Source: Rhodocaloribacter litoris
GTDB lineage: Bacteria; Bacteroidota; Rhodothermia; Rhodothermales; ISCAR-4553
NCBI RefSeq assembly: GCF_011682235.2
Contig: NZ_CP076718.1
Span: 3,768,400-3,832,399, forward strand
Length of the DNA stretch: 64,000 bases
Direction of reading: 5' to 3'
Position 1 is the stretch's first letter; each line of letters opens with the position of its first letter. Below are positions 1 to 64,000 of the stretch, in pieces. The position numbers and the translations under genes were made by a program. The notes below the pieces were generated by a model. The model did no database searches, was not told the origin of the DNA, and saw only the letters and a program-made list of their open reading frames with translations.

Positions 1-263
1 TCTACACCCGGATCGACGCGAGCGACTTCTACCGGGGGACGGCCGCGCCGGAAGCGCGCTCGAAGATGAACGTGACGTTCCGGCTGCCCTCGGAGGAGCT
101 GGAGAAACGGTTCGTGGAAGAGGCGAAGGAAGCCGGGCTGCTGGCGCTCAAGGGGCACCGTTCCGTCGGCGGGATCCGGGCCTCGATCTACAATGCCTGC
201 CCGCCCGAAGCCGTCGAGGCCCTGGTCGATTTCATGGACCACTTCGAGCGCAGGCATGGTTGA
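1..263 (+). CDS. serC: Phosphoserine aminotransferase, C-terminal part (5' truncated by window edge)
   Basis: This is the C-terminal ~87 residues of a PLP-dependent phosphoserine aminotransferase, which makes O-phosphoserine from 3-phosphohydroxypyruvate in serine synthesis. The frame is open from base 3 and stops with TGA at 261-263. The segment [18 protein letters not shown] followed by a short helix ([18 protein letters not shown]) is the characteristic family ending: GHRxVGGxRASxYNA lies close to the C-terminus in SerC proteins. The start codon and the PLP lysine lie outside the window. A perfect palindrome begins 3 bases after the stop and probably ends the transcript. Confidence 0.93.
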
Positions 264-265
264 GG

Positions 266-291
266 CGATGCGACCCGGCCGGGTCGCATCG
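266..291 (+). terminator. Perfect 26-nt palindrome after serC, probable transcript-end hairpin
   Basis: Bases 266-278 (CGATGCGACCCGG) are exactly complementary to 279-291, directly after the serC stop codon. The RNA would form a very stable GC-rich hairpin. It is followed by AAGCAAATTTG rather than a run of T, so it is not a textbook intrinsic terminator. It could instead be a protein-binding palindrome. Confidence 0.45.
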
Positions 292-425
292 AAGCAAATT
301 TGAGTCGCGCCACGCTTTGATTGCCTTTTGCAGGCGGCAGAGGAATGTGGCTTGCGTTTTTTATGCAAAAGGTGATCTTCAACATTTTTTGTTATGCAAT
401 GATTCCGGGCGGGTACCGGCCGGCG

Positions 426-456
426 TTGCATCCGAGGCGCGTCTGCCGTATATAAG
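426..456 (+). promoter_or_regulatory. Putative Bacteroidota-type promoter for the pnt operon
   Basis: TTG at 426-428 is separated by exactly 20 bases from TATATAAG at 449-456, 33 bases before the pntAA start. Bacteroidota primary-sigma promoters have a -33 TTG/TTTG element and a -7 TAnnTTTG element about 19-20 bases apart. The -7 element here matches TA and the final G but not the TTT. The upstream stretch 340-410 is AT-rich for this genome (several T runs), as expected of a promoter region. Confidence 0.45.
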
Positions 457-488
457 GGCCGTTCGTTTGTTCATCAGAACAGGGGACT

Positions 489-1625
489 ATGGCCTTGACA
501 GTAGGAGTGCCGGGCGAGTCGGCACCGGAGGAGCGGCTGGTGGCGCTGGTGCCGGAGGTCGCTGGCCGGCTGGTCAAGAAGGGGATGACGGTGCGGGTAG
601 AGGCCGGGGCCGGGGCCGGGGCCTACTACCCGGACGCCGCGTACGAGGCCCAGGGCGCGCAGATCGTCGACCGGGAGGCCGCCTTTGCGGCCGACGTCGT
701 GCTCAAGGTGAACCCACCGGACGACGCGGAGATCGGGTTGCTGCGGAAGGGCAGTGTGCTGATCGGTTTTCTCCGCCCGCTGGACCGGCCCGAGGTGGCC
801 GAGCGGCTGGCCCGCCAGGGGGTGACGGCGCTGAGCATGGAGCTGGTGCCGCGCATCTCCCGGGCGCAGAAGATGGACGCCCTTTCGGCGCTCAGTTCCG
901 TCGGCGGCTACCGGGCCGCCCTGATCGCGGCGACGGCCCTGCCCAAGTTTTTCCCCCTGCTGACCACGGCGGCCGGGACGGTTCGGCCGGCCAACGTGCT
1001 CGTGCTCGGGGCCGGGGTGGCGGGCCTGCAGGCCATCGCCACCGCCCGGCGGCTGGGGGCGCGGGTCTCGGCCTACGACATCCGCGAGGCCGTCCGCGAG
1101 GAGGTGCAGAGCCTCGGCGCCACGTTCGTCGACCTGCCCTTCGAGACGCAGGAGGACAAGGAGACGGGCGGCTATGCCCGGGCCCTGCCCGAAGAGAAGG
1201 CCCGCCAGCAGACGAAGTTGCTCGTGCCGCACATCGCCGCCGCGGATGTGGTCATCACCACGGCCCTCATCCCCGGCCGGCCCGCCCCGCTGCTCGTCAC
1301 CGAAGAGGCCGTGGCGGCCATGCAGCCGGGCTCCGTCATCGTGGATATGGCGGCCCCCAGCGGCGGCAACTGTGCCCTGACCCGTCCCGGAGACACCGTC
1401 GTGGAGCACGGCGTGCAGATCTTCGGCCCGCTCAACCTGCCGGCCACGATGCCCGTGCATGCCAGCCAGCTCTACGCCCGCACCCTCATGGCGATGCTCT
1501 TCGAGTTCGCCGACGGCGAGGCGTTTCGTCCGGACTTCGAGGACGAGATCTTCAAGGGCGCCTGCGTCACCTACGACGGCGAGGTAGTGCACGAGCGGGT
1601 CAGGGGGCTGCTGACGCCCGGCTGA
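489..1625 (+). CDS. pntAA: NAD(P) transhydrogenase subunit alpha part 1 (NAD-binding, PntAA)
   Basis: Soluble NAD(H)-binding domain I of the proton-translocating transhydrogenase, which reduces NADP+ with NADH using the proton gradient. The 378-residue protein opens with the alanine dehydrogenase/PNT N-terminal fold (VGVPGESAPEERLVALVPE, then VRVEAGAG). The Rossmann nucleotide site VLVLGAGVAGLQAIATARRLG lies near residues 172-192. The C-terminal half contains the IVDMAAPSGGNC segment usual for the family. Length fits the two-part alpha subunit found in many bacteria, where the membrane part is a separate gene. It is first of three genes (pntAA, pntAB, pntB) with gaps of 49 and 89 bases, so they are very likely one operon driven by the promoter-like site just upstream. 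Confidence 0.95.
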   Translation: MALTVGVPGESAPEERLVALVPEVAGRLVKKGMTVRVEAGAGAGAYYPDAAYEAQGAQIVDREAAFAADVVLKVNPPDDAEIGLLRKGSVLIGFLRPLDRPEVAERLARQGVTALSMELVPRISRAQKMDALSALSSVGGYRAALIAATALPKFFPLLTTAAGTVRPANVLVLGAGVAGLQAIATARRLGARVSAYDIREAVREEVQSLGATFVDLPFETQEDKETGGYARALPEEKARQQTKLLVPHIAAADVVITTALIPGRPAPLLVTEEAVAAMQPGSVIVDMAAPSGGNCALTRPGDTVVEHGVQIFGPLNLPATMPVHASQLYARTLMAMLFEFADGEAFRPDFEDEIFKGACVTYDGEVVHERVRGLLTPG

Positions 1626-1674
1626 TCCGCGCACCCGCGCTTGCCTTCCGGCCTCTCCACCAACCCGGATCGTC

Positions 1675-1947
1675 ATGCTCGACAACCTCATCATCTTCGT
1701 GCTGGCCACGTTCATCGGTCGCGAAGTGATCAGCAAAGTGCCGCAGACGCTGCACACGCCCCTCATGTCCGGCTCGAACGCCATCAGCGGCATCACCATC
1801 GTCGGGGCGCTGGTGGTGGCCGGGATGGTCGGCGGCGTCTGGGCGAAATGGCTCGGCTTCGTGGCGCTGGTGGCCGCCACCATCAACGTCGTCGGCGGCT
1901 TTCTGGTCACCGACCGGATGTTGCAGATGTTCAAGCGGAAGGAGTAG
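1675..1947 (+). CDS. pntAB: NAD(P) transhydrogenase subunit alpha part 2 (membrane, PntAB)
   Basis: A 90-residue hydrophobic protein forming part of the membrane domain II of the transhydrogenase. It starts with a transmembrane helix (LIIFVLATFIGREVISKVP), carries the diagnostic TPLMSGSNAISG loop, and has two more hydrophobic stretches before a basic end (FKRKE). TPLMSxTNAISG is the family signature next to the proton channel. It sits between the NAD-binding subunit and PntB, as expected for the split-alpha arrangement. Confidence 0.95.
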   Translation: MLDNLIIFVLATFIGREVISKVPQTLHTPLMSGSNAISGITIVGALVVAGMVGGVWAKWLGFVALVAATINVVGGFLVTDRMLQMFKRKE

Positions 1948-2036
1948 GTCGTATTCCGTAGTACGTACTTCGTGGGGTCGCTTCAACCCTTTACGCACCA
2001 CGGTCCCGTCTCCGCCCTTCGTCTTTCGTCACGCCT

Positions 2037-3479
2037 ATGCTCACGGCCCTCATCGACATTGCGTACCTGGTCGCTGCGATTCTTTTCATCTTCGGCCTGA
2101 AACGACTCCAGTCTCCGGCGACGGCCCGGCGGGGCAACCAGCTGGCTGCCGTCGGGATGCTCATCGCCGTGGTGGCGACCCTGTTCCTGCACGACATCCT
2201 GACGCCGGCCGAGATGGTGGGGGGGCTGGTGCTCGGGGGCGCCATCGGGGCGGTGCTGGCGCGGAAGGTGGAGATGACGGGCATGCCGGAGCTGGTGGCG
2301 GCCTTCAACGGTTTCGGGGGGCTGGCCTCGGCGCTGGTGGCCGGAGCCGAGGTGGCGAAGTTCATCACGCAGCACGGCGAGCCGGCCGGCGCCGGCGAGG
2401 TGTTCGACCTGGTGACGGCCCTCACGATCGGCCTGAGCGTCCTCATCGGCATGGTGACGTTTTCGGGCAGCTTCGTCGCCTTCGGCAAGCTCTCGGGCCG
2501 GGTTTCGGGCAACCCCATCGCCTTTCCCGGCATGCGGGTGCTGACGGTGCTGCTGGCGCTCGGGGCGCTGGTCGGGATCGGGTATACCATGGCCGGCGCC
2601 GGCGATTTTCCGGCGGTCACCGAACCGGTGGTCTACGGTACGACGGGGCTCATGGCCGCGGCGCTGCTGCTCGGCGTCCTGCTGGTGATCCCCATCGGCG
2701 GGGCGGACATGCCGGTGGTGGTGGCGCTGCTCAACTCCTACTCGGGGCTGGCCGCCGCCGCCACGGGCTTCGTGCTGGACAACACGGCGCTGATCGTCAG
2801 CGGGGCGCTCGTGGGCGCCTCGGGGCTGATCCTGACGAAGATCATGTGTGTGGCGATGAACCGCTCGCTGCTGAACGTGCTGCTCGGCGGCTTCGGCGGC
2901 GAGGCGCTGGAGGGGGGCGGTCCCGCCGGGGCGCTCGAAGGGAAGACGGTCCATGCGACGACGCCGGAAGATGTCGCCATCCTGCTCAGCTATGCCCAGC
3001 AGGTGATCATCGTGCCGGGCTACGGTATGGCGGTGGCGCAGGCCCAGCACCAGGTGCGCGAGCTGGCCGAGCTGTTGCAGGAGAAGGGTGTCACGGTCAA
3101 GTTCGCCATCCACCCGGTGGCCGGTCGCATGCCGGGCCACATGAACGTGCTCCTGGCCGAAGCCAACGTGCCCTACGACCAGCTTTTCGAGATGGACGAG
3201 ATCAACGGGGAGTTCGACAACACCGACGTGGCCCTGGTCATCGGGGCCAACGACGTGGTCAACCCGGCCGCCCGGCACGACAAGAGCAGCCCCATCTACG
3301 GCATGCCCATCCTGAACGTGGATCACGCCCGCACGGCCATCGTCCTCAAGCGCAGCATGCGGCCCGGCTATGCCGGCATCGAGAACGAGCTTTTCTACAA
3401 CGAGAACACGCAGATGCTCTTCGGCGACGCCAAGGAGTCGCTCACGAAACTCATCGCCGAGGTGAAGGCCCTGTCCTGA
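2037..3479 (+). CDS. pntB: NAD(P) transhydrogenase subunit beta (PntB)
   Basis: The 480-residue beta subunit carries the second half of the membrane domain (about residues 1-290, eight or so hydrophobic helices) and the NADP(H)-binding domain III (about 300-480). Visible hallmarks are IIVPGYGMAVAQAQH, the NADP-site motif in which GYG replaces the usual GXG, then HPVAGRMPGHMNVLLAEANVP, VALVIGANDVVNPAA and the end segment KRSMRPGYAGIENELFYNE. All are strongly conserved in transhydrogenases. The gene ends 10 bases before the convergent lipoprotein gene and no terminator is evident in that gap. Confidence 0.96.
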   Translation: MLTALIDIAYLVAAILFIFGLKRLQSPATARRGNQLAAVGMLIAVVATLFLHDILTPAEMVGGLVLGGAIGAVLARKVEMTGMPELVAAFNGFGGLASALVAGAEVAKFITQHGEPAGAGEVFDLVTALTIGLSVLIGMVTFSGSFVAFGKLSGRVSGNPIAFPGMRVLTVLLALGALVGIGYTMAGAGDFPAVTEPVVYGTTGLMAAALLLGVLLVIPIGGADMPVVVALLNSYSGLAAAATGFVLDNTALIVSGALVGASGLILTKIMCVAMNRSLLNVLLGGFGGEALEGGGPAGALEGKTVHATTPEDVAILLSYAQQVIIVPGYGMAVAQAQHQVRELAELLQEKGVTVKFAIHPVAGRMPGHMNVLLAEANVPYDQLFEMDEINGEFDNTDVALVIGANDVVNPAARHDKSSPIYGMPILNVDHARTAIVLKRSMRPGYAGIENELFYNENTQMLFGDAKESLTKLIAEVKALS

Positions 3480-3489
3480 AGGGGGCCGG

Positions 3490-4206
3490 TCACGTCGTTG
3501 TTTCCAGCATCGCTTCAAGGGCCGGGCGGAGCGTCTGCCAGACGGTCTCGGCCACGATCCGGTGGCCCTCGGCGGTCGGGTGGATGCCGTCGGGCAGGTT
3601 CAGTTCGGGTACGCCGCCGACCCCTTCGAGGAGGAAGGGGATGAGGAGGAGGTCGTTCTCGCGGGCCAGTTCCGGGTAGATCTGCCGGAATCGTTCGGTG
3701 TAGTCGTGTCCCAGGTTGGGGGGGATTTGCATGCCGGCGAGGATGATGCGGGCCTCGGGGTAGGCGGCCCGGGTTTTGTCGATGATGGCCTGCAGGTTGG
3801 CTTTCGTAACCTCGGGGTCGATGCCGCGTAGTCCGTCGTTGCCGCCGAGTTCGAGCACGAGCACGTCCACCGGTCGTTGCAGGAGCCAGTCGATGCGGCG
3901 CAGCCCGCCGGCGCTCGTTTCGCCGCTGAGGCCGGCGTTGACGACGCGGAACGGCCAGCCGAGCGAGTCGATGCGGGCCTGGATGCGGGCGGGGAACGCC
4001 TGGGACGGATCGAGGCCGTAGCCGGCGGTGATGCTGTCGCCGAGGAAGAGGATGGTTCGTTCCGCGGCGGTGTGCGTTTCCGCCCGTTCGGGGTTGCCGG
4101 GCTCGAGCGCTTGTTCCGGCGGGGCGGTGCCGGGGTCGCCGCGCCCGCAGGCGGCCAGCCACAGAACACACAGCAGGGGAAGCGGGTATAGGCGAAACGT
4201 TTTCAT
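3490..4206 (-). CDS. TesA-like GDSL/SGNH esterase, predicted lipoprotein
   Basis: SGNH-fold hydrolase of the arylesterase/thioesterase I/lysophospholipase TesA family. Block I is FLGDSITAGYG (catalytic Ser), block II has VVNAGLSGETS (oxyanion Gly), block III is ELGGNDGLRG (Asn), and block V is LPDGIHPTAEGH (catalytic Asp and His). I chose the Met at 4206 because it gives a clean lipoprotein signal: basic start, hydrophobic core, then LAAC at residues 17-20. The mature enzyme should therefore be lipid-anchored, unlike soluble periplasmic E. coli TesA. The gene is divergent from a YbbA/YbbP-like ABC exporter, the same arrangement as tesA and ybbA-ybbP in E. coli, which suggests a conserved functional link. 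Confidence 0.9.
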   Translation of the reverse strand: MKTFRLYPLPLLCVLWLAACGRGDPGTAPPEQALEPGNPERAETHTAAERTILFLGDSITAGYGLDPSQAFPARIQARIDSLGWPFRVVNAGLSGETSAGGLRRIDWLLQRPVDVLVLELGGNDGLRGIDPEVTKANLQAIIDKTRAAYPEARIILAGMQIPPNLGHDYTERFRQIYPELARENDLLLIPFLLEGVGGVPELNLPDGIHPTAEGHRIVAETVWQTLRPALEAMLETTT

Positions 4207-4318
4207 GGCAACGGGTTGGCGGCTGCGTCCGGGCACTCTACCGCCGGCCCCACCGGCAGGTTTCCCCCGGGCCGGTTCGAAGACACCCTCGAAACGACGC
4301 AACGAAAGGAAGGCAGCC

Positions 4319-5026
<708 letters not shown>

Positions 5027-5053
5027 AGGCGGTCCTTCGACGGAGACCACCCC

Positions 5054-7573
5054 ATGAACTGGATCCTGAAGATGGCATGGCGAGACAGCCGGGGAAGCCG
5101 GCGGCGCCTCCTGCTTTTCGTCGCGGCGATGGTGCTCGGCGTGGCGGCGCTCGTGGCCATTAACGCCTTCGGAGAAAACCTGCGCCGCGCCGTGGACGAG
5201 GAGGCACGCACCCTGCTGGGCGCCGACCTGAGCTTCGAGGCCGACCTGCCGTTCCCGCCGGAGGTGGAAGCCCTGGCCGACTCGCTCGGGGGGCGGCAGG
5301 CCCGCCGTGTCTCGTTTTCCTCCATGGCCTATTTTCCCCGGCTCAACACCGCCCGGCTGGCCACCGTCCGTGCCCATGAGGGCGCCTATCCGTTCTACGG
5401 CACCGTCGAGACGGACCCTCCCGGGGCGGCCCACACCTACCGGGAGGGGCGGCAGGCCCTCGTCGACCGCAACCTCATGCAGCAGCTCGGCCTTGCCGTG
5501 GGCGACTCGGTGCGTGTCGGCCGCGTCACCTATCGCATCGCGGGGCAGCTGCTCCGGACGCCCCGGGAGTCCGAGGTGGCCATGCTCTTCAGCCCCCGCA
5601 TCTACATCCCGCTGGCCGGGATCGACACGACCCTGCTCGGCCGGGGCAGCCGGGCCGAGTACGAGATCTATTTCCGGTTCGACGACGGCCGCGACGTGGA
5701 GGCCCTGGGCGATGACCTGCGTCCCCGCCTCCGGCGGGCCGACATCGGGGTCGATACCGTGGGTGAGGTGCAGGCGGACTGGGACGAGGGGCTCACCAAC
5801 CTCTACCGTTTCCTCAGCCTCGTCGGTTTCATGGCGCTCTTGCTCGGCAGCGTCGGCGTGGCGAGCGCCGTCCACGTCTACGTCCGGCAACGGATCGAGA
5901 CGGTGGCGGTGCTCCGCTGTTTCGGGGCGAGGGCGTGGCGGACCTTCGGCGTCTACCTGGTGCAGGCGCTGGCAATGGGGCTCATCGGGGCCGTGACCGG
6001 ATGCCTGCTCGGCCTGGCCGTGCAGGGCCTGCTGCCCCGGGTGCTGGCCGGCTTCTTGCCGGTGGCGGTGCCCTTCTCGGTCTCCTGGAGCGCGCTCGCG
6101 CTGGGGCTGGGCGTCGGGACCGGCGTGACCGTGCTCTTTGCCCTGCTTCCGCTCCTCGGCGTGCGCAACGTCTCGCCGCTGCGGGCGCTCCGCTCCGCCT
6201 ACGAGCCGGAACGCCCGGGACGCCGGGATCCGCTCCGGTGGGTGGTCTTCGGGTTGCTGGCCTGCGGCATCACCGGCTTTGCCGTGGCGCAGGCACCGAA
6301 CACGCTCACCGGCGTCGGCTACGCGGCGGCGCTGGCCCTCGTCTTCGGGCTGCTGGCCGGCGTGGCCCGGCTCATCATCGTCCTCGTCCGGCGCTACTTC
6401 CCGTCGTCATGGCCCTACGTGTGGCGGCAGGGACTGGCCAACCTCTATCGACCGAACAACCAGACCCTGTTGCTCATGCTGGCGCTCGGGTTCGGGACGT
6501 TCCTCATCATGACCCTGTTCCTCACGCAGCAGACGCTCGTCCGGCAGATCGAACTCGCCGGCGGAGAAGGACGGCCCAACCTCGTCTTCTTCGACATCCA
6601 GCCCGATCAGGTGGACGGCCTGACGGCCCTGTTGCAGCAGAAACGGCTGCCGGTGCTCGACGCGGTGCCCATCGTGACGATGCGCATCCATGCCGTGGGC
6701 GGCCGTACCCTCGACGAGTTGCGGGCCGACTCGACGGCCCGGGTGACCTGGGCCCACCGGCGCGAATACCGCTCCACCTACCGCGACGCGCTGACCGACA
6801 GTGAAACCCTGGTGGCCGGCGAGTTCATCGGAGAGGTGCCGCCGGGCGAGACGGTCGTCCCCGTCTCCGTCGAGGAAGACATCGCGGGCGACCTCGGGGT
6901 GGCCCTCGGGGATACGGTCGTCTTCGACGTGCAGGGGGTGCAGGTGCCCACCCGCATCGCCAGCATCCGGCAGGTGGAATGGCGCCGCATGCAGACGAAC
7001 TTCTTCTTCGTCTTTCCCCGGGGGGTGCTCGAGAAGGCGCCTCAGTTCTTCGTGGTGCTCACCCGCACGCCGGACGAGGCGTCCTCGGCGGCCGCGCAGA
7101 CCGCCGTCGTGCAGGACTTTCCCAACGTTTCGGCCATCGACCTCTCGCTCATCCTCGACGTTTTCGATGCCATTTTCGGGCGGATCGCCTTCGTGCTCCG
7201 CTTCATGGCCCTGTTCAGCATCCTGACGGGGCTGATCGTGCTGGCGGCGGCCGTGCTCGTGAGCCGTTTCCAGCGCGTCGAGGAGACGGTACTGCTCAAG
7301 ACGCTGGGGGCTTCCCGGCGGCAGGTGTTCCGCATCATGGCCGTCGAATACCTGTTTCTGGGTCTCTTTGCCACGCTGACGGGGCTCGTCCTGGCCCTCG
7401 GCGGGGGATGGGCGCTGGCCTTCTTCGTCTTCGAGACGCCTTTCGTGGCGCCGCCGGCCGCGCTGGCCGTCGCCCTGCTGGTGGTCACCGGGCTCACGCT
7501 GGCTGTCGGGCTGCTCAACAGCCGCGGGATCTACGACCGGAGTGCCCTCGAGGTGCTGCGGGCGGAAACATGA
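5054..7573 (+). CDS. FtsX-family ABC transporter permease, YbbP-like
   Basis: An 839-residue permease of the FtsX/MacB superfamily with the duplicated layout of YbbP. It has an N-terminal helix (LLLFVAAMVLGVAALVAINAFG), a large extracytoplasmic domain (about residues 40-240), and a first FtsX core of three to four helices (about 250-370) ending at VRNVSPLRALRSAYEPE. A second helix block follows, then another extracytoplasmic domain (about 490-710), and a C-terminal FtsX core ending SRGIYDRSALEVLRAE. Substrate is unknown. In E. coli the YbbA-YbbP pair lies beside tesA, as here, so export of a lipid or envelope component is a reasonable guess. The stop codon overlaps a possible ATG (ATGA) of the next reading frame. 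Confidence 0.9.
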   Translation: MNWILKMAWRDSRGSRRRLLLFVAAMVLGVAALVAINAFGENLRRAVDEEARTLLGADLSFEADLPFPPEVEALADSLGGRQARRVSFSSMAYFPRLNTARLATVRAHEGAYPFYGTVETDPPGAAHTYREGRQALVDRNLMQQLGLAVGDSVRVGRVTYRIAGQLLRTPRESEVAMLFSPRIYIPLAGIDTTLLGRGSRAEYEIYFRFDDGRDVEALGDDLRPRLRRADIGVDTVGEVQADWDEGLTNLYRFLSLVGFMALLLGSVGVASAVHVYVRQRIETVAVLRCFGARAWRTFGVYLVQALAMGLIGAVTGCLLGLAVQGLLPRVLAGFLPVAVPFSVSWSALALGLGVGTGVTVLFALLPLLGVRNVSPLRALRSAYEPERPGRRDPLRWVVFGLLACGITGFAVAQAPNTLTGVGYAAALALVFGLLAGVARLIIVLVRRYFPSSWPYVWRQGLANLYRPNNQTLLLMLALGFGTFLIMTLFLTQQTLVRQIELAGGEGRPNLVFFDIQPDQVDGLTALLQQKRLPVLDAVPIVTMRIHAVGGRTLDELRADSTARVTWAHRREYRSTYRDALTDSETLVAGEFIGEVPPGETVVPVSVEEDIAGDLGVALGDTVVFDVQGVQVPTRIASIRQVEWRRMQTNFFFVFPRGVLEKAPQFFVVLTRTPDEASSAAAQTAVVQDFPNVSAIDLSLILDVFDAIFGRIAFVLRFMALFSILTGLIVLAAAVLVSRFQRVEETVLLKTLGASRRQVFRIMAVEYLFLGLFATLTGLVLALGGGWALAFFVFETPFVAPPAALAVALLVVTGLTLAVGLLNSRGIYDRSALEVLRAET

Positions 7574-7629
7574 GCTTTGCATTTGCTTTCAGAAAGCTGA
7601 ATGCGAACGGATTGAACGGAGTGCAACGC

Positions 7630-8364
7630 ATGTACGACGACACGGTGGTGGACGAACGGGCGATTGCGGCGGCGGTGGCGGCGGTGCGGGCACGCATCGA
7701 GCGGGCCTGCCGCCGGGCCGGGCGCTCGCCGGACGAGGTCACGCTCATCGGGGTGACAAAGACGTTTCCCGTCGAAGCCGTGGCGGCTGCCCGGGCGGCC
7801 GGGCTGGAGGACTTCGGCGAAAACAAGGTGCAGGAACTCGTCGAGAAGGCGGGGCGGATCCCGGGGGCGCTCCACGGCGGCCCGGTACGCTGGCACATGA
7901 TCGGCCATCTGCAGCGCAACAAGGCCCGCGACGTCGTCCGGCATGCCGACGTCTTCCACGCCCTGGACAGCCGGCGCTTGGCCGAAGCGCTGGAGCGACG
8001 GGCCGCCGACGCCGGGCGGGTGCTGCCGTGTTTCGTCCAGGTCAACGTCTCCGGTGAACCCTCCAAGTTCGGGCTCGATCCCGGCGCGGTGCACCCGTTT
8101 CTCGATGCCCTGGCAGCCTGCGAGCACCTGCACGTCGTCGGCCTGATGACGCTTGCAGCCCCCGCCGACGATCCCGAAGACGTGCGCCCGCAGTTCCGGC
8201 TGCTGCGGCGGTTGCTGGAAACCTATGACGCACGGGACAACCCGCAGGTCGACCTGCGCTACCTTTCCATGGGCATGACCGGCGACTTCGAGGTGGCCGT
8301 CGAGGAGGGGGCCACCCACGTGCGCATCGGCACGGCCCTCTTCGGCGCACGCGAGGCGCCGTAG
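7630..8364 (+). CDS. YggS-family pyridoxal phosphate homeostasis protein
   Basis: PLP-binding protein of the YggS/PROSC/YBL036C family, a fold-type III alanine-racemase-like barrel without known catalysis that buffers PLP. Visible are VTLIGVTKTFPVEAV with the PLP lysine, the DFGENKVQELVEKA segment, WHMIGHLQRNKAR, and LRYLSMGMTGDFEVAVEEGATHVRIGTALFG with the phosphate-binding residues. I prefer the start at 7630, which gives 244 residues and has GGAG seven to eight bases upstream. An in-frame ATG at 7570 overlapping the previous stop would add 20 poorly typical residues. The gene is followed by a DivIVA-like gene, recalling the yggS-sepF-yggT-divIVA clusters of Gram-positive bacteria. Confidence 0.92.
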   Translation: MYDDTVVDERAIAAAVAAVRARIERACRRAGRSPDEVTLIGVTKTFPVEAVAAARAAGLEDFGENKVQELVEKAGRIPGALHGGPVRWHMIGHLQRNKARDVVRHADVFHALDSRRLAEALERRAADAGRVLPCFVQVNVSGEPSKFGLDPGAVHPFLDALAACEHLHVVGLMTLAAPADDPEDVRPQFRLLRRLLETYDARDNPQVDLRYLSMGMTGDFEVAVEEGATHVRIGTALFGAREAP

Positions 8365-8367
8365 CTT

Positions 8368-8398
8368 TTGCCGGGCACCCGCCGGTCGATTATATTTC
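8368..8398 (+). promoter_or_regulatory. Putative promoter upstream of the DivIVA-like gene
   Basis: TTG at 8368-8370 (within TTTTG) is followed after exactly 20 bases by TATATTTC at 8391-8398. This matches the Bacteroidota TTTG / TAnnTTTG pattern at all but the last position. It would place the transcript start near 8405, about 25 bases before the ATG at 8431. Confidence 0.5.
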
Positions 8399-8430
8399 CA
8401 CCGTGCTCATTCACCCGCCGAAGCGAGACC

Positions 8431-9465
8431 ATGAAACTTACCCCCCTCGACATCCGGAAACAGGATTTTACGCGCGGCTTTCGGGGCTACGACGCCGACG
8501 AGGTGCAGACTTTTCTGCGGATGGTGGCGGATCAGTGGCAGGAGTTGCTGGACGAAAAGGCACGCCTGGAAGAGCGCCTGCGCGAGCAGGAAGCCAAGCT
8601 GCAACATTATCTGAAGGTGGAGGAGGCGCTCCAGCAGGCACTCGCGACGGCCCGGGAAAGCACCCGCCAGGCCATCGAGAACGCCGAACGCAAGGCCGAG
8701 ATGATTCTGCAGGAAGCGGAGGCCCGGGCGAAGGAGATCAAGCGCGACGCCGAGGAGCAGCGGCACCGGCTCAAGCACGAGGCGGCCCAGATCGCCGGGC
8801 GTCGCAAGGAGATCGTGGCGCGGCTGCGGGCGTTTCTGCTCTCCGAGATGGAGTTGCTGGCCCACTTCGAGGGGGACGACCCCGTGGGGTTCATCAAGCT
8901 GCTGCCCGGGGAGGAACGCTCCGAGACGGCCCGTTACCTGGCGGCCCGGGCCGATGCCCCGTCGCCGGCGGCGAAGGAGTCCGGGACCCCGGCATCCGGA
9001 GAGCCGGCCGCGCCCGCGGCCGGCGAGGACGAGGAGGAGCTTCTCCGGGAACTGGCCGACGAGATCGCGGCCCTGGACCCCGGTGCGGTGACCTCCGGCC
9101 CGGAAGCGGACGTGGCTCCGGAGCCGGAAGCGGACATGGCCCCGGAGCCGGAGGAGGAACCCGCGCCGGAACCGGTGGAAGACCACCCGCAGCCCCGGTG
9201 GCAGGCCCTGCAAGACGAAGCACCGCAGGAGGACGAAGCCTCTGAGGCCGGCGCGGCACCGGACACCGAGCGGCCCGCCGAGACCGGCGGCGAGCGCCCC
9301 GGCTGGCGGGTCAACTCGCTCATCCGACCCGGACCGGAAAGCGGGACCGAACCGGCCGGGAGCGAGGCGGCGAAGAAACCGGATCCCCCTGCCGGCAAGG
9401 AGGACGAGAGCATCCCCTCCGACGAGATCGCCAAGATTCGCCGCATCCTCGACGACCTCGACTGA
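8431..9465 (+). CDS. DivIVA domain-containing coiled-coil protein
   Basis: The N-terminus (residues 1-35, [23 protein letters not shown]) is a clear DivIVA lipid-binding domain, with the F-x-R-G-F-R-G-Y-D pattern. It is followed by a long, highly charged heptad-type coiled coil up to about residue 130. The last ~200 residues are low-complexity, rich in Glu, Pro and Ala, with an imperfect repeat of the type PEADxAPEPE, and end in a short helix ([13 protein letters not shown]). DivIVA proteins sense membrane curvature at poles and septa in Gram-positives. Roles in Bacteroidota are poorly defined. The ATG at 8431 starts exactly at the domain. The gene lies between yggS and a nucleoside phosphorylase gene. 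Confidence 0.85.
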
Positions 9466-9469
9466 CCCC

Positions 9470-10333
9470 ATGCCCGCAGATCCCGGAACCTTCGACGTCG
9501 AAGCCTACCGGCGGCAGGTCGAAGCGACGGCCGCCACCGTGCGCGAGCGGCTGCGCGTCGTGCCGCGCATAGGGCTCATTCTGGGCACCGGCCTCGGCAC
9601 CCTCGCCGACGAGATCGACGTCGACGTGACGATGCCCTACGAGACCCTGCCCCACTTCCCGCTCTCGACGGTCGAATCCCACCACGGAAAGCTGCTGGCC
9701 GGGCGCCTGGGCGGCGTGCCGGTCCTGGCCCTGCAGGGACGTTTTCACCTCTACGAAGGCTATTCTCCCCGGCAGGTGACCTTTCCCGTCCGGGTGCTGG
9801 GCGTCCTCGGCATCGAGACGCTCCTGATCTCGAACGCGGCGGGCGGCATGAACCCCCACTTCCGGCGGGGCGACCTGATGCTGGTCACCGACCACATCAA
9901 CCTGCAGGGAGCCAATCCCCTCGAAGGACCGAACATCGCCGAGTGGGGGCCGCGCTTTCCCGACATGAGCGAGCCCTACGACCCCGAACTGCGGCGCCTG
10001 GCCGAGGCCCGTGCGCTCGAGCTGGGGATCAAGTTGCAGCAGGGCGTGTATGTGGCCGTAACGGGACCCAACCTGGAAACCCGGGCCGAATACCGCTTTC
10101 TCCGCAGCATCGGAGCCGATGCCGTCGGGATGAGCACCGTGCCCGAGGTCATCGTCGCCCGGCACATGAACCTCCGGGTGATGGCCGTCTCCGTCATCAC
10201 GGACGAGTGCTTTCCGGATGCGCTGGAGCCGGTTTCCCTGGAAGAGGTGCTGGCCGCCGCCGCCGAGGCGGGACCCCGGCTGGCGGCGCTCACGAAGGCC
10301 GTCGTGACGGCCCTTGTCCCGGTAACCGGATAG
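9470..10333 (+). CDS. punA: Purine nucleoside phosphorylase, trimeric family I
   Basis: Phosphorolyses purine (deoxy)nucleosides to base and ribose 1-phosphate for salvage. The 287 residues show the trimeric PNP pattern: [14 protein letters not shown] (phosphate site), [61 protein letters not shown] with E203, and [19 protein letters not shown]. The base-specificity residue, Asn243 in human PNP, is Asp here (D245 in VITDEC). The spacing from E203 to D245 is 42 residues, the same as E201 to N243 in the human enzyme, which supports the alignment. This may allow 6-aminopurines such as adenosine as substrates. The gene starts 4 bases after the DivIVA-like stop, so the two are probably co-transcribed. 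Confidence 0.93.
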
Positions 10334-10376
10334 GCTGCCCGGCAGCCGCGTATCGTGCCACCAGCCTGGCGTGATC

Positions 10377-11096
10377 ATGCACGAAGACGAAATCTGGGAC
10401 GAAGAGCGCTGGGAGGCGTTTCTGCGCGAGAACGACCGCCGTGTCAATCGCTTCATGGACCTGCTGTTCAACTTCCTCACGGAGCACCCCCTGCCCGAGG
10501 AAGGGGACGAGGCCGGCCGGCGCTTCTGGGAAAGCCAGCTCCGCGACTTCCTCGAAGGACAAGGCTTCTATCCGGAAGACCACGGGTATGGCTTCTTCTT
10601 CGATCTCTTCGATACCGAGGACGAAGCAGACGAGGAGGAGGCCGGCGTCGGGTGGTTCGGCCTGGAAGACGAGGAGGCCTTCGACGACGAGGCGCTCTTC
10701 GAGGACGCGTTGCAGAGCTTCCGGGAACTGCCGGTCTACCAGCAGGCCTTCCGGCTGGCCACCGAGGTGCTCGAATGGGCCAATGCCCTGCCCGGCGACG
10801 TCAAGGACAGCACGCTGGTTCAGTTCTGCACGCACGTCACCCAGATCCCGGCGAACATCGCCAAGGGGCACGGCATCGGCTACGAACGCGACATGATCGG
10901 CGGCAACATCGCCTGTGCCAAGCGAGGGCTGGCGGCCGCCAATGCCGCGCTGGGCCTGCTCCGTGAGATGAAGGCGGCCCCCTACATGCCCCCCGACGTG
11001 TACCGGCGCCTCTACGAACAGGCCTTCGAGGTGCGCAACGAACTGGGCCTGTACGTGCAGGATCTCCGCCGTCGCTTCGACCTGGGCATCGACTGA
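10377..11096 (+). CDS. Acidic N-terminal domain fused to S23-like four-helix bundle protein
   Basis: A 239-residue protein in two parts. Residues 1 to about 112 are strongly acidic and helical (runs such as DTEDEADEEEAG and EDEEAFDDEALFED), with no family I recognise. From about residue 115 (FRELPVYQQAFRLATEVLEW) to the end is a four-helix bundle of the 23S rRNA intervening-sequence (S23/IVP) type. The diagnostic stretch there is FCTHVTQIPANIAKGHGIGY and the family-typical end is LGLYVQDLRRRF. Stand-alone members are normally about 120 residues, so the acidic half is an addition. The ATG at 10377 was chosen over an in-frame GTG six bases earlier. Function is unknown: bundle proteins of this type are thought to bind nucleic acid, and the acidic half could bind a basic partner. 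Confidence 0.75.
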   Translation: MHEDEIWDEERWEAFLRENDRRVNRFMDLLFNFLTEHPLPEEGDEAGRRFWESQLRDFLEGQGFYPEDHGYGFFFDLFDTEDEADEEEAGVGWFGLEDEEAFDDEALFEDALQSFRELPVYQQAFRLATEVLEWANALPGDVKDSTLVQFCTHVTQIPANIAKGHGIGYERDMIGGNIACAKRGLAAANAALGLLREMKAAPYMPPDVYRRLYEQAFEVRNELGLYVQDLRRRFDLGID

Positions 11097-11268
11097 GCCG
11101 GTCGCGTTTCCGGTCGCCCGCGCCACCGTCACCCGTCTCCCCGGCGAAGGCGCCGCCGTGGCGCTTCAGCGTTTTTTCCCGAACCCGCCTTCCCGAATTG
11201 CGTATCTTTCGCGCCTGATTCATCGGTTTCTTTCCGCGCGCGGCCATTGCCTGGAGGCCCTTTCCGTC

Positions 11269-14200
11269 ATGACCTTTCCGGAAGTCAAACGCTTCGATCA
11301 TCCGGCGCTCGAACGCGAGATCCTTCGGTGGTGGAAGGAGCACGACATTTTCAAGAAGAGCATCGAGAAGCCCGCCGGGGCCCCCACGTTCTCTTTCTAT
11401 GAAGGCCCGCCGACCGCCAACGGGCAGCCCGGCATTCACCACGTCATGGCGCGGACGATCAAGGACACCTTCTGCCGGTTCAAAACCATGAAGGGGTTCC
11501 GGGTCGAGCGCAAGGCGGGATGGGACACGCACGGCCTGCCGGTCGAGATCGAGGTGGAGAAGGAGCTGGGGCTGGAAGGGCGGCATCAGGTCGAGTCCTA
11601 CGGCATCGAGAAGTACAACGCGGCCTGCCGGGAGAGCGTCCTCCGGTACAAGGCGCAGTGGGATGAACTGACCACGCGCATGGGCTACTGGGTGGATCTC
11701 GAACATCCCTACATCACCTTCGAGACGAAGTACATCGAGACCGTCTGGTGGTTGATCAAGCAGATCCACGAGAAGGGGCTGCTCTACAAGGGATACAAGA
11801 TCCAGTGGTACAGCCCGGGTTCGGGGACGGTCCTCTCCTCGCACGAGGTGAGCCTGGGATACCGGGAGGTGCAGGATCCGAGCGTCTACGTGCGTTTCCG
11901 GGCGACGGACGCACCGGAGACCTTCTTCCTGGCCTGGACCACCACGCCGTGGACCCTCATCTCGAATGCGGCGCTGGCCGTCGGGCCGGAGATCGACTAC
12001 GTGAAGGTGCGCCGGGAGGACCCCCACACCGGCACCGAGTACCTTATCCTGGCCCGCGATCGCCTCGAGGTGCTCCGCGAGGATTACGAGGTCGTGGCGA
12101 CGTTCAAGGGACGGGAACTCGTGGGGAAGACGTACGAACCGCTCTATCCCTACTTCACGCGGGAGGTGCCGCCCGGCCGCGCCTGGCGTGTGGTGCCGGC
12201 GGACTATGTCTCCACCGAGGACGGCACGGGCATCGTCCACACCGCCCCGGCCTTCGGTGCGGAAGACTTCGAGACGGCGAAGCGGGAAGGACTGCCGCTG
12301 CTCAACCCCATCGACGCGGAGGGCCGCTTCACCGACCAGGCCCGCCTGGTGGCCGGCCTCTGGTTCAAGGACGCCGATCGGGTCATCATCCGGGACCTGC
12401 GCGAGCGCGGCCTGCTCTACCGGCACGAGACCTACCTGCACAACTATCCCCACGACTGGCGGCGGGGCACGCCGCTGATGAGCTACCCCGTCGAAGGGTG
12501 GTTCATCCGCACGACCGCCGTCAAAGACCGGCTCATCGCGCTGAACGAGACGATCAACTGGCAGCCGGAGAGCATCGGCCGGGGGCGCTTCGGCGAATGG
12601 CTCCGCAACAACGTCGACTGGGCGCTCAGCCGCCGCCGCTACTGGGGGACCCCGCTGCCCGTCTGGGAGTCCGACGCACCAGGGTCCGACTACGTCGAGG
12701 TCATCGGCTCCATTGCCGAGCTGCGCCGGAAATGCGGGGACCAGTTGCCCGAACGGGACGACGAGATCGACCTGCACCGCCCCTTCGTGGACCGGCTCAC
12801 CTGGCCCGCTCCCGACGGCGGCACCATGCGCCGCGTCCCCGACCTCATCGACGTCTGGTTCGACTCCGGCGCCATGCCCTTCGCCCAGTGGCATTATCCC
12901 TTCGAAAACCGGGAAGCTTTTCGGCGCAGCTTCCCCGCCGACTTCATCGCCGAGGGCGTCGATCAGACGCGCGGGTGGTTCTACACGCTCCATGCCATCG
13001 CCACGATCGTCATGGACAGCGTGGCCTACAAGAACTGCGTCGTCAACGGGCTGGTGCTCGACGAGAAGGGCGAGAAAATGTCCAAGAGCCGGGGCAACGC
13101 CGTCAACCCCTTCGAGGTCATCGCCTCGCACGGCGCCGACCTCGTCCGGTGGTACATGATGAGCAACACCCCGCCGTGGGAAGACCTCAAGTTCTCCGAG
13201 CAGGGCATCCGCGAGACGCTGCGCAAGTTCTTCGGCACGCTCGGCAACGTGTACAACTTCTTCGCCACCTACGCGAACATCGACGGGTTCCGCTATGCCG
13301 AGCCGCGTGTGGCCGTGGCCGACCGGGCCGAGCTCGACCGCTGGATCATGAGCCGGCTGAACACGACCGTCGCCGAGGTGGATGCGGCGCTGGAAGCCTA
13401 TCACCCGACGAAGGCGGCCCGGGCCATCGAGCGCTTCGTGGACGAGCTCTCGAACTGGTACATCCGGCGGTCGCGGCGGCGTTTCTGGGCCAAGGCGGCC
13501 GCCCGGCAGGACGCCGAGGACAAGCTGGCCGCCTACCAGACCGTCTACGAATGCCTGATCGCCGTGGCGAAGCTGATGAGCCCCATCGCTCCCTTCTTCG
13601 GCGAATGGATCTACCGGGCCCTCAACGAGACCACCGGGCGGGAGGCCGCCGTCTCCGTTCACCTGGCCGACTTTCCCGTGGTTGAGCCGGAAGCCGTCGA
13701 TGCGGCGCTCGAGCACCGGATGGGGCTGGCCCGGACGATCTCGTCCGTCGTCCTCGCACTCCGCAACACGGCGGGCATCAACGTGCGGCAGCCCCTGCCC
13801 CGCATTCTGGTCGTCACCGGGGTGGGGGTCGAGCGGGAGGCCGTCGAGCAGGTGGAAGCCATCATCCGGGACGAGGTGAACGTGAAGGCCGTCGAGTACG
13901 TCGCCGGCACCAGCGGGGTGGTCCGGCGCTCGGCCAAGCCGAACTTCAAGGTGCTGGGGCGGCGGCTCGGCAAGCTCATGAAGCCGGTCAACGAGGCCGT
14001 ACGGGCCTTAAGTGACGACGCCATTGAACGATACCTGACGGACGGACGGCTGACCCTGCACGTAGACGGCCAGGAGGTGGCGCTCGGCCCGGGCGATCTC
14101 GAGGTCGTCAGCGAAGGCATCGAAGGCTGGCTTGTGGGGCAGGAGGGCGGCGTCACCGTCGCGCTCGACACCACGATCACCGACGAACTGCGCGCCGAAG

Positions 14201-14457
14201 GCCTGGCCCGTGAGACGGTCAACCGCATCCAGAACCTGCGCAAACAGGCCAACTTTGAGGTGACCGACCGCATTGCCGTCCGTTTCCGGGCCACCCCGCG
14301 CCTGCGCGAGGCCGTCCGCCGGCATGCCGAATGGATCCGGAACGAGACGCTCGCTCTTGAGTTGGAAGAAGCCACACATCCGGAAGGTGACCTCGTCGAA
14401 CGCTTCGAGATCGATGCCGAAGAGGTGACCGTGGGCGTACGCCGGATCGAGACGTGA
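11269..14457 (+). CDS. ileS: Isoleucine--tRNA ligase (GxHH signature variant)
   Basis: Class I aminoacyl-tRNA synthetase that charges tRNA-Ile; 1062 residues from the ATG at 11269 (GGAGG at 11253-11257). The first signature is in GPPTANGQPGIHHVMARTIK: residues 55-58 read Gly-Ile-His-His, so positions 1 and 3 of the usual HxGH are swapped. The second signature, GEKMSKSRGN, is at about 603-607. The editing (CP1) domain holds the TTTPWTLISNAALAVGP segment. The Ile-specific GWDTHGLPVE and DVWFDSGAMPFAQWHYPF are present. The C-terminal region is the long IleRS2/eukaryote-like type with no zinc-finger cysteine cluster. The GxHH form has been described in mupirocin hyper-resistant IleRS2 enzymes. 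Confidence 0.96.
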   Translation: MTFPEVKRFDHPALEREILRWWKEHDIFKKSIEKPAGAPTFSFYEGPPTANGQPGIHHVMARTIKDTFCRFKTMKGFRVERKAGWDTHGLPVEIEVEKELGLEGRHQVESYGIEKYNAACRESVLRYKAQWDELTTRMGYWVDLEHPYITFETKYIETVWWLIKQIHEKGLLYKGYKIQWYSPGSGTVLSSHEVSLGYREVQDPSVYVRFRATDAPETFFLAWTTTPWTLISNAALAVGPEIDYVKVRREDPHTGTEYLILARDRLEVLREDYEVVATFKGRELVGKTYEPLYPYFTREVPPGRAWRVVPADYVSTEDGTGIVHTAPAFGAEDFETAKREGLPLLNPIDAEGRFTDQARLVAGLWFKDADRVIIRDLRERGLLYRHETYLHNYPHDWRRGTPLMSYPVEGWFIRTTAVKDRLIALNETINWQPESIGRGRFGEWLRNNVDWALSRRRYWGTPLPVWESDAPGSDYVEVIGSIAELRRKCGDQLPERDDEIDLHRPFVDRLTWPAPDGGTMRRVPDLIDVWFDSGAMPFAQWHYPFENREAFRRSFPADFIAEGVDQTRGWFYTLHAIATIVMDSVAYKNCVVNGLVLDEKGEKMSKSRGNAVNPFEVIASHGADLVRWYMMSNTPPWEDLKFSEQGIRETLRKFFGTLGNVYNFFATYANIDGFRYAEPRVAVADRAELDRWIMSRLNTTVAEVDAALEAYHPTKAARAIERFVDELSNWYIRRSRRRFWAKAAARQDAEDKLAAYQTVYECLIAVAKLMSPIAPFFGEWIYRALNETTGREAAVSVHLADFPVVEPEAVDAALEHRMGLARTISSVVLALRNTAGINVRQPLPRILVVTGVGVEREAVEQVEAIIRDEVNVKAVEYVAGTSGVVRRSAKPNFKVLGRRLGKLMKPVNEAVRALSDDAIERYLTDGRLTLHVDGQEVALGPGDLEVVSEGIEGWLVGQEGGVTVALDTTITDELRAEGLARETVNRIQNLRKQANFEVTDRIAVRFRATPRLREAVRRHAEWIRNETLALELEEATHPEGDLVERFEIDAEEVTVGVRRIET

Positions 14458-14529
14458 CCGGGCAGCGGGGATGCCGTTGTGCCGGTTTACCCGTTTTATT
14501 TAATAAAGACCGTCAGTCGACGTTTGGCT

Positions 14530-14958
14530 ATGGCTGAGAGAAAGATGGAGTCTCCCGCTGGGGCGGGCACGGGAAAGGAGAAGCGCATCACCCCGTTCAC
14601 GGACGAGGAGCTCGAGTACTTCCGGCAGTTGATCTTGAAGAAGCGGCAGGCGGCCCTGGAAGACATCGAGCGGATGCGCGCCCAGCTCGCCGATGCACGC
14701 GAGCAGGCCGAGAACGATACGGCCTACAGCTTCCACATGGCCGATGCGGGCACCGACGCCATGGAGCGCGAAAAGCTTTACCTGATGATCGGGCGCCAGC
14801 AGAAATACATCGGCTACCTGGATCGGGCGCTCGAACGGATCGAGAACAAGACGTACGGCATCTGTAAGGTCACCGGAAAGCCCATTTCGAAGGAACGCCT
14901 GGAGGCCGTACCGCATACGGAGATCTCCATTGCGGCGAAGCTCAAACAGAAGCGCTGA
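14530..14958 (+). CDS. TraR/DksA-family protein with depleted zinc finger
   Basis: A 142-residue DksA/TraR relative. The N-terminal part (EEKRI... through about residue 100) is a two-helix coiled coil of the sort that enters the RNA polymerase secondary channel, containing AxNDTAYSFHMADAGTDAMEREK, in which the D-x-A-D-x-G-T-D tip is preserved. The C-terminal part keeps the family frame (YGICKVTGKPISKERLEAVPHT) but only one of the four zinc cysteines. This cysteine-poor form is usual in Bacteroidota. The ATG at 14530 fits better than the further upstream start. It precedes lspA by 82 bases, a pairing seen in several phyla. Confidence 0.85.
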   Translation: MAERKMESPAGAGTGKEKRITPFTDEELEYFRQLILKKRQAALEDIERMRAQLADAREQAENDTAYSFHMADAGTDAMEREKLYLMIGRQQKYIGYLDRALERIENKTYGICKVTGKPISKERLEAVPHTEISIAAKLKQKR

Positions 14959-15040
14959 GCGCGTCGGAGCCGGCCGGCGGGTGTGGCGGTTCCGGTCCCC
15001 CGGGATCGCCTTTTTTTCGCCCTGAAACGACAAAAGCGGT

Positions 15041-15724
15041 ATGCGCGCACTCTGGATCACGCTGGCGGTTGTGCTGGTCGATCAGGCGACGAAGATCGTC
15101 GTGCTCAACACCATGATGCGGCACGAGTCGATCCCGATCCTGGGGGACTGGCTCAAGCTGACCTTTACCGAAAACCCGGGGATGGCTTTCGGGATCACGT
15201 TCGGCCCACCGGTGCTGGTGACGGTCTTCTCCATCGTGGCCACGGCGCTGATCATCTTCTACATGGTGAAGATCGGGCGCGCATACTTTCCCTACCGGGC
15301 CAGCCTGGCCCTGGTGCTTGGCGGGGCCATCGGCAACATCATCGACCGGGTCTTCTACGGCGTGATCCTCGGCTACGACGGCCTGTTTCTGGGCCGGGTG
15401 GTCGACTTCATCCACGTCAACCTCTGGCGCGGCTACATCCCGGAGGCCATTCCGCTGGTCGGGGGCAGCTACATTGCCCTCTTTCCCATCTGGAACGTGG
15501 CGGATATGGCCATCGTGCTCGGGGTCGTCGGGATCCTTGTGTTTCAGCGAACCTTTCACGAGCGCCTGGCGGCGTTGCAGGGGCAGGCGGAGATGCCGCC
15601 CCGGGACGAGGAGGAGGCGGCTGCCCTCGCGATGCGGGCGGTGACGCGGAACGGGATGGCACCGGCGGCGACGGAAGACCCGGCGGTGGAGGAGGAACGC
15701 GACGGGAAGGCGCCTACCAGCTGA
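15041..15724 (+). CDS. lspA: Lipoprotein signal peptidase (signal peptidase II)
   Basis: Aspartic membrane protease that cleaves prolipoproteins before the lipidated cysteine. There are four predicted membrane segments in the first ~180 residues. Conserved blocks include the N-terminal VDQATKIVV, the TENPGMAFGI motif, GGAIGNIIDRVFYG with the first catalytic Asp, VVDFIHV, and FPIWNVADMAIVLG with the second catalytic Asp. The last ~45 residues are a charged extension (PPRDEEEAAALAMRAV onward) not needed for the fold. Its 3' end overlaps that of the convergent TonB-dependent receptor gene by 11 bases. Confidence 0.95.
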   Translation: MRALWITLAVVLVDQATKIVVLNTMMRHESIPILGDWLKLTFTENPGMAFGITFGPPVLVTVFSIVATALIIFYMVKIGRAYFPYRASLALVLGGAIGNIIDRVFYGVILGYDGLFLGRVVDFIHVNLWRGYIPEAIPLVGGSYIALFPIWNVADMAIVLGVVGILVFQRTFHERLAALQGQAEMPPRDEEEAAALAMRAVTRNGMAPAATEDPAVEEERDGKAPTS

Positions 15725-18521
15725 GGCGGACGGCAAGGGAGGCGTAGCGGGGCAGGAGGGGACGGTTTTCCACCTCCAGCAGGCCCGCCCGGTCGTTGCC
15801 GGCGGCGAAATAGGTGTCCGGGTTGTAGAAGAAGCGCCGGTCGGCCACGTTTTCCCGGTCGAGGAGGTTGAGCACGTCGGCCCGGGCTTGCAGGGTGGTG
15901 GCGCCGACGCGGAAGGTGTAGGCCAGGCTCACGTCCAGTTGCAGGATCGGCGGGAGGGGGTGGGTTTCGGGGCGGTCGAGCTGGTAGCCCAGGACCTGGT
16001 TGGCGATGCGGACGCGGGCGTCGTTGGAGACGCCCGTCTCGGCCAGTTCGGCCAGGATGCGGGAGAGGTCGTCGAGGTGGGCCCCGACGAAGTCGTAGTA
16101 GGATTTGCGGAAGCCCCAGGTTCGCCCCCAGATGCCGCGCCAGCGTGCCAGGAGGGTCAGGTCCGTCAGCGGCTGGAAGTCGAGGCGGAATTCGAGGTTG
16201 TGGGGTTCGATCCAGGGCACGCGGTGTACCTGGTTGCGGAACAGGTCGGAGATGCTGCGGCGGCTGTCGGTGTATTCGTAGCGGGCCAGGAGGCGGCCGG
16301 GGCCGAGGCTGCGTTCGATCTGGACGGCCGCGCCGTAGGTATGTCCCCGGCTGTCTTTGAGGAAGTCGCGCTGCGGCATGTTGTCGTCCTGGAGGGACGT
16401 CTCGGCGGCGTAGTCGATGGCCAGGATGTGGCGCTGGCGTTTGTAATAGCCTTCGAGGCGCAGGGCCCAGGCCTTGCCGGGGCGGTAGAGCACCTCGGCG
16501 GCGTAGTGGAGCGCCTGCGGGGGCGAGATGGTCGAGTCGACGGCCATCCAGAAACGGGTTTGCGAGACGAAGGAGCGCGGGCTCCGGCTGCTGACGTCGA
16601 ACTGGTTGACGTATTGCTGGTAGATGCCGGTGCCGAGGAAGAGCGAGAGCGCGCCGGCCGGTGTATCCTCCCAGTCGAAGCGGAGCGCCAGCCGCGGCTC
16701 GACGTAGAGCTTCCGGCGGGAGGCCAGGTAGGTGAACCGGCTGCCGGTTTCGAGGGTGAGGTGCGGGCCCAGCGAGAGGCGGTCTTCAGCGAACCCGCTC
16801 CAGCGCCAGCCGGCAAACCGGTGGCGGAGCGGGATCTGGGTGCCGGCCAGGGTGAAGTGGCTGGCCGTGTGGGTCAGCTCGGTGCCGCCACGCAGGAGGT
16901 GGCCTTCGGCCAGGCTGTAGTCGAGGGTGGTCGAGAGGGCCAGTTCCAGCACGCGGTTGGCGTCGCCGGTGGGGGAGGCCAGGCTCAGGCTGTCCGGGAC
17001 GCGGAAGCGGTGCTGCAGGTGGTAGAAGCTGCCGCGTGCCTGCACGCTGGCCAGCATCCGGGGGCCCAGGATCGACTCGAAGCGGGCCTGGGCGATGCCA
17101 TTGTCCCACCGGTAGGTGTCCGGAACGGTGGCGAGCAGTTCGAGGGGATCGGGATCGACGACGCCGGCGGGTTGGCCGGAGAACGCATTGCCCAGGCGCG
17201 TCCGGCCCCAGTAGACCGAGCCGGAGAGGAGGTGCAGGGGGCCGAAGCGCAGCCGCCCGGCCGTGTGGAGGTCGAGGAAATGAAGCCCGGGGTTCCCGAC
17301 CGATTCGAAGGCGCGGAAAGGGATGCTCTGGTCCGAGAAGGCGGAGAGGATGAACGTGTCGATGGTGTTCCAGTCGCGCAGCAGGGTCTGGAGGGGGGTG
17401 GGGGCGTAGAGGTTCCACAGCCCGATGCGCCCCGCCATCATCAAGGTCTTTTCGATCCCGCCGGGAGCGGTGTGGTGCAGCCCGAGGCGGGTGTTGATGC
17501 TGAGCGGATCCACCTGCACGTCGAGGCGGCGGGGGGCCGTGGCCGGCAGGACGTGGGTGGCCTCGATGACCCCGGCGATCTGGCTCCCGACCGATGCGCC
17601 GAAGCCGGCCTTGTGGACGGTGATCTGTTCCAGCGCAAAGGGGCTGAACGGGCCGGTGAAGCTCGTCACGTTGAGCGGGATGAAGACCGGGGCCCCGTCG
17701 AGGCGGAACTGGTGTTCACCGGCCGCGCCGCCCTGGACGTGGAGATCGGCGGTCACGTCGCTGACGCGGACACCCATCAGGGCGTCGAGGGTGCCGAGCA
17801 CGTCGGAGCCGCCGGGTGCCGGCAGGCCGGGGGTGTCGGGGTGTTCGAGTTCGGACGTCCCGAGCAGCCGGGAGTGCCGCTGCCCCGCCATCCCGTCGAC
17901 GACGATGGGGTTGACCAGGATGGGCCTGGATTGGAGCGGCAACTCGATGCGGGCCAGGCCGCCGGGCGGTACGACGACCGTCCGGGTGACGCTCTGGTAT
18001 CCCAGGTGGGAGGCGGTGATGCGGTAGGTGCCGGGCAACAGGCGGGCGAAAGAGAACCAGCCGGCTTCGTTGGTGGCCCGGCCCGAGGCGTCGGCCAGCA
18101 CCACGTTCGCATAGGAGAGCGGGCGTCCCGTCTCGGCGTCGGTCACGCGGCCGCTCAGGTTGCCGTAGAGCGGCGCCGTGCGGGTGATCGAGGTGAGGAC
18201 GTACGTGCCCGTGGAGAGGCGGTAATAGTCCAGCCCGGTTCCCTGTAACAGGCACCGCAGCACGTCTTCGATGACGGCGTCGTGGATGACGCAGTGCACG
18301 CGCCGGCCGTTGATGAGGGCCGGGTCCCAGCCCACGTCGAGCCTGGAGGCGGTGATGAGCTGTTCGAGGGCCTCCTCCAGCAACACGCCCCGCCAGGCAA
18401 AGCTGTAGTGCTCTGCCGCCGGCTGGGATCCGGTCTGTGCCGGCGCCGGGGTGATCCCGGCTAAGAATCCCAGCAGCGACAGAAAGCCCCGGACGGCGCG
18501 GGCAGACGGGCGCGGGATCAT
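15714..18521 (-). CDS. TonB-dependent outer-membrane receptor with N-terminal STN signalling domain
   Basis: FecA-type receptor of 935 residues. From the Met at 18521: signal peptide (about 1-28, ending PAPAQ), STN/secretin-type signalling domain (about 35-105), carboxypeptidase-regulatory-like beta sandwich (GRVTDAETGRPLSYANVVL, about 120-200), plug (VLGTLDALMGVRVSDVTAD to IAGVIEAT), then a 22-strand barrel ending in Trp (AVRLSW), a normal outer-membrane C-terminus. The STN domain should contact the FecR protein encoded just upstream, so ligand binding would activate the ECF sigma factor. It is a classical receptor, not a SusC, and no SusD follows. The ligand is not evident. The 3' end overlaps lspA by 11 bases. 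Confidence 0.88.
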   Translation of the reverse strand: MIPRPSARAVRGFLSLLGFLAGITPAPAQTGSQPAAEHYSFAWRGVLLEEALEQLITASRLDVGWDPALINGRRVHCVIHDAVIEDVLRCLLQGTGLDYYRLSTGTYVLTSITRTAPLYGNLSGRVTDAETGRPLSYANVVLADASGRATNEAGWFSFARLLPGTYRITASHLGYQSVTRTVVVPPGGLARIELPLQSRPILVNPIVVDGMAGQRHSRLLGTSELEHPDTPGLPAPGGSDVLGTLDALMGVRVSDVTADLHVQGGAAGEHQFRLDGAPVFIPLNVTSFTGPFSPFALEQITVHKAGFGASVGSQIAGVIEATHVLPATAPRRLDVQVDPLSINTRLGLHHTAPGGIEKTLMMAGRIGLWNLYAPTPLQTLLRDWNTIDTFILSAFSDQSIPFRAFESVGNPGLHFLDLHTAGRLRFGPLHLLSGSVYWGRTRLGNAFSGQPAGVVDPDPLELLATVPDTYRWDNGIAQARFESILGPRMLASVQARGSFYHLQHRFRVPDSLSLASPTGDANRVLELALSTTLDYSLAEGHLLRGGTELTHTASHFTLAGTQIPLRHRFAGWRWSGFAEDRLSLGPHLTLETGSRFTYLASRRKLYVEPRLALRFDWEDTPAGALSLFLGTGIYQQYVNQFDVSSRSPRSFVSQTRFWMAVDSTISPPQALHYAAEVLYRPGKAWALRLEGYYKRQRHILAIDYAAETSLQDDNMPQRDFLKDSRGHTYGAAVQIERSLGPGRLLARYEYTDSRRSISDLFRNQVHRVPWIEPHNLEFRLDFQPLTDLTLLARWRGIWGRTWGFRKSYYDFVGAHLDDLSRILAELAETGVSNDARVRIANQVLGYQLDRPETHPLPPILQLDVSLAYTFRVGATTLQARADVLNLLDRENVADRRFFYNPDTYFAAGNDRAGLLEVENRPLLPRYASLAVRLSW

Positions 18522-18660
18522 GGGAAGGCTCGGGGAAACGGGACAGGCCGACACTCGGCGCAAAAAACAAAGACCGTGTGTCCGGGTTCCCTCGGTCTCC
18601 GCACGGATCTCACCGGATGCGCCCGCGGAGGCCGGGCCGCCTCATACGGTCCCGCTCCGG

Positions 18661-19644
18661 CTAGGGTCGGTATACTTCATAGCCGTTGGCGGTGGGGCGA
18701 TACCGCAGGTCCGTCATCTGCGTCAGCTCGGCCAGGACCGTTTCGACGTCGAAGGGAGGATGCTTGAAGTAGGATTGTGGCCTGAGGCGAAGTTCTTCGG
18801 CGGCCGCGATGTCGAGGTCGAAGCGCCGTTCCAGTTCGTCGAAGATCAGGCCGAGCGGCTGGTTCTGGAAGGCGAGGGCTCCCGAACGCCAGGCCAGCAT
18901 GTGCGCTACGGAGCCGGTGTCCGGTGCCGTCGGGACGCCTTCGGGGGTCAGGCTGGCCGTCTCACCGGCCGTCAGCACGCGTGCCGCCGACGGGACTTTC
19001 TTCGAGGCGAGGCGGACGCGCCCCTCTTCCACCGCCACCCGGGTTGCCGCCATCGGGTCCGTCGGCCGGGCCCGTACGTTGAAGCGGGTGCCGAGCACCT
19101 CGGTGACGGCATCGAAGGTCTCGACCACAAAGGCAGCCTTGTGGGAGGTGACGTCGAAGAAGGCCTCGCCCTCGAGGACGACGTGCCGTCCGGCCGGGCC
19201 GAAGTCCGGGGCCAGGCGCAGCGTCGAGCCGCTGTTCAGCTCCACCGACGAGCCGTCCGGCAGTTGCAGCGCCAGGCGTTCCCCGTACGGTGCCTGGTAG
19301 ATGGTGGGCCGGGGTTCCCGGAGCAGGAAAGCGACGGCGACGAGCAGCATCACCGAAGCCGCCACGGCGACCGGCCGCAGGAAGCCGGGCCTGTGGAGCA
19401 GGCGAAGCCGGGACGCAAACGGCCTCCACGAGGGGAGCCGGCGGGCCGCCGTGGTGCGTTCGGCTTCGGCCAGCAGGGACGCGCGCGCGGCCGCCTTGCG
19501 GGCGGGGTCCGGGGCGACCTCCGGGCGTGCCGTCTCGCACAGCACCCACGTCTCCCGGAGGGATGCCCGCTCCGCCTCGCTCAGTTCCTCGAGCCGGGCC
19601 GCCACCGCTTCGGGCAGGGGAGGTATGTTGCGTTCTCGTTTCAC
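18661..19644 (-). CDS. FecR-family anti-sigma factor
   Basis: Inner-membrane anti-sigma/sigma-regulator of the FecR family, 327 residues. It has a cytoplasmic N-terminal region (about 1-85), one transmembrane helix (AVAASVMLLVAVAFLL), a periplasmic FecR domain (APYGERLALQLPDGSSVELN, GEAFFDV, VEVLGTRFNV-type segments), and a C-terminal STN-like/DUF4974 domain (LIFDELERRFDLDI onward) that should engage the receptor's STN domain. The start is GTG at 19642-19644 overlapping the sigma-factor stop by 4 bases, indicating translational coupling. Together with the flanking sigma factor and receptor genes it forms a complete cell-surface signalling set. Confidence 0.9.
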   Translation of the reverse strand: MKRERNIPPLPEAVAARLEELSEAERASLRETWVLCETARPEVAPDPARKAAARASLLAEAERTTAARRLPSWRPFASRLRLLHRPGFLRPVAVAASVMLLVAVAFLLREPRPTIYQAPYGERLALQLPDGSSVELNSGSTLRLAPDFGPAGRHVVLEGEAFFDVTSHKAAFVVETFDAVTEVLGTRFNVRARPTDPMAATRVAVEEGRVRLASKKVPSAARVLTAGETASLTPEGVPTAPDTGSVAHMLAWRSGALAFQNQPLGLIFDELERRFDLDIAAAEELRLRPQSYFKHPPFDVETVLAELTQMTDLRYRPTANGYEVYRP

Positions 19645-20219
19645 GTTCGCAGGCTCTCGCTTTGCGCGCGGTATTCCTGCAGCCGCTCACGCAGGTATTG
19701 CAAAGCGAGGACAATGTGGTTGTTGACCGTCTTGGGCGCCAGGTTCATGCGCTCGGCGATCTCTTCGTGGCTGAGTCCTTCGAAACGGCTCAGCGAGAAA
19801 GCCAGGCGCCGGCGTTCCGGCATCTCCGCGATCCACGCGTGTAGCCGGTTTTGCAACGCGGCGGCGTCGAGGTCCTCCTCGACCCGTTCCGGCGTCGACG
19901 GTTCCACCGGCAGGCCGTCGAGCGGCGTGGTCGCGTGTCGTCTTTTCTGGCGTTCGTGGTTGAGCGCGTAGTTTCGCACCATCTGGTACAGGAGGGCCTT
20001 GAGGGAGCGATCCGGGTCGATCTGTTCCCGGATACGCCACAGCTTGGCATATACGTCCTGCAGGATGTCGTAGCAGGCCTCCTGGTCGTGGGTGATGTAC
20101 CAGGCGAAGCGAAAGAGCGCGTCGTACGTTGCATCAAAGACGGAGGCATAGGCCGCACGGTCGGAGCGGCGTAACCCGTCGCTCCAGGCACGAAACTGGT
20201 CCTCCGAAATGGATTGCAT
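19641..20219 (-). CDS. ECF RNA polymerase sigma factor, FecI-like
   Basis: A 192-residue extracytoplasmic-function sigma-70 factor. Region 2 is visible as FRFAWYITHDQEACYDILQDVYAKLW (middle of the first half, read in parts) with a following basic stretch. Region 4 holds LSRFEGLSHEEIAERM and the helix-turn-helix segment LAPKTVNNHIVLALQYLRERL. The size and position ahead of a FecR gene are those of FecI-type factors common in Bacteroidota. It likely transcribes the downstream receptor and possibly its own operon. It is divergent from lepA with a 297-base intergenic region. Confidence 0.92.
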   Translation of the reverse strand: MQSISEDQFRAWSDGLRRSDRAAYASVFDATYDALFRFAWYITHDQEACYDILQDVYAKLWRIREQIDPDRSLKALLYQMVRNYALNHERQKRRHATTPLDGLPVEPSTPERVEEDLDAAALQNRLHAWIAEMPERRRLAFSLSRFEGLSHEEIAERMNLAPKTVNNHIVLALQYLRERLQEYRAQSESLRT

Positions 20220-20516
20220 ACGCCGTGTTACGGTCGCGTTTTAATACACCGGGCGGGCTTTCAATACCTAATGGATGCACCGGCGACGATAGCCTTAGAA
20301 CACCGGCATGGGATCGAGGTTCTATTCCGTGCCGGCACCGGGCGGCGAAATCTCGGCGAAAGGCAGGGCGGGTCCCTTGCCGGGGGAGGAACCCGCCTGT
20401 GCCGATCCGAATAAGAGCCGCGATACGCGCCGGGACGGCCTCCCGCCGGATCCCCGGTCGCCTCGGCTCCGGTCCTTGCGCGGCATCCGGCTGCGTGCTC
20501 CCAATCCGGTCCTTCG
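20220..20516 (+). other. Intergenic region between divergent sigma-factor and lepA genes
   Basis: No convincing gene here. The part next to the sigma-factor gene is AT-richer (TTAATAC, CTAATGG around 20240-20272) and is the likely minus-strand promoter region. On the lepA side there is a hairpin: GGCGGGT (20367-20373) pairs with ACCCGCC (20391-20397), extended by GGCA (20362-20365) with TGCC (20400-20403). It would lie in a lepA leader if transcription starts upstream of it. I recognise no riboswitch. Confidence 0.4.
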
Positions 20517-22322
20517 ATGGTCTACGATCAACGCAAGATCCGAAACTTCTGCATCATTGCCCACATCGACCACGGGAAAAGTACCCTGGCCGACCGGCTC
20601 CTTGAGCTTACGGGCACACTCTCGCAGCGCGAGTTGCAGGAACAGGTGCTCGACAGCATGGACCTCGAGCGCGAGCGGGGCATCACCATCAAGAGCCACG
20701 CCGTCCGGATGCAGTACACGGCGAGGGATGGCCAGACCTATGTGCTGAACCTGATCGACACGCCCGGGCACGTGGACTTCACCTACGAGGTGTCCCGGGC
20801 GCTGAAAGCGTGTGAGGGCGCCATCCTCGTCGTCGATGCCGCGCAGGGGATCGAGGCGCAGACCATCTCGAACCTCTACCTGGCCCTCGAGGCCGATCTC
20901 GAGATCATCCCGGTGCTCAACAAGGTGGACCTGCCCGGCGCCCGCCCGGATGTCGTCGCGCAATCCATTGAGCATCTCATCGGAGAGCCTGCCGAAGACA
21001 TCCTGCACATCAGCGCGAAGACGGGGCTGGGCGTGCCCGAACTGCTCGAGCGCATCGTCGAACGCATTCCCCCCCCCAAGGGCGACCCGGAGGCGCCGCT
21101 GAAAGCACTCATCTTCGACTCGGTCTTCAACTCCTACCGGGGTTCCATCGTGTATGCCCGCGTCTTCGAAGGCACGCTGCGCAAGGGCGACCGGATGCTG
21201 TTCATGTCGAACGGAAAGGAGTACGACGCCGAGGAGATCGGTATCCTGAAGCTGGGGATGCACCCGGTCGAGGCGCTGCGGGCCGGGGAGGTGGGCTATA
21301 TCATCGGGTCGGTCAAAGACGTGCACGATACCCGGGTCGGCGACACGATCACGCATGCACGGCGCCCGGCCGAGGCACCGGTGGCCGGCTTCCGCGAGGT
21401 CAAGCCGATGGTCTTCAGCGGCGTCTATCCCACCAACGCCGACGACTTCGAAGACCTGCGTGCCTCGCTCGAGAAGCTCCAGCTCAACGACGCCGCGCTG
21501 ACCTTCGAGCCGGAGACCTCGGCCGCGCTCGGCTTCGGCTTCCGCGTGGGGTTCCTGGGCCTGCTCCACATGGAGGTGGTACAGGAACGGCTCGACCGCG
21601 AGTTCGGCCTCGACATCATCACGACGGTGCCGAACGTGAAGTATGAGGTGCTGCTGACCAACGGGCAGGTCGTCGTGGTCGAGAACCCGAGCCACATGCC
21701 GCCCACCGGTCAGATCGAGGAGATCCGCGAGCCGTACGTCAAGGCCGAGATCATCACCCCGGCCGAGTACATCGGCAGCCTGATGCAGCTCTGCCAGGAG
21801 CGGCGCGGCGTCTACGTCAACACCCAGTACTTCGACACCGAGCGGGCGGGCCTCGTCTACGAGCTGCCCCTGGCCGAGATCATCTTCGATTTCTACGACA
21901 AGCTCAAGAGCGTCAGCCGCGGCTATGCCTCGTTCGACTACGAATTTCTGGCCTACCGCCCCAGCAACCTGGTCAAGCTCGACGTGCTGATCAACGGCGA
22001 CCCGGTCGATGCGCTCTCGACCATCGTTCACCGGGACAAGGCGTACGAGATGGGGCGCAAGCTCACGCGCAAGCTCAAGGACCTGATCCCGCGCCAGATG
22101 TTCGAGGTGGCCCTGCAGGCGGCCATCGGCACGCGCGTCATCGCCCGCGAGACGGTGAAGGCCCTGCGCAAGGACGTCACGGCCAAGTGCTACGGCGGCG
22201 ACATCACGCGCAAGCGCAAGCTGCTCGAAAAGCAGAAAGAGGGCAAGCGGCGGATGAAGCAGGTGGGGCGCGTCGAGGTGCCCCAGGAGGCGTTCCTGGC
22301 TGTGCTTTCCATGGAAGATTGA
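20517..22322 (+). CDS. lepA: Elongation factor 4 (LepA), ribosome back-translocase GTPase
   Basis: Translational GTPase of 601 residues that acts on stalled ribosomes. G1 is [19 protein letters not shown] at about residues 12-30; switch regions contain [15 protein letters not shown] and the G3 motif [13 protein letters not shown]4 is LNKVDLPGA and G5 near ISAKTGLGV. Domain II, the EF-G-like domains and the LepA-specific C-terminal domain follow ([20 protein letters not shown], then [20 protein letters not shown]). Length and ending ([18 protein letters not shown]) are standard. Confidence 0.97.
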
Positions 22323-22407
22323 AACGCCGGCGGGCCCGTGCGCATCAGGAATGGTACCATCCTTGCAAGTCCAGCCTTCGGACGACGTTCAAAGCCGTAG
22401 CGGGCAG

Positions 22408-23208
22408 ATGATGCGGTACGTGTGGATCGGGCTGGTGGCATGGTGCCTGGGGGCGGCAACGGACGGGAAGGCCCAGAGCCTGATCGACCTGTTCCGTTCC
22501 GAACGGGTCCGCGTGCAGGCCGAGCACCTTCGCCGGCAGTACGGCATGCGTGCCGTGCCGCTCCCGCCGGTGCGGATTCCGGTGCTCGCCGACACGCTGT
22601 GGGCGCGTCGCGAGCGGCCGGCCGGCCCGGCCGCCGAAGCCCCGTCGCCTCCGTCCTTCCCGATCGCGCGGTGGCAACTCGTCCGCAAGCTGGAGCGTCC
22701 CTGGTTCGAGAAGCGGTTCGCCGGAACCGCCTGGGCCTTCCTCGGGAGCAACACGTTTCACCCGCTCGACACCCTGCGCACACGCGACCTCCGGGCCCGC
22801 CTGCAGGCCCACTTCGGCCCGCCGACGCTCACGCTGGCCGAGCTGGACCTGCCCGGGGGGCGTGCCCGCAACGCCCGGGCCCGTGACACGTTCATCCAGT
22901 TCGAGTACTGGTTTGTGCTGAACGACTCGATTCCCTTCGTCGTCATGGACGTGAACGGCCCGCTGGAGCGCGGGCTCGTGGTGGCCTCGGACAGCCGCTA
23001 CCGCGACGACCTGTTCGCCATCCGGCAGGCGCTCCTCGGGCGGCTGGTCGAAGAGGGCCGGCGGGAACCGTACGTGGACTACTACTTTCACGCCGATACC
23101 AACACCTGGTACCGAACCGGCTACAAGCATGGGGCGTTCTTTATGGAACGCATTCCCCGGCCCGAGCTGTTTCGCGGGCGGCCGCTCTTGCGAGGACCGG
23201 CCGGCTAG
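22408..23208 (+). CDS. Secreted protein of unknown function
   Basis: I do not recognise a family. From the ATG at 22408 (another ATG follows immediately at 22411) the 266-residue product begins with a signal peptide (RYVWIGLVAWCLGAATDGKA, cleavage likely after KAQ). The mature part is mixed alpha/beta, rich in Arg and aromatic residues, with a hydrophobic strand WFVLNDSIPFVVMDVNGP and the tyrosine-rich YVDYYFHADTNTWYRTGYKHG near the C-terminus. There is no lipobox and no further membrane helix, so it is probably periplasmic. It lies between lepA and two signal peptidase genes in the same direction, with only 20 bases to the next gene. Confidence 0.7.
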   Translation: MMRYVWIGLVAWCLGAATDGKAQSLIDLFRSERVRVQAEHLRRQYGMRAVPLPPVRIPVLADTLWARRERPAGPAAEAPSPPSFPIARWQLVRKLERPWFEKRFAGTAWAFLGSNTFHPLDTLRTRDLRARLQAHFGPPTLTLAELDLPGGRARNARARDTFIQFEYWFVLNDSIPFVVMDVNGPLERGLVVASDSRYRDDLFAIRQALLGRLVEEGRREPYVDYYFHADTNTWYRTGYKHGAFFMERIPRPELFRGRPLLRGPAG

Positions 23209-23228
23209 GCCGTATCCATGCCGCCTCC

Positions 23229-24398
23229 GTGGCCCCGGCATTCCATTCAGATAGAGAAAAAACCTTGGCAAACCCGACCACGCGAACCGAACGGCGAAAG
23301 ACGCGCGCCGGAAGCCGCGCCGAACCGGCCGGCACCAACGGGCGGGCCCGGAAAGCCCCCTCGCAAAAGAGCAAGCTGCGCGAGTGGCTCGACGCCCTCG
23401 TCTTTGCGGCCGTCGTGATGCTGATCGTCCGCACCTTCTTCTTCGATCTGTTCAAGATCCCCACTCCGTCGATGGAGCGGAGCCTGCTCGTCGGGGACTT
23501 TCTCTTCGTCTCGAAGTTGCACTACGGCACCCGCACCCCCATGACGCTCGGCATCCCGTTCACGCAGATCTACATCGGCGGGCTCGAGCTGCCCTGGACC
23601 CGCCTGCCGGGCTTCAGCGAGGTGAAGCGGGGCGATGCCATCGTGTTCAACTATCCGGTCGAGGAGGCGCCCATCGAGCGCAAGACGCACTACATCAAGC
23701 GGGTCATGGGCCTGCCGGGCGAGACGCTCTCGGTGCAGGACAAGGTGGTTCACGTCGACGGCGAGCCGGTCCCGCTCATGGAGGGCATGCAGCAGCGGTG
23801 GCTCGTCTACAAGAGCAGCCCCAACGTCCGCCTCTCGCGTACCCGGCTCGAGGAGCTCGGGGTCGACCCGGCCGGCGTCGTCGATCCGCAGAACTCGGCG
23901 GTGGCCCAGGTCAACGCGACGACGGCGGCGGCGCGTGAGATCGCGTCCTGGCCCTGGGTGGAACGCGTGGAACCGGCCATCGCCCCGCCGGACGCCGGCT
24001 ACAGTGAGCTCATGTATCCACCCGGCCGGGGGTATACGCCGGACAACTACGGGCCCGTGTGGATCCCGAAAGCCGGCGAGACGATCCCGCTGACGGAGGA
24101 GAACTGGCCGGTCTACGAGCCCGTGATCCGCCGGTATGAAGGCCATGTCACCGGCCGGGGGCAGGGCGGCACCTTCCTCGTCGATGGCGCAGCCGTCACC
24201 ACCTACACCTTCGCCCAGAACTACTACTTCGTCATGGGGGACAACCGCGACAACTCGGAGGACAGTCGTTTCTGGGGCTTCGTCCCGGAAGATCACGTCG
24301 TCGGCAAGGCGATCCTGATTTATTTCTCCTGGGAAAAAGATGAGGGCGACCTGCTCGGGATTCCCCGGTTCGGTCGCCTCTTCAAACCCGTACCGTAG
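23229..24398 (+). CDS. lepB: Signal peptidase I, first of two tandem copies
   Basis: Type I signal peptidase with a Ser/Lys dyad. After a basic, low-complexity N-terminus there is one membrane helix (LVFAAVVMLIVRTFFFDLF), box B with the nucleophile (KIPTPSMERSLLVGDFLFVS), box D with the general-base Lys (RKTHYIKRVMGLPGE) and box E (VMGDNRDNSEDSRFWGFVP). A ~150-residue insertion separates boxes D and E, typical of Bacteroidota enzymes. The start is uncertain: GTG at 23229 or TTG at 23265. A paralogue begins 4 bases after the stop with the same architecture. Confidence 0.93.
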   Translation: MAPAFHSDREKTLANPTTRTERRKTRAGSRAEPAGTNGRARKAPSQKSKLREWLDALVFAAVVMLIVRTFFFDLFKIPTPSMERSLLVGDFLFVSKLHYGTRTPMTLGIPFTQIYIGGLELPWTRLPGFSEVKRGDAIVFNYPVEEAPIERKTHYIKRVMGLPGETLSVQDKVVHVDGEPVPLMEGMQQRWLVYKSSPNVRLSRTRLEELGVDPAGVVDPQNSAVAQVNATTAAAREIASWPWVERVEPAIAPPDAGYSELMYPPGRGYTPDNYGPVWIPKAGETIPLTEENWPVYEPVIRRYEGHVTGRGQGGTFLVDGAAVTTYTFAQNYYFVMGDNRDNSEDSRFWGFVPEDHVVGKAILIYFSWEKDEGDLLGIPRFGRLFKPVP

Positions 24399-24401
24399 CG
24401 C

Positions 24402-25499
24402 TTGTTGCCGCGTCCACATAGCGATGCGACGGCACCGGGCGAGGCCCCGGTGGCTGCCGGCACGGTGGCCCGTGCGCACCGGCTGCGCACCCGCGACTGG
24501 CTCGCTGCGTTCGGGGTGGCCGTCGTGGCGGCGCTCCTGCTGCGCGCCTTCTGCTTGCAGGCCTTCCGCATTCCCACCTCCTCGATGGAGAAGAACCTGC
24601 TGGCGGGGGATTTTGTCCTGGTCTCCAAGCTCCACTACGGTCCCCGCCTGCCCCGCTCCGTCGGGCTACCGCTGACCGGCTGGTACCTGCCGGACGTCAC
24701 GTTGCCGCACGTGCGGGTGCCCGGCTTCTCCCGGATCCGCCGCGGCGATGTGATCGTCTTCAACTACCCGGCCGAAGAAGGACCGGTCGATCGCAAGACG
24801 CACTACATCAAGCGGGTCGTAGGCCTGCCGGGCGAGACGCTCTCGATCCGGAACAAGGTGACCCATATCGACGGGGTTCCGCTGCCGCTGATGCCGGGCA
24901 TGCAGCAGAAGTGGGTGGTGCGGGCCGAGCCCGGTGCGGTTTTGCCGCTGGAAGAGCTGGAAGCCCGTGGCGCGTCGCTCCTCTCGGTGCAGGGCGGGCT
25001 CCGCACCGGCGGTCGCATCGCCTTCGAGGCCACCCGGGACGTGGCCGAGGAGGTGGCCTCCTGGAATGCGGTCGCCTCCGTCGAACCGCTGGTGACGCCC
25101 CCGCAAGCCGGCCTCCGGCTGCGCACCTTTCCCCCCGGGCGCGGCTTCAGCCCCGACCACTACGGGCCCCTCTACATCCCCGCCCGGGGCGACACGCTCC
25201 ACCTCACCGACGAGAGCTGGCCCGTCTATGAACGGCTGATCCGGCGCTACGAGGGCCACGACGCCCGCCGCCTCGACGACGGACGCTTCCTGATCGACGG
25301 GGTGCTCACGGACCGCTACGTGGTCGAGCAGGACTACTACTTCGTCATGGGGGACAACCGCGACAACTCCCAGGACAGCCGCGTCTGGGGCTTCGTCCCC
25401 ATGGATCACGTGGTGGGAAAAGCCGTGCTGGTCTATTTCTCCTGGGACCTGGAACGCCACATGCCCCGTTTCGAGCGTATCCTGCACCGCATCCGCTGA
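24402..25499 (+). CDS. lepB: Signal peptidase I, second tandem copy
   Basis: A 365-residue paralogue of the preceding gene, with one membrane helix (AAFGVAVVAALLLRAFCLQAF), nucleophile box RIPTSSMEKNLLAGDFVLVS, Lys box RKTHYIKRVVGLPGE, and box E VMGDNRDNSQDSRVWGFVP. Both catalytic residues are kept, so it should be active. The middle insertion is shared with copy one but is diverged. The reading frame has no early ATG; the start is TTG at 24402 or GTG at 24450. The 3-base gap to copy one implies co-transcription and a local duplication. It is convergent with the L,D-transpeptidase gene. Confidence 0.92.
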   Translation: MLPRPHSDATAPGEAPVAAGTVARAHRLRTRDWLAAFGVAVVAALLLRAFCLQAFRIPTSSMEKNLLAGDFVLVSKLHYGPRLPRSVGLPLTGWYLPDVTLPHVRVPGFSRIRRGDVIVFNYPAEEGPVDRKTHYIKRVVGLPGETLSIRNKVTHIDGVPLPLMPGMQQKWVVRAEPGAVLPLEELEARGASLLSVQGGLRTGGRIAFEATRDVAEEVASWNAVASVEPLVTPPQAGLRLRTFPPGRGFSPDHYGPLYIPARGDTLHLTDESWPVYERLIRRYEGHDARRLDDGRFLIDGVLTDRYVVEQDYYFVMGDNRDNSQDSRVWGFVPMDHVVGKAVLVYFSWDLERHMPRFERILHRIR

Positions 25500-25519
25500 T
25501 ACCGCAGCCCGCCCTTCCG

Positions 25520-26476
25520 TCAGTTCGTGCCCCGGATGCGGTCGAAGTAGTCCTGCTGGGGGGTGCCCGGCGGCACGTCGTACGGGTGGGCCGGCAGCTC
25601 CACCCGGTGCAGCACGGGGAAACGCGGGGCGTATTCGAAGGGGGTCGGGTGGCCGAAGGTCTCCTGGCCGATGACGAGCACCGTGGTCCCCGGTGCGATG
25701 ACCGTGCCGAAACTGGAGGGGAACCCGTTTCCTCCGGAAGCCAGCTTCCAGCCGTCGGCCCAGTGGTAGACCCACTTTGCGTCGTCGTCGATCAGGCGAA
25801 CGCATCCGTGGCTCTGGGGACCGCCCGTGGGCATGGCATACTGGTGAATGTGGATGCCGCGGGCTTCGTGGAAGTTGAACACCCAGTACATCTCCCAGGG
25901 CTCTCCCGGCGGGCTGAGCGACGAGATCCGGTACTCGGCCTTCCAGTTGAAGTTGTACCGCCCGTTCGGGGTCGGAGAGGTTTCGGCTCCCGTACTCACA
26001 ATGCCCCAGCGGACGAGCTTGCCGTATTCATACGCCGCCCAGGCCTGGATCTCTTTCTCGATGATGAACAGCTTGTCGAAGTCGCGGGCGCCGGGGTAGT
26101 AGTAGGGGAACGGGCTGTAGGCGCAGAAATTCACGTCGAAGCGGTCCGGCACCACCAGCGTGTCGCCGATGTTCGTGAACGCAACCAGCTTGCGGTTCAG
26201 CAGCTCGACCAGTTTGGCACGCTCCTGCCCGAGCTGGACGTCGCCGTCGCCGAGCACCTTGTAGAAGGTGTTGCGGGCCAGCACGTTATTGTCCCGGCTG
26301 CTGTAGAGCACGTAGTATTTATAGTTGACCTCGGGCAGGGTGTCGAGGTCTTCCGGGCAGGCGGAAAGGATGCCGGAAAGGGCGGACTGGTTGATGTAGG
26401 ACTGCGCCGCCGAGGGCTCCGGTGCCGTCGCGGCCAGCAGGAACAGCAGCAAGACAAGATGGCAGGTTCGTTTCAT
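25520..26476 (-). CDS. L,D-transpeptidase (YkuD domain), secreted
   Basis: A 318-residue periplasmic enzyme with signal peptide (KRTCHLVLLLFLLAATAPEPSAAQ) if started at the Met at 26476. The C-terminal half is a YkuD domain: KLFIIEKEIQAWAAYEYGKL is the strand region, STGAETSPTPNGRYNF the substrate-side loop, GIHIHQYAMPTGGPQSHGCVRLIDDDA the catalytic motif with the nucleophilic Cys and two His (given here in part). Such enzymes make 3-3 peptidoglycan crosslinks or attach proteins to peptidoglycan. The N-terminal 100 residues are not assigned. It is divergent from the UpxY gene. Confidence 0.88.
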   Translation of the reverse strand: MKRTCHLVLLLFLLAATAPEPSAAQSYINQSALSGILSACPEDLDTLPEVNYKYYVLYSSRDNNVLARNTFYKVLGDGDVQLGQERAKLVELLNRKLVAFTNIGDTLVVPDRFDVNFCAYSPFPYYYPGARDFDKLFIIEKEIQAWAAYEYGKLVRWGIVSTGAETSPTPNGRYNFNWKAEYRISSLSPPGEPWEMYWVFNFHEARGIHIHQYAMPTGGPQSHGCVRLIDDDAKWVYHWADGWKLASGGNGFPSSFGTVIAPGTTVLVIGQETFGHPTPFEYAPRFPVLHRVELPAHPYDVPPGTPQQDYFDRIRGTN

Positions 26477-26607
26477 CAGCGTGACCGGATGGCGAAAGCG
26501 GGGTTCGATGGTTGTGTATCGCGTTCGAAGCAAATCCGATGCCTGGCACGACCGAGACGCCTCATGGGTTTCCGGACGGCTTTCTTCGTGAACATCGGAC
26601 TAAATAC

Positions 26608-26638
26608 TTGCCATCCGGGGTGCCCGCGCCTAATATGC
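26608..26638 (+). promoter_or_regulatory. Putative promoter for the UpxY-like gene
   Basis: TTG at 26608-26610 is followed after exactly 20 bases by TAATATGC at 26631-26638, with the ATG at 26665. The spacing equals that of the pnt and DivIVA promoters in this window, although only the TA of the -7 element is conserved here. Confidence 0.35.
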
Positions 26639-26664
26639 GTTGAAACGGGAAGTGGGGCAAGGAT

Positions 26665-27213
26665 ATGGAAAATGCTTTTTTGAACCCGAACCCGGAAAAA
26701 TACTGGCGGGTTTTTTATACGGCCCCGCGGGCGGAGAAAAAATGTGAGCAGCGGTTGCAGGAGCGCCGTTTTGAAGTGTTCTTGCCCAAGCGGGCTGTCA
26801 TTCGCCAATGGAAGGACCGCAAGAAGAAGGTGATCGAGCCGCTCTTTCCCAACTATCTCTTTGCGAAGGTGGATGAGGGGGAACGGATCCGGGTGCTTCA
26901 GACGGACGGGATCGTGCGCTGTGTCTCGTTCGGAGGACGACTGGCGCAGATGTCGGAGGAGGAGATCGAAAACCTACGCATCACACAGAACGATCCGTTG
27001 CGCCTGGAGCCGCTGCACGGGCCGTTGCCGCCCCGGGGGACGAAGGTGGTGGTGCAGGAGGGGCCGTTCCGCGGGTTGAGGGGGGAGGTCGTTTCCCACC
27101 GGGGCGAGACGCACGTCGTGCTGATCGTGCCCACCATCCGGCAGGCGGTACGCATCAACATCCCGGCGGTCTGGGCACAGCCGGTGCCGGCGGATGCGGC
27201 CTCGCGCCGTTAG
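26665..27213 (+). CDS. UpxY-family NusG-like transcription antiterminator
   Basis: A 182-residue NusG paralogue. The N-terminal NGN domain begins YWRVFYTAPRAEKKCEQRLQ (the W-x-V-x-Y-T-x-P-R-x-E-K-K pattern of UpxY/RfaH proteins), continues with EVFLPKRAVIRQWKDRKKK and the conserved LFPNYLFAKV. A C-terminal KOW domain has VVVQEGPFRGLRGEVV. UpxY proteins normally open a capsule or polysaccharide operon and act on it. Here no such operon follows: the next gene is convergent and overlaps the stop by 4 bases. It therefore must act elsewhere or more generally. The ATG follows GGGGCAAGG. Confidence 0.9.
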   Translation: MENAFLNPNPEKYWRVFYTAPRAEKKCEQRLQERRFEVFLPKRAVIRQWKDRKKKVIEPLFPNYLFAKVDEGERIRVLQTDGIVRCVSFGGRLAQMSEEEIENLRITQNDPLRLEPLHGPLPPRGTKVVVQEGPFRGLRGEVVSHRGETHVVLIVPTIRQAVRINIPAVWAQPVPADAASRR

Positions 27214-27716
27214 GCAACCGGGATGCGGAAAACGGTGGCGTGCCAGGACTGCCCTGCCGGTTGTTCGAACCGTCCCCGGCGCAGTTCGCCGACCGAGGTG
27301 AGGCTCAGGTCGAAGACGGGGGTTTCGGCGTGGATGTGTCCTTCGCGCACCAGCCGGCGGAACTCCCGGCGTTCCGCGCTCCGGACGGTGCCGTCGTCGT
27401 CACGGTAGAAGACGGTCAGGGCGGGCGCCCAGGCCGTCGCCAGCGGGGCGATGGCCGCTTCGATGTGGTGGACGGAGGCGTCGATGCCGCACCCGGAGAG
27501 GTCGCCCGCCGGCAGGTGGCCCGCCACCGCCAGAAAACGATCGTGCAGGAAGACGGCCGCACCCCGGACCGGCCGGCCGTGCGAGCTCCAGCGTGCCAGG
27601 AAAGGCTGCAGGCGTTCCAGTACCTCGGCTTGCTCCCGGGCCGTCAGGGAGCGCTCGGCCGCGTAGATCCAGAGCCGGGCCTCGTCCGGAAAGGCAGGGA
27701 AAAGCGGGGTTGACAT
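27210..27716 (-). CDS. Conserved Bacteroidota protein (family often labelled 'ABC transporter ATPase')
   Basis: A 168-residue protein matching a Bacteroidota family commonly annotated as ABC transporter ATPase, although no Walker A, Walker B or signature motif can be seen. Recognisable features are an opening FPDEARLWIYAAERSLTARE, then LARWSSHGRPVRGAAVFLHD, and GCGIDASVHHIEAA. The start at 27716 was chosen because the extra N-terminal stretch upstream looks non-coding. Function unknown. It follows xseB on the same strand after 77 bases and overlaps the convergent UpxY gene by 4 bases. Confidence 0.75.
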   Translation of the reverse strand: MSTPLFPAFPDEARLWIYAAERSLTAREQAEVLERLQPFLARWSSHGRPVRGAAVFLHDRFLAVAGHLPAGDLSGCGIDASVHHIEAAIAPLATAWAPALTVFYRDDDGTVRSAERREFRRLVREGHIHAETPVFDLSLTSVGELRRGRFEQPAGQSWHATVFRIPVA

Positions 27717-27793
27717 GGCGAGACGGATCGATGCGTGGATGAACGATGCGGCAGGAACCGGGCGTTGAACGCGGGAGCCGGGGGAAAGATCGT

Positions 27794-28006
27794 TCATTCC
27801 AGGCGCAGCTCCTGGATGCGCAGCTCGGCCGCTTCGAGGCGTTGCAGGCAGAAGCGTGCCAGCCGGACGCCCTCCTCGTAGGCCTGCAACGCGGCGTCCA
27901 GGTCCGCCTCGTCGTTTTCGAGCATTTCCACGATGGTTTCCAGGCGGCGCAGCGCCTGTTCGAACGTCATCTCCTCGGGAGGCGGCGGGGCGGTTTGCTT
28001 GCTCAT
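27794..28006 (-). CDS. xseB: Exodeoxyribonuclease VII small subunit
   Basis: A 70-residue all-helical protein with the XseB pattern: MTFEQALRRLETIVEMLENDE followed by DLDAALQAYEEGVRLARFC and an ending LQRLEAAELRI. It coats the large subunit XseA in the single-strand-specific exonuclease VII complex. In many genomes xseA and xseB are adjacent. Here xseA lies 2.2 kb away on the same strand, with an SDR gene on the opposite strand and a YjbQ-like gene between them. Confidence 0.94.
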   Translation of the reverse strand: MSKQTAPPPPEEMTFEQALRRLETIVEMLENDEADLDAALQAYEEGVRLARFCLQRLEAAELRIQELRLE

Positions 28007-28190
28007 GGCGTTCCGAAGCGGAAGGGAAGGACAGCGAAACCTACGGCGGTTCCGGAAAGGATGCCAGCCGGGTCTGCGCTGCGGGGCCTACAAAGTTTGT
28101 GCGAAGAAACGATTCCGGGTGGAAAGAAGGGGCGCCGTGCCGGTTCTTCCGGGCGATAGGTGTCTGTCAACGAAACGGGACGCAACGGGT

Positions 28191-28967
28191 ATGGATCTCG
28201 GGCTCAAAGGCAAAGTGGCCGTCGTCACCGGTGCCAGCCGGGGCATCGGCGAGCGGATCGCGCGCTCGCTTGCGGCCGAAGGATGCCGGCTGGTGATCTG
28301 TGCGCGGGGGGAGGAGGCCCTGCGCGGGGTGGCCGGCGCGATCGAGCGCGACGGCGGCGAAGTCCTGGCGCTGCCGCTGGACATCACCGCACCGGACGCT
28401 CCCGGGCGGCTTGTCCACGCCACGCTCGAGCGCTACGGCCGCCTCGACGTCTTCGTCGGCAATGCCGGCGGGAACCGCCGCAAACCCTTCGTCGAGACGA
28501 CGGACGACGACTGGGAGGCGATCCTCGACCTGAACCTGAAGGCGCACATCCGCACGAGCCGGGCCGTCGTCGCTCCGATGAAAGCGGCCGGCGGCGGGGC
28601 CATCCTCTTTGTGGCGTCGATCTTTGGCCGGGAAGCCGGGGGCGCGAACCTGTCGATCTACAACACCACGAAGTCCGCCCTCATCAGCGTGGCCAAGATC
28701 ATGGCCGTCGAGCTGGCCCCGTACAACATCCGGGTCAACACCGTGGCGCCCGGGTCGATTCGTTTTCCGGGCGGCAGCTGGGACCGGCGTTGCAAGGAAG
28801 ATCCCGAAGGGATGGCTCGCTTCGTCGCGCAGAACATCCCGATGGGGCGGTTCGGCACGGCCGAGGAGGTGGCGGACGTGGTGACGTTCCTCGTCTCCGA
28901 GCGGGCCAGCTGGGTCTCCGGCGCCTGTGTCAACGTCGACGGGGTGCAGTCGCACTCGCTGATCTAG
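28191..28967 (+). CDS. Short-chain dehydrogenase/reductase (SDR family)
   Basis: Classical SDR of 258 residues. The cofactor site VVTGASRGIGERIARSLA is at about 11-28, with Arg at the end of strand 2 (ICARGEE). NAG motif is GNAGGNRRKP, catalytic Ser in FVASIFG, YxxxK as YNTTKSALISVAK, then NTVAPGSIRFPGG. The C-terminal GMARFVAQNIPMGRFGTAEEVADVV and SGACVNVDG are as in FabG-like reductases. Substrate cannot be read from sequence. It is divergent from xseB and convergent with the YjbQ-like gene. Confidence 0.9.
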   Translation: MDLGLKGKVAVVTGASRGIGERIARSLAAEGCRLVICARGEEALRGVAGAIERDGGEVLALPLDITAPDAPGRLVHATLERYGRLDVFVGNAGGNRRKPFVETTDDDWEAILDLNLKAHIRTSRAVVAPMKAAGGGAILFVASIFGREAGGANLSIYNTTKSALISVAKIMAVELAPYNIRVNTVAPGSIRFPGGSWDRRCKEDPEGMARFVAQNIPMGRFGTAEEVADVVTFLVSERASWVSGACVNVDGVQSHSLI

Positions 28968-28991
28968 CCGGCCCCCGGACGGCCGGGCTAG
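28964..28991. terminator. Hairpin between convergent SDR and YjbQ-like genes
   Basis: CTAGCCGGCC (28964-28973) pairs with GGCCGGGCTAG (28981-28991) with one bulge and a 7-base loop. Both stop codons (TAG of the SDR gene, TAG read on the minus strand at 28988-28990) lie in the stem. There is no T run on either side, so it may work as a bidirectional barrier or RNA 3'-end stabiliser rather than an intrinsic terminator. Confidence 0.4.
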
Positions 28992-30046
28992 TCGAAGCGG
29001 ACGAAGGTGGCGATGACCTTCCGGATGCCGTTCTCAGGCCGGCGCCACTGCACGAGGATGGGGCTCTGGTAGGTGCCCTGCACGATGCGGCCCCGGCCGG
29101 GCTGGTCCCGGTCGGAGACCGGCAGGCTCACGTGCCGCTTCATGCGGAGGAAGCGTGAGGCCGGGTAGCGGAGAAACTTGTCGATGATGCGCTCGACCAG
29201 CGACTCGTTCAGGCCCAGCACGTCGAGCGCCTCGTTGACCAGGTGCACGAGGTCGTACTTGGCGTAGTTCCGGGCCTTGCTCGGGATCGAACGGGGGTTC
29301 AGGAGCATGTTGCGGCCCTTTTCGGCCATGAAGCGCAGGGGGTTTTGCAGCACTTCGGCCAGGTCGTGCCGCATGAGCAGGGTTTCGTATTCGTTCACGG
29401 TCAGCCCCGTGTGGAGCTCGTCCGGGGCCAGGCGCAGGTCGATGCGTCCTTTGGTGATGCCCAGGGCCTGCAGGTGTTCCAGGAGCTGCTCGTAGAGGCC
29501 CAGGCGCGGATCCCGCAGGTTGACCGAGTCGATGGGGTGGTGGGAGACCGGGACGTCGAACGTGCGGGTGGCGCTGGTTTCTTCCCGGTTGAAGCCGATG
29601 ACGGTGGTGCGCCGCCGGCGCCGGTCCTCACCGTTGATGCCGTCGAGGTCGATGAAGAAGACGGGCCGGCCGGGGTGGTTGGCGTATGTCACACAGCTTT
29701 CGAGCCCGGAGCCGATGAAGGTCAGGTGGGAGTCGGCGTTGCGCGGCTCGCACTGCCGCTGTGCTTCGGACAGTTCGGTGCGCCGGTGCAGCTGGTCGTG
29801 GTGGTAGTCGGCGTTCGGGGGAAAGAGGCGCTGGAAGGAGCGGACGTACTGGCGGACGGCCTCCACGTCGTAGTTGAGCCGCTCGCACAGGCGCTGGTCC
29901 AGGTAGCCCGCCGTGGTGTGGTAGGAACAGTAGAGGACGCGGGGGAAGGCGCTGAGCCGGTCGCCGAGGCGGGGCGTGATGTCGATGATGGCAAGGCGCG
30001 ACGGCGGGGTGAGTTCGAGTGTGATTTCGGCCGGCGGTGACATCAT
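28988..30046 (-). CDS. Protein with two YjbQ (UPF0047)-like domains in tandem
   Basis: A 353-residue protein (start at the first of two Met, 30046). Residues 1-155 resemble YjbQ: YHTTAGY at 42-48, DVEAVRQYV, P-x-x-x-Y-H-H-D at 77-84, NADSHLTFIG at 103-112, and a last strand with DGINGEDRRRRR. A second set of the same motifs follows: HTGLTVNE at 212-219, MRHDLAEVL at 225-233, and the ending GRIVQGTYQSPILVQW with IRKVIATFVRF, close to the YjbQ C-terminus. Between the last two lies about 85 residues of added helix. YjbQ proteins are trimeric and often about 130-140 residues; some were linked to thiamine-phosphate synthase activity. Role here unknown. The gene is between xseB and xseA. Confidence 0.7.
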   Translation of the reverse strand: MMSPPAEITLELTPPSRLAIIDITPRLGDRLSAFPRVLYCSYHTTAGYLDQRLCERLNYDVEAVRQYVRSFQRLFPPNADYHHDQLHRRTELSEAQRQCEPRNADSHLTFIGSGLESCVTYANHPGRPVFFIDLDGINGEDRRRRRTTVIGFNREETSATRTFDVPVSHHPIDSVNLRDPRLGLYEQLLEHLQALGITKGRIDLRLAPDELHTGLTVNEYETLLMRHDLAEVLQNPLRFMAEKGRNMLLNPRSIPSKARNYAKYDLVHLVNEALDVLGLNESLVERIIDKFLRYPASRFLRMKRHVSLPVSDRDQPGRGRIVQGTYQSPILVQWRRPENGIRKVIATFVRFD

Positions 30047-30210
30047 GAAGCAAACAAGGTGGAACAAAGGGCCCCGGGCGACGGCGGTACGCCCTGTGAG
30101 GTCTTCGGCGGGCTCAAAGCGCCCCATACTACGCCCGACTTCCGGGGGCGTTTCAAAATAGGGAAGGTCTCAGGAAAAATGCGAGGGATCCCCGGAAGGG
30201 GCGCGGGCGG

Positions 30211-31407
30211 TTACCGGATCAGGGCGGGGCGGCTGTCGTCGGCGAAGCGGAGCAGCACCTCGTCGCCGGGGTGGAGGTCGGCGGCGGCGGTGACGGGGAC
30301 GCCGCCTCGCTCGACGCGGGCGTAACCGAGGTGCAGGGGGCGGCGCGGGTCGAGGAGGTGGAGCCGGGCCGTGAGGGCGTCGAGCCGGTGCCGGCGGGTC
30401 TCGAAGAGGCGCCGGGGGCTGCGCGAGAGCCGGAGGAGGAGTTCGTCGAGGCGCTGTCCGGCGGTGTGGAGCCGGTCCACCGGGCGCAGGAAGGCCCGGG
30501 AGCCGATCAGGTGCCGGATGTGGCGCCGGCGTTCCTCGACGGTCTGGGTGAGCCGGGCATGGAGCCGGTCGCAGAGCCCGCGTACGAGGAAGGCAACTTC
30601 GCGGCGGTCCGGCACCGCCAGCTCGGCCGCCATCGACGGGGTGGCGGCCCGCACGTCGGCCACGAAGTCGGCGATGGACACATCGGTCTCATGCCCGACG
30701 GCGCTGATGATCGGGATCTCGGAAGCGAAGATGGCGCGGGCCACGATCTCCTCGTTGAACGCCCAGAGGTCTTCGGCCGAGCCGCCGCCGCGCCCCACGA
30801 TCAGGAGGTCCGGTCGCAGGGGGTCGCCTGCCGGCAGGGCGTTGAAGCTGTCGATGGCTTCCGCGACGGCCTCCGCCGCCCCGAGGCCCTGCACCTGCAC
30901 GGGGCAGACGAGTGCCCGTACTGCGGGGAAGCGCCGCTCCAGGATGGAGAGGATGTCGTGGAGGGCCGCCCCGGTGCCCGAGGTGACGATGCCCACGGTT
31001 TCGGGGAAGGGGGGGAGCGGCTTCTTGTGCCGGGCGTCGAAGAGGCCCTCGGCAGCCAGCTTGCGCTTGAGCGCTTCGAAGGCCTGCTGCAGCGCGCCCT
31101 CCCCCGCCAGGCGCATCGACCGCACGACGATCTGCAGATCGCCCCGGGTTTCGTAGAGGGTCACCTCGCCCCGCACCCGGACGAGCAGGCCGTCCGTGGG
31201 CCGGAAGAAGAGGTGCCGCGCATAACCCTGCCACATGACGCAACGGATCTGCGCGTCGGCGTCTTTCAGCGTGAAATAGCAGTGGCCGGAGGCCGGGCGC
31301 CGGAAGTTGGACAGCTCGCCTTCGACCTGCACGTCGTCGAAGTGGGTGCCGACGAGGTCCTTGATGCCGCGCACGAGCTCGCGTACGCTGAGGATCGGTC
31401 GTTCCAT
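30211..31407 (-). CDS. xseA: Exodeoxyribonuclease VII large subunit
   Basis: A 398-residue catalytic subunit of exonuclease VII. The N-terminal OB-fold is visible (VEGELSNFRRPASGHCYFTL, KDADAQIRCVMWQGYA), then the nuclease core with VGIVTSGTGAALHDILSIL, LIVGRGGGSAEDLWAFNEE, and ISAVGHETDVSIADFVADVRA with the acidic and histidine catalytic residues, followed by a long coiled coil (about 280-360). The start at 31407 (MERPILSVRELVRGI) is well supported because the OB-fold begins there. A 318-base region separates it from the divergent LMW phosphatase gene. Confidence 0.95.
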   Translation of the reverse strand: MERPILSVRELVRGIKDLVGTHFDDVQVEGELSNFRRPASGHCYFTLKDADAQIRCVMWQGYARHLFFRPTDGLLVRVRGEVTLYETRGDLQIVVRSMRLAGEGALQQAFEALKRKLAAEGLFDARHKKPLPPFPETVGIVTSGTGAALHDILSILERRFPAVRALVCPVQVQGLGAAEAVAEAIDSFNALPAGDPLRPDLLIVGRGGGSAEDLWAFNEEIVARAIFASEIPIISAVGHETDVSIADFVADVRAATPSMAAELAVPDRREVAFLVRGLCDRLHARLTQTVEERRRHIRHLIGSRAFLRPVDRLHTAGQRLDELLLRLSRSPRRLFETRRHRLDALTARLHLLDPRRPLHLGYARVERGGVPVTAAADLHPGDEVLLRFADDSRPALIR

Positions 31408-31725
31408 CGTTCGGAAAGGGTAAATCAACGAAGCGGAGCGCCATGTTGCATGCCGACCTGCTCTCTGAAACCAGCATCCCGGATGGCAGCGATCCGGCAG
31501 ACAACCCGCGCCCCGTTTGGTTCCACGAAGCGCGGGCCGGTTTGTGACCCCGGCGTAGCAGCCTGTCGGCGACGACGTGTGGGAGCAGTTTCCTATCCCG
31601 CGAACGGAAAACGTGTAGACACACGGTAAAATCCGGTGAAGACGGATTCCTTCCGGAAGGGGAGACGGGCACAAGCGCGTCTCCCCTTCGTATGTGCTGC
31701 AATCCTTCATGCACCGAACGTCGTC
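31408..31725 (+). other. Intergenic region with an 11-bp hairpin in the LMW phosphatase leader
   Basis: 318 bases between divergent xseA and the phosphatase gene hold no credible gene. AAGGGGAGACG (31657-31667) is perfectly complementary to CGTCTCCCCTT (31678-31688), loop of 10 bases, 37 bases before the ATG. Just before it is a 12-base palindrome CCTTCCGGAAGG (31649-31660). There is no T run after the hairpin, so an attenuator or RNA-stability element is more likely than a terminator. The xseA side presumably holds its promoter but I see no clear match. Confidence 0.45.
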
Positions 31726-32244
31726 ATGCCATCGAATCCGCCTTCCAACAAAATCAAGGTTCTTTTCGTCTGCCTCGGTAACATCTGCCGGAGCCCGCTG
31801 GCCGAAGGGGTCTTCCGGCACCTGGTGCGGGAACGCGGCCTGGAAGATCGCTTCGACATCGACTCGGCCGGCACCGGCAGCTGGCACGTGGGCGAACCAC
31901 CCGACCGGCGCATGCGGGAGACGGCCCGCCGCCACGGCGTGCCCCTCGACGGCCAGCGCGCTCGCCAGTTCACCGCCCGGGACCTCGAACACTACGACCA
32001 CATCTTCGTGATGGACCGGGACAACCTGCACGACGTGCTCTTTCTCGACCGCGAAGATCGCTACGGAAACAAGGTGCGCCTTTTTCGCGAATTCGACCCC
32101 GAGCCGGGCGACTACCAGGTGCCCGACCCCTACTACGGCGGGGCCCAGGGCTTCGAGAACGTCTTCGCCATCGTCGAGCGGACGGCCCGCACCCTGCTCG
32201 ACCGGCTCGTGGCCGAATACGACCTTGACCAGACCACGGCCTGA
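31726..32244 (+). CDS. Low-molecular-weight protein-tyrosine-phosphatase family phosphatase
   Basis: A 172-residue LMW-PTP. The P-loop VLFVCLGNICRSPLAEG at about residues 12-28 gives the CX5R(S) catalytic signature. The general-acid Asp is in VPDPYYGG, and the HIFVMDRDNLHDV and GFENVFAIVE segments are standard. Six bases separate its stop from the next gene, a fructosamine-kinase-family protein. That pairing is known from other bacteria, where LMW-PTP homologues dephosphorylate protein-bound ribulosamine or erythrulosamine 5-phosphate. A deglycation role is therefore more likely here than tyrosine-kinase signalling. No tyrosine kinase gene is nearby. Confidence 0.9.
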   Translation: MPSNPPSNKIKVLFVCLGNICRSPLAEGVFRHLVRERGLEDRFDIDSAGTGSWHVGEPPDRRMRETARRHGVPLDGQRARQFTARDLEHYDHIFVMDRDNLHDVLFLDREDRYGNKVRLFREFDPEPGDYQVPDPYYGGAQGFENVFAIVERTARTLLDRLVAEYDLDQTTA

Positions 32245-32250
32245 CCCCCC

Positions 32251-33123
32251 ATGTTGCCCGCAGCGCTGACGGACGCCCTTGCCGCCATGCTCGGCACCTC
32301 CGTGCGCCGGTGCGAGCCGGTCGGCGGCGGGTGCATTGCCCTGGCGTGCCGCGTCGAGACGGCGGAAGGATCCTACTTCCTCAAATGGGGGCGCGGCGAT
32401 GTGGCCCGCACGTTCTGGGCCGAAGCCGACGGCCTCCGCGCCCTGCACGAGGCCGCCTCGCCGCTTCTCGTGCCCGAGGTGCTGGCCCTCGGCGATCCGG
32501 ACGAGGCCACCCCGGGCTTCCTGCTGATGACGTGGATCGAAGCCGGGACGCGCGGGCCGGGCTTCTGGGAGGCCTTCGGCCGCGGCCTGGCCCACCTCCA
32601 CCGGCACACGGCCGGCCGCTACGGCTTCGACGAGGACAATTTCATCGGGCGGCTGCCCCAGCACAACGCCTGGGCGGACGACTGGCCGGCGTTCTTCCGC
32701 GAGCGACGCCTCGAACCGCAGGTGCGGTGGGCCCGGGAGCGAGGTCGCTGGCACCGGCGCTGGGACCGGCCGCTCGAACGCCTCTATGCCCGCCTCGACG
32801 ACCTGCTGCCCGCCCGCCCGGAACCCTCCCTCCTGCACGGTGACCTCTGGAGCGGCAACGTCATGACGGCCCGTGACGGCCGGGCCGCCCTCATCGATCC
32901 GGCCGTCTACTTCGGCCACCGTGAAGCCGACCTGGCCATGACCGAACTCTTCGGCGGCTTCAACCCGGCCTTCTATGCCGCCTATCGCGAAGCCTGGCCG
33001 CTGGAACCCGGCTATGCAGAGCGCCGCGCGGTCTATAACCTGTACCACCTGCTCAACCACCTGAACCACTTCGGCGAAGGCTATGCCGGCAGCGTCGCCG
33101 AAGTGCTCGACCGCTTCGCCTGA
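32251..33123 (+). CDS. Fructosamine/ribulosamine 3-kinase family protein
   Basis: A 290-residue kinase of the fructosamine-3-kinase (FN3K) family, which phosphorylates sugar adducts on protein amino groups so that they fall off. Visible are the nucleotide-binding strand region CRVETAEGSYFLKWG, the HRHTAGRYGFDEDNFIGRLPQ segment (in two parts), the catalytic loop LLHGDLWSGNVM and the metal site LIDPAVYFGHREADLAMTELFGGF (in part). All are diagnostic of the family. Bacterial members mostly act on ribulosamines and erythrulosamines rather than fructosamines. It is the middle gene of a three-gene operon with gaps of 6 and 2 bases. Confidence 0.93.
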   Translation: MLPAALTDALAAMLGTSVRRCEPVGGGCIALACRVETAEGSYFLKWGRGDVARTFWAEADGLRALHEAASPLLVPEVLALGDPDEATPGFLLMTWIEAGTRGPGFWEAFGRGLAHLHRHTAGRYGFDEDNFIGRLPQHNAWADDWPAFFRERRLEPQVRWARERGRWHRRWDRPLERLYARLDDLLPARPEPSLLHGDLWSGNVMTARDGRAALIDPAVYFGHREADLAMTELFGGFNPAFYAAYREAWPLEPGYAERRAVYNLYHLLNHLNHFGEGYAGSVAEVLDRFA

Positions 33124-33125
33124 AC

Positions 33126-33950
33126 ATGGACCGACGCCTCACGCTCGCCTGTATCCAGCACAGCGCCGGCGCCGACCTCGACGCCAACCTGAAGGAGACG
33201 ACGGCCCGCGTGCGGGAGGCGGCCGGGCGTGGGGCCCGGCTCGTCGGGTTGCCGGAGTACTTCAGCCAGCTGCACCTGCACCGGGGCCGTCTCCAGCTCA
33301 CCGCCTATGACGAAGCCGACCACCCGGCCCTGCCGGTGTTTCGCGCGCTGGCTTCCGAACTCGGCATATGGATCCTGCTCGGCTCGCTGCCCGTCAGCGC
33401 GCCGGACGGGCGGGCCTTCAACCGCAGCCTCCTCCTCGACGACGCCGGGCGTATCGCCGCCCGCTACGACAAGATCCACCTCTTCGATGTCGACCTGGGC
33501 CGGGGCGAGGCCTACCGCGAGTCCGGCGTCATCATGCCCGGCAGCCGGGCCGTGGTGGCCGAGACGCCCTGGGGCCGGCTCGGCCTCTCCGTCTGCTACG
33601 ACCTGCGTTTCCCCCACCTCTATCGCCGCCTGGCCCAGGCCGGGGCCGAGATCCTGGCCGTCCCCTCGGCCTTCACCCGCACGACGGGACAGGCACACTG
33701 GCACGTCCTGCTACGGGCCCGCGCCATCGAGAACGGCGCCTACGTCTTCGCGCCGGCCCAGTGCGGCACCCACGGCGACGGCGCCACCTACGGCCATGCC
33801 CTCATCGTCGACCCCTGGGGACGCGTGCTCGCCGACGCCGGGGACACGCCCGGCCTCATCCTGGCCGAGATCGACCTCGACGAGGTGGCACGGGTGCGGG
33901 CGAGGATCCCGTCCCTCCGGCACGACCGCCCGTTCGACCTCGCCTCCTGA
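33126..33950 (+). CDS. Carbon-nitrogen hydrolase, Nit1-like (candidate deaminated glutathione amidase)
   Basis: Nitrilase-superfamily amidase of 274 residues with the Glu-Lys-Cys triad: Glu in GLPEYFSQ, Lys in RYDKIHLFDVDLGRGE, Cys in LSVCYDLRFPHLYRRL. The run PSAFTRTTGQAHWHVLLRAR followed by AIENGAYVFAPAQCGTHG and YGHALIVDPWGRVL is closer to Nit1 (AQCG, PSAF) than to Nit2 omega-amidase. Nit1 hydrolyses deaminated glutathione, a transaminase side product. The start is 2 bases after the kinase stop, so it belongs to the same operon. Substrate is inferred from resemblance only. Confidence 0.85.
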   Translation: MDRRLTLACIQHSAGADLDANLKETTARVREAAGRGARLVGLPEYFSQLHLHRGRLQLTAYDEADHPALPVFRALASELGIWILLGSLPVSAPDGRAFNRSLLLDDAGRIAARYDKIHLFDVDLGRGEAYRESGVIMPGSRAVVAETPWGRLGLSVCYDLRFPHLYRRLAQAGAEILAVPSAFTRTTGQAHWHVLLRARAIENGAYVFAPAQCGTHGDGATYGHALIVDPWGRVLADAGDTPGLILAEIDLDEVARVRARIPSLRHDRPFDLAS

Positions 33951-33971
33951 ACACAGCGAACGGGCCAGGGA

Positions 33972-34652
33972 TCAGCGCAGCAGTTCCAGCAGCGGTGCCG
34001 GATCGCTGAGGTCGTCGAGCAGGAGGTCGGGGCCGTGCGGGGCGAGGTGCTCACGGGAGAAACGGCCCGTGCAGACGGCAACGGAAAAAGCCCCGACCCC
34101 GCGCCCGCAGTCGATGTCGTGCTCCGTGTCGCCGATGATGACGATGTCCTTGCCCGCAAACGTCCGGCCGGTGTGCCGCCGGGCCCGCTCGACGGCCAGC
34201 GGGGGCAGCCGTCGACGGTCGGCATGGTCGCTGCCGAAGGCACCGAACGGGAAGTGCGCGTCGAGGCCCACGGCGCCGAGCTTGACGTAGGCCAGTGGCT
34301 CCAGGTTGCCGGTGACCAGCCCCAGGCAGACGTCCGGCCGCCCGGCCAGCGCGTCGATGAGCGCCCGTACGCCGGGCAGGAGGAGGAAACGATCGGGGGT
34401 GAGGGCGGCCCGCATGCGCTCCTGGTAGACGTCGAGGATCCGGGTGAAGACCCCGTCCCGCGCCAGATGACCCAGCGCGTGGTGCTCGAGCACCTCCCGG
34501 AGAATCTGCGGGTCGGTTTTCCCGGAGAACGAGATGCCGGCGGTGGGGAGCGGCCGGCCCAGCACCTCGGCGAGGGCGTCCTCGAGCGCGTGCCGCCCCA
34601 CGTTGTGCACGCGCAGAATCGTGCCGTCGATGTCGAAGAGGAAGAGTTTCAT
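33972..34652 (-). CDS. HAD-superfamily hydrolase, phosphoglycolate-phosphatase-like
   Basis: A 226-residue HAD phosphatase. Motif I is FLFDIDGTIL at residues 3-12, followed by a helical cap typical of subfamily IA. Motif II is GLVTGNLEPLAYVKL, and motifs III/IV are in IVIIGDTEHDIDCGRG. The start at 34652 was chosen because motif I begins two residues in; longer readings add non-family sequence. It converges with the damage-repair operon (21 bases between stops). Substrate unknown; many such enzymes clear toxic phosphoesters. Confidence 0.88.
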   Translation of the reverse strand: MKLFLFDIDGTILRVHNVGRHALEDALAEVLGRPLPTAGISFSGKTDPQILREVLEHHALGHLARDGVFTRILDVYQERMRAALTPDRFLLLPGVRALIDALAGRPDVCLGLVTGNLEPLAYVKLGAVGLDAHFPFGAFGSDHADRRRLPPLAVERARRHTGRTFAGKDIVIIGDTEHDIDCGRGVGAFSVAVCTGRFSREHLAPHGPDLLLDDLSDPAPLLELLR

Positions 34653-34825
34653 GACCAACGAATGAGCCGGGGTTACTTCCCGGAAACGCGCGGTCCCGGG
34701 AAGGGCTCCGGCAGACCGATTAAGATACGGGAAAGACCCCGGGAGCGCTTGCGGTTGTCTCAATGTGAGAAGGGTACGGGGATTGTCGAAGGAAGGGACC
34801 ACCTTCCACACCAGGCAAAGCCGCG

Positions 34826-35362
34826 ATGATGTTTCCAAGAACGGGATGGACGCTTCTCTTGCTGGTCTTCTGGACGGCCGGTGCCCTGGAGGCGCCGGCG
34901 CAGGAGGTCGAGATCGACACGGTGCCGCTGGCTTCGGTGCGTTTTCTCGACCGGGAGATCACGCTGGACGTGGTCTCGGGGATGGCACAGGGCCTGGTGT
35001 CCTGTGAGGTCGGGGTGAATCTGGACCACGTGGACCTGGTGGCTTCGCTGGATACGCCGCTGCCGGAAGGGGTACGCCTGCTGGTGCGGGGAGAAAGCGG
35101 GCTGGGGCCTTCGCTGGGGTCCCGTGAGCTCTCGGGGCGGGAGGACGGCCGGGTGACGCTGGTTTCCTCGCTGGCCCGGGGGCACGAGACGGGCTGCCTG
35201 CTGACGCTCACGGTCCTGGTGGAACCCGGCTTCGACGTGCTCCCGCTGCGGCGCACGCTGATTCTCTCACTCTACGATCCCGTGGCCGGCTCCTGGGCCG
35301 AGGCACGGCAAACGCTCCTTCTCGGCTCCCCCGGCGCAGTGGCAAGCCCGGGCCGGCGCTGA
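34826..35362 (+). CDS. Secreted beta-rich protein of unknown function
   Basis: A 178-residue protein that I cannot assign. It has a signal peptide (MFPRTGWTLLLLVFWTAGAL, cleavage likely near APAQ) and a mature part of alternating hydrophobic strands (VSCEVGVNLDHVDLVASLD, GRVTLVSSLARG, LLTLTVLVEPGFD) consistent with an immunoglobulin-like or other beta sandwich. It contains only two cysteines in the mature part, about 80 residues apart, which could form a disulphide. It is a single-gene transcript by appearance: divergent from the HAD gene upstream and closed by an intrinsic terminator that begins inside its last codons. Confidence 0.65.
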   Translation: MMFPRTGWTLLLLVFWTAGALEAPAQEVEIDTVPLASVRFLDREITLDVVSGMAQGLVSCEVGVNLDHVDLVASLDTPLPEGVRLLVRGESGLGPSLGSRELSGREDGRVTLVSSLARGHETGCLLTLTVLVEPGFDVLPLRRTLILSLYDPVAGSWAEARQTLLLGSPGAVASPGRR

Positions 35363-35382
35363 AAGCCGGGGCCCGGGTTTTT
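35347..35382 (+). terminator. Intrinsic terminator of the secreted-protein gene
   Basis: CCCGGGCC (35347-35354) pairs with GGCCCGGG (35370-35377), immediately followed by TTTTT (35378-35382). The left arm lies in the coding region, whose TGA is at 35360-35362. Confidence 0.75.
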
Positions 35383-35540
35383 CGCTGTACCCGCCTTCCA
35401 CGTCGCCGGAGGCCGGTGCGCGCGGCGAACCGGCCGAATCTTTCCCTTTCCTTCTTCAATCCCGTCCGGAAAGTTCATAGTTTGAGGGATGAGACGGGGC
35501 GGCCCGGGGCCGCCGTATACGGATCTATCCCTTCGAACGC

Positions 35541-38363
35541 ATGGTTTCCGGCAAGAACGGCGACGGCAAGGTGCTCTATCTGCTCGATGCGATGGCACTG
35601 GCCTACCGGGCGCACTTCGTCTTCATCAGCCGTCCGCTCGTCAACTCGAAAGGCCAGAACACCTCGGCGGCCTACGGCTTCACGACGGCGCTGCTGCGCC
35701 TGATCGAGGAGCACGACATCGACCACATCGCCGTCGTCTTCGACGTGATGGGGGCGGGCGGGACGTTCCGGGACGAGCTCTACGAAGCCTACAAGGCCCA
35801 CCGGGACCCGCCGCCGGAGGAACTGCTCGCCAACCTGCCGCTCATCAAGGAGATCGTCCGGGCGATGGACATCCCGGTCATCGAGCGCGAGGGGGTGGAG
35901 GCGGACGACGTGATCGGCACGCTGGCCCGCCGGGCCGAAGCCGACGGCGCCCACGTCGTCATCGTCTCTCCCGACAAGGACTTCCAGCAGTTGCTCTCCG
36001 AGGCCGTCTCCATCTACCGGCCCGCCCACCGCGGCGAATCCTTCGATCCCATCACCCTGGAGAGCTTCCGGGAAAAATATGGCCTCGAACCGCACCAGTT
36101 TATCGACATGCTGGCCCTGATGGGGGATGCCTCCGACAACGTGCCCGGCGTGCCCGGCATCGGTGAGAAGACGGCCATGAAGCTGATTCAGGAATACGGA
36201 TCGGTGGAGAACCTGGTCGAGCACGCGGCCGAGGTGAGCGGCAAGCGGGCCCGCGAGGGGCTGCTGGCACACGCGGAAGACGCGCTCCTGAGCAAGCGGC
36301 TCGTCACCATCAAGACGGACGTGGACGTCGGGATCGACTGGGAAGCCCTGCACCGGAAAAGGCCGAACCTGGCCCGGCTGCGGGCACTGTTCCGGGAACT
36401 GGAGTTCAACACCCTCCTGCCGCGCGTCGAGGCGATGTTCGGCGAGGACGGGAAGGCCGGCACCCAGGGCGATCTGTTCGATGCCGGCGAAGAGGGCCAC
36501 GCAGGGCGGTCCCCAGCAGAGGAGGAAGACCTCGCGTTCGATTTCGGTCCCTACGAACAGGTACGCGCGCACGATGCCGGGGCGGTCGACTACGCCGTCG
36601 TGCGTGACCGGAAGGCGCTGGACGACCTGGCCCGGACCCTGGCGGCGCAGCCGGTGCTGTCCCTGGATACGGAGACGACCTCCACCGAGGCGATGTACGC
36701 CTCGCTGGTGGGGCTGTCGTTCTCGTGGGCGCCGGGGCAGGGGCGGTATGTCCCCACGCCGATGCCCGACGGCACCCCCACCGAAGCCGTGCTCGATGCC
36801 CTCCGCAAGCCCCTGCAGCAGGCCCACAAGGTGGGGCAGAACCTCAAGTATGACCTGCTCGTGCTGGCCCGGCACGGCCTGCGCATCGAAGGGCCGCTCT
36901 TCGACACGATGGTGGCCCACTACCTCATCGCACCCGAAGACCCGCACGGCCTCGATGCCCTCGCCCGGCGCTACCTCAACTACCGGATGATCCCCATCAG
37001 CGACCTCATCGGCACGGGCAAAAACCAGCTTTCGATGCGGGACGTTCCTCTCGACGTCGTGGGCCCCTATGCCTGCGAGGACGCCGACGTGGCCCTCCAG
37101 CTCGTCGAGATCCTCCGGGCCCAGCTTGCCGAACACGAGCTCACCGCCATCGCCGAAGAGATGGAGTTTCCCCTGATCTACGTCTTGGCGGACATGGAGC
37201 TCACCGGCATCCGCGTCGATCCGGACGTGCTGGGCGAGATCTCGGCCCAGCTGGAGCGCGAGCTGGCCGAACTCGAAGCGCAGATCTACGAAGTCGCGGG
37301 GGAACGGTTCAACATCGGCTCGACGCAGCAGCTCGGCGAGATCCTGTTCGAACGGCTCGGCCTCCGCGTCGTCGCCAAGACGGCCACCGGGCGCCCCTCG
37401 ACGAAGGAGCGCGTCCTGGAAGAGCTCGCCACCGAACACCCGCTGCCCGGGCTGATCCTGGACTGGCGGCAACTCGCCAAGCTCAAGAGTACGTACGTCG
37501 ACAGCCTGGCCGCGCTCATCCACCCGGAGACCGGGCGCGTGCACACCACCTTCAACCAGACCGTCACGGCCACGGGAAGGCTATCGTCTTCCAATCCCAA
37601 CCTCCAGAACATCCCGGTGCGGACCGAGCGGGGGCGGGAGATCCGCCGCGCCTTCGTGCCCGAGCCGGGCTGGCGCCTCGTCTCGGCGGACTATGCCCAG
37701 ATCGAACTGCGCATCCTGGCCTCCCTCAGCGGCGACGAGGCCCTGATCGCGGCCTTCCGGCGGGGCGAGGACATCCACACCGCCACGGCCGCCCGCGTCT
37801 TCGGCGTGCCCCCCGGGGAGGTCACCCGCGAGCAGCGGCGCAAGGCCAAGGAGGTCAACTACGGTATTCCGTATGGCGTCTCCGCCTTCGGGCTGGCCCA
37901 GCGGCTGCGCATCCCCGTGAAAGAAGCGCAGGAGCTCATCAACCAGTACCAGCGATCCTTTCCCGGTGTGACGCGCTACCTGGCCGAGCAGGTCGAGAAG
38001 GCACGGCGGCTGGGCTATGTGGAGACCAAGCTGGGGCGGCGACGGTATGTGCCGGACATCAACGCCCGCAACCGGAACGTGCGCTCGGCCGCCGAACGCA
38101 TCGCCGTCAACATGCCCATGCAGGGGACACAGGCGGACATGATCAAGCTCGCCATGGTGCGCATCCACCGCCGCCTCCACCGCGAAGGACGCCGCAGCCG
38201 CATGCTCCTGCAGGTGCACGACGAGCTGCTCTTCGAGGCCCCGCCCGAAGAAGTCGAAGCCCTCTGCGCGCTCGTCCGCGAGGAGATGACCGCGGCGCTC
38301 CCGCTCGACGTCCCCATCGAGGTCGACATCGGCGTGGGCGACAACTGGCTCGACGCACACTGA
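35541..38363 (+). CDS. polA: DNA polymerase I
   Basis: A 940-residue family A polymerase. Residues 1 to about 300 are the 5'-3' exonuclease (flap nuclease): LLDAMALAYRAHF, FDVMGAGGTFRDELYEAYKA, GVEADDVIGTLA, LMGDASDNVPGVPGIGEKTA. About 360-550 is a 3'-5' exonuclease with all motifs: DTETT (D376, E378), GQNLKYDLLVL, and YACEDADVALQL. The polymerase part follows: TATGRLSSSNPNLQNIPVRT, VSADYAQIELRILA, RRKAKEVNYGIPYGVSAFGL, and QVHDELLFEA near the end. Proofreading thus looks intact. The gene is alone between a terminator and the desaturase gene, with 109 bases to the latter. Confidence 0.97.
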   Translation: MVSGKNGDGKVLYLLDAMALAYRAHFVFISRPLVNSKGQNTSAAYGFTTALLRLIEEHDIDHIAVVFDVMGAGGTFRDELYEAYKAHRDPPPEELLANLPLIKEIVRAMDIPVIEREGVEADDVIGTLARRAEADGAHVVIVSPDKDFQQLLSEAVSIYRPAHRGESFDPITLESFREKYGLEPHQFIDMLALMGDASDNVPGVPGIGEKTAMKLIQEYGSVENLVEHAAEVSGKRAREGLLAHAEDALLSKRLVTIKTDVDVGIDWEALHRKRPNLARLRALFRELEFNTLLPRVEAMFGEDGKAGTQGDLFDAGEEGHAGRSPAEEEDLAFDFGPYEQVRAHDAGAVDYAVVRDRKALDDLARTLAAQPVLSLDTETTSTEAMYASLVGLSFSWAPGQGRYVPTPMPDGTPTEAVLDALRKPLQQAHKVGQNLKYDLLVLARHGLRIEGPLFDTMVAHYLIAPEDPHGLDALARRYLNYRMIPISDLIGTGKNQLSMRDVPLDVVGPYACEDADVALQLVEILRAQLAEHELTAIAEEMEFPLIYVLADMELTGIRVDPDVLGEISAQLERELAELEAQIYEVAGERFNIGSTQQLGEILFERLGLRVVAKTATGRPSTKERVLEELATEHPLPGLILDWRQLAKLKSTYVDSLAALIHPETGRVHTTFNQTVTATGRLSSSNPNLQNIPVRTERGREIRRAFVPEPGWRLVSADYAQIELRILASLSGDEALIAAFRRGEDIHTATAARVFGVPPGEVTREQRRKAKEVNYGIPYGVSAFGLAQRLRIPVKEAQELINQYQRSFPGVTRYLAEQVEKARRLGYVETKLGRRRYVPDINARNRNVRSAAERIAVNMPMQGTQADMIKLAMVRIHRRLHREGRRSRMLLQVHDELLFEAPPEEVEALCALVREEMTAALPLDVPIEVDIGVGDNWLDAH

Positions 38364-38472
38364 GACGGCAACTTTGTGGGCACCCGCCGGTACCAGAACA
38401 CGACGGGGCCGTGCAGGCCGTGCGGCTTTCACCCTGGATACCTTTCCTTCACCTTGATCCCTGTTGAAAAGT

Positions 38473-39468
38473 ATGGACGTCGTCATTCCTCCTGAGCATA
38501 CGGAGTCATACGAGACCGAGGCCAAGGCGGCCGTGCTCAAGGAACTGGAGCCGCTCGTCAAAGACATGATGGACGAGCACCTTCGGAAGCGCCGGCTCTG
38601 GTTTCCGAGCGATTTCCTGCCCTCCGACGAGCAGATGGACGAGGACGAGCACCGCCTCCTCGGGCGCCTCCGCGAGCGGGCCCGCGGCATCGCCGACCCG
38701 GTGCGGGTGGCGGTCGTGCTCAACCTCCTCACCGAAGAGGGCCTGCCCCACTTCCACCGCCTGCTCTCAACCTACCTGGGCGACGAGAGCGTCTGGAACC
38801 GGTGGAACTTCATGTGGACGGCCGAGGAAGACCGGCACGGCTGCGTCCTGCGCGACTATGCCCGCGACGCCCGCCTGTTCAAGTGGCGCGAGGTGGAGAT
38901 GATGCAGTATGCCTACCAGGAAGCCGGCTTCACCCCGGAGTGGGACCGCGACCCCTACCGCGTCTTCGTCTATACGACCCTCCAGGAACGGGCCACCCAG
39001 CTCTCGCACCAGAACACCGGCAAGCTCGTCGGCGACGACGAACCCCTGCTGAAGGGCATCCTCTCCAGCGTCGCCGCCGACGAAGCCAAACACTTCTCGT
39101 TCTACCGCAAGGTGTTCCGGGCCATTCTCGAGATCGACCCGAACCGGGCCCTGGAGTCGGCCCTGGCCATCATGCCGAGCATCGACATGCCGGGCGTCTC
39201 GATGCCGAACTTCAGGGACATGGCGGACATCGTGCGCCGGGCCGGCATCTACGGTCCCTGGGATTACAAGAAGATTGTGGAGGAAGCCATCTCCTTCTGG
39301 AAGATCGAGGTGATGACGGGGCTGAACGAGGCCGGGCGGAAGGCGCAGGAGAAGATTTTGAACATCCCGAAACGCCTGCAGAAGGTGGCCGAGTACATCG
39401 AGCGCCGGACGCAGATGAAGTCGTTCCGCTTCGACTTCATCTACGGGCGCGAACTGGCCATGGGGTGA
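38473..39468 (+). CDS. Acyl-ACP desaturase, soluble di-iron type
   Basis: A 331-residue ferritin-like di-iron enzyme of the plant stearoyl-ACP desaturase / mycobacterial DesA family, which makes monounsaturated fatty acids aerobically. The two iron motifs are E118-E119-D120-R121-H122 (in TAEEDRHGCVLRDYA) and D203-E204-A205-K206-H207 (in AADEAKHFSFYRKVF). An additional helix carries Glu ligands around TEEGLPHFHRL and LQERATQLSHQNTGK. The family is soluble and needs ACP-bound substrate and ferredoxin. The ATG at 38473 is preferred to a TTG nine bases earlier. Confidence 0.9.
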   Translation: MDVVIPPEHTESYETEAKAAVLKELEPLVKDMMDEHLRKRRLWFPSDFLPSDEQMDEDEHRLLGRLRERARGIADPVRVAVVLNLLTEEGLPHFHRLLSTYLGDESVWNRWNFMWTAEEDRHGCVLRDYARDARLFKWREVEMMQYAYQEAGFTPEWDRDPYRVFVYTTLQERATQLSHQNTGKLVGDDEPLLKGILSSVAADEAKHFSFYRKVFRAILEIDPNRALESALAIMPSIDMPGVSMPNFRDMADIVRRAGIYGPWDYKKIVEEAISFWKIEVMTGLNEAGRKAQEKILNIPKRLQKVAEYIERRTQMKSFRFDFIYGRELAMG

Positions 39469-39550
39469 GGCGGGCGGCTGCCGCTGGCTTGCCCGCGCCT
39501 TCGGATCGCCCGCCCGATGCACCACGAACCCGTAGGCCGAAGGAGGTTGT

Positions 39551-39940
39551 GTGCTTAAGCTTGCCCTGATCGCTGCCGGAGGTGCCGTAGGGGCCGTGCT
39601 GCGCTACGTGCTGTCCGGCCTGATCCAGCAGTGGGCGGGACCGGATTTTCCCTGGGGTACGCTGGGCGTCAACGTCGCCGGGTCGTTTGTGATCGGCTTG
39701 CTGTGGGCCCTGGCCGAATACGCGCCCTTCGGACCCCGCTGGACGCCCTTCGTCTTTGTCGGGGTCATCGGAGCGTTTACCACGTTCTCCACGTATGCGC
39801 TCGAGTGCGTCAACCTGTTGCGCGACGGAGAAGTGCGCCTGGCCCTGCTCAACCTGCTGGCGAGCAACCTGCTGGCACTCGGGGCGGTCGTCCTCGGCTT
39901 CTTCGCCGCACGTTCCCTGCTCACGCTGGCAGGGCGTTGA
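39551..39940 (+). CDS. crcB: Fluoride efflux channel CrcB/FluC
   Basis: A 129-residue four-helix membrane protein forming dual-topology dimeric fluoride channels. Conserved blocks are AAGGAVGAVLRYVLSG, WGTLGVNVAGSFVIGLLW (the Asn of the pore) and GVIGAFTTFSTYALE with the phenylalanine box and central Na+ site threonines. The start is GTG at 39551, preceded by AGGAGG at 39541-39546, one of the few clear Shine-Dalgarno sites in the window. I found no crcB-type fluoride riboswitch in the 82 bases upstream. It is single copy here. Confidence 0.94.
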   Translation: MLKLALIAAGGAVGAVLRYVLSGLIQQWAGPDFPWGTLGVNVAGSFVIGLLWALAEYAPFGPRWTPFVFVGVIGAFTTFSTYALECVNLLRDGEVRLALLNLLASNLLALGAVVLGFFAARSLLTLAGR

Positions 39941-39998
39941 GGGCTTCGCCGGGGGGCGGGCTGGAAGGTCGAACATCGGAAGGCAAACGCAGACCGTC

Positions 39999-40916
39999 AT
40001 GTCGTACGACCGCTTTGCGCCGGGGACGGGGTATGTGGATGTCGAATACCAGGGCGTGCCGCGGCTCATCGCCACGGGCGTGCTCGAGACCGGGGACGGG
40101 CTGCTGCTCGTCGATCCCGGGCCGGCGGTCTCCCTCGATGGGCTGCGGCGCAACATGGAAGCGGCCGGCTTTGCCTTCGGCGACGTGGCGGGGCTGCTCC
40201 TGACGCACATCCACCTCGACCACGCCGGCGCGACCGGCACGCTGGTGAAGGCGCATCCGGGCCTGCGGGTGTATGTGCACGAGATCGGGGCCCGGCACCT
40301 GATCGATCCTGCGCGGTTGCTCGCGAGTGCCCGCCGGATCTACGGGGACGCGATGGAGACCCTGTGGGGCGAGGTGCTCCCCGTGCCCGAAGCCAGCGTC
40401 GTGCGGCTGCGGGGCGGCGAGGCGCTTTCGCCCGGCGGACGCACGCTCCGGGTGGCCTACACGCCGGGCCATGCCGTCCACCACGTCAGCTATCTCGACG
40501 AAGCCAGCGGTACGGTCTTCGCCGGCGACGTGGCCGGGATGCGCGTCACCGGCGACCCGGTGGTGGTGCCCGTCACGCCGCCGCCGGACGTCAGCCTGGA
40601 GGCGTGGCAGGCCAGCCTGGACGTGCTGAGACGCTGGCACCCCGAACGCCTCTTCGTGACCCACTTCGGTCCCTCGGAGGACGTCGCCTGGCACCTCGAT
40701 ACGCTGGCCGGGCAGCTGACGGCGTGGGCGGAGCGGGTGCGCCACACCCTCGACGCCGCAGGCGACGACGCCGCCCGGGCGACGGTCTTCGAAAAAACCG
40801 TCCTCGATGAACTCCGGGCGACGCTCCCGCCCGGGCGACGGCGCCCGTATGAAATCTTCGCCCAGCCGGCCGGAAGCTGGTATGGCCTGGCCCGGTACTG
40901 GCGCAAGCGCGGGTGA
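39999..40916 (+). CDS. Metallo-beta-lactamase-fold hydrolase
   Basis: A 305-residue MBL-fold protein. The metal motif LLTHIHLDHAGATG gives HxHxDH. Further ligands are likely the His in TPGHAVHHVSYLD, the Asp in VFAGDVAGM, and the His in FVTHFGPSED. The C-terminal ~80 residues are helical and include a conserved-looking end (SWYGLARYWRKRG). The overall pattern is of the glyoxalase-II-like/quinoprotein-relay group, substrate unknown. It lies between the fluoride channel and a bacilliredoxin, all in one direction. Confidence 0.87.
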   Translation: MSYDRFAPGTGYVDVEYQGVPRLIATGVLETGDGLLLVDPGPAVSLDGLRRNMEAAGFAFGDVAGLLLTHIHLDHAGATGTLVKAHPGLRVYVHEIGARHLIDPARLLASARRIYGDAMETLWGEVLPVPEASVVRLRGGEALSPGGRTLRVAYTPGHAVHHVSYLDEASGTVFAGDVAGMRVTGDPVVVPVTPPPDVSLEAWQASLDVLRRWHPERLFVTHFGPSEDVAWHLDTLAGQLTAWAERVRHTLDAAGDDAARATVFEKTVLDELRATLPPGRRRPYEIFAQPAGSWYGLARYWRKRG

Positions 40917-41029
40917 CGACGGCAACCCCGGTGGATCAAAAGCCCGCCTTTCCACGTTCGAGAGCCGGACGAGGACGCCGTCCCCCGGTGTTTGCTGAAA
41001 TCTCCATAGCCACAACGACGGTTGTAGAC

Positions 41030-41548
41030 ATGCCTTATCCCGAAGCACTCGTTGCCCCGATGCGGGCGGAACTGACCCGGCTCGGTGTGGAAGAACTGCA
41101 CACCGCGGCCGAAGTGGACGCTGCCTTCGAGGCCGCCGAGGATCAGACTATGGTGCTCGTGATCAACTCGGTCTGCGGCTGTGCCGCCGCCAACGCCCGC
41201 CCGGCCGTGGCCCTGGCCATGCAACACACCGTGCAGCCGGACAAATACGTCACCGTGTTTGCCGGGCAGGACCTCGAGGCGACGGCGCAGGCACGCAAAT
41301 ACCTGGCCGGCATTCCGCCGTCCTCGCCGTTCATCGCCCTGTTCCGGAACGGGGACCCCGTGTTCGTGCTCGAACGGCGTCACATCGAAGGGCGTTCGGC
41401 CAGCGCCATCGCCATGGACCTCGTCCGCGCCTATGACCGGTTCTGCGGGGACGAGGCGCCGGACGTCGACGAGCCGGAGCGACCCGGCATCGCCGAGGCG
41501 CCGTCCGCCTCGCCGGATCTGCCCTCCACGTTCCGCTCGATCCTCTGA
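41030..41548 (+). CDS. Bacilliredoxin, BrxA/BrxB family
   Basis: A 172-residue thioredoxin-like protein whose active site is CGC (NSVCGCAAANARPAVALA), the hallmark of BrxA/BrxB (YphP/YqiW). In Firmicutes these remove bacillithiol from oxidised protein cysteines; Bacteroidota members are numerous, and bacillithiol is known in some of them. Other family segments are KYVTVFAGQDLEATAQAR and PPSSPFIALFRNG. The last ~30 residues are an acidic Pro/Glu-rich extension. The ATG at 41030 starts at the family N-terminus MPYPEALVAPMR. A terminator-like hairpin follows 48 bases after the stop. Confidence 0.9.
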   Translation: MPYPEALVAPMRAELTRLGVEELHTAAEVDAAFEAAEDQTMVLVINSVCGCAAANARPAVALAMQHTVQPDKYVTVFAGQDLEATAQARKYLAGIPPSSPFIALFRNGDPVFVLERRHIEGRSASAIAMDLVRAYDRFCGDEAPDVDEPERPGIAEAPSASPDLPSTFRSIL

Positions 41549-41595
41549 CACGGGGGCGCTCCGTGCCGTTCGGCGTGCACTCCGGCATGCCGAGA

Positions 41596-41635
41596 AAAGC
41601 CGGCCTTCTCTTCAGGGTCGGCTTTCGTATTTTTG
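41596..41635 (+). terminator. Terminator hairpin of the bacilliredoxin gene, overlapping a promoter-like TATTTTTG
   Basis: AAAGCCGGCC (41596-41605) pairs with GGTCGGCTTT (41616-41625), 9 of 10 positions, loop of 10. The downstream T-rich stretch CGTATTTTTG (41626-41635) acts as the U tract and also contains TATTTTTG (41628-41635), an exact TAnnTTTG -7 element for the antiporter gene at 41718. No TTG is found 20 bases upstream. Confidence 0.65.
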
Positions 41636-41717
41636 TCCGGTAGCGTGGCCTTGGGGGGAGGGGCCGTCCCGGCGTGCCATGCGGCTTCATGTTGAAACGG
41701 TGTGAGGACCGGTCTCC

Positions 41718-44306
41718 ATGCAGCAGATTGTCATTGGCATCGTAAGCGTGATCGTGCTCGGGATCAGCGCGCAATGGCTGGCCTGGCGCTTCAAGCTGCC
41801 GTCGATCCTGTTGCTGCTGGTCTTCGGTTTTCTGGCCGGGCCGGTGACGCGGTTGCTGCCGCCGGAATCGCTGCAGAGCGACTGGGTGTTTGCGTTCGTC
41901 TCGCTCTCGATCGGTATCATCCTGTTCGAGGGCGGGCTCAGCCTGCGCCTGCCCGAGCTGCGCGAGGTGGGCAAGGTGGTGTTCAACCTGATCACCATCG
42001 GGGTGCTGGTGACGTGGGTGCTGGCCGGGCTGGCGGCCTACTATGTGGCCGGCTTCAACCTGGGGCTCTCCATCCAGATCGGCGCCATCCTGACGGTCAC
42101 CGGCCCGACGGTCGTCGTCCCGCTGTTGCGGCATGTGCGCCCCTCGGGGCGGGTCGGGGCGGTGGCCAAGTGGGAGGGCATCACCGTCGATCCGGTCGGG
42201 GCGATTCTGGCCGTGCTCGTGCTGGAGACCATCCTCCTGCTGAACCAGGGGGCGTCGGTGGTGGAAGCGGGGGGCGGGGTGAGCAATGCCGCGGTGCATG
42301 CCGTCGAAGGGTTGCTGCTGACGATCGCCATCAGCGTCGGAATCAGTGTCATCGGCGCGGCCCTGCTGATCCTGGTCTTGCATCGTCGCCTCGTGCCGGA
42401 CTATCTCCAGAGCTCCATTGCCCTGATGGTCGTTGTGGGAACGTTCGCCCTGTCGAACGTGCTGCAGGAGGAATCCGGCCTGCTGGAGGTGACGCTGATG
42501 GGCATCATGATGGCGAACCAGAAGTACGTCCCGGTACGCCGGATCACCGAGTTCAAAGAGGATCTGCAGGTGCTGTTGATCGCCTGCCTGTTCATCGTCC
42601 TGAGTGCCCGGCTCGAACTGGAGGCCCTGGACTACCTGGACGAGCGGGCCCTGCTCTTCCTGGGGTTGCTGGTTCTGGTGGTCCGGCCCGTGGCGGTCTG
42701 GCTGTCCTCGCTGCGAACCAACCTCAACTGGCGGGAGAAGGTGTTTCTTTCCTGGATGGCGCCGCGCGGGATCGTGGCCGCGGCGGTGGCCTCGCTCTTT
42801 GCCTTTCGTCTCGAACCCATCTATCCCGGGCAGGTCGACGGGCTGGTACCCGTCGTGTTTCTCGTGATCGTCGGCACGGTGACCGTCTACGGGCTGACCA
42901 TTTCGCCGCTGGCGCGGTATCTGGGGCTGGCCGAGCCGAACCCGCAGGGGGTGCTTATGCTGGGGGCGCACCTCTGGGCCCGGCGCATGGCCGCCCTGTT
43001 GCAGGAGCTCGGCTTCAAGGTGCTGCTGATCGACTCGAACCTCGACAACGTCGAGCGGGCCCGGCGCGGCCATCTGCCGGCCGTGCCGGTGAACGCCCTC
43101 TCGGAGTCGGTTCTCGACGAACTTGACCTCAGCGGCATGGGGCGCTTCCTGGCGCTGACGCCCAACGATGAGGTGAACGCCCTGGCTGCGTTGCATTTCG
43201 CCGAGGTCTTCGAGAGCACGTCGGTGTATCAGCTGGCCGGGCGCCCCGAAAACCTGCGCGACCCCCGAAACGAGCTGCCCTCGCACCTGCGCGGCCGGCC
43301 CCTCTTCGGGGGGCACGTGACGTTTTCGATGCTGAACGATCGTTTCAACCAGGGCGGCGAACTGGCGGTCGTGGAGCTGTCCGAGAAGCGGACGTTCGAA
43401 GCCCTGCAGGCCGAGTACGACGGCGATGTGGTGCTGCTCTTCGTGGTCCGCAACGGGAACCTGATCGTCAACGCCGAGGAGGGGCAGGTGACCCCGCAGC
43501 CCGGGGACCGGGTGATGGTCTTTCTGCCGCCGCGCATCCGGGAGCAGGCCGAGGCGGCCGAGGTGTCGTTCGAGCACCTGGTCACCCGGGCCTTTGTACT
43601 GGATCTGGAGGAGGCGCTTCCGTTCGAGGAACTCGTGGAGGAGGTGGCGGCCCTGTTTGCCCAGCGGCTCCCCGTGACGGCGGCCCGGCTGGCCCGTGGT
43701 TTCCTCGACGGGGCCCGCTACGGGGGGATGCCCGTGACGCGCGGCATGGCCCTGCCGCACCTGCGGGTACCCGAGATCGAAGAGCCCGAGCTGGTGCTGG
43801 TGCGCTGCCGGGACGGCATACACGCGCCCCGCTACGAGGCCGAGGGAGCCGGTGAGGAGAACGGCGGCGAGGCCGGGCATGCCGAAAAGGTCTATGCCGT
43901 CTTTTTCCTGGTCAGTCCCGAAGACAACCCCGGCAAGCACCTGCGCACCCTGGCCAACCTGGCCTCGCGGATCGACGAGTCCGGCTTTCGGGACCGCTGG
44001 TTGGCCGCCGGGGATGCCTTTCAACTCAAGGAGACGCTGCTCGACCGGGATCACTACCTGGTCGTCACCATCCGGGAAGACGACGAGACGTCCGCCTTCG
44101 CCGGCCGGGACGTCGAGGACCTGAACCTGCCGCCGAACTGTGCCGTCGCGCTGGTGCAGCGACAGGGCAAACAGTTTACGCCCAGCGGTTATACCCAGCT
44201 CCACACGGGGGACCGGATCATCATAGTCGGCGACGTGGCCGGGATTCGGGCCCTGCGGGATCGCCTGCACCGGCGGGCAGCCCGCCGGCGGACTCCGGTG
44301 AATTAA
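41718..44306 (+). CDS. Cation/proton antiporter with RCK and PTS EIIA-like domains
   Basis: An 862-residue multidomain transporter. Residues 1 to about 400 are a CPA-type Na+(K+)/H+ exchanger with 12 or so helices; TGPTVVVPLLRHVRPSGR and WEGITVDPVGAILAV carry the ion-site residues. About 410-530 is a TrkA-N/RCK nucleotide-binding domain (VLMLGAHLWARRMAALLQEL, VLLIDSNLDNVERA), then a TrkA-C-like segment ending GDRVMVFLP near 610. About 620-765 is a PTS EIIA type 2-like domain, with H681 in TRGMALPHLRV at the phosphorylatable position. A second TrkA-C-like segment (TQLHTGDRIIIVGDVAGI) closes the protein. Regulation by both nucleotides and PTS phosphorylation is suggested. It is monocistronic; the stop overlaps the convergent flippase stop by 4 bases. 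Confidence 0.88.
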   Translation: MQQIVIGIVSVIVLGISAQWLAWRFKLPSILLLLVFGFLAGPVTRLLPPESLQSDWVFAFVSLSIGIILFEGGLSLRLPELREVGKVVFNLITIGVLVTWVLAGLAAYYVAGFNLGLSIQIGAILTVTGPTVVVPLLRHVRPSGRVGAVAKWEGITVDPVGAILAVLVLETILLLNQGASVVEAGGGVSNAAVHAVEGLLLTIAISVGISVIGAALLILVLHRRLVPDYLQSSIALMVVVGTFALSNVLQEESGLLEVTLMGIMMANQKYVPVRRITEFKEDLQVLLIACLFIVLSARLELEALDYLDERALLFLGLLVLVVRPVAVWLSSLRTNLNWREKVFLSWMAPRGIVAAAVASLFAFRLEPIYPGQVDGLVPVVFLVIVGTVTVYGLTISPLARYLGLAEPNPQGVLMLGAHLWARRMAALLQELGFKVLLIDSNLDNVERARRGHLPAVPVNALSESVLDELDLSGMGRFLALTPNDEVNALAALHFAEVFESTSVYQLAGRPENLRDPRNELPSHLRGRPLFGGHVTFSMLNDRFNQGGELAVVELSEKRTFEALQAEYDGDVVLLFVVRNGNLIVNAEEGQVTPQPGDRVMVFLPPRIREQAEAAEVSFEHLVTRAFVLDLEEALPFEELVEEVAALFAQRLPVTAARLARGFLDGARYGGMPVTRGMALPHLRVPEIEEPELVLVRCRDGIHAPRYEAEGAGEENGGEAGHAEKVYAVFFLVSPEDNPGKHLRTLANLASRIDESGFRDRWLAAGDAFQLKETLLDRDHYLVVTIREDDETSAFAGRDVEDLNLPPNCAVALVQRQGKQFTPSGYTQLHTGDRIIIVGDVAGIRALRDRLHRRAARRRTPVN

Positions 44307-45793
44307 CGGGCGCCGGGGGCGAGGAGCCGGTCGTATCGCAGCACGAGCAGGCCGTAGGTGAGCCCGCCGGCGGCGAGGGCCAGCGTCGTGAGCCAGGGAT
44401 GCCCGGCCGGGAGCGCGGCGGCAATGAGGCCGAGGCCGGGCAGGCCGAGAAGGAGGTAGCGGCCGTAGGGGCGCAGGACGGCCGGCCACGGGACGGCCCC
44501 GAGCCGCAGCAGGACGAGCAACTGGCCCAGCCGCGCCGCGCCGCCCGCGATGCCGACGAGCAGGAGGCAGAAGCCGGCATTGCCGCTGCGCCCCCCGATG
44601 ACGAGGGCCCCGACCAGCACGAGGAACATCAGCAGGCTCGTGAGCAGGTCGAGGCGCTGGCGTTCGAGGACGTCGAAGAGGCGGGTCAGGGGAGAGGCGA
44701 CGGCGGACAGGAAGAGCCAGGGACCCACCCGTTGCACGTACGAACCCGCCGTGCGCCAGGCCTCGCTGAAGACGAAGGCGAACACGTCCGGTCCCGCGAG
44801 CAGGAGGGCCAGGGTCGGGAACAGGCCGGCCATGACGAGCCGCCGGTGGACGGTGGCCGTCAGGTCGGGCAGGGTGCCGTGGCGGTGGGCTTCGGCGGCA
44901 TGGACGAAAAAGACCTGCGCGACGGCCCCGCCGATCAGGCTCAGCGGGATGAGCAGGGCGTTGAACGCGAGGCCGAAATGGCCCACCACTGCCTGATCGA
45001 AGAAGGCGAGCAGCAGCAGGAACGGCAGCCGGGTGACGAGGGCGCCGAGCAGGGCCGAAGGCATGGAGAAGGCCGGAAAGCGCCGGTAGCGCCGGGCCGC
45101 CGCCCACATCGGTGTCCACCGGAGTGCGTTGCGAAGCAGGGGGGCGCTCCGGTAGAGGACGGCACCTGCGAGTACTACCGCCGCGGCTGCGTGCCCGAGG
45201 ACGAAGCCGCCGATGAGGCCGCCGGCGCCGGCCCGCCACGGCGGCAGCCCGGCCCCGATGCGGGTGAGCACCATGGTGGCGGTCTGTGTCACCTGGCCTG
45301 CCGAGATCGGGCGAAAGCGTTTGTTCCGGGTCAGCCAGACCTCGGCCAGCTTGGCGGCTCGCATGGCGAGCAAGGCCGGCGGGAGGAGCCACAGCCAGGG
45401 GGCCAGTGCCGGAGCTCCCAGCCAGGCCGCCAGGTCGTCACGCCAGAACAGCAGGCCGGCGGTAACGAGTACGAACGCGCCGGTAAGCAGCGCCGACAGG
45501 CCCAGCACCGAAACGGCTTCCCGGTCGTCTTCCGGCAGCATCAGCGCGTCTTCGTAGCGCAGAGAGGCCAGTGGCAGCAGCATCCCGACGAGGGCCACGA
45601 AGACGTCTGCCAGCCCGAAGGCGGCCGGCGTATACAGCCGGGTGAGCACCGGCCGGGCCAGATAGGCCAGCGCCAGCGCCAGCGCCGTGCCGGAGAGCAG
45701 GGTCAGAACCGAGGTGCGAAAGCTGCCGGGGGCAAACAGGTGGGTGAAGGGCCGTGTGAGGCGGCCTAACGTGCGGAGCAGCGGGCGCATCAT
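44303..45793 (-). CDS. Polysaccharide/lipid-linked oligosaccharide flippase (Wzx-like)
   Basis: A 496-residue protein with about 12-14 predicted membrane segments, beginning with a basic amphipathic stretch and LTLLSGTALALALAYLARPVLTRLYTPAAFG. That R-x-L-T-R-L-Y-T-P-x-x-F/Y-G pattern is typical of the polysaccharide-biosynthesis (MOP superfamily) flippases. It likely translocates an undecaprenyl-linked glycan. It starts 3 bases after the stop of the upstream polytopic protein gene, so it is the last gene of a three-gene operon. No glycosyltransferase is encoded nearby. Confidence 0.85.
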   Translation of the reverse strand: MMRPLLRTLGRLTRPFTHLFAPGSFRTSVLTLLSGTALALALAYLARPVLTRLYTPAAFGLADVFVALVGMLLPLASLRYEDALMLPEDDREAVSVLGLSALLTGAFVLVTAGLLFWRDDLAAWLGAPALAPWLWLLPPALLAMRAAKLAEVWLTRNKRFRPISAGQVTQTATMVLTRIGAGLPPWRAGAGGLIGGFVLGHAAAAVVLAGAVLYRSAPLLRNALRWTPMWAAARRYRRFPAFSMPSALLGALVTRLPFLLLLAFFDQAVVGHFGLAFNALLIPLSLIGGAVAQVFFVHAAEAHRHGTLPDLTATVHRRLVMAGLFPTLALLLAGPDVFAFVFSEAWRTAGSYVQRVGPWLFLSAVASPLTRLFDVLERQRLDLLTSLLMFLVLVGALVIGGRSGNAGFCLLLVGIAGGAARLGQLLVLLRLGAVPWPAVLRPYGRYLLLGLPGLGLIAAALPAGHPWLTTLALAAGGLTYGLLVLRYDRLLAPGAR

Positions 45794-45796
45794 GGT

Positions 45797-47479
45797 TCAG
45801 GGACCGTCGGGGAGCACGCGGTAGACGGTCCAGGTCCCGTGCCGGAAGACCTCGGCCAGGCCCCGGTGCGGCCAGGGCAGGCGGGTGCGCCGGACGACAT
45901 AGGTGAAGCCGTACGTACCCGCGAGGCGGCGCAGCTCGTCGGCCGACAGGCCCTCGTAGGCGGCATCGAGGTGGGGAAGCACCGCCGCCCCGCCGCGCAC
46001 GGGCGGGCGGATGGGGGCCAGGTCGGTCAGCCGCCGGTACCATTCGTCCATGAGCGCGTCCCGGAAAGGGTAGGCCTTGAAGTTGACGACGATCCCGCGC
46101 CGGGCACCCGCCCGGAAGCTGTCGATCGAAGGCGGCACGGCGAAGATGGCCTCTTCGGGGGTCTGGGTACGGGCCCATCGTTCCACCTGGGCCAGGGCCT
46201 CTTCCTGGTGGGCCAGCGGGTGCAGCCGCGCCAGCACGAACTCTTTCTGGGTGATCAAACCTACGAACAGGAAGGTCCACCCGGCAAGGGCGAGCAGGGG
46301 CGGCCAGGGCGTGGCAAGCAGGCCGCTGATTCGTTTCCACAGTCCCGTCGGCAGGAGCAACGAGCCAGCGGCGCCGAGAATGATCAGGAAAAGCACCTTG
46401 GCCAGCACGGTGGTCTTGAAGAGCTGGAGCTTGGTGACGAGGAGCACCGGCCAGGCCTCGGTGAAGAGCAGGCCCAGGCTGCACGCGACGGCGATCAGGG
46501 CCAGCACCAGGCCGACGAACGGAAGGTGGCGGAGCATCTTGCGTACCGGGGGAAAGGCCAGGGCCAGCAGGCCGCCGGCGGCCAGCAGGCCGAACCGCTC
46601 GGCGGCATGGGCGGAGAACGAGGACGGCAGGTAGTGGTGCGGGGCGCGGAAAGCCGCCAGGATGTAGAAGCGGGAGGGTGTTCCCGGCTCCGGCGAAGCG
46701 GTTGCGGTGAGCTGGTCGTAGAGAAGCGGCAACAGGGCCGGCGCGGCGAAGAGGACGTAGAAGCCGGCGAAGCGGCGCAGGCGATGAAGGGCCTCGGCAC
46801 GCTCGGAAGCCTTCAGGCAGCGCAGCAGCAGGACCGTTCCCAGGAGCAGGGCCAGGTGGAGCCCGACGAGGGCCTGCATCCAGGTCGCCAGGCCGAGGAG
46901 GGCCGCCCCCCGGCGTGTGCGCCGGGTCAGCAGGGCCACTGTGCCCCAGAGGCCCAGTCCCCAGGCCGGCATGCTCGGCACCAGCATCCGGTGGACGAGG
47001 TCGTTCCCGCCGAGCGTCCACTGGGGCGTCAGCACCAGCGCCAGAAAGACCGTCGCCGTCGCCGCCAGCCGGTCGCCGGTCAGCACGTTCGCCAGGGCAT
47101 AGACCGCCGCGGCGATCATGAACCACGTCACCGCGTACACCAGCAGCACCGCCAGCCAGACGGGCATCAGGCTCGCCAGCCCCTCCAGCAGGCCGACGAA
47201 GTACGTGCGCACGTTGAACCCCGCCGTCTGGGTCTGTACGAACCAGTCGTGGGACAGCAGCCCCGGATGCAGCCGGCTGAGCAGGTATGGCAGAAACTCG
47301 TCCTGATCGCTTCGCCCGAAGTCATATCCGAAGCGAACGAAATACAGCAACGCGGCACCCAGGACGGCGAAGGCAGGCTCAGCGTAGGCGTTGCGGGTGT
47401 CGGATCGCATGGCGTCACCGGCCGGGGGAGACAGCGGGGGCTTCGGCGCTCTGGCCGATCCCGCTAGTTTTCGTACCAT
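45797..47479 (-). CDS. Large polytopic membrane protein, possibly DUF6798-like
   Basis: A 560-residue integral membrane protein with about 11 hydrophobic segments and a soluble C-terminal ~130 residues. The N-terminal half contains RSDQDEFLPYLLSRLHPGLL and HDWFVQTQTAGFNVRTYF, the kind of motif seen in large membrane proteins resembling glycosyltransferase/mannosyltransferase folds and grouped under DUF6798; I am not sure of that assignment. The C-terminal part includes EEAIFAVPPSIDSFRAGARR and VVNFKAYPFRDALMDEWYRR. The start at 47479 was chosen since GGAA lies 6 bases upstream and the gap to the previous stop is 11 bases; 47410 is an alternative. Confidence 0.7.
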   Translation of the reverse strand: MVRKLAGSARAPKPPLSPPAGDAMRSDTRNAYAEPAFAVLGAALLYFVRFGYDFGRSDQDEFLPYLLSRLHPGLLSHDWFVQTQTAGFNVRTYFVGLLEGLASLMPVWLAVLLVYAVTWFMIAAAVYALANVLTGDRLAATATVFLALVLTPQWTLGGNDLVHRMLVPSMPAWGLGLWGTVALLTRRTRRGAALLGLATWMQALVGLHLALLLGTVLLLRCLKASERAEALHRLRRFAGFYVLFAAPALLPLLYDQLTATASPEPGTPSRFYILAAFRAPHHYLPSSFSAHAAERFGLLAAGGLLALAFPPVRKMLRHLPFVGLVLALIAVACSLGLLFTEAWPVLLVTKLQLFKTTVLAKVLFLIILGAAGSLLLPTGLWKRISGLLATPWPPLLALAGWTFLFVGLITQKEFVLARLHPLAHQEEALAQVERWARTQTPEEAIFAVPPSIDSFRAGARRGIVVNFKAYPFRDALMDEWYRRLTDLAPIRPPVRGGAAVLPHLDAAYEGLSADELRRLAGTYGFTYVVRRTRLPWPHRGLAEVFRHGTWTVYRVLPDGP

Positions 47480-47490
47480 GGATTCCGATC

Positions 47491-48465
47491 TTAAATCTTT
47501 GTTAATGAATCGAGAAGGCGGAGCAGGAGCGGGCGCGTCTTCTCGATGCGGAAATAGGGCGTCAGGTGCGGGCCGAACCGGCGCTTGAACTCGGCAATCG
47601 ACGGGGTGTTGGCCCCGACGAAGTCGAACGTGACCATCCCTTCCCGGTGCAGGCGGGGCCAGAGTAGCCCCAGCAGCACGGTCATGGCCGGCCCCGGGCG
47701 GCTGCCGGCGAGCCAGTAGTGGGCGGTGCGACCGTCGTGGAGCAGGGCCACGGCCGCCTCGGGGATCCCCTCTTTGCGGGAACGCAGGCTGAAAAGGCGC
47801 ACCAGGCCGGCCTCGTGCAGGCGGGTGACGAGCCCGGCCAGCGCCGCCGGCGGGACGGGAAGCGGGCGTCCCTGGCGGGCCAGGCTCTTCTGTACCAGGT
47901 GCACCACGACCCCGGCCTCTTCCGCCGTTTCGAGCCGGTAGGCTTCCCGGTGGTTGCGGAAAGTGCGGCGAGCGCCGGCGGACCATCCGTCCAGGAGCGT
48001 GGGCTCGTCGGCAAGCCGGATGCAGTACGTGTACAGCGGTGTGACGGACCAGCCGCGCCACCGGCAGACGCGGACGTCGGTCGTGGTCGGGTGCAGGTGC
48101 AGGGCCACCCCGTCGAAGTGCCGTTCCAGCGTGGCCAGCGCCGTCTCGAAGGCGGACGTGCGGGCGTGCAGGGCGGCCTCCGGTGGCATGTGACGAAAGA
48201 CGAGGGGGGTAAAAGCCGTAAACGGCGGCACCACGGCCGTACGGTACGGGCCGCGCCGCCGCCGGAAAAGCAATACCCCGGCCTCATCCGTGCCGTTCAC
48301 CTCGACGAAGAGCGCGGCGGCCTCGAGGTTCATCGTCTCGGCCAGGGCCCGGGCATAGGGCCATGCCGCGAAGGCGCACCGCTGCGGCGAGCAGGTCCAG
48401 AGCGTGTGCCACCGTGCTGCCGTGCCGGCGTCCTCCAGTGAAAGCAGGTGCGGTTCCTGACGCAT
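47491..48465 (-). CDS. GNAT/FemAB-like acyltransferase
   Basis: A 324-residue protein with the double-GNAT-like layout of FemAB and BioF2-like acetyltransferases. Recognisable parts are GWSAGARRTFRNHREAYRLE, a region with LVQKSLARQGRPLPVPPAAL, the core strand RTAHYWLAGSRPGPAM, and MVTFDFVGANTPSIAEFKRR-FG near the end, a characteristic family ending (xxDFxGxxxxxIxxFKxxFG). Such proteins add aminoacyl or acyl groups to cell-wall or polysaccharide precursors. It leads a three-gene minus-strand operon with the polytopic protein and the flippase, suggesting modification of an exported envelope glycan. Confidence 0.8.
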   Translation of the reverse strand: MRQEPHLLSLEDAGTAARWHTLWTCSPQRCAFAAWPYARALAETMNLEAAALFVEVNGTDEAGVLLFRRRRGPYRTAVVPPFTAFTPLVFRHMPPEAALHARTSAFETALATLERHFDGVALHLHPTTTDVRVCRWRGWSVTPLYTYCIRLADEPTLLDGWSAGARRTFRNHREAYRLETAEEAGVVVHLVQKSLARQGRPLPVPPAALAGLVTRLHEAGLVRLFSLRSRKEGIPEAAVALLHDGRTAHYWLAGSRPGPAMTVLLGLLWPRLHREGMVTFDFVGANTPSIAEFKRRFGPHLTPYFRIEKTRPLLLRLLDSLTKI

Positions 48466-48579
48466 AGGGCCGTAGCACGCTTCCCCGTTCGGGCACAGGA
48501 TCCCGGCCGTGAGGCGAGCGCCGGGGGCCTGCCCTGCGCCGGAACGACGCCCGCCTCATGGCCGGGGGCCGGGACGAAC

Positions 48580-49995
<1,416 letters not shown>

Positions 49996-50112
49996 GGCGT
50001 GGTACTCGAAGGGTGGGGCCCGGAGGGGTTGCGCGGGCCGGGAAGCGCCTCGGGGAGGGCGGCGAGACGGCCGGGAAGAGGGCAGGGAGGCCCGGCGATC
50101 CCGTCAGAAAGC

Positions 50113-50142
50113 AAAAAGGAGGCGGCCTGTCGCCGCCTCCTT
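50113..50142 (-). terminator. Strong intrinsic terminator of the NYN-domain gene
   Basis: AAGGAGGCGGC (50116-50126) and GCCGCCTCCTT (50132-50142) form a perfect 11-bp stem with a 5-base loop. Read on the minus strand the stem is followed by TTTTTGC. It lies between the NYN gene (ends 50204) and hslU (starts 49995), so hslU should need its own promoter or read-through. Confidence 0.8.
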
Positions 50143-50203
50143 GCTAATGCGCGGAACGCGCGGAGGTTCTGCGAACATTGGGGAAAGTTCGCGTTCCGGC
50201 CGG

Positions 50204-51274
50204 TTACTCCCGGTCGGCTTTTTCGGCTTCCGGCTCTTCGTAGTCGTCGTACGGCGGGTCCGGATAGTCGTCCTCGTAGTCTTCGTAGTCGTCTTCGTAG
50301 TCGTCCTCGTAGTCGTCGTACGGCTCCTGGTATTCATCCTCCGGGTATTCGTCGGCCAGGCGTTCCTGCCGTTCGTAGAACTCCTGCTGGACCTGGCGGA
50401 CGTCCGGGTGTTCGGTGTCGACGAGGAGGACGGTGTAGTCGTACGGGAACCCCCGTCGTTTTTCGAGCCAGACGGCGCCGGCGTCTTCGAGGTCGTTGAT
50501 GATGGATTTCGGGTCGTGCTCGTCGTCTCCGAGCAGTTCGGAGAGCTTACGCAGCAGCGGCGTCAGGTAGACCTCTTCATACTGCCCGAAGTATTCTTCG
50601 ATGATTTCGAGCGTTCGCCGGGCGGCGGGGTCGGTGACGGGCAGGTATTCGATGTTTTCGCGGGGTTCGCGGGTGAGGGGGCCGTTGCGTGTTTTCTGGC
50701 CGGCCAGGTCGCCCAGGATCTGCTGGCGTGTGGGTTCGCTGAGCAGGTTGCACAGGTCCACGAACGCTTCTTCCCCCAGGTAGGAGAGGGCCTCGGAGGA
50801 AGGGACCTCCAGCATGACCAGTAGCACCGTGCGCCCGTAATGGTTCAGGTGTTGCAACAGCGGCAGGTAGGTCCGGTCGCCGGTGACGACGGCGAAGGTG
50901 GTGATGTCTTCGCGCTGGTGGAGCACCTCCAGGGCCTCGGTACAGAGATGCAACTCGGCCGCGTTCGGCTGGATGGCGCTGGCCGTGAAGCGCGGCTCGA
51001 CGTCCTGCAGCACGAGGGTGCGCTGGATGAAAGAGCCGTTGCCGCTGAGGGCGCTGAAGTCGGCAAAGGCTGCCGTCAGGTTGGTCGGGGTGCGCAGCTC
51101 TTCGAGGAGGTAGCGACGGAGTTCGTCGATCGCCTCTGCGATGACCGCATCCGGGTGGGTTCGCCCGTCGAGCCGCTCGACCAGGTTGGCGTACAGGTTC
51201 TCGTAGTCGACAAAGATGGCGGCCCTGCGATTCTGGTGACGGGACTGAACATTGGCGTATTTGGCGTAACGCAT
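50204..51274 (-). CDS. NYN (PIN-like) nuclease-domain protein with winged-helix and acidic tail
   Basis: A 356-residue protein (start at 51274). The N-terminal NYN domain begins RRAAIFVDYENLYANL with the first catalytic Asp, continues with a metal-site segment TTFAVVTGDRTYLPLLQHL, and ends about residue 165. About 195-285 (RRTLEIIEEYFGQYEEVYLT, LRKLSELLGDDEHDPKSI) resembles a winged helix of the LOTUS/OST-HTH kind found in NYN proteins. The last ~45 residues are a repeat-built acidic tail (units of DDYED and DYEDD). NYN proteins are RNases or RNA-binding proteins. It sits between hslV and hslU, all minus strand. Confidence 0.8.
   Translation of the reverse strand: MRYAKYANVQSRHQNRRAAIFVDYENLYANLVERLDGRTHPDAVIAEAIDELRRYLLEELRTPTNLTAAFADFSALSGNGSFIQRTLVLQDVEPRFTASAIQPNAAELHLCTEALEVLHQREDITTFAVVTGDRTYLPLLQHLNHYGRTVLLVMLEVPSSEALSYLGEEAFVDLCNLLSEPTRQQILGDLAGQKTRNGPLTREPRENIEYLPVTDPAARRTLEIIEEYFGQYEEVYLTPLLRKLSELLGDDEHDPKSIINDLEDAGAVWLEKRRGFPYDYTVLLVDTEHPDVRQVQQEFYERQERLADEYPEDEYQEPYDDYEDDYEDDYEDYEDDYPDPPYDDYEEPEAEKADRE
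50265..50320 (-). repeat. Short tandem repeat coding the acidic tail of the NYN protein
   Basis: Plus strand reads variants of TAGTCGTCCTCG and TAGTCGTCTTCG repeated four to five times, coding Asp-Tyr-Glu-Asp-Asp units on the minus strand. The unit length is a multiple of three, so copy-number change would lengthen or shorten the tail without a frameshift. Confidence 0.75.
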
Positions 51275-51476
51275 CGGACTGTTGGAGCAGATGGTGAATG
51301 AATATAGGTTGTAGGGACGGGGCGGCAACCACGCGTCCGGGGCCTGTTGTGTTGCTCCGAAACCGTATCTCCTTGGAGTCGGCCCTCCTCAAAATGTTAC
51401 GTGTTCCGGGGCGGGGCCAGGCTGCCGGCCGGTGGCCGGGATGCGGAGGGTGGGGGGTGGGTTCTCCGCACGCCCG

Positions 51477-52064
51477 TCACGTCGGGGATACTTTGGCGTC
51501 GAGTTCGAGGACGGTCGTGTGATGGTTGGTATAGATGCAGATGTCGGCGGCGATGTGGAGGGCTTCTTCCACGATGTCGCGGGCGCTGAGGGTGCCGGCG
51601 TGCTTCATCATGGCCCGGGCGGCCGCCAGGGCATAGGGGCCGCCGGAGCCGATGGCCAGGATGCTGTCGTCCGGCTCGATGACGTCACCGTTGCCGCTGA
51701 TGAGCAGCAGGCGTTCCGGCGAGGCCACCGCCAGCAACGCTTCCAGGCGGCGCAGGAACCGGTCCGTTCGCCAGTCTTTGGCCAGTTCCACCGCCGAGCG
51801 GGTCACGTTTCCGCCGTATTGTTGCAGCTTTTCTTCAAAACGTTCAAAGAGGGTGAACGCGTCGGCCGTGGCCCCGGCGAAGCCGGCCAGGATCTTCCCG
51901 TCATGGAGGGCCCGCACCTTCTGGGCCCGGTGTTTCATCACCGTCTCACCCAGGGTGGCCTGTCCGTCCGAACCAAGGGCCACCTTGCCGTTCCAGCGAA
52001 CGCCGACGACGGTCGTGCCATGCAGGTGGGTCGGGGAAAAAGGAGGGAATGCGCGTGCCGTCAA
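51477..52064 (-). CDS. hslV: ATP-dependent protease subunit HslV
   Basis: Threonine protease of the HslUV complex. The mature N-terminal Thr is the first of [19 protein letters not shown] (codon 52014-52016), followed by [51 protein letters not shown], and [16 protein letters not shown]. There is no nearby ATG. I give the TTG at 52062-52064, which would leave a short propeptide ending LHG; GTG at 52098-52100 is possible. A TATTTTTG element at 52123-52130 makes starts further upstream unlikely, since they would precede the transcript. The NYN gene follows after 202 bases. Confidence 0.93.
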
Positions 52065-52369
52065 GGAAGCCTGGTTTATCGAACGATGACCCTGTTTCAC
52101 GTGGGCAAGGCAATGGGTGTTGCAAAAATACCTGTCATTACAAATAAAACCCGCGCTCTTCGACGGAGGTTCGCTTTTTTTCGATGAAAAAAAACACGCG
52201 GGTTCCCGCCGGAGTGGCGTCACGTTACCCCCGTACGGCGAGAAAAATCATGCTGATGCGCCGGCGGATTACGTTGACGAAGTACGCTACTAAAAAAGGG
52301 CCGGGGGGATATGGGAAAAATTCCCGTTTTGGCAATTTCCCGTGTGCCGGTCCGGGGCGGGTACCGGCG
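52065..52369 (-). other. Region between mreC and hslV: no gene, no mreD
   Basis: 305 bases between the end of mreC and the start of hslV. The part next to hslV is AT-rich (52110-52200) and holds the hslV promoter element. The part next to mreC has T-rich stretches on the minus strand (CCCTTTTTTAG near 52285; GGGAATTTTTCCC near 52317) that might end the mre transcript, though no strong stem precedes the T run. I looked for mreD, which normally follows mreC, and found no reading frame or remnant. Confidence 0.5.
52123..52130 (-). promoter_or_regulatory. Exact -7 element (TATTTTTG) upstream of hslV
   Basis: The minus strand reads TATTTTTG, a full match to the Bacteroidota TAnnTTTG consensus, in an AT-rich stretch. 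It is 59 bases before the TTG start and 23 before the GTG alternative. A TTTG is seen only 10 bases upstream, not at the expected ~20, so the -33 element is weak. Confidence 0.5.
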
Positions 52370-53194
52370 TCAGCGTCCCACGACCTGCGGCCGGGGGAGG
52401 CTCCGTTCGGGATCGGGCCGGTGCAGCACCACGAAGGCATAGGCGGCGTCGTCGAGCTCGGCATAGGGGCGCACGTAGATGAGCAATTCGTTGCGGCCCG
52501 GGCGCACGGCCACCGAGTCGACCACGCCGATCGGATAACCGGCCGGGAAGATACCGCTGTAGCCGCTGGTGACCACCCGCTGCCCCTTCCGGACCGGTTC
52601 GGTCTTGACCACAAACTCCATCAACAATTGTTCTGGATGTTTGCCCTCCCATCGGATGATGCCGTCGACCTGGATGGGCTGGATACGGGCCGGAACGCGG
52701 AAGTCGGTGTCCAGATATGTCATGACCTCCGCGTAGTGGGGGGCGACCAGGTGCACCCGCCCCAGGATGCCCCGTGTGTCGATGACGGCCATGTCTTCGG
52801 CGACGCCGTCTTCGGCGCCGGCGTCGATGCGGAGGCGACGGCGCTGGCTGTCCTTCGAGACGATGCGCACGGCACGGACCGGGAACGCGAGCGTGTCCCG
52901 GAGGCCGAGCAGCCGGCGCAGCCGGTCGTTTTCGAGGATGGCCTCCCGCGAACGGGCGACCTCGCTGGAGAGGCGGATGTTCTCGGCCCGCAGCCGGTCG
53001 TTTTCCTCCAGGGCCCGGATGAAGCCGCCGGCCCAGGCGAAGAGGCGCTCCACGCGGGCCGTGATTTGCAGGGCCTGGGCCCGCAGCCCCCGCACCACCG
53101 GCTCGTTCAGCGCCAGCATCGTCAGCACGGCGGTACCGAGCAGGACGAACAGGATCACCCAGTCGCGCAGTCGTTCCCAGAGGTTGGCGTACAT
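52370..53194 (-). CDS. mreC: Rod shape-determining protein MreC
   Basis: A 274-residue elongasome protein. From the Met at 53194: short cytoplasmic N-terminus, one membrane helix (WVILFVLLGTAVLTMLAL), a coiled coil (about 60-105, ENDRLRAENIRLSSEVARSR), then the double beta-barrel with VIDTRGILGRVHLVAPHYAEV, MTYLDTDFRVPARI and VVTSGYSGIFPAGYPIGVVD, the family signature. It is 81 bases downstream of mreB in the same direction. mreD does not follow. Confidence 0.94.
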   Translation of the reverse strand: MYANLWERLRDWVILFVLLGTAVLTMLALNEPVVRGLRAQALQITARVERLFAWAGGFIRALEENDRLRAENIRLSSEVARSREAILENDRLRRLLGLRDTLAFPVRAVRIVSKDSQRRRLRIDAGAEDGVAEDMAVIDTRGILGRVHLVAPHYAEVMTYLDTDFRVPARIQPIQVDGIIRWEGKHPEQLLMEFVVKTEPVRKGQRVVTSGYSGIFPAGYPIGVVDSVAVRPGRNELLIYVRPYAELDDAAYAFVVLHRPDPERSLPRPQVVGR

Positions 53195-53275
53195 CGGCAC
53201 GGGAGGCCCGGCCCGGGACGGCAAGCGGCCGCCGCGGGCCCTGCCGGGCGGCCCGCCGCAACCCGGCCCGACCGG

Positions 53276-54286
<1,011 letters not shown>

Positions 54287-54463
54287 GAACGTCTCAGGAA
54301 TACTGCGAAGCCCGGTGCGGGAACCGGGACGGGATGAGGATGGCAGGCCGGTTCGGCCGGTATTGCGCAGGACCCGGCAGCGCCCGGGCACGTGCCGCCC
54401 GGCCGGGGCAAGTATCGACCGAAAAAAGGCCGGCCATACCCCGCCTTACCGTCTTTCTGTGCG

Positions 54464-54507
54464 AAAAAGATCCCGCCGGACGGAATATACTACATTCCCG
54501 GGCGGAT
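54464..54507 (-). terminator. Probable intrinsic terminator of purH
   Basis: On the minus strand, right after the purH TAG, ATCCGCCCGGGAAT can pair with ATTCCGTCCGGCGGGAT (54469-54486 on the plus numbering) with small bulges and a 7-base loop, followed by CTTTTT (54463-54468). It separates purH from mreB. Confidence 0.5.
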
Positions 54508-54508
54508 G

Positions 54509-56104
54509 CTAGTGCCGGAAATGGCGTTTTCCCGTAAAGACCATGGCGACGTCGTGGGCATTGGCCGCCGCGATGACCTCCTCGTCGCGGATGGAGCCCC
54601 CGGGCTGGATGACGGCCCGGACCCCCTGCCGGACCGCTTCGAGCAGGCCGTCGGCAAAGGGGAAGAAGGCGTCGGAGGCAACCACCGCGCCGGTGAAGTC
54701 GAGGCCGGACTTGCGGCCTTTCAGGACGGCGATCTCGGAGGCGTCGATCCGGCTCATCTGCCCGGCACCGATGCCGAGGGTGGCCCGGTCCCGGGCGTAC
54801 ACGATGGCGTTGCTCTTGACGTGCTTCACCACGCGCCAGGCGAAGTCTAGGTCGCGCCATTCGGTTTCGGTCGGTGCCCGCTCGGTGACGACGCGGCAGC
54901 GGCCCCGCAGGGCCTCCGGGGCTTCGAGCACCGGATCCCGCTCCTGCACCAGCAGGCCGCCGAGCACGGACCGCACGTCGAGGCCCGCATCGTGGCGTGC
55001 CGGCGCCCGCCGGCGGATGAGCCGGCGGTTCTTTTTCTGCCTGAGAAAGTCGAGCACGTCCGTTTCGAAGTCCGGCGCGATGATGATCTCGGTGAAGACG
55101 GCGTCGATGGCTTCGGCGGTGGCGCGGTCGAGCGGCCGGTTGACGACGACGATGCCGCCGAAGGGCGATTGCCGGTCGGTGGCGAAGGCCCGGACGTAGG
55201 CCTGTGCCAGCGTTTCGGCCGTGGCCACCCCGCACGGGTTGGTGTGCTTGAGGATGGCACACGTCGGGGGGGCGCCGGCGAACTCGTCGATGAGGAGGAG
55301 GGCCGCGTTCAGGTCCAGCAGGTTGTTGAAGGAGAGGTCTTTGCCGTGCAGTTGTTCGAAGAACGGGGTCGGGTCGCCGTAGAGGGCAGCCGCCTGGTGA
55401 GGGTTTTCGCCGTAGCGGAGCACCTGGGCACGCGGCAGGGTGAGGGAGAGCGTTGCGGGAAGGGGGGCGGGGTCCGCCGCCGTGCGGGCAAAGTAGGCGG
55501 CCACGGCGCGGTCGTAGGCCGCCGTGTGGGCGAAGGCCCGGTGGGCCAGGCGTCGCCGCGTCGCCAGCGAGAGCCGGCCGCCGTGGGCCTCCAGCTCGCC
55601 GGCGACGGCGGCATAGTCCTCCGGCGAGGTGACCACGCCCACGAAGAAGAAGTTCTTCGCCGCCGCCCGCACCATCGCCGGGCCCCCGATGTCGATGTGC
55701 TCGACGGCCACGGCGTCGGACACGTCGTCGCCGGCGGTGGCGGCCTCGAACGGGTACAGGTTGACCACGACGAGGTCGATGGGCTGGATGCCGTGCCCGG
55801 CAAGCTCGGCCTGGTCGTCCGGGTCGTTGCGGCGGGCCAGCAGGCCGCCGTGCACGGCCGGATGGAGCGACTTCACCCGGCCGTCCAGGATTTCGGGGTA
55901 GCCGGTCAACTCGGACACGTCGCGCACCGGCAACCCGGCCTCGCGGAGCACCCGGGCCGTGCCGCCGGTCGAGAGGAGCTCGATCCCGTGCCCGTGCAAC
56001 CGCCGGGCGAAGTCGACGAGCCCGGTCTTGTCGTAGACGGACAGCAGGGCACGGCGGATGGGCTGGAGGTCGTCGGGCGGGGGCAGGTCCTTGATGCGGA
56101 TCAT
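54509..56104 (-). CDS. purH: Bifunctional AICAR formyltransferase / IMP cyclohydrolase
   Basis: Last two steps of IMP synthesis in one 531-residue protein. The N-terminal cyclohydrolase (MGS-like) domain has RALLSVYDKTGLVDFARRLH, LLSTGGTARVLREAGL, GYPEILDGRVKSLHPAVHGG and VVVNLYPFEA. The C-terminal formyltransferase has LRYGENPHQAAALY, LSFNNLLDLNAAL, AILKHTNPCGVATAE with catalytic Lys-His, and AVIQPGGSIRDEEVIAAAN. The start at 56104 is well placed; longer readings upstream add a stretch of non-family sequence. Followed by a likely terminator. Confidence 0.96.
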   Translation of the reverse strand: MIRIKDLPPPDDLQPIRRALLSVYDKTGLVDFARRLHGHGIELLSTGGTARVLREAGLPVRDVSELTGYPEILDGRVKSLHPAVHGGLLARRNDPDDQAELAGHGIQPIDLVVVNLYPFEAATAGDDVSDAVAVEHIDIGGPAMVRAAAKNFFFVGVVTSPEDYAAVAGELEAHGGRLSLATRRRLAHRAFAHTAAYDRAVAAYFARTAADPAPLPATLSLTLPRAQVLRYGENPHQAAALYGDPTPFFEQLHGKDLSFNNLLDLNAALLLIDEFAGAPPTCAILKHTNPCGVATAETLAQAYVRAFATDRQSPFGGIVVVNRPLDRATAEAIDAVFTEIIIAPDFETDVLDFLRQKKNRRLIRRRAPARHDAGLDVRSVLGGLLVQERDPVLEAPEALRGRCRVVTERAPTETEWRDLDFAWRVVKHVKSNAIVYARDRATLGIGAGQMSRIDASEIAVLKGRKSGLDFTGAVVASDAFFPFADGLLEAVRQGVRAVIQPGGSIRDEEVIAAANAHDVAMVFTGKRHFRH

Positions 56105-56277
56105 CGATGCGGCAGGTGGTGAGAGAAAAAGGGGCAAGGCGTTCGAAAACGGCGCCCCAACATAAGCGCACCGCTCCGGGAGGTCCACCCAAATTTGTGA
56201 GAAATCAGGCGGCCGGTGCACGCCCGGGTGGGGCGGTCGGCTGCCGGGGACTGCCGGCGGGCCCGCGGTGCGCGATG

Positions 56278-58545
56278 TCAGTCCGCCAGCACGAAATCGA
56301 TCTCGCGGGTTTCGAGGTTGGCTGCCGCCACGCGGACCCGCACCGCATCGCCCAGGCGGAAGGTGGTGCCGGTCGAGAGGCCGACCAGGGTGTAGGTGCG
56401 CTCGTCGTATTCGTAGTAGTCGTCGTCCAGGTCGCGCACGTGCACCATGCCCTCGACCAGCAGGTCGGTCAGTTCGACGAAGATGCCGAAGCCGGTCACG
56501 CCGCTGACGACCCCGTCGAACGTCTCGCCCACATGGTCGGAGATGTACTCGACCTGCTTGAGCTTGACCGATTCGCGTTCGGCCTCGACGGCGGCGCGTT
56601 CGCGCTCGGAAGCGTGTTCGCACCGGGCCTGCAGTTCCGCCACGTCCGGTTTTTTCTCCCCGGCCGCATAGGCTTTCAGGAGCCGGTGCACCATCAGGTC
56701 CGGGTAGCGCCGGATCGGGCTCGTGAAGTGGGTGTAGTAGGGGAAGCCCAGGCCGAAATGCCCGATGTTTTCCGTGCTGTATTTGGCCTTGGCCATGGCC
56801 CGGAGGGCCGCTTCTTCGATCACGGGTTCCTGGGGCGTGTCTTTGACGTCCTGGAGCAGCGCGTTGAGCTGTTTCGGGTTCACCCGCCCGTCTTTCACGT
56901 CGAGCCGCAGCCCGAAGGCCCGGATGTAGGCGGCCAGCTGGCTGATCTTCTCGGCGTCCGGCTGGTCGTGGACGCGGTAGACGAAGGGGGGTGCCTGTTT
57001 GCGTTTGCCGATGTGTTCGGCCACGGTGCGGTTGGCCAGGAGCATGAACTCTTCGATGAGGCGGTTGGCGGCCATGCGTTCTTTTCGGACGATGCGTACC
57101 GGATGCCCGGCCTCGTCGAGGATCACCCGCACCTCGGGCAGGTCGAAGTCGATGGAGCCGGCGGCCAGGCGCTTTCGGGTGAGGGTTTGCGCGAGGCGGT
57201 TGGCCAGGCGCACGTCGCCGGCCAGCGGATGGTTGCGGTTACGGCCTTCGATGATGGCCTGGGCCTCCTCGTAGGTGAACCGTTGCCGGGAATGGATGAG
57301 GCTCTCGCGGATGCGGTAGCGAACCACCTTGCCGCGCGGCGTGACCTCCATGATGCAGGAGAAGGTGAGCTTGTCCTCCTCGGGACGGAGCGAGCAGACG
57401 CCGTTGGAGAGCTTCTCCGGCAGCATGGGGACGACGCGGTCCACCAGGTAGACGCTCGTGCTGCGCCGGAAGGCTTCCTCGTCGAGGGCCGAGCCGGGGC
57501 GCACGTAGTGGCTCACGTCGGCGATGTGGACGCCCACCTCGTAGTTGCCGTTTTCGAGCTTTTCGATGTGGATGGCGTCGTCGAAGTCCTTGGCGTCTTC
57601 CGGGTCGATGGTGAAGATGCGCTTCTTGCGCAGGTCCAGCCGCCGCGCGACTTCGGCGCGGGGGATGCGGTCGGAGAGGGCAGCGGCCTCGTCGAGCACG
57701 GCCTTCGGGAAGTCGGTGCGCACGTCCATGCTGAGGGCCAGGGCCAGCACGCGCACGTTCGGGTCGTCGGCCCGGCCGATGATCTGGAGGACGCGGCCCT
57801 CGGGGCGGGCGTGCGGGTCATCGAACAGGTCGATGGAGACGAGGACCTTGTCGCCGTCGCGGGCGCCGTGGAAGGCTTCGCGCGGCACGTAGATGTCGTG
57901 CACGAGGCGGATGTCGTCGGGCCGGACGAGGGCGAAGTGGCCCTGCCGGAAAAAGGTGCCGACGGTCTGGGTGCGCCGGCGTTCGAGCACCTCGAGCACC
58001 TCCGCCTCGCGCTTGAGGTCTCCCCGCCGCCGGGCGGCCAGGCCGATGCGCACCCGGTCGCCGTCCAGCGCCGTGCCCATGCGGTGGGCGGGGATGAAGT
58101 AGTCTTCCGCATGACCTTCCACGGTGACGAAGCCGAAGCCCCGGGGATGCACGCTCAGCGTGCCTTCCAGCTGCTTCGGCCGGGGACGGAACGTGTACCG
58201 GTTGCCCTTCTCGCGGCCGACGAGGTGCTGTGTGGCCAGGTCGGAGAGGGTTTCCCGGAACAGGTTGTACGTGTCGTTGTCCGTGTAGCCGAGGTGACGG
58301 GCGATCTCTTTCGGCCGGTAGGCCTTGTCGCCGTTGTTCCGCAGCAGGCGCAGGATCGCCCGGCGCATCTCCTGGCGGGTGGGAGGCGCCTTGACGGTTT
58401 GCACGGCTTGCCGGGAGGCCTTCCGGGTCTTCTTACCGGATCGGGTGTTTTTCTTGTTCTTTCTGTTTTGTGCCACGTTGGAAAAGGGTTGGTGGAAAGG
58501 ATTCTCGTTGCTGTCGAGGCCTTGCTTCGGCCTGCCCCGCATCAC
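56278..58545 (-). CDS. rnr: Ribonuclease R
   Basis: A 3'-5' exoribonuclease of the RNB family, about 755 residues. The N-terminus is strongly basic (Lys/Arg/Asn-rich to about residue 50), followed by a winged helix (RRAILRLLRNNGDKAYRPKE), cold-shock domains (GTLSVHPRGFGFVTVEG), the RNB catalytic core with TIDPEDAKDFDDAIHIEKLE and its acidic cluster, GLGFPYYTHFTSPIRRYPDL, and a C-terminal S1 domain (FDGVVSGVTGFGIFVELTD). The start is uncertain: ATG at 58545 or 58542, or GTG at 58476 which would begin the basic region directly. Confidence 0.96.
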   Translation of the reverse strand: MMRGRPKQGLDSNENPFHQPFSNVAQNRKNKKNTRSGKKTRKASRQAVQTVKAPPTRQEMRRAILRLLRNNGDKAYRPKEIARHLGYTDNDTYNLFRETLSDLATQHLVGREKGNRYTFRPRPKQLEGTLSVHPRGFGFVTVEGHAEDYFIPAHRMGTALDGDRVRIGLAARRRGDLKREAEVLEVLERRRTQTVGTFFRQGHFALVRPDDIRLVHDIYVPREAFHGARDGDKVLVSIDLFDDPHARPEGRVLQIIGRADDPNVRVLALALSMDVRTDFPKAVLDEAAALSDRIPRAEVARRLDLRKKRIFTIDPEDAKDFDDAIHIEKLENGNYEVGVHIADVSHYVRPGSALDEEAFRRSTSVYLVDRVVPMLPEKLSNGVCSLRPEEDKLTFSCIMEVTPRGKVVRYRIRESLIHSRQRFTYEEAQAIIEGRNRNHPLAGDVRLANRLAQTLTRKRLAAGSIDFDLPEVRVILDEAGHPVRIVRKERMAANRLIEEFMLLANRTVAEHIGKRKQAPPFVYRVHDQPDAEKISQLAAYIRAFGLRLDVKDGRVNPKQLNALLQDVKDTPQEPVIEEAALRAMAKAKYSTENIGHFGLGFPYYTHFTSPIRRYPDLMVHRLLKAYAAGEKKPDVAELQARCEHASERERAAVEAERESVKLKQVEYISDHVGETFDGVVSGVTGFGIFVELTDLLVEGMVHVRDLDDDYYEYDERTYTLVGLSTGTTFRLGDAVRVRVAAANLETREIDFVLAD

Positions 58546-58601
58546 CTGTTAGACACGACGCCGGTACGCCCTGCGTTTCCGGGAAGGTACGCGGAGCGGG
58601 G

Positions 58602-61600
58602 TCATTCGCCGGTGGCGACCCGGTCGCCGGGCGGGGGCGCTTCGTCTTTTTCGGGCAGGAGCCAGCTGAAAAGTTTTCGAAACAGGCTGCGCCACGTCGA
58701 GAACTCGGTCTGGTACGAGAGGCCGGCGCCGGTGGTGTTCGTCAGGGCCGCGTTTTCGGCCAGCACGTCCCCCTCGCGCCGGTAGAAGATCTCGACGGAG
58801 ACGTTCGGGTTCAGGCGGACTTCGACGACGAATTCCCCCTGCAGGCTTTCGTTGCGGAGCTCGTCGGTGCCGGAACCCTGGTAGACCCCTTCGCCCCGGA
58901 TGATCAGGCGTTCGTCGAGCAGGCGGAGGGCCACGCCGTAGGTGACGTCGAGGTCCTGGGCGTTCTCGCCCTGAAGGCCGAAGCTGAAGTCGACGTTCGG
59001 GAGGGCCTGGTTCAGGAAACGGTTGAGCTGGTTGGAGACGAGTTGGGAGACGCTGTTGAAGGCGAGCTGGCTGCCGGCGGCGTTGTCGAGGCTGGTGGTG
59101 GTGAGGCGGAACGAGTTCGTCAGCAGCACGCTGGTGGCGTATTCGGTGGCGCGTTCGGGCTGGTTCAGCAGGGCCTCCAGCCCCTCGTAGGCGCCCAGGC
59201 GGCTCTGGGCGCTCCGGTCGATGGCCAGGCTCAGCTGGACCTGCGGGGCGGTGACCCGCCCGGAGATCTGGAGGCGGACGATGAGGGGAATCAGCGAGGT
59301 GTCGCTGGCATCGCCCAGGACGGGCAGGCCGGCCCGTGAGGCCCGCGTGCGGTAGGAGGCCGGGATGTCCATCAGGGCGTTGATCGGATCGCCGTCCCAG
59401 GTGAGGGTGCCGCCGTTTTCGATGAGAAAGCGCCGCACGAAGACCTCCCCGGCGGTGAAGAGGTAGTCGCCGCCGTCGACGCGGAACGTGCCGAAGGTGA
59501 AGAATTCGCCTTCGCGCCGTTGCAACTGGATGCGCCCGCTGCCGACGGCATTGATGACGTCGCCCAGGAGCGGGTCGATGACCAGGTGCACCGTCGAACC
59601 GGGGGGAGCGTAGAGGTCGATGTCGAGGTCGATGCCTTCGAGGAAGGGGCGTTCGCCTTCCGGCCGTCCCGCCAGGATGTTGGCCCGGCGGGTGCGGGCG
59701 CGCAGGTCGGGGAGCCGGCCGGTCGAGTCGGCAAAGAGGATGAAGCCCTCGTCGCTTGCGTCGGCGGTTTCGTTGACCGGGATGAACAGCTCGCTGTCGG
59801 GCGTCGTGACGGCGTTGGTCGAACGCAGGTGGGCATTGTAGAGGGGGCCGGTGAGGGTGGCGGTGCCGCTGGCCCGGATGTGCCCGTAGAAGGGGAGTTC
59901 GTCGGAGGCGGCCACGTCGATCACCTCGACGCGGTCCAGGTGGCCGGTCAGGTCGAAGGAGAAGAAAGCGTAGTCGTTGAAGTGCACGTCGCCGGTGAGG
60001 TCCAGGCTCCCGCCGGTCTTGTCGGTGAAGGTGGCCTGCCGGATGCGGATGGCGTCGGCATCCACGGCGACCTCGGCGCCGCCGCGCAGGTGCAGGTTCA
60101 GCGCGGGTACGTCGAAGGCGGCATCCCGGACGGCGAGGCCGGCCTGAAAGACGGGGCGGGCAAAGGTGCCACGGATGGCGCCCTGCCCGGTGGCGTAGCC
60201 CTCGACGTTGGCGAGCGCTCCGATGATCAGTTCGAAGAAGAACAGGTCGGCGCGTGTTACGTCGAGGGTGAGGTCGAGGGCGCCGGGGTCCTCGACGGTG
60301 CCGGCGGCGTCGCGGCGGGGTAGGCGCAGCAGGCCGTCGAGGTGGAGGCGGTTCCGGGTGACGACGGCCGGGAGCGTGGTGCCGTGGACGAAGGTGGTGT
60401 CGGGCGAGCGGGTGGGGTGCAGGGTCAGGGCGAGCGCCACGTCCGGGCGACCCGGTACGTAGCGGCTGCTCACGGTCAGGTCGCCCAGGATGTGCCGGTT
60501 CAGCGCAAACGCCTCGACGTTCAGCGTGCCGGTCAGCTCGGGGCGTTGCAGGCCGCCGGTGAGGGCAAGGCGCCCGTCGAGCCGGCCACCGAAGCGGGGC
60601 TTGAAGGCCAGCACGTCGGTGAGCCGGCGCAGGGCGACGGCCTCGGCCTCGACGAAGACCGTGTCCTCGGGGGAGGCGGAGAGGGTACCCCGCACCCGCA
60701 GGCGCTGTGTCTCGGTGCGTACCTGCTGCGCGGTGGTCCGGCTTTCGATGAGGAGCCCGGGCACGACTACCGCGTCGGCGTAGAGGTCGACCGCCGCCGG
60801 TTCGGGGTTGACGAAGACGTAGTCGCTGGTGGCGAGGTGAAGCGTGTCCAGGGTGAGGCGGTTGCGGTCGTCGAGCAGGTCGAGGGAAGCGGCCAGGTGC
60901 AGGGCGCTGCCGTCCGGCCGGGTGGCGGTGGCCAGTTCGAGCGTGGCCCGTTGCCTGTCGAAGCGCAGGCGGAGGGTGGGGGCGGGGAAACCCTGCACGC
61001 CGCCGGTGCCCGTGGCAAAAGCGACGGAGTCCGCCCGGGCGTCGAACCGGGTGGTAAAGACGGGGCGGTGGGGGGCCGGGCCGCGGGGATCCGGGGCGGC
61101 GAGGGTGTCCGGGACGAGGACGGCGGCAGCGTGCAGGCCGGCCCGGAGCGTGTCGAGGCGCACCGCCGGGTCGGACCGGGTTCCGTCCGGTTCCTGCGCC
61201 GTGCCGAAGTGGAGCGAGTCGGCGCGGAACGTGCCATCGAGGCGGAAGTGGTCGGCGTCGGCGATCAGCGTGAGGTCGGCGTCGAGGTCGGTGGCCAGGG
61301 GCGGCAGGGTCGGGAGGAAGGCCGCGAGGATGCCGGAGCGATGCAGGCGGAGTGTGACGCTGACGGCCAGCGAATCCAGCCCGGCGGCGGTGAGGGCGGC
61401 CCGTGCCTGTGCCCGTCTGGTTTCGTCTACGGGAGCGGGCGGTTCGGGCGCTGTGTTTGAGCGATAGGGTTTGTCGAGGTGGTGGCGCAGGGTTCCGGCC
61501 AGCGTTTCACCCCAGAGGCGGCCCAGCCCGGCGGTGACGTCGAGCGGCACGTCCCCTTCGAGGCGGAGCGTGGCGAGGTCGCCGGAGAGGGTGAGGCGGG

Positions 61601-63416
61601 GGCCGGCTTCATGGCGTGCCGCCAGGTGCAGCCGGTTCCGGTGGGGGGGGAGGGTTCGTTCGACGGCGCCGAGGCGGATGGTGGAGGTGTCGAAGGCGAG
61701 GGTGAGGGTGCCCCGGAGGTCCGGGTCGGCGCGTCCGGTTCCGTCGAGGGCCAGGCGGGCGTTCAGGCGTGTCGCGAGCGAGTCATGCCCGAGCAGGCGT
61801 CCCAGGTCGAACGCACGGGCGACGGCGTCGAGCCGGTAGGTGGGGAGGCCGGGGCGGGCGTCGAGGGTGAAGCCGGCGGTCAGGCGGCCGCGACGGGCAT
61901 CCGCCGTACCCTGTTCCACGAGGACCCGTCCGGTGAAGTGCCGCCGGTCCGCGGTGACGTCCAGGTAGAGCGAATCCACGCGGAGCCCGGCGAGGTCGGT
62001 CTGCTGGAGGCTCATGGTAAGGTGCCCGGCCAGGCTGTCGAGGGTGTTGCCCGTTCCCTCGGCGATGATGTGCCCGTAGAGGGCGGTACGGAGCGCCGGG
62101 CGTCTCAGGAGCCGGCCCAGGTTCAGGGCTTCGGCGTACAGGTTGGCCGCGAAGCCGGGGGGGCGGCCGGGGTCTTGCCGCAGGCCGAGGGTGCCCACCA
62201 CCTTGCCGGTGCGGCTCTGGAGGTCTACGGTGGCGTTGACCCGGACCGGCGTCCGGTGGTCCGTCTTCCGGAGTGGCACCACCCCCACGGTATAGAGCTC
62301 GGCCACCAGGCTGTCGAGCCGGATCTGTCGCCAGAGGGACATGCCGGGCAGCACGGCCTGCAGGTCGCGGGTACGCAGCACGTTCCGCCGGAAAGCCAGT
62401 TCGAAGTCGAGCGAATCCGGCAGGCCGAAGAGGGTGCCCCCGCCGGCGATGCGGGTCCGTCCGCGTTCGAGGGTGAACCGCTCGACGACGAGTGCCGGCA
62501 CCGGCCCTTGCAGCCGGGCTTCCATGCGGACCGCGTCGGCCAGGGGCAGGGACGGAAAGAGGCGACGGAGGGCATCGAAGTCGAGGCGGCCGGGTGCCAG
62601 GTTCAGGTCCAGCGAGGCCTGCCGGAACGCCCCGCCGAGGAGGGCGGCCGGATCGTGCACGGCCCCGTCCAGGGACAGCTCGGTGCCCCCCGCCTTCAGC
62701 TCGAACTGGGGGATCGCCAGCACGCTGTCCTGCCAGACGAACTGGCCGTCCATCGCGTCGATCGCGAAGCGCGGGGTGTCCAGCCGGGCGTGCAGGTGAA
62801 GCAGGTCGATCTGCCGGAGGCCAGGTCGCCAGTCGATGGTGGCCTGCAGCGCCAGCGTGTCGATGACGGCGCGGGTGTAGTCGAAGACGTCGCCCCGGCG
62901 GACGGCGGGCGGGGGCGGGCCGTCGCGCGTGGTGAAGACCCGCCCGTCGACCACGCGCAGGTCGGCCGAAGAGAAGTCCCAGGGAGGGGCGGCCGTCGTG
63001 TCGGGTCGGCGCGGGCGCAGGGCGGCGGCCACGTTCCACGTGCCGTCTTCGGCGCGGTGCAGCCGGGCCACCGGCCGGAAGAGTTCGAGCATGCCCAGGC
63101 CCACCGCGCGACGAAACAACTGGCGCAGGCGCGGGCGTGCCACCACCGAGTCGACCGCGAGCACGAGCCGGCCCTCGGGGTCGTAGAGCCGCACGTCGCG
63201 GGCCCACAGGGTGTTGACCAGGTTGCCGGTGAGCTTGCCGATGTAGAGCCGCCCCTCGAACGTGGCGGCAAAGCGCATCTCGATGGCCCGGCGTACCGCA
63301 TCCCGCCCGACTTCGGTTCGGGTCAGAGCGAAGAAGAGGACGATGAGGCCCAGCACCGCATACAGCGCGAGGGCGAGCACCTTGCGCGGGATATGTATCA
63401 GCAGGCGGAAGGGCAA
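58602..63416 (-). CDS. tamB: TamB/DUF490-family translocation and assembly protein
   Basis: A very long (1604-residue) AsmA/TamB-type protein. It has an N-terminal membrane anchor (LALALYAVLGLIVLFFALTR), then over 1000 residues of repetitive beta strands forming the lipid-transport groove predicted for the family, with many LDL/LTLDG-type strands. The C-terminal ~330 residues are the DUF490/TamB domain (GEFFTFGTFRVDGGDYLFTA, then IENGGTLTWDGDPINALMDI, PVLGDASDTSLIPLIVRLQI and YQTEFSTWRSLFRKLFSW). TamB-like proteins span the envelope and move phospholipid to, or assemble proteins in, the outer membrane. The start is TTG at 63416; no ATG is near. No tamA/BamA gene is adjacent. Confidence 0.88.
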   Translation of the reverse strand: MPFRLLIHIPRKVLALALYAVLGLIVLFFALTRTEVGRDAVRRAIEMRFAATFEGRLYIGKLTGNLVNTLWARDVRLYDPEGRLVLAVDSVVARPRLRQLFRRAVGLGMLELFRPVARLHRAEDGTWNVAAALRPRRPDTTAAPPWDFSSADLRVVDGRVFTTRDGPPPPAVRRGDVFDYTRAVIDTLALQATIDWRPGLRQIDLLHLHARLDTPRFAIDAMDGQFVWQDSVLAIPQFELKAGGTELSLDGAVHDPAALLGGAFRQASLDLNLAPGRLDFDALRRLFPSLPLADAVRMEARLQGPVPALVVERFTLERGRTRIAGGGTLFGLPDSLDFELAFRRNVLRTRDLQAVLPGMSLWRQIRLDSLVAELYTVGVVPLRKTDHRTPVRVNATVDLQSRTGKVVGTLGLRQDPGRPPGFAANLYAEALNLGRLLRRPALRTALYGHIIAEGTGNTLDSLAGHLTMSLQQTDLAGLRVDSLYLDVTADRRHFTGRVLVEQGTADARRGRLTAGFTLDARPGLPTYRLDAVARAFDLGRLLGHDSLATRLNARLALDGTGRADPDLRGTLTLAFDTSTIRLGAVERTLPPHRNRLHLAARHEAGPRLTLSGDLATLRLEGDVPLDVTAGLGRLWGETLAGTLRHHLDKPYRSNTAPEPPAPVDETRRAQARAALTAAGLDSLAVSVTLRLHRSGILAAFLPTLPPLATDLDADLTLIADADHFRLDGTFRADSLHFGTAQEPDGTRSDPAVRLDTLRAGLHAAAVLVPDTLAAPDPRGPAPHRPVFTTRFDARADSVAFATGTGGVQGFPAPTLRLRFDRQRATLELATATRPDGSALHLAASLDLLDDRNRLTLDTLHLATSDYVFVNPEPAAVDLYADAVVVPGLLIESRTTAQQVRTETQRLRVRGTLSASPEDTVFVEAEAVALRRLTDVLAFKPRFGGRLDGRLALTGGLQRPELTGTLNVEAFALNRHILGDLTVSSRYVPGRPDVALALTLHPTRSPDTTFVHGTTLPAVVTRNRLHLDGLLRLPRRDAAGTVEDPGALDLTLDVTRADLFFFELIIGALANVEGYATGQGAIRGTFARPVFQAGLAVRDAAFDVPALNLHLRGGAEVAVDADAIRIRQATFTDKTGGSLDLTGDVHFNDYAFFSFDLTGHLDRVEVIDVAASDELPFYGHIRASGTATLTGPLYNAHLRSTNAVTTPDSELFIPVNETADASDEGFILFADSTGRLPDLRARTRRANILAGRPEGERPFLEGIDLDIDLYAPPGSTVHLVIDPLLGDVINAVGSGRIQLQRREGEFFTFGTFRVDGGDYLFTAGEVFVRRFLIENGGTLTWDGDPINALMDIPASYRTRASRAGLPVLGDASDTSLIPLIVRLQISGRVTAPQVQLSLAIDRSAQSRLGAYEGLEALLNQPERATEYATSVLLTNSFRLTTTSLDNAAGSQLAFNSVSQLVSNQLNRFLNQALPNVDFSFGLQGENAQDLDVTYGVALRLLDERLIIRGEGVYQGSGTDELRNESLQGEFVVEVRLNPNVSVEIFYRREGDVLAENAALTNTTGAGLSYQTEFSTWRSLFRKLFSWLLPEKDEAPPPGDRVATGE

Positions 63417-63756
63417 GGCGTATGGGCGTGTGGTGGCGAAGGCGGGGCCTTCCGGGAAGCAGGCGGGTTGCCCGGAGCGGCGGGACGCGGGGCCGCATCA
63501 CGCCGTGGTTCTCCCGGCACCGCGGGCGGGGGGCTTCAGGGACGCGTCCCTCCCCCGGTCGTAGACCGCTCACCCGGAGGGCGGTGGAGGCCGGTAACTG
63601 AAATCCGGATGACCCGCTGCCGGATTTCTTGCGAGAAGCGATCAGGAGACGGCACCGGTGGGTGAACGTTCCCTTGAACGAGGAAAACGGACCGGGGTGC
63701 CGCAAAGGCGGGGGATAAAACGGGATTTCTCCGGATCTTCCTGCCCCGGCCCGGCC
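63417..63756 (-). other. Intergenic region between aroB and tamB
   Basis: 340 bases with no credible gene. One clear inverted repeat: GAAATCCGG (63600-63608) with CCGGATTTC (63620-63628), loop of 11, no T run. It may be a transcript-end or regulatory hairpin in the aroB-tamB gap. The stretch around 63655-63725 is AT-richer and could hold a promoter, but I cannot point to a convincing element. Confidence 0.4.
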
Positions 63757-64000
63757 TCAGGACGGCATGGTGCGGGCAAAGGTCCAGGCGGCCTCCACGG
63801 CCGCCGGGGGAACGGTGCCGGTCACGTAGGCCGCCCCGATGCGGCGGAGCACGACGAAGTGCACCGTGCCGGCCTCGACCTTTTTGTCCACCCGCATCGC
63901 AGCCAGGAGTTTCTCGATCGGATAGGTTGCCAGCCCCTCCGGCACCGGGATGCGGCGGACGAGTGCGTCCGCTACGTCCAGGGGAAAGTCGGGATGGAGG
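63757..64000 (-). CDS. aroB: 3-dehydroquinate synthase, C-terminal part (truncated by window edge)
   Basis: The last ~80 residues of AroB, the second enzyme of the shikimate pathway. The frame is open to the window edge and reads LHPDFPLDVADALVRRIPVP then GLATYPIEKLLAAMRVDKKV, GTVHFVVLRRIGAAYVTGTV and ends FARTMPS. The segment LLxAMxxDKKxxxGxxxFVLLxxIGxA is the family's C-terminal signature. The NAD site and most metal ligands lie outside the window. Confidence 0.93.
   Translation of the reverse strand, partial: LHPDFPLDVADALVRRIPVPEGLATYPIEKLLAAMRVDKKVEAGTVHFVVLRRIGAAYVTGTVPPAAVEAAWTFARTMPS

Follow-up and report, generated by a model that had tools for sequence, protein, structure and literature searches.

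A 2023 study (PMC10485003) described the exchange of the HxGH signature motif to GxHH in type 2 isoleucyl-tRNA synthetases (IleRS2) and linked it to mupirocin hyper-resistance. There, GxHH or AxHH occurred in IleRS2 but was absent from IleRS1. A displaced helix tip in IleRS2 allows the third His of the motif to replace the first without moving the adenine; the same swap in an IleRS1 abolished activity (PMC10485003). The IleRS2 of Deinococcus radiodurans (DrIleRS2), which has ALHH, is inhibited by mupirocin with a Ki of 6.6 mM, and changing the motif to HVGH lowered the Ki 823-fold to 8.1 µM. Conversely, with GVHH introduced, the Ki of TtIleRS2 rose from 0.20 to 35 µM and that of the Priestia megaterium IleRS2 (PmIleRS2) from 1.08 to 460 µM; modelling traced resistance to the third His, which clashes with mupirocin (PMC10485003). 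A literature search for IleRS2 in Bacteroidota and for Rhodothermus with mupirocin returned nothing relevant.

The window, by which we mean the whole stretch of 64,000 nucleotides analysed here, contains an ileS gene (11269-14457, plus strand) that starts with the ATG at 11269 and encodes a protein of 1062 amino acids. The curated equivalog model TIGR00392 assigned the protein to the isoleucyl-tRNA synthetases with 972.9 bits (cut-off 621.4), Pfam detected the domains tRNA-synt_1, Anticodon_1 and, at the C-terminus, DUF5915, and the best relatives in the PDB were IleRS2. Direct reading of 11431-11442 (plus strand, GGC ATT CAC CAC) gave Gly55-Ile56-His57-His58; the motif thus has the Gly (or Ala) in the first and the His in the third position that define the GxHH group. 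KMSKS was read from the translation at residues 603-607 (13075-13089, plus strand). In an alignment of 41 sequences G55, H57 and H58 were invariant, and so was K603-K606. In a phmmer search of the PDB, GIHH aligned with HVGH of wild-type PmIleRS2 (8c8u, 8c8v) and with GVHH of 8c8w, an engineered mutant and the top-scoring chain. A true HxGH elsewhere in the protein was ruled out, since the frame offers no candidate motif besides GIHH, which aligns on HxGH. ValRS, LeuRS and MetRS of the same genome retain the canonical HMGH, HVGH and HIGH, respectively. The LeuRS (genome coordinates about 1405801-1408416, locus L008) combines its normal HVGH with KMGKS in place of KMSKS.

The sequence of the window protein was closer to IleRS2 than to IleRS1: P. 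megaterium IleRS2 chains matched with 918-933 bits over residues 14-1030, the IleRS1 chains of P. megaterium and Staphylococcus aureus with 369-377 bits in an alignment that stopped near residue 817. The same holds for the fold. An AlphaFold2 model, calculated from the 41 sequences gathered in this analysis, had a mean pLDDT of 90.7, and its predicted helix 56-74 begins at residue 56, where the tip of helix alpha 1 is expected. The best structural matches were PmIleRS2 structures, including the GVHH mutant 8c8w, with Z-scores of 44-46; matches at most 1 Z unit apart were treated as ties and the closest PmIleRS2 state was left unassigned. Yeast and Thermus enzymes followed, and the IleRS1 of S. 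aureus and P. megaterium were lower (Z 32-36). From the higher sequence scores and the higher Z-scores with PmIleRS2 than with IleRS1, together with the type 2 C-terminal domain, the window enzyme is IleRS2. Alignment columns, connected via the E. coli IleRS1 row, put Ala61 at the place of Asn70 of PmIleRS1, a mupirocin contact that follows the motif, and Leu595 at the place of Phe586, which stacks mupirocin; the IleRS1-specific mupirocin contacts thus appear to be absent from the window enzyme. The first-pass annotation had described Gly-Ile-His-His at residues 55-58, a normal KMSKS and an IleRS2 with an exchanged signature motif, all of which agrees with the reading of the DNA, the translation and the sequence and fold comparisons. 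The alignment it had named as a check on whether HxGH lies elsewhere came out on GIHH, and its statement that GxHH had been reported in active, mupirocin hyper-resistant IleRS2 matches PMC10485003 exactly.

How widespread is the motif? GxHH was found at 78 of the 79 loci read, the window copy included, and the lone exception lies on a frameshifted contig. When 394 phylum genomes were scanned with DNA patterns in PTANG context, 156 matched with GxHH and none with HxGH. A broadened pattern (P-T/S-ANG), which also admits PSANG, matched 72 of 109 genomes. The ileS gene was read in 19 genomes, 15 of them from the non-matchers of the P-T/S-ANG pattern and the others from the larger set, and all 19 had PTVNG followed by GxHH. 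A relaxed GxHH pattern matched 109/109 phylum genomes and 63/63 genera, and its reversed-pattern control gave no match. GxHH is, therefore, the normal state of Bacteroidota in the sample, and the 78 loci and 109 genomes rule out chance or a sequencing error as the source of GIHH. Two variants of the second signature motif were seen along the way. KMSKR replaces KMSKS in IleRS of the Cytophagia/Bacteroidia type with PSANG context and tracks that subclade (L058, L063, L065-L068, L070, L072, L073, L075, L077, L082-L084, L088, L138), and two actinobacterial GxHH enzymes (L133, L136) have KMSKH.

In the genome (4.50 Mb, 99.9% complete) a profile search detected one ileS above the cut-off, the weaker matches being ValRS, LeuRS and MetRS; a second, canonical ileS was found neither by this search nor with an IleRS1-type DNA pattern. 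As the sole ileS of a genome of this completeness, the gene must encode the housekeeping enzyme, and we infer from its single-copy status that the enzyme is active. Judged by its sequence, it has every sequence feature on which the published mechanism depends. By analogy, with the helix tip displaced as in IleRS2 generally, the His in third position would do the catalytic work of the first His and leave the adenine in place, and the enzyme would charge tRNA-Ile normally. Mupirocin would be excluded because its nonanoic moiety and its ring would collide with that same His. We predict an active, mupirocin hyper-resistant enzyme whose Ki greatly exceeds the values of HxGH IleRS2 and lies between high micromolar and millimolar; a millimolar Ki is not assured, since the effect of GxHH varies with the background and the GVHH mutant of TtIleRS2 reached only 35 µM.

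Directly 3' of ileS lie a gene for a dksA/traR-type zinc finger protein (14530-14958, plus strand; PF01258) and lspA for signal peptidase II (15041-15724, plus strand; PF01252), an order, ileS-dksA-lspA, that matches Parabacteroides and is the Bacteroidota gene order. The gene just 5' of ileS (10371-11096, plus strand) encodes a product with an acidic N-terminal extension; its C-terminal half weakly resembles the 23S rRNA intervening sequence protein, scoring under the Pfam gathering threshold. Farther upstream, beside a gene for a purine nucleoside phosphorylase, 8431-9465 (plus strand) encodes a DivIVA-domain protein whose long C-terminal tail is acidic and rich in proline. The closest relatives of the window protein are from Rhodothermus-like and other Bacteroidota MAGs (72-74% identity), and in the tree it falls among Rhodothermia/Rhodothermales rows. 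Since GxHH is present in 109/109 phylum genomes and the gene order is that of Bacteroidota, the motif is native and was inherited vertically; nothing points to acquisition. The first-pass annotation had called it "probably native rather than acquired", which phylum-wide distribution, tree and gene order bear out. It had also stated that Bacteroidota IleRS "often" have the GIHH form; the motif is common to the phylum as claimed, but "often" is too weak for a sample in which every genome has GxHH. Taken together, we are highly confident that the window encodes the sole housekeeping IleRS2 of a bacterium of the Rhodothermia type (Bacteroidota sensu lato), with a natural GxHH motif and predicted tolerance to mupirocin, and that this state is old, vertically inherited and phylum-wide.

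Why the motif arose is a separate matter. GxHH may have been kept for reasons unrelated to mupirocin, through drift in IleRS2 or because of another inhibitor, with tolerance as a by-product, a reading that we consider quite possible without favouring it. It concerns the origin of the motif rather than the function of the enzyme and is compatible with the explanation given above. Fixation throughout the phylum is more in keeping with a state frozen long ago than with ongoing selection by a single product of Pseudomonas, and the swap is cheap in IleRS2 backgrounds (PMC10485003); the authors of that study prefer selection by the antibiotic, however, and our data fit mupirocin-like selection and drift alike. 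A horizontally acquired, MupA-like resistance ileS, beside or in place of a native sensitive enzyme, is extremely improbable: resistance plasmids do carry IleRS2 and the MupA and MupB profiles matched the window protein over long alignments (866 and 864 bits), but these scores are far below the cut-off of 1900, the MupA motif is the canonical HTGH, MupA groups in the tree with Bacillota IleRS2 outside the Bacteroidota clade, and the single genomic copy, the phylum-wide motif and the standard gene order all speak against it.

Outside the phylum, GxHH IleRS2 with 55-65% identity to the window protein were found in nine gammaproteobacterial genomes (Salinisphaera, Oceanococcus and MAGs; L020, L021, L022, L026, L029, L039, L043, L052, L061), where they are the only ileS above the cut-off. 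In the tree these rows are nested in the Rhodothermia rows; their joint branch has a support of 94 and the fork above it is drawn open. The order in E. coli is ribF-ileS-lspA. In three of these gammaproteobacteria (L140, L142, L143) ribF adjoins lspA without ileS between them, followed by ispH in L142 and L143, and the GxHH ileS sits elsewhere, for example in S. japonica beside sufE and a methionine-synthase-like gene. It appears that in Salinisphaera, Oceanococcus and related gammaproteobacteria IleRS1 was replaced by a transferred, Rhodothermia-like IleRS2 of the hyper-resistant type; several of the genomes are MAGs, in which contamination is possible, but that of S. japonica YTM-1 belongs to a named strain. 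A literature search on ileS transfer with Salinisphaera gave nothing relevant. We somewhat favour a history in which GxHH became fixed no later than the root of the phylum, making indifference to mupirocin ancestral, and a later transfer from a Rhodothermia-like donor to bacteria of the Salinisphaera/Oceanococcus type displaced a sensitive IleRS1. This apparent replacement is worth more than the finding in the window.

A resistance-linked change in a highly conserved enzyme motif is thus confirmed as the normal state of a phylum, and the window enzyme is one more case of a published phenomenon, ordinary for its phylum. Because GxHH is normal across the phylum, it is best taken as a mark of intrinsic tolerance and not of an acquired resistance gene; searches for resistance genes could give housekeeping genes of this kind a wrong label when they match IleRS2. 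MupA of Staphylococcus shares the IleRS2 type and about 41% identity with the window enzyme but is plasmid-borne and differs in its canonical motif. PmIleRS2 (8c8u, 8c8v) has the same full-length fold at about 40-42% identity, and its GVHH mutant has the same motif form; the wild type, however, has HVGH and occurs together with an IleRS1 in the same organism (PMC10485003), whereas GIHH is natural in the window genome, which lacks IleRS1. The nearest counterparts are the GxHH/AxHH IleRS2 of Streptomyces griseus and D. radiodurans (PMC10485003), which are likewise housekeeping enzymes of type 2 with exchanged first and third motif positions and a standard KMSKS; the window enzyme differs from them in phylum and sequence, and its inhibition by mupirocin is predicted by analogy with theirs.
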